IMG/VR virus record: IMGVR_UViG_3300036046_000028
Location: 1-32,569 of that record
DNA from: a virus
DNA length: 32,569 nucleotides
Reading direction: 5' to 3' (one strand)
The position numbers and the translations under genes were made by a program. The notes under the pieces were generated by a model, which saw nothing but the letters and a program-made list of their open reading frames with translations, made no database searches and was not told the origin of the DNA. This document shows positions 1 to 32,569 of this stretch, piece after piece; positions within the stretch are counted from its first letter, which is position 1; the number at the start of each line of letters is the position of its first letter.

Positions 1-2
1 GT

Positions 3-3000
3 GGAGGCCCGTCCCCGGAAGCTGATGAAGTCCCCGAGACCCCGGCACCCGAAGCGCCTGCGCCTGAGGCCGAGAACGACTACTTCGGGCGCCAATCGTT
101 CCGCCTTGACGGGGACGGGCCTCCACCCGCCCGCGCGGAGGGAGACGCAGTGGTGGCTGATGAGGCCCCCTGGAGCGGCGCAGATACCGCCCCGGTGCCT
201 CTCGCTGATCCCGACGCGCCGCCTCCGGCACCTCCCGCACCGAGCGCCACCAAGCCGAACTACTTCGGCCGCAAGTCCTTCCGTCCGGTTGCTGAAGCTG
301 CCCCGGAGCCGGCTCCGCGCGCCGTCGTCGAGGAGCCCCCAGCTCCGGTGCCTGTGCCCCAGGTCGAGAACTCTGTGGACGGCCTCGCCGAGGGCCTCTT
401 CGCCGCTGGTGCAGACCGCCAGACGTTCGAGGAAATCCTCGCGCGCGTCGAGCGGCTTAAGGCCGACGAGGTGAAGGCCGTTGCCGAGCGCTTTGTCGGC
501 GGCGAGCGCCCGAAGACCAAGAACAAGGCCATTGCCGACATCCGTGGGAAGTTCGCCAAGGACCGCCTCGACGAGACCAAGGCCAAGCAGACCCCGGCAC
601 CGAAAGCCCCGCAGCCCGTCGTCCCCCCTCAGCGCGTCAACTCGGTTAACGAGAAGATCGCTATGGTTCGCGGCGCGGCCCAGCAGGTCATCGAGCCGGC
701 TAAGCCCGCAGGCCCGAAGCCACCGACTCGGGTTGACCTCAGGACTGCCTTGAAAGGCTACGTGGACGCCGCTGAGGCACTTGCCTTCTCGTCCCCGGAT
801 GTCCCTCTGGAAATCGTTGAGGCCGCCGCGCGTGCCCGCAAGGTTCTCCAGGGGTTCTCAATGGGGTCTATGGAAGGCGCCCAGGCTCGCTATGTCGATG
901 CCTTGGAGCGCTTGGCGAGGGCGCTTGAGGATGCGCCTGACGCCTCGCCGGAAGGCCGCCTTCTGGCATCCGTGGTCGAAGACCTGGACAGCGGCTACGG
1001 CAGCCGCGTGCGGCCGAAGACCGCAGACGAGGGCCTCGTGCTCGCTCGCCGCCCCACCAGGGACGACATGGCGGGACAAGAACAATCCCTCAAGGAAGCC
1101 GCCGAACTCTACGACAAGTACCTCGCCGAGGTGCAGTACGAGGGCAGGGACAAGCGCCCCAGCGCGGCCAAAGACAGCGCAGTCGCCGCAGTCGGTCTTG
1201 GCGCCTCTGCCGGGATCGCAGCGTGGCTTCTCGACGCCTCGGAAGAAACTTCTGCCGGCGTAGGGCTACTCGGAGCAGGCATTGGGATCGCCCTTGGGCG
1301 CGCTCGCGGTTCCGTCAAGCTCCGCAAGTGGGAGCGAGAGACGCCGGGCATTGCCTTGTTCATCGGTCCCGAGAGCAAGGGCGCCGACCATAAGGCCCTC
1401 AAGAAAGCCGTACAGATGGAAGCGTCCGGCACTGACCGGGACACCATCTGGAAGGAGACGGGATGGGGCCGCTCGCCGGAAGGCGGGTGGATGTCCGAAA
1501 TCGACCAGCCGCAAGGCGAACTCGTGGACGACCTCCTGGGCCCCATAAAGCTCGGAGATGCCTTCAAGGGCGAGCGCCTGCTGAACCTGGAACCCGACCT
1601 TCGCAAGGTGGTACTTCAGGCGCGCAGCCTCATGGCGATCATTGAGATGGACAATCTCGAAGGACTTGCATTCCCTTCGAGGAAGCTGGTTGCTGTCCGA
1701 GAGGGCCTTACGCGGCCCCAACGCCTTCGCGTGCTTCTGCACGAGCTGAACCACGTCCTCCAGCAGAAGCGCGGCTACACGTTCGCCTCTGATGCGGAGT
1801 TTAACGGGCGGGCGGTGCAGGAATTTCAGCGGGCAAACACGCTGTACAATGAGTTACTGGAACTCTCCAAGAAGCCTGGCAGGGACCAGGCTCGATTTGA
1901 ACAGCTCCTCGATGAACTCAAGGACGCCGAAGAAGGAGCCGACCCCCACTACCAGTACCTCTCCACGGCTGCCGAGGCCGAAGCGCGTCTGGTGGAGGCC
2001 CGGATCGGCCTGTCTCAGCAACAGCGCCGCCAGACGCCGCCCTGGAAGCAGTTCGACGTGCCCGAGGAAGACCTCTGGTCCGGCCGGGGAGCCGCGATGG
2101 CGGCCAGCCTCGGAACCGACCTGCGGCTGTTCCGCGACGACGACTGGTGGGAAGCCAACGTAAAGACCGGCGAGTTCTCAGAACGCCCCGGCCTGGACGG
2201 CTTCCAGTACGCCAGGCTCGGCGAGGGCGAAAACTCCGTGTACGTATGGGTTGAGGACTACGGCGACGGCGAGGCAATCGTCAATTGGGATTGGGGTAAG
2301 AACGTCGATAACAACTTCGACGGCGACGGGAACCCGCAGCTCTACGCGGACAACCCCGAAGCATCTCCCACCGAGATCGCGCGAGCATTCGCGTTTGCGC
2401 AGCGTTCGGTCGAGCGTGTCCTCAAGGAGGGCGCGCACGATGTCGTCACCTTCGAGGGCGCCAAGAAAGCAGCGGCCGGCAAGACCGCTTCAGGCCACGA
2501 AAGGGTCCAGAAGTTCCTCATGGCCCGTGGCCAGACGGACGGATACCAGGCCACCGTCGGCTCCTGGACGATCCCTGGAAAGAACGGCGAGAAGCTCGTC
2601 CGCTCCTCCTTCGCGTTCATCCGCGACAGCGTGGACGTGAACGAAGCCTGGCAGGGCATCCGGCGAGGGAAGGTTGATATTGAGATCATCCCGAAGAAAG
2701 CTCAGACCCCAGATGGAATGGCCGCAAGGAAATCTTCGGAGGAAACTCCCGAGGCCCCAGAGCCGGCCGATGATTACCGTGGTCTCGAAGAGTGGCGTGA
2801 TGTCGAATACGACCCCGCGTACATTCCTCGCCGCTTCAACAAGCAGGGGTGGGACAAGACCTCCCTCAGCCCCGCATTCCGGGGCAACCTAAACAAGCTC
2901 GGTAATCGCATTGGCGACGTAATCTACCGATCCAACCAGCCGCGCATGGACGACCTCGGGGCGGCTCAGCCAAACCCCGTGTCCGGCCTGGAAATGGCTT

Positions 3001-4844
3001 GGCGCGTCGGGCGGAAGTACGCCGATACGGTCAACAAGCTGATGAACCCAGCAAGGGGGCAGGTTAACCCGTACCGGAAGATCACTGCGGACGACCGAGA
3101 GGCCGCCAAGGATATTGTTCGGGACGCCCTGAACGACGGAGAGACCTTCGGAGTTGACCAAGAGGAGGCGATGGAAATGCTCCTCGACCTCATTGCCCCA
3201 GTCAAGAAGAAGTCCGCCGAGAGCCCCCGAGCGCGCCCTCGCATCAACATGCAGCTCGACGCAGAGCTGGACGCGGACATCTTGGACATATTTGAGTGGA
3301 ACGTGGAGCGCCTGTACACGGCCTACTCCCGGAACATCTCGGGATACGCCGGGCTTCTCCGGGCTGGCTTCGGGTCCGAAGCGGAAATCCGTGGACAGAT
3401 TGAGAAGATAAGGGCGCAGTCCGATAGGGACCCCAAGAGGCAGCGCCGGGCAGAGCGCGAAGCAGAGATGCTTGAACTCACGCTCGACGCCATAATCGGC
3501 CGGCCGCCCGAGGACCTGATGCGTAACAAGCACTGGACCTGGTTTGCGAACCAGGTTCGGCGTTTGAATTTCGGGAACCTGATGAACAACACGGTCTTCC
3601 TAGCCGGCTCTGAAGTCGGGGCCGCGCTCACCCGCGTGAACGTCTTCAGGATGATCGGGATGTTCCCTGAGTTCCAGCGGTACTACCGCCAGGCCCGCGC
3701 TGGTGACCCGTCCGTGCGCGAGAACCTGTTCTACCTCGCGGACACTGTGATGGGGCACGGCTCCGCTCAACTCCGTTCGCGGATGAGCCAATTGGCAGAC
3801 CGCGCGGACGGCAGCAACCCGTCGATTGAGGATGCCCCCCAAGGTGTCTTCGACAAGATCGACAGGTTCACCCGGAAGCAGGCTAACCTGACCGCCCGCC
3901 TGTCCGGCATGACTCCGATGCAGGAGTTCCTCCGCATGACCATCGTTACGGCGGAAGCTCAGGATTGGGTGAAGGCCGCACGCAACGGAAAACCGCTGTA
4001 CAGCCCCCGTCGAATGGCGGCCCTGGGCGTTGACGCTCCGATGTGGCGGCGCATTAGCGGCGAGCTTCGGAAGTGGGGTGACACTCAGTCTCCCGACACC
4101 GGCAAGGCCGTCCCGAACATGGCGCTCGACCAGTGGGAAGACGCTGAGGCTCTCAACGTGTTCCTCAATGCCCTCGACCGGAACGCCAACCGCCTTGTGA
4201 TGGAAGGCGACATCGGCCACCAGGCGTACTGGTTGCGGAACCGGCCAAGCGCTCAACTCCTGTTCCAGTTCCTGAACTTCCCGATGAACGCGTTCTCGAA
4301 GCACGCAGGGTTCGCCCTCAATACCTTCGACATGCGCGCCGTCCAGGAAATGTTCGCTATGTCTCTGGGCGGCGCAGTCGGCTACACCGCGCGCGTTCTC
4401 GCACAGGGCGGTGCTCAGGACACGGAAGAGGAACGCAACGCCTACTATGCCGAGCGCCTCAGTGGCGCAGAGTTCGGCAAGGCCATGTTCTATTACGGTG
4501 GGCACTATTCACTGGCGCCCAACCTGATCGACTTCGGCCTGTACCTCGGGAAAACCGCAGGTGCCCCCGTGGAGCCCGTTTTCACCAAGACGCGGGCCAC
4601 GGGTCTTCCTGGCGATCCATTCACCGGCAACCCGACTTACTCCCGCTTCCTTAATCCAAATGGTGCCCTGAAGGCTCTCACGGACCCCATCAAGGGGACC
4701 CCGTTCTCCGAGCAGGACATCCACGGTCTCATCAAGCACTTCGCTCCGCTTGGGAACCACATCGTCCTAAACGCCTTCCTCGACCGGGCGCTTGAGTTCC
4801 TCCCCGACGAGGAAGGCTCCGTCGAGGACCAAGTTCAGAACTAA
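3..4844 (+). CDS. Internal virion / DNA-ejection protein (gp16-like), 5'-truncated by window edge
   Basis: The reading frame is open from the first bases of the window, so the true start lies upstream; at least 1613 residues are visible. Position directly before the tail fibre, and size, match the large T7 internal core protein gp16, which is ejected into the cell to form the DNA conduit. The N-terminal part is Pro/Ala/Glu-rich and carries two similar short motifs (NDYFGRQSFR near residue 30, PNYFGRKSFR near 85). An Ala/Gly-rich hydrophobic stretch lies near residues 395-430. Around residue 580 is HELNHVLQ, an HExxH-like zinc metallopeptidase signature of the kind seen in large polyvalent phage proteins. 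I see no lytic transglycosylase motif like that of T7 gp16. The C-terminal 600 residues are helical with no motif I recognise. Family assignment rests mostly on position and length. Confidence 0.75.
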   Translation, partial: GGPSPEADEVPETPAPEAPAPEAENDYFGRQSFRLDGDGPPPARAEGDAVVADEAPWSGADTAPVPLADPDAPPPAPPAPSATKPNYFGRKSFRPVAEAAPEPAPRAVVEEPPAPVPVPQVENSVDGLAEGLFAAGADRQTFEEILARVERLKADEVKAVAERFVGGERPKTKNKAIADIRGKFAKDRLDETKAKQTPAPKAPQPVVPPQRVNSVNEKIAMVRGAAQQVIEPAKPAGPKPPTRVDLRTALKGYVDAAEALAFSSPDVPLEIVEAAARARKVLQGFSMGSMEGAQARYVDALERLARALEDAPDASPEGRLLASVVEDLDSGYGSRVRPKTADEGLVLARRPTRDDMAGQEQSLKEAAELYDKYLAEVQYEGRDKRPSAAKDSAVAAVGLGASAGIAAWLLDASEETSAGVGLLGAGIGIALGRARGSVKLRKWERETPGIALFIGPESKGADHKALKKAVQMEASGTDRDTIWKETGWGRSPEGGWMSEIDQPQGELVDDLLGPIKLGDAFKGERLLNLEPDLRKVVLQARSLMAIIEMDNLEGLAFPSRKLVAVREGLTRPQRLRVLLHELNHVLQQKRGYTFASDAEFNGRAVQEFQRANTLYNELLELSKKPGRDQARFEQLLDELKDAEEGADPHYQYLSTAAEAEARLVEARIGLSQQQRRQTPPWKQFDVPEEDLWSGRGAAMAASLGTDLRLFRDDDWWEANVKTGEFSERPGLDGFQYARLGEGENSVYVWVEDYGDGEAIVNWDWGKNVDNNFDGDGNPQLYADNPEASPTEIARAFAFAQRSVERVLKEGAHDVVTFEGAKKAAAGKTASGHERVQKFLMARGQTDGYQATVGSWTIPGKNGEKLVRSSFAFIRDSVDVNEAWQGIRRGKVDIEIIPKKAQTPDGMAARKSSEETPEAPEPADDYRGLEEWRDVEYDPAYIPRRFNKQGWDKTSLSPAFRGNLNKLGNRIGDVIYRSNQPRMDDLGAAQPNPVSGLEMAWRVGRKYADTVNKLMNPARGQVNPYRKITADDREAAKDIVRDALNDGETFGVDQEEAMEMLLDLIAPVKKKSAESPRARPRINMQLDAELDADILDIFEWNVERLYTAYSRNISGYAGLLRAGFGSEAEIRGQIEKIRAQSDRDPKRQRRAEREAEMLELTLDAIIGRPPEDLMRNKHWTWFANQVRRLNFGNLMNNTVFLAGSEVGAALTRVNVFRMIGMFPEFQRYYRQARAGDPSVRENLFYLADTVMGHGSAQLRSRMSQLADRADGSNPSIEDAPQGVFDKIDRFTRKQANLTARLSGMTPMQEFLRMTIVTAEAQDWVKAARNGKPLYSPRRMAALGVDAPMWRRISGELRKWGDTQSPDTGKAVPNMALDQWEDAEALNVFLNALDRNANRLVMEGDIGHQAYWLRNRPSAQLLFQFLNFPMNAFSKHAGFALNTFDMRAVQEMFAMSLGGAVGYTARVLAQGGAQDTEEERNAYYAERLSGAEFGKAMFYYGGHYSLAPNLIDFGLYLGKTAGAPVEPVFTKTRATGLPGDPFTGNPTYSRFLNPNGALKALTDPIKGTPFSEQDIHGLIKHFAPLGNHIVLNAFLDRALEFLPDEEGSVEDQVQN

Positions 4845-4849
4845 GGCAG

Positions 4850-4877
4850 GCCCCTTCTCCCAGCGAGAGGGGGCTTT
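4850..4877 (+). terminator. Terminator-like hairpin between ejection protein and tail fibre
   Basis: A 10-bp stem (GCCCCTTCTC with GAGAGGGGGC, one G-T pair) around a 5-nt loop is followed by only TTTG. It starts just after the stop codon at 4844. The short T run makes it weak as an intrinsic terminator; it could instead protect an mRNA end. Confidence 0.5.
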
Positions 4878-4903
4878 GCCCCTTCTCAAAGGAATATATT
4901 CTC

Positions 4904-7360
4904 ATGGCCCTATCCCTGAACAGGTGGGAAGCGGACGGTATTCAGTCGCGCTTCGACATCACCTATGGATACCTCTCCAGGTCGCACGTATTCGCCTTCG
5001 TCGATGACCGGCTGGTGGCCTATAAGTGGACCGGAGCTTTCCAGATCGAGCTACTGGTGGTCCCTCAGCCGGGGGTGAAGGTTACGATCCGGCGCCTCAC
5101 TGACCGCGCCAACCGGATCACGACGTACACGGACGGACAAACGCTGCTGGCAGAAAGCCTAAACGCCGGCGACCTCCAGACCTTCTACATCGCCCAGGAG
5201 ATGATCGACCAGCTCGAAGAGGCGATCCTGAACGGAGACGTTTCGGTCCTTAACCCGGATGGCGGTTACATAACCGCGCAATGGATACAGGACCAACTTG
5301 CGGCCGGCATCGCTGCTGCTGAAGAGTTCCAGATAATCGACGCCGCCATACAAAACGAAGCGGTGCAGAGGGCTATTGCCATCGGTCAGGAGGCGTTCCT
5401 GCGCGCTGAGGCTATTGCTGAAGAGGCGTCGGCTCGGGCCGAGAATGTCCTGTCCCTGACGCAAGCCGACTTGGAAGCAGGACAGCGTCTAGACACTCTG
5501 GAGAGCAATCTAAACGACCCAGACAACGGGGTCTTAGCTAAGATCGCTACCTTGGAAGAAGTGGCGGTTGACCTGGAGGGGCGCAAGGCGAACGCATCTG
5601 TGACAACCGCGCTGGCGGCAGAACTCGAAGGGGTTGAAGCCCTCGTTTACGACGAAACGGCCGCCAGGGTGTCTCAGTGCGAGGCGCTAGCTACTGAGCT
5701 AGAGGCGCTCAGTGCCACCGTGGGAGCCGCCGAAGCGGATATAGTGGAGGAGCGAAACGCTCGGATCGCTGCGGACGAAGTTTCTGCCTCCCAAGTAAGC
5801 GGGCTGTTAGTTCGCATAGACGAAGCCGAGGGGGGTATTGCAAACACGAATGCAGCAATCTTCGCGGAGCAGGCTGCGCGGGCGACAGGAGACGCCGCCA
5901 ACGCGACGACAATCGAGCAGAACCGCGCCGTACTGGACGCCCGGCAGTGGGCAAAGAACCTCATAGTCAACGCGGACTTTGCCGGCCCCTGGACCGCCTA
6001 TTGGGGAGCTGCGTGGGACGGAAACAGCGGCGTGCCTATCGCTCGCGGAATGAACACCCCAGGCTTTGGCGGCTCTGGGGGGCTGAATGTTCACTTCACC
6101 ACGGCCATCGGGACGCCCGCTTCCGGCACCATCTTTCAGGGCGCGCGGGTTCTTCCGCAGTTCCGTCCGAAGGTTTCTCCGGGAGAATGGCTCTACATTT
6201 CCGCGCTCGTTGGTATGCACAGGCTGGCGGGGGTGAGTGCGGTGGCTGACTTCTACGACGCCTCCGGAAACTTCTTCGCCAGTGAGCCAGTCGGCTACAC
6301 CGCTGCGCTCCCCCAGCACTCGGCCTCAAACGGAAACCCGGACAACATGGTCAGGGTGGGCGGCTTTGTTCAAGCGCCGGCCGGAGCCGCAAGCGTGGCT
6401 GTGGAGCCGCGCGCGCACTGCAACGGAGAAGGCTCGCCTTACCTGTTCTCGACCGCGTACCAGTGCGCAAAGGTTCCTTCCGGGTGGACGAGGCCTGTCC
6501 CGTACAGCGATGCGGCCAGCGCCGTGACATTCCTGCGCGAAGCCCTTGCGACGGGAGACGCCTCAGTGGCTCGCCTGCTCCTGGCGGTAAACACGAACTC
6601 CAACGTGGCGTCCGTCGAGGCAGTTGCGCAGGAGGGCTCTGGAACCTGGAACGGATCGGCAATCACCCTCAACGCTGACATGATCCGCCTCATGGCGAAG
6701 GCCATAAACTTCGGATCGAACACGGTGTTCGAGGACGCCGACGGCTCCATCTACACGGTAAACAACAACAAGCGCCTGCGCATGCTTGGGCCATTCGGCG
6801 CAGCAGGGGATTTGGTTATCTGGTTCGGTCCAACATCTGTGCCGCTCTACGAAGAGACTAAAACCAACGGGTACTTCTCCTTCGCAACAGACGGTAAGGT
6901 GTACTACGGCAATGCGGAGCTTGGCGGGGGTTCCGGCGCATCCAGGGCCAAGACAGCTACAGGGTCCGCCGTCATTACAACTGGGGCGCCCGACGCAACC
7001 CTTGCTTCAGTCGTGTTCGACAACGTTCAGAACCCGTCAGTAAACAGGGTCCCCTACGTCGAAATATCCGGGGACGGCGCGGGCGGGCCTGGGACCGGTG
7101 GCTTCTTCCATTGGCACGTCCGCGCTGCACCACTCGCCAACCCCAGCGACTTCCACAACGTGGTAAGCGGTGAGTTTAGATTGGAGGCTGGAAGCGGAGG
7201 CGAAACCCCGACTGTCGCCTACCTGACCCAGCCGAACCAAAGCCTAAGAACTGCCCTGCGACACGGGCAAGTCCTGTACTCTCTCGTCGCGTTCCGATTT
7301 GACGGTAGCACTCCGGTCGGCGTTCGCGGAACCCTAAACATCGAAAACATCCCGAGTTAA
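4904..7360 (+). CDS. Tail fibre protein, T7 gp17-like
   Basis: Predicted trimeric tail fibre that binds the host surface. Residues 1-150 form the conserved T7-type fibre N-terminal domain that docks to the tail, with the typical short beta-rich start (NRWEADG, then an FDITYGYLSRSHV-like segment) and a YIAQEMIDQ segment near residue 100. Residues about 150-345 are Ala/Glu-rich and helical, consistent with a coiled-coil shaft. From about residue 350 (NLIVNADF) the sequence becomes Gly/Ser/aromatic-rich and beta-like, probably the receptor-binding part; I cannot name its fold. The start is supported by AAAGGA upstream of the ATG. At 818 aa it is longer than T7 gp17 (553 aa), with the extra length in the distal part. 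Confidence 0.88.
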   Translation: MALSLNRWEADGIQSRFDITYGYLSRSHVFAFVDDRLVAYKWTGAFQIELLVVPQPGVKVTIRRLTDRANRITTYTDGQTLLAESLNAGDLQTFYIAQEMIDQLEEAILNGDVSVLNPDGGYITAQWIQDQLAAGIAAAEEFQIIDAAIQNEAVQRAIAIGQEAFLRAEAIAEEASARAENVLSLTQADLEAGQRLDTLESNLNDPDNGVLAKIATLEEVAVDLEGRKANASVTTALAAELEGVEALVYDETAARVSQCEALATELEALSATVGAAEADIVEERNARIAADEVSASQVSGLLVRIDEAEGGIANTNAAIFAEQAARATGDAANATTIEQNRAVLDARQWAKNLIVNADFAGPWTAYWGAAWDGNSGVPIARGMNTPGFGGSGGLNVHFTTAIGTPASGTIFQGARVLPQFRPKVSPGEWLYISALVGMHRLAGVSAVADFYDASGNFFASEPVGYTAALPQHSASNGNPDNMVRVGGFVQAPAGAASVAVEPRAHCNGEGSPYLFSTAYQCAKVPSGWTRPVPYSDAASAVTFLREALATGDASVARLLLAVNTNSNVASVEAVAQEGSGTWNGSAITLNADMIRLMAKAINFGSNTVFEDADGSIYTVNNNKRLRMLGPFGAAGDLVIWFGPTSVPLYEETKTNGYFSFATDGKVYYGNAELGGGSGASRAKTATGSAVITTGAPDATLASVVFDNVQNPSVNRVPYVEISGDGAGGPGTGGFFHWHVRAAPLANPSDFHNVVSGEFRLEAGSGGETPTVAYLTQPNQSLRTALRHGQVLYSLVAFRFDGSTPVGVRGTLNIENIPS

Positions 7361-7363
7361 CCC

Positions 7364-7621
7364 ATGCTTGACCTTCAGTCTGTCCTCTCGTTCCTCGGCG
7401 CATCCGGCTTTGTCGGCGCCGTTGGAGCAATCTTCGCCCAAGGCCGGCTCCACCAACGAGTGGACGGCCAGCAACAACAGCTCGACCGCCTCGACGCAGA
7501 CCACCGCGAGACCGCCAACGCGCACGGCGCAATGGCCATCGCACTCGGCCGCGTTGAGGAGCGGATGGGCACCATCAAAGACGACCTGGCCGAGATTAAG
7601 GCCGCCGTCCGCAAGGATTAA
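7364..7621 (+). CDS. Small membrane protein, holin candidate
   Basis: An 85-aa protein with one hydrophobic segment (about residues 6-26) followed by a Gln/Asp/Glu-rich helix likely to form a coiled coil. It lies between tail fibre and small terminase, the slot occupied by the T7 holin gp17.5, a small inner-membrane protein that triggers lysis. The start codon is 3 nt after the fibre stop, with no clear ribosome binding site, which suggests translational coupling. No holin sequence motif is decisive; a membrane-anchored spacer protein is the alternative. Confidence 0.55.
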   Translation: MLDLQSVLSFLGASGFVGAVGAIFAQGRLHQRVDGQQQQLDRLDADHRETANAHGAMAIALGRVEERMGTIKDDLAEIKAAVRKD

Positions 7622-7624
7622 TCC

Positions 7625-7879
7625 ATGTCCACTAGCAAAGCCGCGCCCATCAGCGCGATGGAGGAGCTGCACAGCGCAGTCGCCGAGGCCCTCAAAGAGG
7701 GCGTCACTGCGAAGAACCCTCGGGCCATTGCAGAGGCCATCAAGTTCCTCAAGAACAACGGCATCGAAGCCGCACGGGATGCGAACAACAGCGCCGTCTC
7801 GCGCCTGGCTGACCAAGTGAACCGCATCATGGCGGAAGACGCGGGTGACGACTACGACCGCCCGGTTGGAAACGCTTAG
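7625..7879 (+). CDS. Terminase small subunit, T7 gp18-like
   Basis: An 84-aa, mostly helical, charged protein directly upstream of the large terminase; T7 gp18 is 89 aa. The small subunit recognises concatemeric phage DNA and assists packaging. The middle segment (NPRAIAEAIKFLKNNGIEA) resembles the DNA-binding helices of this family. The ATG is 3 nt after the previous stop. Assignment rests on size, position and this segment. Confidence 0.75.
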   Translation: MSTSKAAPISAMEELHSAVAEALKEGVTAKNPRAIAEAIKFLKNNGIEAARDANNSAVSRLADQVNRIMAEDAGDDYDRPVGNA

Positions 7880-7911
7880 CAGCCCTCAAAAACCGCTCAA
7901 TACAGCCGCAC

Positions 7912-7966
7912 GCGGCCTTCAGGGACCTTTACCATGCGATGGTAGCGGATACAGCCTGAAGGCCGC
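7912..7966. repeat. 12-bp inverted repeat with an internal hairpin
   Basis: GCGGCCTTCAGG (7912-7923) pairs perfectly with CCTGAAGGCCGC (7955-7966). The interval contains a second perfect hairpin, TACCAT-GCG-ATGGTA (7930-7944). It fills most of the 133-nt gap between the terminase genes. No T run follows, so it is not a standard terminator. It could be an mRNA-processing or stability structure or a cruciform site. Confidence 0.6.
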
Positions 7967-8012
7967 CTACGGTCATCCTGAGCGATCCTAGGGTCTATTA
8001 TCGGAAAACAAC

Positions 8013-9785
8013 ATGAAAACACGGGACGAAGTTCCCAAGGCCCTCCAGGTGGAACCCTGGTGGCGGGACACCTACGCCGGCAACCCGGAAATCTGGCCCC
8101 TCTTTGAAGACTTCAAGGTCTTCCTGGCCATCGTGTGGGCGCACCTGGGGCTGCCCAAGCCCACACCCATCCAGCTCGACATCGCCGACTACCTACAGAC
8201 CGGCCCCCGCCGCAAAGGTATTATGGCCTTCCGGGGTGTCGGCAAGTCCTACATCACGTCCGCCTTCGTGTGTTGGTGCCTCCTTCGGAACCCCGATGAG
8301 GCGATCATGGTGGTCTCGGCGTCCAAGCAGCGCGCTGACGACTTCTCCATCTTCACCAAGCGCCTGATCTCCGAGATCGAAATCCTCCAACACCTGATGA
8401 GCCGGCCGGGCCAACGCGATGCCAACGTGGCGTTCGACGTGGGCCCCGCGAAGGCAAAACACTCCCCCTCGGTGAAATCCGTGGGGATCACCGGGCAGCT
8501 CACGGGCTCCCGCGCCACGCGGATCATCGCCGACGACATCGAAGTCCCCGGCAACTCATTCACCCAGGGCCAGCGCGACAAGACCAACGAGCTAGTCAAG
8601 GAGTTCGACAGCGTTCTCATGCCGGGCGGTGAGGTCATCTACCTTGGCACCCCTCAGACGGAGCAGTCGCTCTACAATCGGGTGTCCGAGCGCGGCTACG
8701 AGTTTCGCATCTGGCCCTCCGAGGTACCCGATCAGGTGTACCTGGAGCGCATGCGCCACCGGCTGGCACCCTTTGTCACCGAGGGGATCGACCAGGGGCG
8801 CTTCCGGTTCGGCCGGTCGCTCGACCCCCGCCGCTTCTCCGATGACGACCTCCGAGAGCGCCGCCTGTCCAACGGCAACTCCAGCTACGCCCTCCAGTTC
8901 CTCCTAGACACCAGCCTTGCGGATGCTGACCGCTACCCGCTGAAGCTCAAGAACCTCGTGGTCATGTCCATCGACCCCAAGAAGGGACCAGCATCGGTCG
9001 CATGGGGTCCCAAGCCGGCCTCCCGGCTCAACGACGTGGTGGTGCCCGGCCTCGACGGGGATGGGTTCTACCCGCCTGCCTTCGTGGACACGGTGTTCCA
9101 GGACTACCAGGGCACCGTCATGTTCTGCGACCCTGCCGGACGGGGCTCTGACGAAACCTCCTGGGCAATCGCATCTGCCCTCAACGGGACGGTCTTCGTG
9201 CCCCGCGTTGTGGGGACCCAGGGGGGATATGAGGACCACGTACTCCGCCGCATAGCCAACGACGCCAAGGCTTACGGGGTGCACCTCATCCGGGTCGAGG
9301 ATAACTTCGGCCAGGGGATGTTCGCAGCCCTCCTGAAGCCCCACCTGAGGGCCGCAGGACACCTCTGCGAAGTCGAGTGCGTCCGCGCAGCCGGCATGAA
9401 GGAGCTGCGGATAATCCAGACCCTAGAACCCATCATGGACCAGCACCGCCTCGTGATTGGGGAGAACGTCGTCCGCGAGGATGACCAGCTCGTCCAGGGC
9501 TACCGGATCGAAGACCAGGCCAAGTACCGCCTCTTCTACCAACTCACCCGTATTACACGCGACCGTGGCGCCCTGGCCCACGACGACCGGCTGGATGCGC
9601 TGGCCGGTGCCGTGTCTTACTGGACCGAGCACATGGCCATCGACGCTGCTAAGGCCGCCGAGAAGGCCAAGGACATAGATCGGCAGGGGGAGCTGAAGTG
9701 GCACCTCGCCAACCAGATCGGGGCGGTGGACAAACCCTTCTCCTCGGTTCGGAAATCCCGAAAAGACGGCCTGTTTACCCGCTGA
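8013..9785 (+). CDS. Terminase large subunit (DNA maturase B), T7 gp19-like
   Basis: ATPase and nuclease that pumps DNA into the prohead and cuts the concatemer. At 590 aa it is very close to T7 gp19 (586 aa). The P-loop RGVGKS is at residues 74-79 (Lys78), and a Walker-B-like IIADDIE follows. The C-terminal nuclease domain shows Asp373 (MFCDPAG) and HDDRLDAL near 523-530 as acidic metal-binding residues. It is the last gene of the late block; the non-coding junction starts immediately after it, where T7 has its right genome end. Confidence 0.95.
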   Translation: MKTRDEVPKALQVEPWWRDTYAGNPEIWPLFEDFKVFLAIVWAHLGLPKPTPIQLDIADYLQTGPRRKGIMAFRGVGKSYITSAFVCWCLLRNPDEAIMVVSASKQRADDFSIFTKRLISEIEILQHLMSRPGQRDANVAFDVGPAKAKHSPSVKSVGITGQLTGSRATRIIADDIEVPGNSFTQGQRDKTNELVKEFDSVLMPGGEVIYLGTPQTEQSLYNRVSERGYEFRIWPSEVPDQVYLERMRHRLAPFVTEGIDQGRFRFGRSLDPRRFSDDDLRERRLSNGNSSYALQFLLDTSLADADRYPLKLKNLVVMSIDPKKGPASVAWGPKPASRLNDVVVPGLDGDGFYPPAFVDTVFQDYQGTVMFCDPAGRGSDETSWAIASALNGTVFVPRVVGTQGGYEDHVLRRIANDAKAYGVHLIRVEDNFGQGMFAALLKPHLRAAGHLCEVECVRAAGMKELRIIQTLEPIMDQHRLVIGENVVREDDQLVQGYRIEDQAKYRLFYQLTRITRDRGALAHDDRLDALAGAVSYWTEHMAIDAAKAAEKAKDIDRQGELKWHLANQIGAVDKPFSSVRKSRKDGLFTR

Positions 9786-9814
9786 GAAAACCCCAAGCCA
9801 ATCAAAGGCTTACC

Positions 9815-9837
9815 AAAACCCTACCCTATCAGGGGGA
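9815..9837 (+). promoter_or_regulatory. Candidate phage RNA polymerase promoter, site 1
   Basis: A 23-bp element starting AAAACCCTACCCTATCA and followed by GGGGGA, so a start G would be at 9832. The layout of 17 bp upstream plus a purine-rich G start is that of T7-class promoters. Its first 14 positions match sites at 19399 and 29452 almost exactly. It sits after the large terminase at the genome-end junction, comparable to T7 promoters phiOL/phiOR. A GGGG/CCCC hairpin would form at the very 5' end of the transcript. Confidence 0.6.
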
Positions 9838-10070
9838 AGCTCCCCTCCCTGTGTCATGTACTAGGTAGTCTCTATAGGTAGTACCTTAAGATGACGCCTG
9901 GTCCTCTTTAGGTCATCTCTCGGTGGTCCTCTGAGTGGTTCTCCGTCGATGTAACCACTCAGAGAGCCGCTGAGAGATGGCTGAGAGGGAGGAACTAGCT
10001 CTCCGCCCACACTTCCCTCAGCCCACTGAGTGCTGTATAGGCCGCTCCCCGCCACCTTTGGAGCCCCTGT
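9838..10070. other. Non-coding junction with nested palindromes, probable genome-end region
   Basis: No convincing gene. The strongest structure is a perfect 12-bp inverted repeat, CTCTGAGTGGTT (9929-9940) with AACCACTCAGAG (9953-9964). It is enclosed by CATCTCTC (9914-9921) and GAGAGATG (9972-9979), giving a long imperfect cruciform. Another pair, GTACTA (9858-9863) and TAGTAC (9879-9884), lies upstream. In T7 order this is where right and left ends meet, so a collapsed terminal repeat, packaging site or replication origin could be here; the sequence alone does not show which. Confidence 0.5.
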
Positions 10071-10163
10071 ATGGTCACTGTGCTATCTACGCTGCTCACC
10101 GCCGTTGTGTTCGGCCTGGTGTTCGCCTTCTGGCCTGCCAAGAGGGGTCCCAAGGGGGACTAG
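10071..10163 (+). CDS. 30-aa single-pass membrane peptide
   Basis: The short ORF encodes a hydrophobic segment (residues about 3-21, rich in Val, Leu, Phe) followed by a basic tail PAKRGPKGD, a classic inside-positive membrane topology. GGAG lies about 7 nt upstream of the ATG. It occupies the position of T7 gene 19.5, a small ORF beyond the large terminase. No family is recognised. An overlapping longer frame (9977-10387) runs through the palindrome and a terminator and looks spurious. Confidence 0.45.
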   Translation: MVTVLSTLLTAVVFGLVFAFWPAKRGPKGD

Positions 10164-10377
10164 CGCCGGCCGACCTTTCCGTTGCAAAAATCCGAGGCGC
10201 CTTATTGAGTGGCGGCGAACGGTTCTACCCCCCCCGTGGCCCCCTCGGTCTGCCTTCGGCAGCCCCAAAAATCGAGGCCGGGCACCCATCGCGCCGCGTA
10301 GCGCGCCTCTCTTACCTCTGGATAGCTAGTAAATCCGGGCCTGCGCGTTGGATATGGTATCCAATAGCAGCCTACCG

Positions 10378-10397
10378 AGCCCCTTAAGGGGCTTTTT
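10378..10397 (+). terminator. Intrinsic terminator 1
   Basis: AGCCCC-TTAA-GGGGCT followed by a run of five T. A standard rho-independent terminator on the + strand, probably ending late or site-1 transcripts before the early promoter. Confidence 0.85.
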
Positions 10398-10435
10398 ATC
10401 GACTACAAACGTAGTCAATCGCAGCCTGCGCCAAT

Positions 10436-10457
10436 GATCGCAGGTGCGATCTTTTTT
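10436..10457 (+). terminator. Intrinsic terminator 2
   Basis: GATCGC-AGGT-GCGATC followed by six or more T. It lies 40 nt beyond the first terminator. Its centre, TCGCAGGTGCGA, is itself a near-perfect palindrome repeated at 10492, so the stem could double as a protein-binding site. Confidence 0.75.
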
Positions 10458-10503
10458 CCCGCGCGCCGCGCCCGCGCATATTGATCTTACCTCGCACCTG
10501 CGC
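10438..10503. promoter_or_regulatory. Pair of operator-like palindromes
   Basis: TCGCAGGTGCGA (10438-10449) and TCGCACCTGCGC (10492-10503) share the half-sites TCGCA and TGCG around a 2-bp centre, with centres 54 bp apart. They lie 40-110 bp upstream of the early promoter. A repressor or activator site is possible; the winged-helix regulator at 15020 is one candidate binder. No binding evidence exists in the sequence itself. Confidence 0.35.
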
Positions 10504-10545
10504 GACCCCCAAAATCCGGCCCATCCTGTTGCAGTTGCTGGGGAT

Positions 10546-10574
10546 TTGACAGATCGGCAGGTCGGTGCTAGCTT
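10546..10574 (+). promoter_or_regulatory. Early sigma70-type promoter with extended -10
   Basis: Perfect -35 TTGACA (10546-10551), a 17-bp spacer, and -10 TAGCTT (10569-10574) preceded by TGC, the extended -10 signature. It is the only strong host-type promoter I see and directly precedes the early operon, so it should drive host-polymerase transcription after DNA entry. Start expected near 10581. Confidence 0.75.
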
Positions 10575-10749
10575 ACATTCATCGACGACGGCCTCCCGGC
10601 CTACTCGATACGGGCCAATCGCCTCCCGTGATAACAGTGGCGGTCGCCCTTAGTCCGAATGCGTCGGACGGCACAGGGGAATTGGATGCGGCCCTCAAGC
10701 GAGGCACCCGGCAGGGTGAGCAATGCGAAACGCCATCCAGTGAGGGAGA
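10575..10749 (+). other. Structured early leader RNA
   Basis: About 170 nt between the promoter and the first ribozyme with no credible ORF. Simple hairpins are visible: GGCC-TCCC-GGCC near 10590, ACGGG with CCCGT around 10610-10630, and GTCCGA-ATGCG-TCGGAC (10653-10669). No known RNA family is recognised. Confidence 0.45.
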
Positions 10750-10844
10750 GTGTGTAGGCACACACCGAGGACGGCCCCGCGACTTGCGGCCCTGCCTATC
10801 CTGAAGTGCCCTGAAGATGCCTGTAGGTGGCAGGCGAAACACAC
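10750..10844 (+). ncRNA. Hammerhead ribozyme, type III (head of early transcript)
   Basis: Stem III pairs GUGUGU (10750-10755) with ACACAC (10839-10844). The cleavage nucleotide is A10756 (GUA site). Stem I pairs GGCAC (10757-10761) with GUGCC (10806-10810) around a 44-nt insert that can form its own hairpin. Core CUGAAGA is 10811-10817, followed by an extra U. Stem II is GCCUG (10819-10823) with CAGGC (10831-10835) around a 7-nt loop, then GAAA (10836-10839). A competing hairpin GUGUG-UAGG-CACAC (10750-10763) could switch it off. The only copy in the array open at stem III. Confidence 0.7.
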
Positions 10845-10848
10845 ACAA

Positions 10849-10909
10849 GGTCGAAAACACTGGCCCTTCGGGGCCGGTGTAGGGGCGTCATGCGCCCTCT
10901 GATGGGACC
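10849..10909 (+). ncRNA. Hammerhead ribozyme, type II, copy 1 (core looks impaired)
   Basis: Stem II GGUC (10849-10852) with GACC (10906-10909). Stem III is a perfect 10-bp hairpin with a UUCG loop ending at 10880; the cleavage nucleotide would be A10881. Stem I is GGGGCGU with GCGCCCU. Two core deviations: the run after G12 has four A instead of three, and the second core reads CUGAUGG (10899-10905), with G where A9 is expected. Self-cleavage is doubtful. Confidence 0.6.
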
Positions 10910-10941
10910 ACTAACAAGCACACAATCACAAGGACACACAC

Positions 10942-11091
10942 ATGAAAAGCAAGCTCTTCCGCATCCTGATCGCCGTCACGGGCAGCATCTGCCTCGTGGG
11001 GGCCCTCGTGGGCTTCGGCGTCAAAGGGGAAGCTCTGGCCATCGCCTCGATCACCTACGGGCTGATCGCAGGCTGGGCCGTTGGCTACTAG
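10942..11091 (+). CDS. Small two-helix membrane protein, early gene A
   Basis: A 49-aa protein with hydrophobic segments at about residues 5-25 and 29-48 and a basic N-terminus (MKSK), suggesting an inner-membrane hairpin. It is the first early gene and is preceded by the shared start cassette AAGGACACACACATG. Its stop codon TAG overlaps the first base of the next ribozyme's stem II. Early phage genes of this size often antagonise host functions, but no family is recognised. Confidence 0.7.
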   Translation: MKSKLFRILIAVTGSICLVGALVGFGVKGEALAIASITYGLIAGWAVGY

Positions 11092-11159
11092 GTCGAAACC
11101 TAGCCGGTCCCTTCGGGGGCCGGCGATGGTCCCGCCGTAACGCGGCGGCTGATGAGACC
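11091..11159 (+). ncRNA. Hammerhead ribozyme, type II, copy 2
   Basis: Stem II GGUC (11091-11094) with GACC (11156-11159). GAAA is 11095-11098. Stem III is ACC/GGU plus GCCGGUCCC with a UUCG loop and an internal UA/GAU loop. Cleavage follows C11131 (GUC). Stem I is CCGCCG-UAACG-CGGCGG. Core CUGAUGA is 11149-11155. All core positions are canonical. Stem II begins on the last base of gene A's stop codon. Confidence 0.92.
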
Positions 11160-11186
11160 ACACACAGACACACCAAGGACACACAC

Positions 11187-11294
11187 ATGACAGACCTTTC
11201 AAGCATCCTTTCCGCAATCGCTGTGGGGACCGTGGGCGGCCTCCTTCTGGGGTCCACGCTCGGTTGGCTCTTCAATCGATTAACGCGGCCCTGA
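11187..11294 (+). CDS. 35-aa single-pass membrane peptide, early gene B
   Basis: Very short ORF preceded by the shared AAGGACACACACATG cassette. A Gly/Leu/Val-rich segment at residues about 7-29 looks like one transmembrane helix, followed by a basic end (NRLTRP). The identical upstream signals make it a real gene despite its length. Function unknown. Confidence 0.65.
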   Translation: MTDLSSILSAIAVGTVGGLLLGSTLGWLFNRLTRP

Positions 11295-11305
11295 AGTCGC
11301 ACCAA

Positions 11306-11369
11306 AGCCGAAACCTAGGCCCCTTTAAGGGGCCGATGGTCCCACCGTGAAGCGGTGGCTGATGAGGCT
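11306..11369 (+). ncRNA. Hammerhead ribozyme, type II, copy 3
   Basis: Stem II is AGCC (11306-11309) with GGCU (11366-11369), a double compensatory change relative to GGUC/GACC in other copies. GAAA is 11310-11313. Stem III is ACC/GGU plus GGCCCC/GGGGCC. Cleavage follows C11341. Stem I is CCACCG-UGAAG-CGGUGG. Core CUGAUGA is 11359-11365. Confidence 0.92.
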
Positions 11370-11395
11370 ATCAGACAACCACAAAGGACACACAC

Positions 11396-11872
11396 ATGAA
11401 CGGACACACAATCGAAGTGACGGCGCTTGATACTGGCTTCAACTTCATGGTCGCCCTGATGGCAGAGCGCTACGCTCCCGGCTGGAAGGCGGCTCCCGTG
11501 GCCCCCGAGACCCTTGAAGCCCTCAAGGAGTCACACAAGCGGGACGGCTTCATTACCGTGTGGGATGGCGAGAGTGATCGAACCATCTTTGGCGAAGCAC
11601 ACTTCAACCATGCCTTCCGGGCGTGGCACGATGCGGTGCATCTCATGTACGACCTTCCCTTCACGCTGGACGGCGAAAGGGCCGCTGCGGAGATGCAGTG
11701 CGAGCACGTCAAGCGCCACTATGGGACCGACAGCCGGGCTCTGAAATGGTGCGAAATGATCCGGTGCGAAGTCGCCGGACAGGCGGAACACTTCGCGAAA
11801 ACCGGGGACTTCCCGGCGGACCAAGTGGAGTTCGCAAAGGGCTACCTCGCGGCTCGCGGCGTGGCCATTTAG
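11396..11872 (+). CDS. Hypothetical early protein C (158 aa)
   Basis: A soluble 158-aa protein with no signal or membrane segment, preceded by AAAGGACACACACATG. The middle contains FNHAFRAWHDAVHLMYDLPF (residues about 69-88), a His-rich amphipathic segment, and the C-terminal half has CEHVKRHYG and CEMIRCEVAGQ. The His/Cys spacing hints at metal binding but matches no family I can name. The + strand frame and cassette make coding certain. Confidence 0.8.
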   Translation: MNGHTIEVTALDTGFNFMVALMAERYAPGWKAAPVAPETLEALKESHKRDGFITVWDGESDRTIFGEAHFNHAFRAWHDAVHLMYDLPFTLDGERAAAEMQCEHVKRHYGTDSRALKWCEMIRCEVAGQAEHFAKTGDFPADQVEFAKGYLAARGVAI

Positions 11873-11889
11873 GTGCTACCTAGCACCTA
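11870..11889 (+). other. 8-bp hairpin formed by the stop codon of early gene C
   Basis: TAGGTGCT-ACCT-AGCACCTA is a perfect stem that includes the TAG stop codon, directly upstream of ribozyme copy 4. No T run follows. It may protect the 3' end or space the ribosome away from the ribozyme. Confidence 0.6.
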
Positions 11890-11896
11890 CACACAA

Positions 11897-11965
11897 GGTC
11901 GAAACCTAGCCGGTCCCTTCGGGGACTGGCGATGGTCTCAGGGTGAAGCCCTGACTGATGAGACC
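11897..11965 (+). ncRNA. Hammerhead ribozyme, type II, copy 4
   Basis: Stem II GGUC (11897-11900) with GACC (11962-11965). GAAA is 11901-11904. Stem III keeps the UA/GAU internal loop and a UUCG tetraloop. Cleavage follows C11937. Stem I is UCAGGG-UGAAG-CCCUGA. Core CUGAUGA is 11955-11961. Confidence 0.92.
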
Positions 11966-11984
11966 AAACAACAAGGACACACAC

Positions 11985-12245
11985 ATGACGCACCCTCTTG
12001 AGAGGCTTCGCTACCACGTTTCGGGGGCCATTGAGCGCGGCGAGGCGGAAGCCATAACCGAGATCAAGCCGCCCTTCGACAGCGTGACATTCATCATGGA
12101 ATACGAGGGCGGAGTGCTGGAAGAAGATCAGATTGTCGAAGGCTTCCAAGCCTTGATTGACAGCGGCCTCGTGTGGCGACTTCAAGGCCACTATGGCCGC
12201 ACAGCAGTTGCCCTGATCGAGGCCGGGCTATGCTCCCGAGGATGA
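11985..12245 (+). CDS. Hypothetical early protein D (86 aa)
   Basis: Start chosen at the ATG of the shared AAGGACACACACATG cassette rather than an upstream in-frame ATG at 11958 that lies inside the ribozyme. The protein is acidic, soluble, mixed helix and strand, with GFQALIDSGLVWRLQGHYGR near the middle to end. This resembles small phage proteins annotated only as hypothetical. The stop is 2 nt before the next ribozyme. Confidence 0.75.
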   Translation: MTHPLERLRYHVSGAIERGEAEAITEIKPPFDSVTFIMEYEGGVLEEDQIVEGFQALIDSGLVWRLQGHYGRTAVALIEAGLCSRG

Positions 12246-12247
12246 AA

Positions 12248-12303
12248 GGTCGAAACCCCGGAGTGATCCGGGGTCTGGCGGTTAAGCCGTCACTGATGAG
12301 ACC
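12248..12303 (+). ncRNA. Hammerhead ribozyme, type II, copy 5
   Basis: Stem II GGUC (12248-12251) with GACC (12300-12303). GAAA is 12252-12255. Stem III is a simple perfect stem ACCCCGG/CCGGGGU without the UA/GA internal loop of most copies. Cleavage follows C12275. Stem I is UGGCGG-UUAAG-CCGUCA with one G-U pair. Core CUGAUGA is 12293-12299. Confidence 0.92.
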
Positions 12304-12330
12304 ACTCACAGACACACCAAGGACACACAC

Positions 12331-13107
12331 ATGACAAAACGTAAACCCCGTGCCCGCTCCTTCGCGGGTGCAAGGATCGCCCTGTGGATCGCAACGCTGG
12401 CCCTCGCGGGCTTCGGTGCAATCGGCTGGGGTCTGGCCCTATGGCCAGTGTCACAACCTCTCGCCATCATCGGCGGGATCGTTGCCCTTGTGGCCCCACT
12501 TGCGGCGGCAGCCCTGACCGGCCCCGCTGCACACGGTGCGGGCCTTTCCGCGTGGCTTGCCATCATCATCTTCACGGCGATGGATGCAGGCTCAAACGCA
12601 AACGCAATCTGGGAGTTTGACGAGGCGGCGAACGCTTCGATCAATCGCCCGGCGCAGGAAGCCTATGAGGCTGACCTCGCGGCTGCAAAGGCAACCCTCG
12701 CGGCTGCCAACGCGGCGTTGCTCGCCTTGCCCACGCCGGATGCCGAAGGGCCTATCCGGAAGGCAGACACCTACACGACGACACACACCGCCCTCTCGGG
12801 GAACGTCAAGACGGCTCAGGACGCTCTGGACGCCCTCAAGAAACCCGAAGTCTCCACCTTGTTTCCCAAGTGGCTCTCCGGGTCAGTGATGGCCCTCACG
12901 TCCCTCGCGCTGATCTTTGGACACCTCGCGGTGAACACGGCGGCGCGGAAGGCGCAAGAGGCATTCAACGCTTCAGCCCCTCCGGTGAAAGCCAAGAGGC
13001 GGAAGCGGCGGCAGTCACCGGTGAAGGCGCAGGAGCCCGCAAAGGCCCCTGAACCGGCTGACAATGTGCATGACCTCTGGGGAAAGCACCGTGGGAAGCT
13101 GAACTAA
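12331..13107 (+). CDS. Four-helix membrane protein, early gene E (258 aa)
   Basis: The largest early gene, with the shared start cassette. The N-terminus is basic (MTKRKPRARS). Hydrophobic helices lie at about residues 16-38, 42-62, 68-88 and 184-205. Between the third and fourth is an Ala-rich stretch (about 95-170) likely to form a coiled coil. The C-terminal tail is strongly basic (AKRRKRRQ, near 225) and then Pro/Glu-rich. The layout resembles phage and plasmid membrane proteins of unknown role. The stop codon TAA overlaps ribozyme copy 6. Confidence 0.8.
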   Translation: MTKRKPRARSFAGARIALWIATLALAGFGAIGWGLALWPVSQPLAIIGGIVALVAPLAAAALTGPAAHGAGLSAWLAIIIFTAMDAGSNANAIWEFDEAANASINRPAQEAYEADLAAAKATLAAANAALLALPTPDAEGPIRKADTYTTTHTALSGNVKTAQDALDALKKPEVSTLFPKWLSGSVMALTSLALIFGHLAVNTAARKAQEAFNASAPPVKAKRRKRRQSPVKAQEPAKAPEPADNVHDLWGKHRGKLN

Positions 13108-13180
13108 GGCGAAACCTAGCCGGTCCCTGCGAAGGGGTCGGCGATGGTCCGGGGGATAGAGACCCCGCTGAAGATGCCTT
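13106..13180 (+). ncRNA. Hammerhead ribozyme, type II, copy 6 (CUGAAGA-U variant)
   Basis: Stem II AAGGC (13106-13110) with GCCUU (13176-13180), extendable by ACU/AGU across one bulged C. GAAA is 13111-13114. Stem III has the UA/GAU internal loop and a GCGA (GNRA) tetraloop. Cleavage follows C13149. Stem I is CGGGG/CCCCG with an 8-nt loop. Core is CUGAAGA (13168-13174) followed by an extra U, the same variant as the type III copy. Stem II includes two bases of gene E's stop codon. Confidence 0.85.
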
Positions 13181-13205
13181 CAGTACACACACAAAGGACA
13201 CACAC

Positions 13206-13433
13206 GTGTTTCACAACGATTGGAATAACGAAGACCGCGCAGCCCGCGCTATGGACGCCCTCCACGCCTATGTCGAGAGCCCCGGAGATAGCATGGGCGC
13301 AAACGACTTTCAGACGTGGTTGCAGGACATGCTGTGCGACTTGCGGCACCTCGCAAAGCGAGAAGGACTTTCCTTTGACACGGCCAACACCAACGCGGGT
13401 AGGAACTTCGAGGAGGAGCTGGAAGGCCGCTAG
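13206..13433 (+). CDS. Hypothetical early protein F (75 aa)
   Basis: Starts with GTG in an otherwise identical cassette (AAAGGACACACACGTG). The protein is acidic and mostly helical, with aromatic residues near the N-terminus (MFHNDWNN) and a segment ANDFQTWLQDMLCDLRHLA. No family recognised. Its TAG stop overlaps the first base of ribozyme copy 7. Confidence 0.72.
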   Translation: MFHNDWNNEDRAARAMDALHAYVESPGDSMGANDFQTWLQDMLCDLRHLAKREGLSFDTANTNAGRNFEEELEGR

Positions 13434-13492
13434 GTCGAAACCACGGGAGGAAACTTCCGTGGTCTGAGGGTTATGCCCTCACTGACGAGACC
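13433..13492 (+). ncRNA. Hammerhead ribozyme, type II, copy 7
   Basis: Stem II GGUC (13433-13436) with GACC (13489-13492). GAAA is 13437-13440. Stem III is ACCACGG/CCGUGGU without the internal UA/GA loop. Cleavage follows C13464. Stem I is UGAGGG-UUAUG-CCCUCA. Core is CUGACGA (13482-13488), using the variable position 7. Confidence 0.92.
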
Positions 13493-13510
13493 ACTAACAA
13501 GGACACACAC

Positions 13511-13762
13511 ATGACCAGCGAATACGAACTTGCTGACTTGAACAACCTCACCACGGAAGAACTCGAACTCGCCGCCGATGCCCTGTACAGTTACGCGGAT
13601 CGCCTCGACGACGACCTTTCGAACTCTGACTGGTACGGCAGGCCGGGCAGCGAGGAACACTGCTTTGCAAGCTCCCGCGCAAGGCAATTCTGGGCGGCCT
13701 GCAACCGCTTTCGAAACGCAGTGGCACAACGCAGGCAGGCGGAGACAAACGCCAATGGATGA
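13511..13762 (+). CDS. Hypothetical early protein G (83 aa)
   Basis: Preceded by AAGGACACACACATG. An acidic N-terminal half (LTTEELELAADALYSYADRLDDDL) is followed by a more basic, aromatic C-terminal half (RARQFWAACNRFRNAVAQRR). It is all-helical in appearance. No family recognised. Its end overlaps a second small ORF starting at 13755. Confidence 0.72.
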   Translation: MTSEYELADLNNLTTEELELAADALYSYADRLDDDLSNSDWYGRPGSEEHCFASSRARQFWAACNRFRNAVAQRRQAETNANG

Positions 13763-13814
13763 CCAGTGGGACCTTTCGGACTTCGCCAACCTTTGGCGAG
13801 GGGCGAAGCGATAA
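13755..13814 (+). CDS. 19-aa overlapping ORF, early gene G2
   Basis: A short frame (MDDQWDLSDFANLWRGAKR) whose ATG overlaps the end of gene G. Its TAA stop lies 2 nt before ribozyme copy 8, the same stop-to-ribozyme spacing seen for other early genes. That placement is the main reason to think it is translated, by coupling to gene G. Too short for any family match. Confidence 0.4.
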   Translation: MDDQWDLSDFANLWRGAKR

Positions 13815-13816
13815 AC

Positions 13817-13887
13817 ACAGTCGAAACCTAGGGACCACCTTCGGGTGGCCCCGACGGTCGCGGGATAAGCCCGCCTGACGAGACTGT
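13817..13887 (+). ncRNA. Hammerhead ribozyme, type II, copy 8
   Basis: Stem II is the longest uninterrupted one: ACAGUC (13817-13822) with GACUGU (13882-13887), 6 bp, differing from other copies by paired changes. GAAA is 13823-13826. Stem III has the UA/GA internal loop and a UUCG loop. Cleavage follows C13859. Stem I is GCGGG-AUAAG-CCCGC. Core CUGACGA is 13875-13881. Confidence 0.93.
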
Positions 13888-13908
13888 CAGAACACTGAGG
13901 ACACACAC

Positions 13909-14526
13909 ATGGCATACATTGAAAACTCAAGTAATGTCTCCGGCGGGGCACAGGTCTTCGGCGAGGCACAGGTCTTCGGCGAGGCACGGGTCTCCGGCGG
14001 GGCACAGGTCTCCGGCGGGGCACAGGTCTCCGGCGGGGCACGGGTCTTCGGCGAGGCACAGGTCTTCGGCGAGGCACGGGTCTTCGGCGAGGCACAGGTC
14101 TTCGGCGAGGCACGGGTCTCCGGCGGGGCACGGGTCTTCGGCGAGGCACAGGTCTTCGGCGAGGCACGGGTCTTCGGCGAGGCACGGGTCTTCGGCGAGG
14201 CACAGGTCTTCGGCGAGGCACGGGTCTTCGGCGAGGCACGGGTCTTCGGCGAGGCACGGGTCTTCGGCGAGGCACAGGTCTCCGGCGACAGCTACCTTGA
14301 GAAACCCTCAGACATCCTCTGCGGCTACTTTCCTTCCCGCAGCGGTACCTACCACCTGACTCTGACACGCACCGCTCGAAACACCGTGCGTTTCGTGTGG
14401 GGCTGCCGCTCCGGCGCTGACTTCCGGGCCTACCTCTCGGACCCGTCTTACGACGGCCTCCGGGAGGCGCCGCTCGCGATGCTCAAGGCGCTGGAGATCA
14501 ACCTTGGCATCTACCAAGGCGGCTAA
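13909..14526 (+). CDS. Hexapeptide-repeat (beta-helix) early protein H
   Basis: A 205-aa protein with the shared cassette in the form GAGGACACACACATG. Residues 13-126 are 19 tandem hexapeptides of the type A-[RQ]-V-[FS]-G-[EG]. Such G-x-A-x-V repeats fold as left-handed beta-helices in many phage and bacterial proteins. A C-terminal domain of about 75 residues (from YLEKPSDI; includes GTYHLTLTR and FVWGCRSG) is non-repetitive and of unknown function. The repeat-coding DNA is nearly identical from unit to unit. The stop codon TAA overlaps ribozyme copy 9. The opposite strand shows a long Arg/Pro repeat frame that is only the shadow of this gene. Confidence 0.8.
   Translation: MAYIENSSNVSGGAQVFGEAQVFGEARVSGGAQVSGGAQVSGGARVFGEAQVFGEARVFGEAQVFGEARVSGGARVFGEAQVFGEARVFGEARVFGEAQVFGEARVFGEARVFGEARVFGEAQVSGDSYLEKPSDILCGYFPSRSGTYHLTLTRTARNTVRFVWGCRSGADFRAYLSDPSYDGLREAPLAMLKALEINLGIYQGG
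13945..14286 (+). repeat. 19-unit, 18-bp tandem repeat inside early gene H
   Basis: Nineteen in-frame 18-bp units with the form GCRCRGGTCTYCGGCGRG. Units vary at only three sites: CAG/CGG (Gln/Arg), TTC/TCC (Phe/Ser) and GAG/GGG (Glu/Gly). Phe is always followed by Glu and Ser by Gly (Asp in the last), so the last two sites change together. Near-identity points to recent expansion or homogenisation. Confidence 0.95.
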
Positions 14527-14599
14527 GGCGAAACCTAGCCGGTCCCTGCAAAGGGATCGGCGATGGTCCGGGGAATAGAGACCCCGCTGAAGATGCCTT
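14525..14599 (+). ncRNA. Hammerhead ribozyme, type II, copy 9 (CUGAAGA-U variant)
   Basis: Stem II AAGGC (14525-14529) with GCCUU (14595-14599), overlapping gene H's TAA stop. GAAA is 14530-14533. Stem III has a GCAA tetraloop and one pair changed from U-G to U-A relative to copy 6. Cleavage follows C14568. Stem I is CGGGG/CCCCG. Core is CUGAAGA (14587-14593) plus the extra U. It is a close sibling of copy 6. Confidence 0.85.
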
Positions 14600-14625
14600 C
14601 AGTTAACCTACAAGGACACACACAC

Positions 14626-14850
14626 ATGGCTCACTATGTGATCTATACACAACACCACTCCATATCACGCAGCCGCGTCGTTCACTGCCCAGAAGGAGAA
14701 ACGCTTCGGGGCGCAAAGCGGCGAGCGACTCGTGAGTTTGGTGACGGGTTCCCTGCCCATACGATAGTCATTGCGCATGTATCGCCGCTCGGGTGGGAGA
14801 TCGCCTCAAAACGCCGCGTGCGCGACAAGCGGTGGCTCGATTGTTACTGA
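14626..14850 (+). CDS. Hypothetical early protein I (74 aa)
   Basis: Start placed at the ATG after AAGGACACACACAC, not at the upstream in-frame codon inside the ribozyme. The protein is basic, with a beta-strand-like N-terminus (MAHYVIYTQHHS) and a middle segment EGETLRGAKRRATREFG. No family recognised. Its GC is slightly lower than its neighbours. Confidence 0.72.
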   Translation: MAHYVIYTQHHSISRSRVVHCPEGETLRGAKRRATREFGDGFPAHTIVIAHVSPLGWEIASKRRVRDKRWLDCY

Positions 14851-14866
14851 CTTAATATACCAGCCA

Positions 14867-14927
14867 GGTCGAAACCTAGCCCCTTCAGGGGCGATGGTCC
14901 CGGTGTAGCGCACCGGCTGACGAGACC
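14867..14927 (+). ncRNA. Hammerhead ribozyme, type II, copy 10
   Basis: Stem II GGUC (14867-14870) with GACC (14924-14927). GAAA is 14871-14874. Stem III is ACC/GGU plus GCCCC/GGGGC with the UA/GAU internal loop. Cleavage follows C14899. Stem I is CCGGUG-UAGCG-CACCGG. Core CUGACGA is 14917-14923. It separates the early genes from the regulator-integrase unit. Confidence 0.92.
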
Positions 14928-15019
14928 AGAAAGGACCTCTCAGTTTGCCTCCCAAGCACACCAGTGTTAACCGTTGCGGTGGGGTCATACCGACCTTGCA
15001 ACAAGGAGGAGGGACTACC

Positions 15020-15418
15020 ATGTACACACAAAAGGACATTCGCGCTCTTGCGCGGATCGCCAACGAGTTCCGAGTGATTGAAGAGGACTTCCCGGTGTCA
15101 TACATCGCGGTCCTCGCCTACATCGCCCGTCACGAAGTGGCCACCGGAGACCTGCCGAACAACGCGGAGGTCGCCGACAATGTGGGCATCGCCCGGCCTA
15201 CCCTGTCCCGGATCGTCCGGTCTCTTTCCGATAGCCGGTTAGGGTCCACGAAGCCGGGAGAGGACAGGCCGGAAGGTTCCCGCCCAAGCCTGAAGCTGGT
15301 GGAGAAGCTGGACGATCCAGTGGACCACCGGATGAACCGCTTGCGTCTGACACCTAAAGGCCGCGCGCTTCTTGTGCGGATCGCGGATGTCTTCGCGAGC
15401 TACAACAATGAGAGGTAA
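15020..15418 (+). CDS. Winged-helix (MarR-like) transcriptional regulator
   Basis: A 132-aa protein with a helix-turn-helix centred on AEVADNVGIARPTLSRIVRSL (about residues 50-70) and a wing-like stretch ending in MNRLRLTPKGRALLVRI, as in MarR-type winged-helix proteins. The ATG at 15020 follows a strong AAGGAGGAGGG. A longer form from TTG at 14945, preceded by AAAGGAC of the ribozyme cassette, is possible. It sits 7 nt before the integrase gene, so it may control lysogeny or integrase expression. No CI-type repressor is visible in the window. Confidence 0.75.
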   Translation: MYTQKDIRALARIANEFRVIEEDFPVSYIAVLAYIARHEVATGDLPNNAEVADNVGIARPTLSRIVRSLSDSRLGSTKPGEDRPEGSRPSLKLVEKLDDPVDHRMNRLRLTPKGRALLVRIADVFASYNNER

Positions 15419-15425
15419 CACACAC

Positions 15426-16451
15426 ATGGCAATACGCACACGCGGTAATGGTCTCGAAGTGGACGTGCAAGTCACACTGGACGGAAACAAGAGGCGCTAC
15501 CGGGAAACGATACAAGCCACCGTGGCCGAGGCCAAAGCGTTCGAGCACCGCGTCAAGGCGGCTCTGCTCGACGGCCTCGACCCGGAACCCTTCAGCAAAC
15601 GGACGGATGCCAAGGGGCTTCCCCTCGACGCCGCCCTCGAAGCTGTATGGGAACGCTATTGGAGCAACGGCGGGCAGGCCCGCACCGTGCGCTCCAACAT
15701 GGCGACCTGCGTGGAGTTCTTCGGGCCGAAGAAGGACCTGGGCTCTATCACCAACGCAGACCTCGACGACTTCGTGGTGTGGCTTCGCTCGAAAGAGTAC
15801 GCCCCGGCCACGATCCGCCAGAAGGTCTGCGTCATGTCGAAGGCGTTCACCCACTTCCACCGAAGGGGCAACCTTGCGTCCATCCCGAAGGTTGAGCTTC
15901 CCCGGATAGGGGACAACACGAGGGACCGGGTGATCTCCGAGGAGGAGTTCAGGGAGCTTCTCAGGATCACGCGAAATGAGCTTCCCGGAGATCGGGGAGA
16001 AGACATCGCGAGGCTCTGGGAAATCCTCATGGACACCGGAGCCCGGCCGTCTGAACTACGTGCAGTCCGCACACCAGACATCCGGGACGACCTCCTGACC
16101 TTCAGGGACACCAAGTCAGGCGTCAGCCGGACGGTCCCCATGACCGTCAGGGCCAAAGTCAACGCGGCCGCCCTCTCTATGCACTACGGCGAGTTCCCCT
16201 TCATGTGGGCCTCGCCGGCCATCATCCGCCACGCCTGGGACTTCTGCCGGGAGCGCATGGGGCTTACGCAAGACGAAGGGTTCATCCCCTACGCCCTGCG
16301 GCACACCTGCGCGACCCGGCTGTACGCCAGAACGCGAGACCTCATGCTTGTCCAGCGATGGCTGGGGCATGCGGACATCAAGATGACCCTCCGGTACGCC
16401 AAGCTGCAACCGGGGGACCTCCAGAAAGCGAGGGACCTCCTCGCCTCCTGA
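15426..16451 (+). CDS. int: Tyrosine integrase (site-specific recombinase)
   Basis: A 341-aa phage integrase. The N-terminal part (about residues 1-65) resembles arm-binding domains; a SAM-like core-binding domain spans about 70-155. The catalytic domain shows Arg207 (TGARPSEL), the YALRHT box with Arg292 and His293, His315 in WLGH and nucleophile Tyr324 (LRYAK). The start is the ATG after GAGAGGTAACACACAC, a relative of the early-gene cassette; an in-frame ATG at 15372 lies inside the regulator gene. A terminator and a tRNA-Leu gene follow, the usual setting for integration into a tRNA gene. Confidence 0.93.
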   Translation: MAIRTRGNGLEVDVQVTLDGNKRRYRETIQATVAEAKAFEHRVKAALLDGLDPEPFSKRTDAKGLPLDAALEAVWERYWSNGGQARTVRSNMATCVEFFGPKKDLGSITNADLDDFVVWLRSKEYAPATIRQKVCVMSKAFTHFHRRGNLASIPKVELPRIGDNTRDRVISEEEFRELLRITRNELPGDRGEDIARLWEILMDTGARPSELRAVRTPDIRDDLLTFRDTKSGVSRTVPMTVRAKVNAAALSMHYGEFPFMWASPAIIRHAWDFCRERMGLTQDEGFIPYALRHTCATRLYARTRDLMLVQRWLGHADIKMTLRYAKLQPGDLQKARDLLAS

Positions 16452-16474
16452 CACCTCGTGTGTGTCGCACCTTG

Positions 16475-16512
16475 AAGCCCTCTCAGGGGAAACCTTGAGG
16501 GGGCTTTTCTTT
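16475..16512 (+). terminator. Intrinsic terminator after integrase
   Basis: A stem of about 13 pairs, AAGCCCTCTCAGG with CCTTGAGGGGGCTT, around a GGAAA-like loop and followed by TTTTCTTT. It should stop early transcription before the tRNA and RNA polymerase genes. Confidence 0.8.
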
Positions 16513-16559
16513 GTGACGCGCATGTGGCGCCGAGACGCACCGCGTGGCATACAGGTGTC

Positions 16560-16645
16560 GCGGTGGTGGCGAAACGGCAGACGCGCGGGCTTTAGGTGCT
16601 CGTATCCATTGAGATTTGCGGGTTCAAGTCCCGTCCACCGCACCA
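16560..16645 (+). tRNA. tRNA-Leu (anticodon UAG) with encoded CCA
   Basis: Acceptor stem GCGGTGG (16560-16566) pairs with CCACCGC (16635-16641), followed by discriminator A and CCA. The anticodon stem CGGGC/GCTCG encloses loop TTTAGGT, giving UAG. The long variable arm is typical of tRNA-Leu, and the T loop reads TTCAAGT. The gene is complete and functional in appearance. It lies 108 nt after the integrase, so it may be or contain the phage attachment site. Confidence 0.93.
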
Positions 16646-16875
16646 CTTCTGCGGATTTAGGTTCCACGGATAGATAGAACCTACCTTTCACCTTGTTTTA
16701 ACCCCAGCGCCGCGCCATAAGGCCCTCCCGCCCGGCGTGCAGAGCGCGAGGTAACACCCTTGCTCACCAGCGGCTTCCGATGTGGCGCGGCGGGTGACAC
16801 ACCCAGACTGCCTAGGAAAATAAGCCTAGACACCTGGTTAATATCGGACTACCTGACAACTAGGAGAACAATCCT
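16646..16875. other. Intergenic region between tRNA-Leu and RNA polymerase
   Basis: 230 nt without a gene. An inverted repeat TAGGTTC (16658-16664) with GAACCTA (16677-16683) lies just after the tRNA. Two copies of CCTAG flank an A-rich stretch near 16815. I find no convincing sigma70 promoter for the polymerase gene and no copy of the 23-bp phage promoter element. Confidence 0.5.
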
Positions 16876-19383
16876 ATGGCACACACACAGACCTACACCC
16901 CGACCCCCGCAGAACTTTCGATGGAAGAACTCTGGGAGGACCACATGGTTGTCCTCGGGCGCGAGCAGCGCCTTGAGGCTGACCGGAAGGCCACCGAGAG
17001 GGGCGAGGCGGGCGTGACCAAGGCAGGCCGGTACGTCATCACCGCGATGATCGACCCGGTTGCCGACATGATCCGCGATGAGATCGCGCGCCTGTCCGAG
17101 GGGAATGTTCGCAAGAAGCCCCCCGAGTTGGCGAGCCTCCTCCTCCTACCGCCGCGAGACGCCGCAATGGTGGCGCTTCGCTGCACCCTCGACCTCCTCG
17201 CGCAAGGGGAGGATAAGGTCACACTCGCCCGCCTGGGAAACCGGATCGGCCGTATCATCGGCGTCGAAGTGGTCGCCCGCCTCCTGCGCAAGGAGGAGCG
17301 CGCTCTGTTCGAGGCGAGGATCAAGCAGGTGGCGGATCGCACCTCCAACACATCCGAGAGGGTCCGCGCGATCCTGAAGGCCGCCCGGCAGGTCGCCGCG
17401 CGTGCTGAGCACGAGCCGGACGCCTCGCCGATGGATGTGGCGGAGATTATTAGCGTGACCGAGCAGACGCGCCTCGGCGCCCTCCTCGTTCAGTCCCTCC
17501 TGTCCCTCGGGTTCCTCAAGGAACACACCGAGCGATCCGGGCGGGGCCAGCGCACGCTGACGCACCGCACCGTGCGGCTCAGTGACGAGGCAGCGGACGC
17601 CCTGATGAAAGCTGGGGCAGCCACGTCGCTGTTGCGCCCTGTGTTCATGCCGACCCTGATCCCGCCCAAGCCTTGGACTTCCATGCGCAGCGGCGGGTAC
17701 TGGCGGCCCGGACGCATGGCACGCCTCATGCTGAAGGGCGGGGGCACAAACGGCATCAAGCACGCCGATGCAGAGACCATGCCACGCATGTTCGAGGCGC
17801 TCAACGCGCTCCAGAGCACTGCGTACCGGGTCAATGAGAAGGTGCTGCGGGTGGTCGAGCACATGCGCCGGCACAACATCGCCGACGCTGGGCTTCCGCC
17901 GTCCCAACTCCTCCCGATCCCGCCGCGTCCTCACGACATCGACACGAATGAGGACAGCCGCAACGCCTGGCGAAAGGAAGCCCGGCGCATCCATGGAGCC
18001 AACTCCCGGACGCGCTCGGCCTCCCTCGCCACCGACAAGGTGGTTGCGGTCGCGCAGGACATGAGCCAGTACCCCGCCTTCTGGTACCCCAAGGTCATCG
18101 ACTTCCGGGGCCGGGTGTACGACCTCCCACTGTTCCTGAAGCCCCAGGGAAACGACCTTTCCAAGGGGCTCCTTGAGTTCGCGGAGGGCCGCACGCTCGG
18201 CGAGGGTGGCGGCTACTGGCTGGCCGTCCACGGGGCGAACACCCTCGGGCAGGACAAGATACCACTCGACGACCGGGTGGCGTTCGTCTTGCAGAACGAG
18301 GAGGCGATCCTCGCCGTCGCTGAGGACCCCCTCAGTAACCGCATGTGGATGGACGCGGACGAGCCCTTCCAGTTCCTCGCGTTTTGCTTCGAGTGGGCAG
18401 GCGCGCGGCTGGAGGGGGATGACTTCGTGTCCCACCTGCCGGTCGCAATGGACGGCTCGTGTAACGGCCTCCAGCACCTCTCGGCCATGCTGCGCGATCC
18501 CATCGGCGGCAAGGCCGTGAACCTCCTCCCCGCGTCCGCCCCCTCCGACATCTATACGGAGGTCATGCGGGTCACGGCCGAGGAGCTGAAGCGCCGGGTG
18601 ACACAAGGCGAGCCCACGGCTGCCCTGTGGCTTTCGGTTCTCACCCGGAGCGTGGTCAAGCGGCCCGTGATGACACTGCCCTACGGGGCAACCCGTCAGG
18701 GGTTTGCTGACCAGATCGTCGAGGACACAATCCGGCCCCTAGAAAAGGCCGGGCAAAGTCCCTTCGGCCCCGGTGGCCCGCTCGCCGCGCAGTACCTCTC
18801 GCACATCCTGTGGGCCGCTACGGGGCGTGTCGTGGTGGCTGCGCGGGCGGCTATGGACTGGCTCCAGGCCGTCTCAAAGGTGGCCTCGTCGGCCGGAGTT
18901 CCTGTGGAGTGGACAACACCCACGGGCTTCCGCGTCCGGCAAGACTACCGGGATGACAAGCTCCGGCTGGTCGAGCTGCTCTGCTTCGGGCAGCGCGTTC
19001 AGCTTCGAGTGGCGGATGGGCAGGAGGAACGCATCAACAAGCGCCGGATGGCAATGGCCATTGCCCCCAACTTCGTACACTCAATGGACGCGGGCCACAT
19101 GCTCCGAACCGTCGAGTACATGACCGACCGGGGGCGGCCCGACATCTGCTTGTCGATGGTCCACGACAGTTACGCCACACACGCGGCGGATGCTGAGTTC
19201 CTCGCGATGTCCCTGCGAAGGGCCTTCGTCGAGATGTACCAGGAGCAGTGCTGGCTGACCTCCTTCAGGGATGAAGTAGCCGCCCAGCTTTCTCCTGAGT
19301 ACGCGGAGAAACTCCCAGAGGTTCCGGCACAAGGGGCTCTGGACATCTCGGAAGTGATTAACTCCTTGTATTTCTTCGCGTAA
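16876..19383 (+). CDS. Single-subunit DNA-directed RNA polymerase, T7 gp1-like
   Basis: An 835-aa phage RNA polymerase (T7: 883 aa) that transcribes middle and late genes. Palm motif A reads AMDGSCNGLQHLSAML with catalytic Asp526. The O helix has Lys595 and Tyr603 in VKRPVMTLPYG. Motif C has Asp764 in MVHDSY, and the protein ends in LYFFA, matching the T7 C-terminal Phe-Ala foot. The A-to-O-helix interval is about 25 residues shorter than in T7. A start with AGGAG 9 nt upstream is clear. It comes after integrase and tRNA instead of directly after the early genes, and beyond a terminator, so how it is first transcribed is open. Confidence 0.98.
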   Translation: MAHTQTYTPTPAELSMEELWEDHMVVLGREQRLEADRKATERGEAGVTKAGRYVITAMIDPVADMIRDEIARLSEGNVRKKPPELASLLLLPPRDAAMVALRCTLDLLAQGEDKVTLARLGNRIGRIIGVEVVARLLRKEERALFEARIKQVADRTSNTSERVRAILKAARQVAARAEHEPDASPMDVAEIISVTEQTRLGALLVQSLLSLGFLKEHTERSGRGQRTLTHRTVRLSDEAADALMKAGAATSLLRPVFMPTLIPPKPWTSMRSGGYWRPGRMARLMLKGGGTNGIKHADAETMPRMFEALNALQSTAYRVNEKVLRVVEHMRRHNIADAGLPPSQLLPIPPRPHDIDTNEDSRNAWRKEARRIHGANSRTRSASLATDKVVAVAQDMSQYPAFWYPKVIDFRGRVYDLPLFLKPQGNDLSKGLLEFAEGRTLGEGGGYWLAVHGANTLGQDKIPLDDRVAFVLQNEEAILAVAEDPLSNRMWMDADEPFQFLAFCFEWAGARLEGDDFVSHLPVAMDGSCNGLQHLSAMLRDPIGGKAVNLLPASAPSDIYTEVMRVTAEELKRRVTQGEPTAALWLSVLTRSVVKRPVMTLPYGATRQGFADQIVEDTIRPLEKAGQSPFGPGGPLAAQYLSHILWAATGRVVVAARAAMDWLQAVSKVASSAGVPVEWTTPTGFRVRQDYRDDKLRLVELLCFGQRVQLRVADGQEERINKRRMAMAIAPNFVHSMDAGHMLRTVEYMTDRGRPDICLSMVHDSYATHAADAEFLAMSLRRAFVEMYQEQCWLTSFRDEVAAQLSPEYAEKLPEVPAQGALDISEVINSLYFFA

Positions 19384-19398
19384 AGCACGCTCTCCCTC

Positions 19399-19421
19399 AT
19401 AACCCTACCCTAGCAGACAAG
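19399..19421 (+). promoter_or_regulatory. Candidate phage RNA polymerase promoter, site 2
   Basis: Begins ATAACCCTACCCTAGCA and continues GACAAG, with the predicted start G at 19416. It differs from site 3 (29452) at one base of 23. It lies just after the polymerase gene and ahead of the DNA-metabolism genes, as T7 class II promoters do. Confidence 0.7.
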
Positions 19422-19450
19422 AACCCCTGGCTCCTCCCGAGCTGGGGGTT
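19422..19450 (+). terminator. Strong hairpin directly after promoter site 2
   Basis: AACCCCTGGCTC pairs with GAGCTGGGGGTT (12 bp with two G-T pairs, 5-nt loop), followed by TTTCTGCGTTT. It could end host-polymerase transcripts of the polymerase gene, or form a protective 5' hairpin on transcripts starting at 19416. Its position 6 nt after the predicted start allows both. Confidence 0.6.
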
Positions 19451-19477
19451 TCTGCGTTTCAAACAGGGCCTACATCC

Positions 19478-19729
19478 ATGAAAACATTCACATTTCCGAG
19501 CGGCCAAGGATACCTCAGCGTTCGCTCGACGCGCCCCGACCCGTCGCGCCGGTTCTCCGTTACGGTCACGAACGACGCGGGCATCAGTTCGCGCGGCCTC
19601 ATCGAGCTGGGCAAGTTCCTGATCCAGGCCGGCAAGGACTACTCGAAAGACGAGGCAGAGAACGGAGCGCCGACCATCAGGGGAACCGAGGAAGGCGAGA
19701 CACCCGGCGCAGAGACGCCTGCCGGATGA
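19478..19729 (+). CDS. Hypothetical protein (83 aa)
   Basis: First gene after promoter site 2. The N-terminal half (FTFPSGQGYLSVRSTR, RFSVTVTND) looks like beta strands; the C-terminal 30 residues are acidic and disordered. No family recognised. Its stop overlaps the next start (ATGA), so the two are translationally coupled. Confidence 0.65.
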   Translation: MKTFTFPSGQGYLSVRSTRPDPSRRFSVTVTNDAGISSRGLIELGKFLIQAGKDYSKDEAENGAPTIRGTEEGETPGAETPAG

Positions 19730-19980
19730 GCGAGATGATCCACCTCCTGTTCGACCTCGCCGACCTTGAAGTCGGCCACACGTACAAGTGCGTGGTGGAC
19801 CGGGAGCGGGGCCTGGCCCTCGTACCGACCGAGCGCCGGGGCCGCCCGCGTGCCATCACCGGCCACAAGGTCATCGCGGCGCGTGCTCTGGAGAAGACCG
19901 GGATGTCTCTCCGGGAGATCGCGAAGGCCCTCGGCGAAAGCATGGGCGCCGTCCGCACTGCGCTAGGGAGGCCCCGGTGA
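19726..19980 (+). CDS. Small helix-turn-helix DNA-binding protein (84 aa)
   Basis: The C-terminal half has a clear helix-turn-helix of the resolvase/Hin type: GRPRAITGHKVIAARALEK, then MSLREIAKALGESMGAVRTAL (about residues 58-80). The N-terminal half is strand-like. It may be a small regulator of middle genes. It overlaps both neighbours by a few bases. Confidence 0.65.
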   Translation: MSEMIHLLFDLADLEVGHTYKCVVDRERGLALVPTERRGRPRAITGHKVIAARALEKTGMSLREIAKALGESMGAVRTALGRPR

Positions 19981-20204
19981 TGGTTGTAGGCGCAGACTTG
20001 GGTAATCAGTACCCAGACGACCCGCCCTCCCGCAGGCCCGCGCATCCCTACCAGATCGCCCGAAAGATCGAAGACCTGTGCCTCGACGCGCAGGCTATCG
20101 ACAGCCCCCGCAAGCGAGAGATCGCCATCGCCGTCACACACATGGAGACCGCTGCCATGTGGCTCAACAAGGCGCACTACGCCGCCAAGAAGGACAGCCG
20201 ATGA
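19980..20204 (+). CDS. Acb2-like anti-CBASS protein candidate (74 aa)
   Basis: Start at the ATG overlapping the previous stop (TGATGG). The C-terminal half, SPRKREIAIAVTHMETAAMW followed by LNKAHYA, has the pattern of the Acb2/Vs.4 family: a charged helix, then an A[IL]A[IV]T-[KH]-[LM]E-x-A-x-MW-x-N helix. Acb2 proteins are small helical phage proteins that sponge cyclic nucleotides and so block CBASS (and Thoeris) immunity. Upstream, YQIARKIEDLCLDAQAID would be the first helix. The match is by pattern memory only, and the N-terminus is short, so I treat this as a candidate. Confidence 0.55.
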   Translation: MVVGADLGNQYPDDPPSRRPAHPYQIARKIEDLCLDAQAIDSPRKREIAIAVTHMETAAMWLNKAHYAAKKDSR

Positions 20205-20461
20205 AGCTCGACCTTTCCAACCTTCGCCGGCCACACGTCTCGCGGCTGGCCTTCGTGATCCTCGACGCGATCAAGAACGAGGAACTCGATTACCTGATCG
20301 CTTCCCTTGGCCTGGTCCTTGAAGCCGTCACCGAGGAGAAGAACCTCGACCGATCCGACATCATGACCAAGGCCGCCAACATGCTGCGCACGGAAGGCCT
20401 TGAGGACGACAACTATGTCACCGCCCTACGCAGCTACATCCGCGAGGAGATCGCTGTTTGA
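20201..20461 (+). CDS. Hypothetical protein (86 aa)
   Basis: ATG overlaps the previous stop (ATGA). A helical protein with segments HVSRLAFVILDAIKNEELDY and DIMTKAANMLRTEGLEDDNY; no membrane segment or known motif. It is part of a tightly packed series of small genes (19478-20941) that is probably translated as one coupled unit. Confidence 0.65.
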   Translation: MKLDLSNLRRPHVSRLAFVILDAIKNEELDYLIASLGLVLEAVTEEKNLDRSDIMTKAANMLRTEGLEDDNYVTALRSYIREEIAV

Positions 20462-20664
20462 AGGACTTCCTGACACTCCGCTCGACGACCGGCTATTCAC
20501 TTCTCGTCCGCGCCGACACCGTTCTTCGCTTCGGCGAATTGGCGGACCAAAAAGGCTCCTACGTTGTCCTCAGCGGCGGGGCTAGCACCACCACTACCTA
20601 CGTCGCGGACACTGTCTCTGAAATTCACGAACAGATGCGCCAAATGAGGGTCTTCACAAAGTGA
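20458..20664 (+). CDS. Small beta-rich protein, FlbD-like fold possible (68 aa)
   Basis: Uses a TTG start overlapping the previous stop (TTGA), with no ATG available. The order of short strands (FLTLRSTTGYSLLVRAD, GSYVVLSGG, TYVADTVSEIHEQM) resembles small FlbD-like proteins often found in phages, in which a strand pair is followed by a GS-x-V-x-L hairpin and a terminal helix. Function unknown. Confidence 0.6.
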   Translation: MKDFLTLRSTTGYSLLVRADTVLRFGELADQKGSYVVLSGGASTTTTYVADTVSEIHEQMRQMRVFTK

Positions 20665-20828
20665 GCGACCTAACTGTGTTCCCGCCCATCGACCTCTCGT
20701 CCGATCTCGGCGGCGATGAAGACAGTCCGCTCCCCGATCAGTCCCTCAACGAGGACGACGACGAGGAGGTCGGAGACGACGAAGACCAACCCGAAGAGGA
20801 CTTTGCATGCCTGCAACGCGCCGCGTGA
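20661..20828 (+). CDS. Highly acidic small protein (55 aa)
   Basis: GTG start overlapping the previous stop (GTGA). Twenty of 55 residues are Asp or Glu and only one is basic, with clusters such as NEDDDEEVGDDEDQPEEDF. This charge pattern is seen in DNA-mimic inhibitors and in assembly chaperones. The frame continues 22 nt into the next gene, a further sign of coupling. No family recognised. Confidence 0.55.
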   Translation: MSDLTVFPPIDLSSDLGGDEDSPLPDQSLNEDDDEEVGDDEDQPEEDFACLQRAA

Positions 20829-20941
20829 TCCGCCTCCTGAAGGCCGGCCGCACCCGCTACGAAATCCCGACCGACATCCTGGCCCACGCTGAGGCCGAGG
20901 GGTGCGACCTCAACTACACATTCAACAAATACGAGGCCTGA
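20807..20941 (+). CDS. Hypothetical protein (44 aa)
   Basis: ATG lies inside the end of the acidic ORF. A basic N-terminal half (PATRRVIRLLKAGRTRYEIP) is followed by a short acidic and aromatic end. Ends 3 nt before the SSB gene. Unrecognised; support is the compact spacing and coding-like composition. Confidence 0.55.
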   Translation: MPATRRVIRLLKAGRTRYEIPTDILAHAEAEGCDLNYTFNKYEA

Positions 20942-20944
20942 CAC

Positions 20945-21571
20945 ATGGCAGACACCATCATCAACGTGCGCGGCATCGCGCGCTACCCCTGGCTCAACAA
21001 GCCGGATACCAAGTTCGAAGCAGCCGGCGTGTACAAGGTGGACCTGGAGATCGACGCTGATACCGCAGAGCCGTTGATCCGTCAGTTCACGGACATGCGC
21101 GCGGCGGCCATGAAGGAGGCCCAAAAGGCCCTCAAGGGCAAGAAGGCCAAGGAAGCCGACCTCCCGATCTCACCGAAGCTCGACGAGGACGGTAACGAAA
21201 CCGGCGCCTTCGTCCTGAAGGCCAAGATGAAAGCTTCCGGCACCTCGAAGAAGACCGGCAAGCAGTGGACGCGCGCTGTCCCGATCTTCGACGCGAAGGG
21301 CAAGCCGGCCAATCCGCAAATCTACGGCGGTTCCGAGATCATCCTCGGCGTCAAGGTGCAGGCATGGTCGAACCCGAAGGGCGAGTGCTCCGTCACCTGC
21401 TACCTCGAAGGCGTACAGGTCATCAAGCTGGCGGCCGGCAGCGGCGGCGCATCGGCCTCCGCGCTCGGTTTCAGCGCCGTCGAGGGCGGCTATGTCGAGC
21501 AGGACCCGGATGCCGACACCGAAACGAACGGCGAGGGCGAGGGCGAAGGCGGGGACTACGATTTTGAGTAA
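20945..21571 (+). CDS. Single-stranded DNA-binding protein, T7 gp2.5-like
   Basis: A 208-aa protein that coats ssDNA and binds polymerase and helicase during replication. The N-terminal region fits the gp2.5 OB fold (strands around INVRGIARYPWL and YKVDLEID). The C-terminal tail is acidic and ends with aromatic residues (GGDYDFE), the diagnostic gp2.5 feature that contacts gp4 and gp5. Size is close to T7 (232 aa), and the position before endonuclease I is as in T7. Confidence 0.88.
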   Translation: MADTIINVRGIARYPWLNKPDTKFEAAGVYKVDLEIDADTAEPLIRQFTDMRAAAMKEAQKALKGKKAKEADLPISPKLDEDGNETGAFVLKAKMKASGTSKKTGKQWTRAVPIFDAKGKPANPQIYGGSEIILGVKVQAWSNPKGECSVTCYLEGVQVIKLAAGSGGASASALGFSAVEGGYVEQDPDADTETNGEGEGEGGDYDFE

Positions 21572-22034
21572 ACTTTCGCCCCGAGAGGTGGGCCTGAAAC
21601 ACGGCTTCCGATCAGGGCTTGAGGAGAAACTTCAGGCGCAAGTGTCCGGCGCTGGCGTCCCGGTGGTGTACGAACAACTCGTCATCCCGTGGAGGCTCTC
21701 CCGCTCCTGTACCTACCGCCCTGACTTTGTGCTCCCCAATGGGATCATAATCGAAGGCAAAGGACGCTTCCTCACGAGCGACCGCCAGAAGCACATCTAC
21801 ATCAAGGAGCAGGAGCCGGACCTCGACATCCGCTTCGTGTTCTCCCGCTCGGCAGCCCCGATCTCCAAGACCTCCCGGACCACCTACGCAGACTGGTGCG
21901 CCTCCAAGGGCTTTCAGTACGCTGACAAACAGATTGATCCAAGGTGGTTCCGGGAACCCGTCAACCACGCCTCCCTCACCCGCATCCGCGCGCTGATGGC
22001 AGCCAACAAGAAAGGTTCCGCATGTCCCTTCTGA
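21564..22034 (+). CDS. Endonuclease I (Holliday junction resolvase), T7 gp3-like
   Basis: Resolves branched DNA and degrades host DNA. It aligns well with T7 gp3 (149 aa): FRSGLEEK contains the first catalytic Glu, TYRPDFVLPNG the Asp, and IIIEGKGRF the Glu-x-Lys pair, followed by DRQKHIYIKEQEPDLDIRFVF. No ATG is available; TTG at 21564 (ILSKLS, 156 aa) or GTG at 21588 are the possible starts. I chose TTG because it overlaps the SSB stop, as other genes here do. Confidence 0.92.
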   Translation: MSKLSPREVGLKHGFRSGLEEKLQAQVSGAGVPVVYEQLVIPWRLSRSCTYRPDFVLPNGIIIEGKGRFLTSDRQKHIYIKEQEPDLDIRFVFSRSAAPISKTSRTTYADWCASKGFQYADKQIDPRWFREPVNHASLTRIRALMAANKKGSACPF

Positions 22035-22483
22035 AAAACTTCGGAACGATCCTATTCGTGTCTTCCATCGTCGGCCTCGTGATCTTCCTCGTCGAGGGGG
22101 CGGCCTACCGGCGCGGCAAGGCGGACGCAGCAGCAATCTGCGCCGCACAGAGCGAGGCGCTGCACGCCAAGCAACTCGCGGAAGTCGAGCGGCTCAACGC
22201 TAAGACCCTTGCCGCCGTCGAGGAAGGCAATCGGGCGGCCGCCCGCGCCGAGAAACAACTCGCATCTGACATGCGCAATATTTCCACCACATTCGAGGAG
22301 CTTCACCGTGCACCTTCCATCCCTGTTCTCGCTGACTGCCGCCGCAGCTTTGACGCTGTGCGCCTGTACCAGTACGCCGCTGCCGGCCCCGCCGCTGGTG
22401 ATCGAGAAGTCCAAGCCGCTGCCGGCCCTGCCAGCCTCGGCGATGATCCGGTGCCCCGGCCTGGAGATGCCGGAGATCGCTGA
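22022..22483 (+). CDS. Rz-like inner-membrane spanin (i-spanin)
   Basis: A 153-aa protein with an N-terminal membrane anchor (about residues 8-26) and a periplasmic Ala/Glu/Lys-rich coiled coil (about 30-95). Phage Rz proteins of this layout join an outer-membrane lipoprotein partner to fuse the membranes at lysis. The partner starts out of frame within this gene, the standard Rz/Rz1 arrangement. The start overlaps the end of endonuclease I. Confidence 0.78.
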   Translation: MSLLKNFGTILFVSSIVGLVIFLVEGAAYRRGKADAAAICAAQSEALHAKQLAEVERLNAKTLAAVEEGNRAAARAEKQLASDMRNISTTFEELHRAPSIPVLADCRRSFDAVRLYQYAAAGPAAGDREVQAAAGPASLGDDPVPRPGDAGDR

Positions 22484-22631
22484 AGACGCCTGGGGCGCTC
22501 TCTCGCCGTCCGAACAGGCCGCTCTCGAAGATGGCTGGGCGCTCTCCTGGGCGCTCGACTACCACATCTGCGCCCTCCGCCAGAACGCCCTCGTCACCCA
22601 CCTGGAGAAACTCTACGATGTCCAACCGTAA
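22308..22631 (+). CDS. Rz1-like outer-membrane lipoprotein spanin (o-spanin)
   Basis: GTG start with GAGGAG upstream, in another frame of the Rz-like gene. Residues 1-20 form a signal peptide ending in a lipobox LCAC, so Cys would be lipidated. The following stretch is Pro-rich (STPLPAPPL), as in Rz1 proteins. At 107 aa it is longer than lambda Rz1, with an extra C-terminal helical region (EQAALEDGWALSWALDYHIC). Confidence 0.78.
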   Translation: MHLPSLFSLTAAAALTLCACTSTPLPAPPLVIEKSKPLPALPASAMIRCPGLEMPEIAEDAWGALSPSEQAALEDGWALSWALDYHICALRQNALVTHLEKLYDVQP

Positions 22632-23061
22632 GTACACGAAGATCGTCGTCCACTGCTCCGACACGCCTCCCTCCGCAGACGTGGGCGCCAAGGAAATCCG
22701 CCGCTGGCACACCCTCCCGGTCCCCCAAGGGCGCGGCTGGAAGGACATCGGGTACAACTATGTGATCCGCCGGGACGGAACCATCGAACTCGGCCGGGAT
22801 ACCGACCGGGACGGTGAGACCCTCGACGAGATCGGTGCGCATGTCGCGGGCCATAACGCGACCTCCATCGGCATCTGCCTGGTGGGCGGCAAGGGCGGCT
22901 TCAACTTCACCTTCCGCCAACTGACGGCCCTCATGCAACTGATCGAAGACCTCAAGGAAGAGGTCCCGACCATCGAAGACGTGTGCGGCCACCGAGACCT
23001 CAACGGCGGCAAAGAGTGCCCGCAGTTCGATGTCCGGGAACTCTTGAAAGGAACCATCTGA
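22618..23061 (+). CDS. N-acetylmuramoyl-L-alanine amidase (T7 lysozyme, gp3.5-like)
   Basis: A 147-aa endolysin (T7: 151 aa). Zinc ligands: His in VVHCSDTPP near residue 13, His in CGHRDLN near 124, and Cys in KECPQFDV near 132. The Tyr in GYNYVI also matches the family. In T7 the same protein binds and inhibits the RNA polymerase, so it may also tune transcription here. The start overlaps the o-spanin stop, and the gene lies in the T7 position. Confidence 0.93.
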   Translation: MSNRKYTKIVVHCSDTPPSADVGAKEIRRWHTLPVPQGRGWKDIGYNYVIRRDGTIELGRDTDRDGETLDEIGAHVAGHNATSIGICLVGGKGGFNFTFRQLTALMQLIEDLKEEVPTIEDVCGHRDLNGGKECPQFDVRELLKGTI

Positions 23062-23207
23062 TGCGTAAACCACTTCGTTACCGGACGTTTATTCCCTTAG
23101 CCCACTTCTTCTGGCTTCGATACTACAAAGCGCCAGTAGGTTCATTCCGAGAGCGGATACTCCGACGTCTGACGAACCTCTTCGACCGGCTGGCCGGCAT
23201 TGGCTGA
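23061..23207 (+). CDS. Small basic hypothetical protein (48 aa)
   Basis: Overlaps the amidase stop (TGATG) and the primase start. Strongly basic and aromatic (MRKPLRYRTFIPLAHFFWLRYYK). Possibly membrane-associated or nucleic-acid binding. No family recognised. Confidence 0.55.
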   Translation: MRKPLRYRTFIPLAHFFWLRYYKAPVGSFRERILRRLTNLFDRLAGIG

Positions 23208-24855
23208 GTTCCTTCGACACGAGCCGTGCCAGGCTTGTGGCTCCAAGGATAACCTGGCCCGCTACACAGACGGCTCCGCCCACTGCTTCGGCTGCAAACA
23301 CAATGAAAGGCCCTCGGGATCGAAAGGTTCCGCGGGCATTTCGTCTCCAAGGAAAGATGAACCCCGCATGGCCGAACTCATAACAGGTGGTCAGTACGCT
23401 GACCTCCCGTCTCGCGGCCTCCGCGTCGAGTCCCTTCGCAAGCTCGGTTACAAGCTGGCGACAATCAACGACGAGCCTGTGCAGATCGCCGAGTACCGGA
23501 ACCGCAGCGGCGAGGTGGTCGCCCAGAAGGTCCGCAAGGCTGGCAAGAAGTTCGGATGGCGCGGGCCGAAGGAAGCCCAGAAGGTCCTCTTCGGGCAGCA
23601 CGCCTGGGGCGCAGGGGGCCGCCGCGTGGTCGTCACGGAAGGCGAGATCGACGCCCTATCAGTCGCCCAGGTGCTCGACCTGAAGTGGCCTGTGGTGTCT
23701 GTGCCGGACGGCGCGACCAGCACGAAGGCCATTGAGCAGAACGTGGACTGGCTGGAGACCTTCGAGGAAGTCGTCTTCATGTTCGACGGTGACGCTCCCG
23801 GCCGGGCAGGCGCCCGAGAGTGCGCCGCGATCCTCTCACCGGGCAAGGCGTTCATCGCCCACATGCCGGACGGAATGGACCCTAACGCCCTCCTCCAGGC
23901 TGGCCTCACCGCGCAGATCACCAGCGCCGTGTACGAGGCCAAGCCCTACCGGCCTGACGGCGTAGCTTCCCTGTCCACCCTCATTGAGGAAGCGTGCAAG
24001 CCTGTCACCTGGGGCCGCTCACTGCCCGCCTGCCTCAAGAACATCTACGAGTGGTCCTATGGCCCCAAGCCGGGGCAGGTGTGGATCGGCGGCGCGGGCG
24101 TGGGCATTGGGAAGACAGACATCTTCACCGAGATGGAGGCCAATGACCTGCGGGAGGGCCACGCCATCGCGGTCCTCCACGGTGAACAAGACCCCACCGA
24201 AACCCCCAAGCGCATCGCTGCTAAGCTCGCGGGAAAGCCATACTTCCTGCCGGATTGTGAGTACACGGAGAAAGAACTCAGGGACCTCTTGGCCCCTTAT
24301 GAAAACCAACTCCTGATCTACGATCACCGGGTACTCCCCGTGGAGTGGGACGAGATCAAGACATGGCTCCGCTGGGTCTCCAAGGCGTTCAAGATCAAGG
24401 CCGCCTACATCGACAACCTGACGCTCCTCTCGGCTGACGCTGAGGACGAGCGCCGGTTCCTCGACGGCCTCCTGAAAGACGCCAAGGCGCTCGCCTCCCA
24501 GCTCGGCATCGACATTCAGTTCCTCTCCCACCTGACCACCCCCGCAACCGGGCCGGCCCACGAGGAGGGAGGCCGCGTCGAGGCCAAGCAGTTCACGGGT
24601 TCCCGAGCGATCATGCGGTACGCGGACTATATGTGGGGCCTTGAGCGCAACACGCAGCACGACGACCCGCGAACCCGAGGAACGTCCACCGTTCGCATCG
24701 TCAAGGACCGCCTCTCGGGGCGCTCAACCGGCCGCACGTTCCACCTCTACTACGACCCGCTGACCACCCTTCAAGAGGAGTGCGATGCTCCTGAAGAACC
24801 AAAGGACAGCAAGAGCTATGGCTTCAAATCCCAATACGGATACGAGTTCGACTAA
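23200..24855 (+). CDS. Primase-helicase, T7 gp4-like
   Basis: A 551-aa protein (T7: 566) joining primase and hexameric 5'-3' helicase. Zinc ribbon Cys10, Cys13, Cys29, Cys32; TOPRIM Glu147 (VTEGEID) and an FDGDAPG box; P-loop GVGIGKT with Lys305; Walker B-like AAYIDNLTLLS; H4-like FTGSRAIMRYADYMWGLERN. The tail ends acidic-aromatic (YGYEFD), as needed for contact with polymerase. The start is TTG. An internal ATG at 23368 (residue 57), preceded by AAGGA, would give a shorter form lacking the zinc ribbon, like T7 gp4B. Confidence 0.95.
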   Translation: MAEFLRHEPCQACGSKDNLARYTDGSAHCFGCKHNERPSGSKGSAGISSPRKDEPRMAELITGGQYADLPSRGLRVESLRKLGYKLATINDEPVQIAEYRNRSGEVVAQKVRKAGKKFGWRGPKEAQKVLFGQHAWGAGGRRVVVTEGEIDALSVAQVLDLKWPVVSVPDGATSTKAIEQNVDWLETFEEVVFMFDGDAPGRAGARECAAILSPGKAFIAHMPDGMDPNALLQAGLTAQITSAVYEAKPYRPDGVASLSTLIEEACKPVTWGRSLPACLKNIYEWSYGPKPGQVWIGGAGVGIGKTDIFTEMEANDLREGHAIAVLHGEQDPTETPKRIAAKLAGKPYFLPDCEYTEKELRDLLAPYENQLLIYDHRVLPVEWDEIKTWLRWVSKAFKIKAAYIDNLTLLSADAEDERRFLDGLLKDAKALASQLGIDIQFLSHLTTPATGPAHEEGGRVEAKQFTGSRAIMRYADYMWGLERNTQHDDPRTRGTSTVRIVKDRLSGRSTGRTFHLYYDPLTTLQEECDAPEEPKDSKSYGFKSQYGYEFD

Positions 24856-26884
24856 AGCCTTCTTCTTCGACCTCGAAACGAACGGCCTCCTCGATGACGT
24901 TTCGGTTATCCACTCTCTCGTCGTCATGGACGTGGCATCGCGAGAGCTTCTGTCTTTCTGCGACTTCACGCAGGATGGGGCGCCCAAGGACCCGGACATC
25001 TTCGACGACACCATCGCCGATGGCCTGCGCATGCTCTCCCGCGCGGACAAGCTGATCGGCCACAACATCATCAACTACGACCTCCCGGTCATCTCGAAGC
25101 TCCACCCAGAGATCACCCTGACGGATAACGTCGAGGACACCTTGCTCCTCGCGCGGCTCCTCTTCGGGGACATCAAGGACACGGACTTCCGGGTCCGCGA
25201 GCGGGACATCGCGATGGGCCGGACGCCCCGACTGCCGGGCAGCCAGATCGGAAACCACCGCCTCGAAGCCTGGGGATACCGCCTCGGCGAGATGAAGGGC
25301 GAGTACACCGAGTGGTGCAAGCAGGCCGGCATTGATCCGTGGACGGCATGGAACCCCCAGATGCAGGCGTACTGCGGGCAGGACGTGCGCGTCACGGCCA
25401 AGCTCTGGGACCTCCTGGTCCGCCAGCCTGCCTACCAGGAGAGCGACCGCGCTCGCTGGATCGAGCACGAGTTCGCCAAGCTGATCTTCAAGCAGCACCG
25501 GCACGGGTTCCGGTTCAACGAGGCCAAGGCCCGCGCGCTGGAGGCCAAACTGCGGGAACGCAAGGCAGTCCTGTACGACGAACTCCTCGGCCTGTTCAAG
25601 CCCTGGTACGTCAACCTGGGACCCCGCGCGGTCAACAAGAAGATGACCAGGTGGGTCCCCAGCGACCTTGGCTCCGAAGTCCGTGAGCGGAAGATCGACA
25701 CCGGGGAGACCGCCGAAGTCCACCTCAAGAACGGCAAGACGGCGGTTCGCAAGGTGTACGAAACGGTCAGCGAGCGGGGATACTACGAGGGCATCGACCC
25801 CGAGACCACGCAGGACCGCGTAGAACTTCGGGTGTTCAACCCGGCCAGCCGCATGCACATCGCCGACCGCCTCAAGAAACTGTACGGATGGGAGCCGGCC
25901 GAGTTTACGAACAATGGCGAGCCGGTCATCGACGACGACGTTCTCTCCGCGCTCCCGTACCCGCCCGCGCAGGCCCTCGCCGAGTACTTCATGCTGGAGA
26001 AACGCCTGGGCCAGCTCGCAGATGGGAACCAAGCGTGGTTGCGCCTCGTGAAGAACGGCCGCATTCACGGCTCGGTCAACACGCTCGGGGCCATCACGCA
26101 CCGCTGCACGCACTCATACCCGAACATCGCGCAGGTCCCCTCTATCGAGAACGCCAAGGGCAAGGTGCCCTACGGCGCCGAATGCCGCGACCTGTTCGAG
26201 GCTGATGAGGACCACGTATTGATAGGAGCCGACGCGGACGGCCTAGAGCTGCGCTGCCTCGCCCACTTCATGCGGGACGGCGGACGATACGCCAAGGCCG
26301 TTGACGAGGGCGACAAGGACAAGGGCACGGACATCCACACGATGAACCAGAAGGCCGCTGGCTTGCCGTCCCGCGCAACAGCCAAGACGTTCATCTACGC
26401 CTTCCTGTACGGCGCAGGTAACGAGAAGATCGGCTCCATTGTGGGTGGATCGGCGGAGCAGGGCGGCGCCCTCAAAGCCAAGTTCCTCAAGGGTACCCCT
26501 GGCCTGGCCGACCTGATCCGCGCGGTCAAGGCAGCCGCCAAGGCCAACGGATACGTTCGCGGCATCGACGGCCGCCGCGTCCCCGTGCGGCACCAGCACG
26601 CTGCTCTCAACACTCTCCTGCAAAACGCCGGGGCCGTGCCTATGAAGCTCGCGCCTGTGTTGCTCTACCAACGGCTATCCTCAGAGGGCCTGGAGTGGGG
26701 TGCGGATTGGGCAATGGTGGCCCACGTCCACGACGAGATGCAGATCACCTGCCGACCGGAACACCAGGAGGCTATCAAAACAGCCGCCGTTTGGTCCATC
26801 GAAGAGGCAGGACGACAACTCAACTTCAACATTCCGCTGCGCGCCAATGCCGTATGCGGATCATCCTGGAAAGAGACCCACTGA
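24785..26884 (+). CDS. DNA polymerase, family A, T7 gp5-like
   Basis: A 699-aa replicative polymerase (T7: 704). The exonuclease domain has FFDLETNG (Asp29, Glu31) and GHNIINYD. The polymerase domain has motif A ADADGLELR (second Asp, 485), motif B RATAKTFIYAFLYG and motif C VHDEMQI (Asp650). Before VFNPASRMHI is an insertion of about 75 residues at the place of the T7 thioredoxin-binding loop. The start at 24785 follows AGGAG closely; ATG at 24818 with AAGGA is an alternative that places the exonuclease motif nearer the N-terminus. It overlaps the primase end. Confidence 0.97.
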   Translation: MLLKNQRTARAMASNPNTDTSSTKAFFFDLETNGLLDDVSVIHSLVVMDVASRELLSFCDFTQDGAPKDPDIFDDTIADGLRMLSRADKLIGHNIINYDLPVISKLHPEITLTDNVEDTLLLARLLFGDIKDTDFRVRERDIAMGRTPRLPGSQIGNHRLEAWGYRLGEMKGEYTEWCKQAGIDPWTAWNPQMQAYCGQDVRVTAKLWDLLVRQPAYQESDRARWIEHEFAKLIFKQHRHGFRFNEAKARALEAKLRERKAVLYDELLGLFKPWYVNLGPRAVNKKMTRWVPSDLGSEVRERKIDTGETAEVHLKNGKTAVRKVYETVSERGYYEGIDPETTQDRVELRVFNPASRMHIADRLKKLYGWEPAEFTNNGEPVIDDDVLSALPYPPAQALAEYFMLEKRLGQLADGNQAWLRLVKNGRIHGSVNTLGAITHRCTHSYPNIAQVPSIENAKGKVPYGAECRDLFEADEDHVLIGADADGLELRCLAHFMRDGGRYAKAVDEGDKDKGTDIHTMNQKAAGLPSRATAKTFIYAFLYGAGNEKIGSIVGGSAEQGGALKAKFLKGTPGLADLIRAVKAAAKANGYVRGIDGRRVPVRHQHAALNTLLQNAGAVPMKLAPVLLYQRLSSEGLEWGADWAMVAHVHDEMQITCRPEHQEAIKTAAVWSIEEAGRQLNFNIPLRANAVCGSSWKETH

Positions 26885-27147
26885 TGGACCTCAAAAAGCT
26901 CATTGCGCAGGCTTCGGCCCCCCACATGCAGGCCGTGGCAGGCGCTCTAGAAAACCTCCGAGACGCGATGCGTGCCAGCGAAGCTGCGGGCTTCCGCGCT
27001 GTCTTCTCCATCGACACGCCGCCCGGAGAGGCCCCAGACGCCCGCATGGCACTGGATGTGAACGCAGCGGCCCGCATCCTGTCTTTGGACAGCGTAACAG
27101 TTCGCCTGGAATACAAGGCGACCATTCAGGAGCGGTCTGACGCGTGA
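26884..27147 (+). CDS. Hypothetical protein (87 aa)
   Basis: Start overlaps the polymerase stop (TGATG). The N-terminal half is helical (KKLIAQASAPHMQAVAGALE); the C-terminal half has strand-like segments (FRAVFSIDTPP, SVTVRLEYKA). Unrecognised. It is coupled to the next gene by a GTGA overlap. Confidence 0.62.
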   Translation: MDLKKLIAQASAPHMQAVAGALENLRDAMRASEAAGFRAVFSIDTPPGEAPDARMALDVNAAARILSLDSVTVRLEYKATIQERSDA

Positions 27148-27377
27148 TCCTCGAACCCGCACTTCTGGCGGGTCTCGTGGAAGTTCTCGACAAGGCGTGG
27201 CAGGGCGGGATCAAGTCCCGCTCTGATATGGCACGGGCGCGCGCCGAGGTCATCTCTATGGCCACCGAACGTTCCCTCCTCACGACCCGCGTAGGGCCGA
27301 GCACCTACACCGACACTCATCTCATTACGCCATCAGGACTTGAGGTCCTGTGGTCCCTCCGAGGGCTGACAAAATGA
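27144..27377 (+). CDS. Hypothetical protein (77 aa)
   Basis: GTG start overlapping the previous stop. The N-terminal two thirds are helical (LAGLVEVLDKAWQGGIKSR, MARARAEVISMATERS); the end contains THLITPSGLEVLWSLRGL, which looks like a winged-helix tail. Function unknown. Confidence 0.6.
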   Translation: MILEPALLAGLVEVLDKAWQGGIKSRSDMARARAEVISMATERSLLTTRVGPSTYTDTHLITPSGLEVLWSLRGLTK

Positions 27378-27970
27378 ACCTTATCTCACCCGAGGCTGAA
27401 GTCCTTCTGAACTTCTTCACCTACGACCAGATCACCAGCCTATCGGATCACGAGCGAGTCCCCATTCTCCGGGACACCATCTCCCGCTTGGGCGCCGACG
27501 CCGTGTGCTCCGTGCACCTGACCTTCGCCACCCCTTTGCCGGCCATCGCAGCCCTTCAGCTTACCCAGGCGTTTCCCGGCAAGGCCCGCCTCGTGACCAT
27601 CGAGCGGGAGGAAGTGATCGGCTCCGGGGTCCACCGCAGTAACCCCGCAGAGAGCCACCTCTACCACCCCGACAGCGCGGACTATGAAATCCGTTTCGAA
27701 GGCCTCGCAGGTGAGTGCGTAGCCATGACCGGTGACATGCTGGCGGATGGCGTCAACGTCGGCGAGGCGTTCTCCATTTACCCGATGGCGGCCACCGTCA
27801 CTGTCATCCTGTCAGGGTCGGCGATGGACTTCAGGCGTCTGTACGAAGCGTGCGGCCGCCGCAAGGGCTTCCTCCATCCGGCCGTCCTCGAAGTAGCCAT
27901 CGACGCCATCGTCGAGTGGAAGCGAGTGGCCCCCAATCTCATGCTCGCACTGGACACTGCATCCCAATGA
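27374..27970 (+). CDS. Hypothetical protein (198 aa)
   Basis: Start at the ATG overlapping the previous stop (ATGA). A soluble mixed alpha/beta protein with an N-terminal helical segment, a central stretch IEREEVIGSGVHRSNPAESH and a C-terminal FRRLYEACGRRKGFLHPAVL. Lies between polymerase and exonuclease, where T7 carries several small accessory genes. Weak local similarity to flavin-dependent thymidylate synthase was considered, but the signature motif is absent. Confidence 0.62.
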   Translation: MNLISPEAEVLLNFFTYDQITSLSDHERVPILRDTISRLGADAVCSVHLTFATPLPAIAALQLTQAFPGKARLVTIEREEVIGSGVHRSNPAESHLYHPDSADYEIRFEGLAGECVAMTGDMLADGVNVGEAFSIYPMAATVTVILSGSAMDFRRLYEACGRRKGFLHPAVLEVAIDAIVEWKRVAPNLMLALDTASQ

Positions 27971-28764
27971 GAACCCTTCTGATTGACGCCGACATCCCGA
28001 TCTACGAGGTCGCTGCCCGGCACGAGCGCTCTATCCCGTGGCCCTACGGGGACCAGGGGTCGCTCCTCTGGACACGGACGGCTGACCTTGAGCCTGCCCA
28101 GGTGGCCTTCGAGGAAGTGGTCGAGCACTACATGACCCGCCTCGCAGCGAGCGACCGCATCAGTGCCGTCACCATCGGCTCGGCCAACTGGCGAAAAGAT
28201 GTGTACCCGGACTACAAGTCGAACCGGGCGGGAGGCATCAAGCCGATCCTCGTACCGATCCTCCGCGAGTGGGTATCCGAACAGCCGAGCGGCCGCAGTG
28301 TTTCCCCTCTGGAGGGCGACGACGTGCTTGGCATCCTCGCCACGAAGCCGCACAAGGCAGGCGCCCCCGATACCGTCATCGTGTCGTCCGATAAAGACAT
28401 GCGCTGCATTCCCGGCCTGCACTACAATCCGCAGAAGGACGAGGAGTTCGAGGTAACGCCCGGACAGGCAAACGCTTGGCACCTCATCCAAGCGCTCGCG
28501 GGAGACCGGACTGACGGATACCCAGGATGCCCCGGCCTCGGGATGGTCCGTGCAGAGAAGATGATCCCTTCCGAAGTTTCCGACAAGCAGGTCTTCTCGG
28601 TATGGATGGATGTAATTGTCCCCGCCTACGACAAGGCCGGCCTCGACGAAGAGTACGCACTCTCCCAAGCCCGCGTGGCCCGCATCCTTCGGGCCTCAGA
28701 CTACAACCCGAAAACCAAAGAGGTGAAACTATGGTACCCGACCCCGACCAAAGGAAAAGGCTGA
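27967..28764 (+). CDS. 5'-3' exonuclease, T7 gp6-like
   Basis: A 265-aa FEN-type exonuclease (T7 gp6: 300 aa) that removes primers and supports recombination and host DNA breakdown. Acidic metal sites are visible: LLIDADIP at residues 4-11, a YPDYKSNR helix with basic residues, LEGDDVLGI near 117 and VSSDKDMRC near 140, then DGYPGCPGLG, the DNA-binding turn. The start overlaps the previous stop (ATGA). The position after the polymerase matches T7. Confidence 0.9.
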   Translation: MRTLLIDADIPIYEVAARHERSIPWPYGDQGSLLWTRTADLEPAQVAFEEVVEHYMTRLAASDRISAVTIGSANWRKDVYPDYKSNRAGGIKPILVPILREWVSEQPSGRSVSPLEGDDVLGILATKPHKAGAPDTVIVSSDKDMRCIPGLHYNPQKDEEFEVTPGQANAWHLIQALAGDRTDGYPGCPGLGMVRAEKMIPSEVSDKQVFSVWMDVIVPAYDKAGLDEEYALSQARVARILRASDYNPKTKEVKLWYPTPTKGKG

Positions 28765-28946
28765 CTAAGCTTCAGACGGAGGGCTTCTCGTGCAGGCCCC
28801 TGCCGCTCGGCGGCTATCTCATCACCGACCTGGCCGGCAGACCCATGCTTGCCACCCCATACCCTCACACTCCGGTGCACTACCTGGCGCCGGGCAACTT
28901 CGTCGAGCTTGCGCCGACGACCCACAATTACACTTGCGAGGTCTGA
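28731..28946 (+). CDS. Hypothetical protein (71 aa)
   Basis: Overlaps the exonuclease end in another frame, with GAGGTG upstream of the ATG. Basic N-terminus (DQRKRLTKLQTEG), then Pro- and Tyr-rich sequence of strand-like character (GGYLITDLAGRPML). No family recognised. Its stop overlaps the next start (TGATG). Confidence 0.6.
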   Translation: MVPDPDQRKRLTKLQTEGFSCRPLPLGGYLITDLAGRPMLATPYPHTPVHYLAPGNFVELAPTTHNYTCEV

Positions 28947-29449
28947 TGTCTGACGTTCTCCCCTGCGACCCTGCCGAAACCATTTGCACCGTTTGTGGTG
29001 CCGAGCCCTACCAGGGCTGTAGGAACAAAGCGTTCCTGGGCGCCTTCGGAGTGCCAATCACCGCCCCCGTGGCCAAGGACATCAACCCAAAGGACCGCGT
29101 AGGTGGCCCCAAGTTCGCCATCTCCGCCCTGCCCATCGCCGGCCTGGCCCAACTCGACGCCCCCTTCCGGGACGGCACCGAGAAGTACGGCCCGGCCAAC
29201 TGGAGGGACCAGCCGGTGTCCGCCCGTGTCTATCTCGACGCCGCGTTCCGCCACATGGCGCTGTTCATGGCCGGACAGGAGGTCACTTCGGATACGGGCA
29301 TCTGCCACCTGGCGGCCGCCGCAAGCAACCTCGTGATCCTCCTCGACGCCCGCGCAAACGGGACGATGATCGACGACCGCATCCGCATGGATGACCCAGA
29401 CGTTCTCGAAGAAATATTCAAGGAAATCAGAGAGCGTAACGGCGGGTAG
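28946..29449 (+). CDS. dATP/dGTP diphosphohydrolase N-terminal domain (DUF5664) protein
   Basis: A 167-aa protein. After a Cys-rich start (CTVCGAEPYQGC, a probable small zinc-binding turn) comes the DUF5664 pattern: INPKDRVGGPK, DGTEKYGPANWRDQPV, YLDAAFRHMALFMAGQE, then a helix HLAAAASNLVILLDA. Family members are related to MazG-type nucleotide pyrophosphohydrolases and in some phages adjust purine nucleotide pools. I see no partner genes for a modified-base genome in the window. Confidence 0.72.
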   Translation: MSDVLPCDPAETICTVCGAEPYQGCRNKAFLGAFGVPITAPVAKDINPKDRVGGPKFAISALPIAGLAQLDAPFRDGTEKYGPANWRDQPVSARVYLDAAFRHMALFMAGQEVTSDTGICHLAAAASNLVILLDARANGTMIDDRIRMDDPDVLEEIFKEIRERNGG

Positions 29450-29451
29450 CC

Positions 29452-29474
29452 AAAACCCTACCCTAGCAGACAAG
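29452..29474 (+). promoter_or_regulatory. Candidate phage RNA polymerase promoter, site 3
   Basis: Begins AAAACCCTACCCTAGCA and continues GACAAG, with the predicted start G at 29469. One base of 23 differs from site 2. It lies between the nucleotide-metabolism and virion genes, as T7 class III promoters do. A small hairpin GCTG-GATG-CAGC would form near the 5' end of the RNA. Confidence 0.7.
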
Positions 29475-29502
29475 CTGGATGCAGCCACCCTAGGAGACAC
29501 TC

Positions 29503-29688
29503 ATGGACTTACCTACTGTTCCCTCTGGTTTCCTGGCGATCCTCCGCAAGGCGTACCCAGACCGGCTTCCTCGTGCAGAGGTATCACCGTTCGAGCAGGG
29601 ACGCTTTGTGGGGCATCAGGAGGTGCTCGACAAGCTTCAACAGCTCTACGACAAGGAGGCCCGCCGAAGTGTGCCCACCGAAGATTAA
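29503..29688 (+). CDS. Hypothetical protein (61 aa)
   Basis: First gene behind promoter site 3, with GGAG 8 nt upstream of the ATG. Short, charged, with an N-terminal helix FLAILRKAYPDRLPRAEV and a second helix HQEVLDKLQQLYDKEARR. Could be a small assembly factor like the T7 gene 7 group. Unrecognised. Confidence 0.65.
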   Translation: MDLPTVPSGFLAILRKAYPDRLPRAEVSPFEQGRFVGHQEVLDKLQQLYDKEARRSVPTED

Positions 29689-29896
29689 GGTCCCGGCCCC
29701 GACGCAAGCCGCCCAGCCGGGAGCGGCCCCCGCCGCCCCTCTCCCCACCGCTGACGCCCTGCGCATGCAAGAGCGCGAGACCTCCCGAGACGGCGCCTTC
29801 CTCGCCAACACCGCCCGCAGCCGGCGCACCCTGCGCACTGACATCCGTATATCCGGTGCACGCACAGGCGTGAACATCGCAAGGATGGGCGCATGA
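29669..29896 (+). CDS. Small virion or tail-assembly protein (gp7.3-like position)
   Basis: GTG start with an excellent AAGGAGG upstream, inside the end of the previous gene. The protein begins VCPPKIKVPAPTQAAQP: a Cys-Pro-Pro start and Pro/Ala-rich low-complexity region, common for small proteins encoded before the portal in podoviruses. The C-terminus is Arg-rich (SRRTLRTDIRISG). In T7 this position encodes the tail assembly protein gp7.3. The stop overlaps the portal start. Confidence 0.65.
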   Translation: MCPPKIKVPAPTQAAQPGAAPAAPLPTADALRMQERETSRDGAFLANTARSRRTLRTDIRISGARTGVNIARMGA

Positions 29897-31503
29897 CGAT
29901 TAAGCCGCCAGCCAAGGCGGAAGAAAGCCTCGCCAGCCGATACACCGCCCTATCGACGAACCGCAACCAGTTCCTCCGCCGAGCGCACGAATGCGCCAAG
30001 CTGACGATCCCGGCCCTCTACCCCCATGACAGCGACCGGCCGCGCTCAAAGGACCAGATCGCGACCACCAGCCAGCCCTGGCAATCCATCGGCTCATCTG
30101 GTGTTAACGCCCTGACAGCCAAGCTCGTCATGGCGCTCCTTCCGGCCAACGCCCCTTTCTTCCAGTTCGTAATGGGCGCCAAGGAGCGAGAGGAGCTTCT
30201 CGGCCTCGACGAGAACGAGCAGCGCGAAGCAGCGGCCGCCATTGAGGCCCGCCTCCAGAAGATGGAGTACGATGTCCTAGAAGACATCGAACTATCCGCC
30301 CTCCGTAACAATGCCTTCCGCGCCTTCAAGCACCTCCTGGTGGGCGGCAACTACACGCTGTACGTCGGCGACAAGATCAAGGGCTTCCCGCTGGACCGCT
30401 ATGTGGTCCGCCGCGATGGAAACGACGAAGTGGTCGAACTCATCGTCAAGGAAGCCGTGCACCCTATGGACCTTCCGCAAGCGTGGCTTAAGGATGTTGC
30501 CCGAGACCGCGTCTCCGATCAAGAGAAGATCGAGAAAGGCGAGGAGCTGGACATCTACACCGTCTTGAAGCGGACGGGCAAAAACTCGTGGGCTTCCTGG
30601 CAGGAAGTCCTGGGCCAAGAGGTCCCTAAGACCCGAGGCAGGTTCACCGAAGAAAACAACCCGTGGCTCGTGCTCCGCATGGTGTCCGTGGACGGAGAAG
30701 ATTACGGCCGAGCCTACGTCGAGGAACTTTTCGGAGACCTCAAGTCCGCTGAAGACCTCTCAATGTCCATCGTCCAGGGCGGTATGATCGCCGCGATGAT
30801 TAAGTGGTTGGTCAAGCCTTCCGGCATGACAGACATCGACGACCTCGAAGAGAGCGACAACGGCGACTACGTTCCGGGCAACCCGGAAGACGTTGGCGCT
30901 GTTCGCGTGGAGAAGAACGCTGACTTCGCCGTGGCGGAGCGTGTCCTGATCCAGGTCACGAATCGCCTTGAGCGCGCCTTCCTGATGCACTCCTCGGTTC
31001 AGCGTAGCGGCGAGCGCGTGACGGCTCACGAGATCAGCGTAATGACGCAGGAACTTGAGGATACCCTTGGCGGCTACTACGCCCTCCTCGGTGCTGAGTT
31101 CCAGCTCCCCATCGTTCGCCTGTGGACAAACCGCATGCAGCGCCAAGGGAGGTTCCCGAAGGTCCCGAAGAACAGCATCCGTCCGAAGATCATTACAGGT
31201 GTCGAAGCGCTTGGCCGTGGCCAGAGCCTCGTGCGTCTGCGTGGCTTCTTCCAGGACGTGACCCAGCTCGGCCCGATCCTCCAGACCATGCCCGGCAAGT
31301 TCTCGCTCGATCAGATCATCACCATGATCGCCAACGGTCATGGCGTGGACGTATCCGCAGCCCTCGTGTCTGACGCCGAGCTTCAACTCCGCGCCCAACA
31401 GCAGCAAGAACAGCAACAGGCGGCCGCAATCGCCGAGCGCGCAGCCGGCCCCGCAGCCGGTGCCCTCGCCAGCGCAGCCACGCAACAACCCCAGGAAGCC
31501 TAA
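29893..31503 (+). CDS. Portal (head-tail connector) protein, T7 gp8-like
   Basis: Exactly 536 aa, the same length as T7 gp8, the dodecameric ring through which DNA enters and leaves the head. It begins with a helical stem (ASRYTALSTNRNQFLRRAHEC) and contains the family segment TSQPWQSIGSSGVNALTAKL near residue 60. The C-terminal 45 residues are Gln/Ala-rich. It is followed directly by the scaffold gene. Confidence 0.95.
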   Translation: MTIKPPAKAEESLASRYTALSTNRNQFLRRAHECAKLTIPALYPHDSDRPRSKDQIATTSQPWQSIGSSGVNALTAKLVMALLPANAPFFQFVMGAKEREELLGLDENEQREAAAAIEARLQKMEYDVLEDIELSALRNNAFRAFKHLLVGGNYTLYVGDKIKGFPLDRYVVRRDGNDEVVELIVKEAVHPMDLPQAWLKDVARDRVSDQEKIEKGEELDIYTVLKRTGKNSWASWQEVLGQEVPKTRGRFTEENNPWLVLRMVSVDGEDYGRAYVEELFGDLKSAEDLSMSIVQGGMIAAMIKWLVKPSGMTDIDDLEESDNGDYVPGNPEDVGAVRVEKNADFAVAERVLIQVTNRLERAFLMHSSVQRSGERVTAHEISVMTQELEDTLGGYYALLGAEFQLPIVRLWTNRMQRQGRFPKVPKNSIRPKIITGVEALGRGQSLVRLRGFFQDVTQLGPILQTMPGKFSLDQIITMIANGHGVDVSAALVSDAELQLRAQQQQEQQQAAAIAERAAGPAAGALASAATQQPQEA

Positions 31504-32321
31504 TGGACACCGCAAACATCGACGACCAGGGCCTGCACGTCGGCCCGACCCTTGAGAGCCTCGAAGAGGGCCTCTTCGTGGAGAAGGTGGATCAACCCGC
31601 CGAAGACCCGAAGCCGGACGAACAGCCGGCGCCGAAGAAGCTCGCAGGCAAGTACGACACCGCTGAAGACCTGGAGAAAGCGTACATCGAACTCCAGAAG
31701 CTCGTCGGCAGGAAGTCGAAAGACGATCCGGCTGCGGACGAAAAGCCGGACGAGAAGGCTATTGAAGGGGAACCCAAGGAAGGCGAGGACGAGCCCGCTT
31801 CTGGAGACGAGCAGCCGCCCCTGGTGGACATCGCCAAGTTGTCCCATGAGTGGGAAGCGAACGAGGGTAAGCTCACTGACGAGACCCAGGCGAACCTGAC
31901 GAAACTCGGGATTACTCCCGAAGTCACCGAGCTGTTCTACGCTGGTGTCCAATCCATCATCGCCAGCCGCGCCAACGAGGTCCAATCACTCGCAGGCAGC
32001 GCTGACGAATACAATACGCTGATCGCCTGGGGGGCCAAAAACCTCGAAGACGGCGAGCAGCAAGCCTTCAACACGGCGCTCGACAAGGCGCTCTACGAAG
32101 GCGACACCGCCGCGATCAAGCTGATGATCCCGGCAGTGAGAGCCAAGATGGCCGGCGAAGGCCCAAGCTACGTCCAGTCCCGCAGCAATGACGGGTCAGG
32201 GCCGATCAAGCCGTTCGCGAACCTGACGGAGCAGAGTGCTGCGATCAACGACCGGCGCTACGGACGCGATGCCGCGTACACGCGCGAGGTCGAGCAACGC
32301 ATCGGTCTCTCCAGCTTCTAA
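31503..32321 (+). CDS. Capsid assembly scaffold protein, T7 gp9-like
   Basis: A 272-aa acidic protein (T7: 307 aa). Extended Glu/Asp/Pro/Lys-rich sequence fills residues 15-105, with the KYDTAEDLEKAYIELQKL helix common to phage scaffolds near 50-67. The C-terminal half is helical and should bind the capsid protein. The ATG overlaps the portal stop (TAATG). Confidence 0.88.
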   Translation: MDTANIDDQGLHVGPTLESLEEGLFVEKVDQPAEDPKPDEQPAPKKLAGKYDTAEDLEKAYIELQKLVGRKSKDDPAADEKPDEKAIEGEPKEGEDEPASGDEQPPLVDIAKLSHEWEANEGKLTDETQANLTKLGITPEVTELFYAGVQSIIASRANEVQSLAGSADEYNTLIAWGAKNLEDGEQQAFNTALDKALYEGDTAAIKLMIPAVRAKMAGEGPSYVQSRSNDGSGPIKPFANLTEQSAAINDRRYGRDAAYTREVEQRIGLSSF

Positions 32322-32342
32322 ACCCCAACAGAAAGGTCATCC

Positions 32343-32569
32343 ATGACAGACACCACCGTCCTCGCCAAGGAACTCGTAGACGCCCAAGAGGCCGCCAACA
32401 GCCCGGAATACGCCGAGCGCGCCCAGCGCATCCTCGACATCGAGAAAGAAGCCGCCGACCTTAAGTCGGTCAATGCTGCCATTGACGCCCGCCTCGCGCG
32501 GGCTGCCGTGAAGGTCGCCGAGATCGGCAACGCCGAGGCGTATGCTGCCGGCTACGCTGCGGCCGTGGC
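32343..32569 (+). CDS. Partial ORF after scaffold, unidentified helical protein
   Basis: Open from ATG 32343 to the window end (75 codons), with AAAGG upstream. The visible part is a charged, Ala/Glu-rich helix (LAKELVDAQEAANSPEYAER, RILDIEKEAADLKSV) likely to form a coiled coil. It does not resemble the start of the T7 capsid protein, so it is either a small gene between scaffold and capsid or a divergent N-terminus. Truncated at 3'. Confidence 0.6.
   Translation, partial: MTDTTVLAKELVDAQEAANSPEYAERAQRILDIEKEAADLKSVNAAIDARLARAAVKVAEIGNAEAYAAGYAAAV

Follow-up and report, generated by a model that had tools for sequence, protein, structure and literature searches.

Gene block and phage background

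The stretch of DNA analysed here, a 32.6-kb (32,569 nt) linear virus record that we call the window, contains, in a block of small genes behind a T7-type RNA polymerase gene, an open reading frame of 74 codons plus stop on the forward strand, which we refer to as the hairpin gene (Table 1). Read from the sequence, the encoded protein is MVVGADLGNQYPDDPPSRRPAHPYQIARKIEDLCLDAQAIDSPRKREIAIAVTHMETAAMWLNKAHYAAKKDSR; the segment REIAIAVTHMETAAMWLNKA is present within it. The ATG of the gene lies inside a TGATG (19978–19982) that also holds the stop codon of the preceding helix-turn-helix (HTH) gene, and its own stop shares the ATGA at 20201–20204 with the start codon of the following gene. A preliminary description of this DNA had placed the gene among small coupled genes, and the stop/start overlaps with both neighbours bear this out. 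The 24-nt sequence ahead of the block is presumably the 'promoter site 2' of that description; in the surroundings of the block, no sigma-70 promoter could be identified.

Table 1. Features of the hairpin gene and its block (window coordinates)
Feature	Position	Strand	Basis or remark
CATAACCCTACCCTAGCAGACAAG, candidate phage-RNA-polymerase promoter ahead of the block	19398–19421	+	repeated 23/24 at 29451–29474; promoter function inferred
First gene of the block, 83 aa, conserved in synteny (43–52%)	19478–19729	+	synteny comparison
HTH protein, 84 aa, directly upstream, conserved (79–88%)	19726–19980	+	weak HTH matches, below Pfam cut-offs
AGGGAGG, likely ribosome-binding site of the hairpin gene	19965–19971	+	read directly from the sequence
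Acb2/Tad1-hairpin gene, 74 aa plus stop	19980–20204	+	PF24729 match, independent profile, syntenic homologues L001/L002
Helix 1, residues 23–38, predicted	20046–20093	+	AlphaFold2, pLDDT about 83–90
Helix 2, residues 45–73, predicted; carries R46, T53, M60, W61, K64, Y67	20112–20198	+	AlphaFold2, pLDDT about 90 over most; hhalign to T4-type Acb2 profile
Codon R46; invariant in the 7 A3 sequences; aligns with PaMx33 R67 and T4 Vs.4 D61	20115–20117	+	alignments
Codon T53; aligns with T4 Vs.4 T68	20136–20138	+	hhalign register
Codon Y67; aligns with T4 Vs.4 F82	20178–20180	+	hhalign register
Downstream coupled gene, 86 aa, conserved (73–76%)	20201–20461	+	synteny comparison
T7 gp2.5-like single-stranded DNA-binding protein (SSB), end of the block	20945–21571	+	PHROG 112, E 1e-30

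Besides the RNA polymerase, which is 35–37% identical to the enzymes of LUZ100 and Pasto, the window encodes a tyrosine integrase (PF00589, 3e-17), T7 endonuclease I (5e-48) and a winged-HTH protein with weak MarR/IclR-like matches. Regulator, tyrosine integrase, tRNA-Leu, T7-type RNA polymerase, SSB and endonuclease I come in the same order in LUZ100, Pasto and the window (PMC10134795). Tyrosine integrase and T7-type RNA polymerase together agree with the earlier designation of an integrase-bearing T7-like phage; temperate T7-like phages as such are already known (LUZ100, Pasto; PMC10134795). As in these two phages, a complete tRNA-Leu gene (16560–16645) adjoins the integrase, and it is probably an attachment-site relic. 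Unlike the window phage, its cultured relatives LUZ100 and Pasto have no member of the hairpin family, nor is one present in seven viral contigs whose RNA polymerases are related (several of these contigs being fragments). None of the papers in the collection searched named Acb2 together with Autographiviridae.

Elsewhere in the window, positions 13909–14526 encode a protein of many short ARVFGE/AQVSGG-type repeats that matches phrog_7964 and phrog_5070. Two small ORFs of the accessory region (starting at 13144 and 14563) begin with the identical peptide MVRGIETPLKMPSV, a repeated leader ahead of different small genes. The protein encoded at 28790–29449 matches PHROG 2252 (E 8e-34) and, more weakly, the dATP/dGTP pyrophosphohydrolase family.

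Homologues of the hairpin gene

Two viral contigs, L001 and L002, carry homologues that are 72% and 70% identical, respectively, to the window protein over residues 19–72, the first ~20 residues differing from those of the window protein in both length and sequence. The order HTH gene, hairpin gene, before the SSB block, is common to all three genomes. For the three pairs among them, codon comparison from residue 23 onward gave dN/dS values of about 0.27, 0.28 and 0.18, which indicates that the hairpin ORF is a real, constrained gene. In L002 one additional gene sits directly 3' of the hairpin gene and is nucleotidyltransferase-like (L002:5166–5741, forward strand; phrog_1614, E 2e-10); as anti-CBASS action has been linked to phage nucleotidyltransferases (PMC10419184), this pairing may merit attention.

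A tblastn search of the window protein against phages returned nothing significant; Gordonia phage Jace appeared at E 0.9, and its gp19 was subsequently established to carry the hairpin motif. No cellular or prophage relatives were found in a scan of genome contigs, and the 14 control genomes gave zero matches to the hairpin family. Most matches to the L001 protein were to a Klebsiella 'nucleotide kinase'; with E values of 3–10 and a location outside the motif they were taken as chance. Two phage proteins carry the hairpin as part of a longer chain: gp60 of Curtobacterium phage AddiRose (L009:2375–2893) continues for about 90 more residues C-terminal to it, and in SUFG_00048 of Sulfitobacter phage phiCB2047-B (L028:20–586) the hairpin is C-terminal, after about 120 residues.

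Sequence profiles and predicted fold

Acb2-type sponges were first described in T4-like and Pseudomonas phages and are increasingly found in phages of Actinobacteria; Acb2 assembles as a hexamer that offers three sites for cyclic dinucleotides and two for cyclic trinucleotides. The preliminary description had suggested the Acb2/Vs.4 family for the window protein, which would imply a profile match and paired helices. Indeed, the Pfam model PF24729 (Acb2_Tad1_hairpin) matches the protein significantly, with 38.4 bits (E 1.4e-9) against a curated cut-off of 27 bits, which the L001 and L002 homologues exceed as well. T4 Vs.4 (7e-20), PaMx33 Acb2 (3e-18) and SBSphiJ7 Tad1 (3e-8) match the same model. 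When searched with an independent profile, built from 20 other members and leaving out the window protein and its two closest homologues, the six frames of the window gave the hairpin ORF as the sole match (E 3e-8, 34 bits), and against this profile 20,000 shuffled versions of the window protein scored 13 bits at most. The best PHROG was phrog_717, a weak match (E 0.0027) to the group that contains T4 Vs.4 and PaMx33 Acb2 (E about 1e-32); no NCBIfam or PADLOC model matched the protein.

A further alignment (A3) comprised seven sequences, namely the window clade and four other metagenomic relatives. As a profile it matched residues 6–60 (about 55 residues) of the 76-aa chain in PDB entry 9ptq, 'Acb2 homolog 43' (E 3.9e-6); its matches to Tad1 chains had an E of 0.005. 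Aligned by hhalign to a T4-type Acb2 profile, the match was 93% (E 2.9e-7) over 27 columns, confident alignment with proven sponges spanning only about 27–40 residues. On sequence grounds, the assignment of the window gene to the Acb2/Tad1 helical-hairpin family is thus supported.

The AlphaFold2 model, made from seven sequences, has two antiparallel helices (residues 23–38 and 45–73) behind an N-terminus of low confidence, and the expected paired-helix fold was therefore recovered. The agreement of this model with the superfamily is weakly informative, the fold being a generic one. In Foldseek searches the window model found Vs.4 at rank 3 with a non-significant E of 3.1, next to many unrelated hairpins, and nothing significant in a viral library; for a sequence-confirmed relative searched as a control, neither Acb2 nor Vs.4 was among the 50 matches listed. 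As such hairpins are not separable from unrelated ones, we judged Foldseek uninformative as family evidence.

Helix-2 residues, N-terminus and placement in the family

In the hhalign register, the T4 helix-2 ligand-site positions T68 and F82 are occupied by T53 and Y67 of the window protein, K64 falls on R79, and M75 and W76 have their equivalents too. The PaMx33 arginine that aligns with R46 presumably has a role in cyclic-trinucleotide binding. For the T4 protein, T68M reportedly lowers Acb2 binding (PMC12657230), F82 stacks on the bound cyclic dinucleotide, and changing Y8 to alanine disrupts dinucleotide binding (PMC12657218). Y8 belongs to an N-terminal GY motif that is conserved across classical Acb2 (the PaMx33 equivalent is Y11). 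This motif is not recognisable in the window clade, whose N-terminus is variable and unalignable. The two homologues have a phenylalanine 12–13 residues before the helix-1 lysine, as do other short relatives; the N-terminus of the window protein offers only Y11, at longer spacing ahead of that lysine. Because the GY motif is missing and the aromatic spacing differs, a cyclic-dinucleotide pocket in the window protein appears uncertain.

A tree of 23 hairpins separated the classical T4/PaMx33 group at 97/100 and left the window clade outside it on a long branch; as 14 of the 20 inner branches are unresolved, only this broad split is usable. On the non-classical side the window clade is accompanied by Tad1 and by short hairpins of actinobacterial, Sulfitobacter and Enterobacter phages, and the short Acb2-like relatives include the 'cyclic nucleotide sequestering protein' of Curtobacterium phages Sunfish and AddiRose. 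From this weakly resolved tree, the window protein would best be described as an Acb2-like member of the short-hairpin branch within the Acb2/Tad1 superfamily, one that lies outside the classical clade. The family suggested beforehand therefore holds at the superfamily level (PF24729) but not, in this tree, for the classical Vs.4/PaMx33 clade.

With 9ptq (76 aa) and the short Acb2-like hairpins the window protein has the signature R-E/R ... T-x-L/M-E-x-A ... K in common, whereas the N-termini are unlike. With T4/PaMx33 Acb2/Vs.4 (PDB 7uq2, 8h2j) it shares the Pfam hairpin domain, but it has neither the I-K-G-Y motif at the N-terminus nor the QP tail, and the region between its helices is shorter. 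The C-terminal helix motif RE-A-A-TH-E-A-MW-N is found both in Tad1 (SBSphiJ7; PDB 7uav, 8kbe) and in the window protein.

Proposed function and alternatives

By analogy with Acb2, we consider it likely (probability about 0.7) that the window protein acts as an Acb2-like sponge, a two-helix oligomer that binds cyclic oligonucleotide messengers and so keeps CBASS (or type III CRISPR) effectors off. The protein would be expressed as part of the gene block that follows the phage RNA polymerase gene (its expression timing is presumed), would fold as a two-helix hairpin and would assemble into an oligomer, a hexamer if the analogy with Acb2 holds. This oligomer would bind the cyclic oligonucleotide second messengers of the host CBASS and, where cyclic trinucleotides are common to both, those of type III CRISPR; with the messenger sequestered, the effectors would stay off. 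Oligomerisation and the sequestering of CBASS messengers we infer by homology only, and messengers of Thoeris or type III CRISPR are conceivable alternative targets. Since helix 2 retains R46 and T53 but the GY motif seen at the N-terminus of classical Acb2 is missing, cyclic trinucleotides may tentatively be preferred over dinucleotides as ligand.

Other readings of the same data differ in what the hairpin would do. Among solved structures Tad1 is the closest motif match (matched segment KREIAIAVTHMETAAMWLNK; E 0.43 with the single sequence, 0.028 with a three-sequence profile); it lies on the window clade's side of the tree, on a very long branch, and the PF24729 hairpin occurs in this anti-Thoeris protein as well, all of which would fit a sponge for the Thoeris messenger gcADPR that is functionally nearer to Tad1 than to Acb2. 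However, the gcADPR pockets of Tad1 combine loops and the C-terminal tail with helices from the partner protomer, and an N-terminal beta domain lies next to them (PMC12043709); the window protein, with 74 aa and no strands in its AlphaFold2 model, has no such domain; we regard a Tad1-like function as decidedly unlikely. It also appears rather unlikely that the hairpin fold was kept while the sponge function was lost or changed, for example if the protein now served the neighbouring HTH protein as a small oligomeric accessory. The tight coupling to the HTH gene in 3/3 genomes, the missing N-terminal aromatic motif of the window clade and the presence of family hairpins inside longer proteins (L009, L028) would suit this reading, but helix 2 retains the residues by which the sponge family is defined (R, T, E, A, M, W/F, K), and a generic hairpin need not keep them.

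That the likeness is a chance one of an unrelated helical peptide, or that the ORF is not a gene, we hold to be scarcely credible. The protein is short and its fold common, as the many unrelated hairpins among the Foldseek matches illustrate; against this stand the profile statistics (PF24729, A3 versus 9ptq, the 20,000 shuffles), the synteny and the purifying selection, and it is the shuffle control (best score 13 bits versus 34) that disfavours a chance resemblance. Doubtful, though possible, is a sponge reduced in such a way that the cyclic-dinucleotide pocket of Acb2 was lost and the helix-2 site alone kept, so that its specificity would be for cyclic trinucleotides (or another messenger). 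If true, such a protein would be a narrow anti-CBASS/anti-type III CRISPR protein for temperate T7-like phages, and it might avoid triggering Panoptes-type guard systems.

In other respects the window gene extends a known family in a way that could be expected. A compact and divergent sponge of this kind would offer material for asking which residues determine ligand choice, and the conserved copy behind the RNA polymerase gene suggests that temperate T7-like phages also meet nucleotide-signalling defences.
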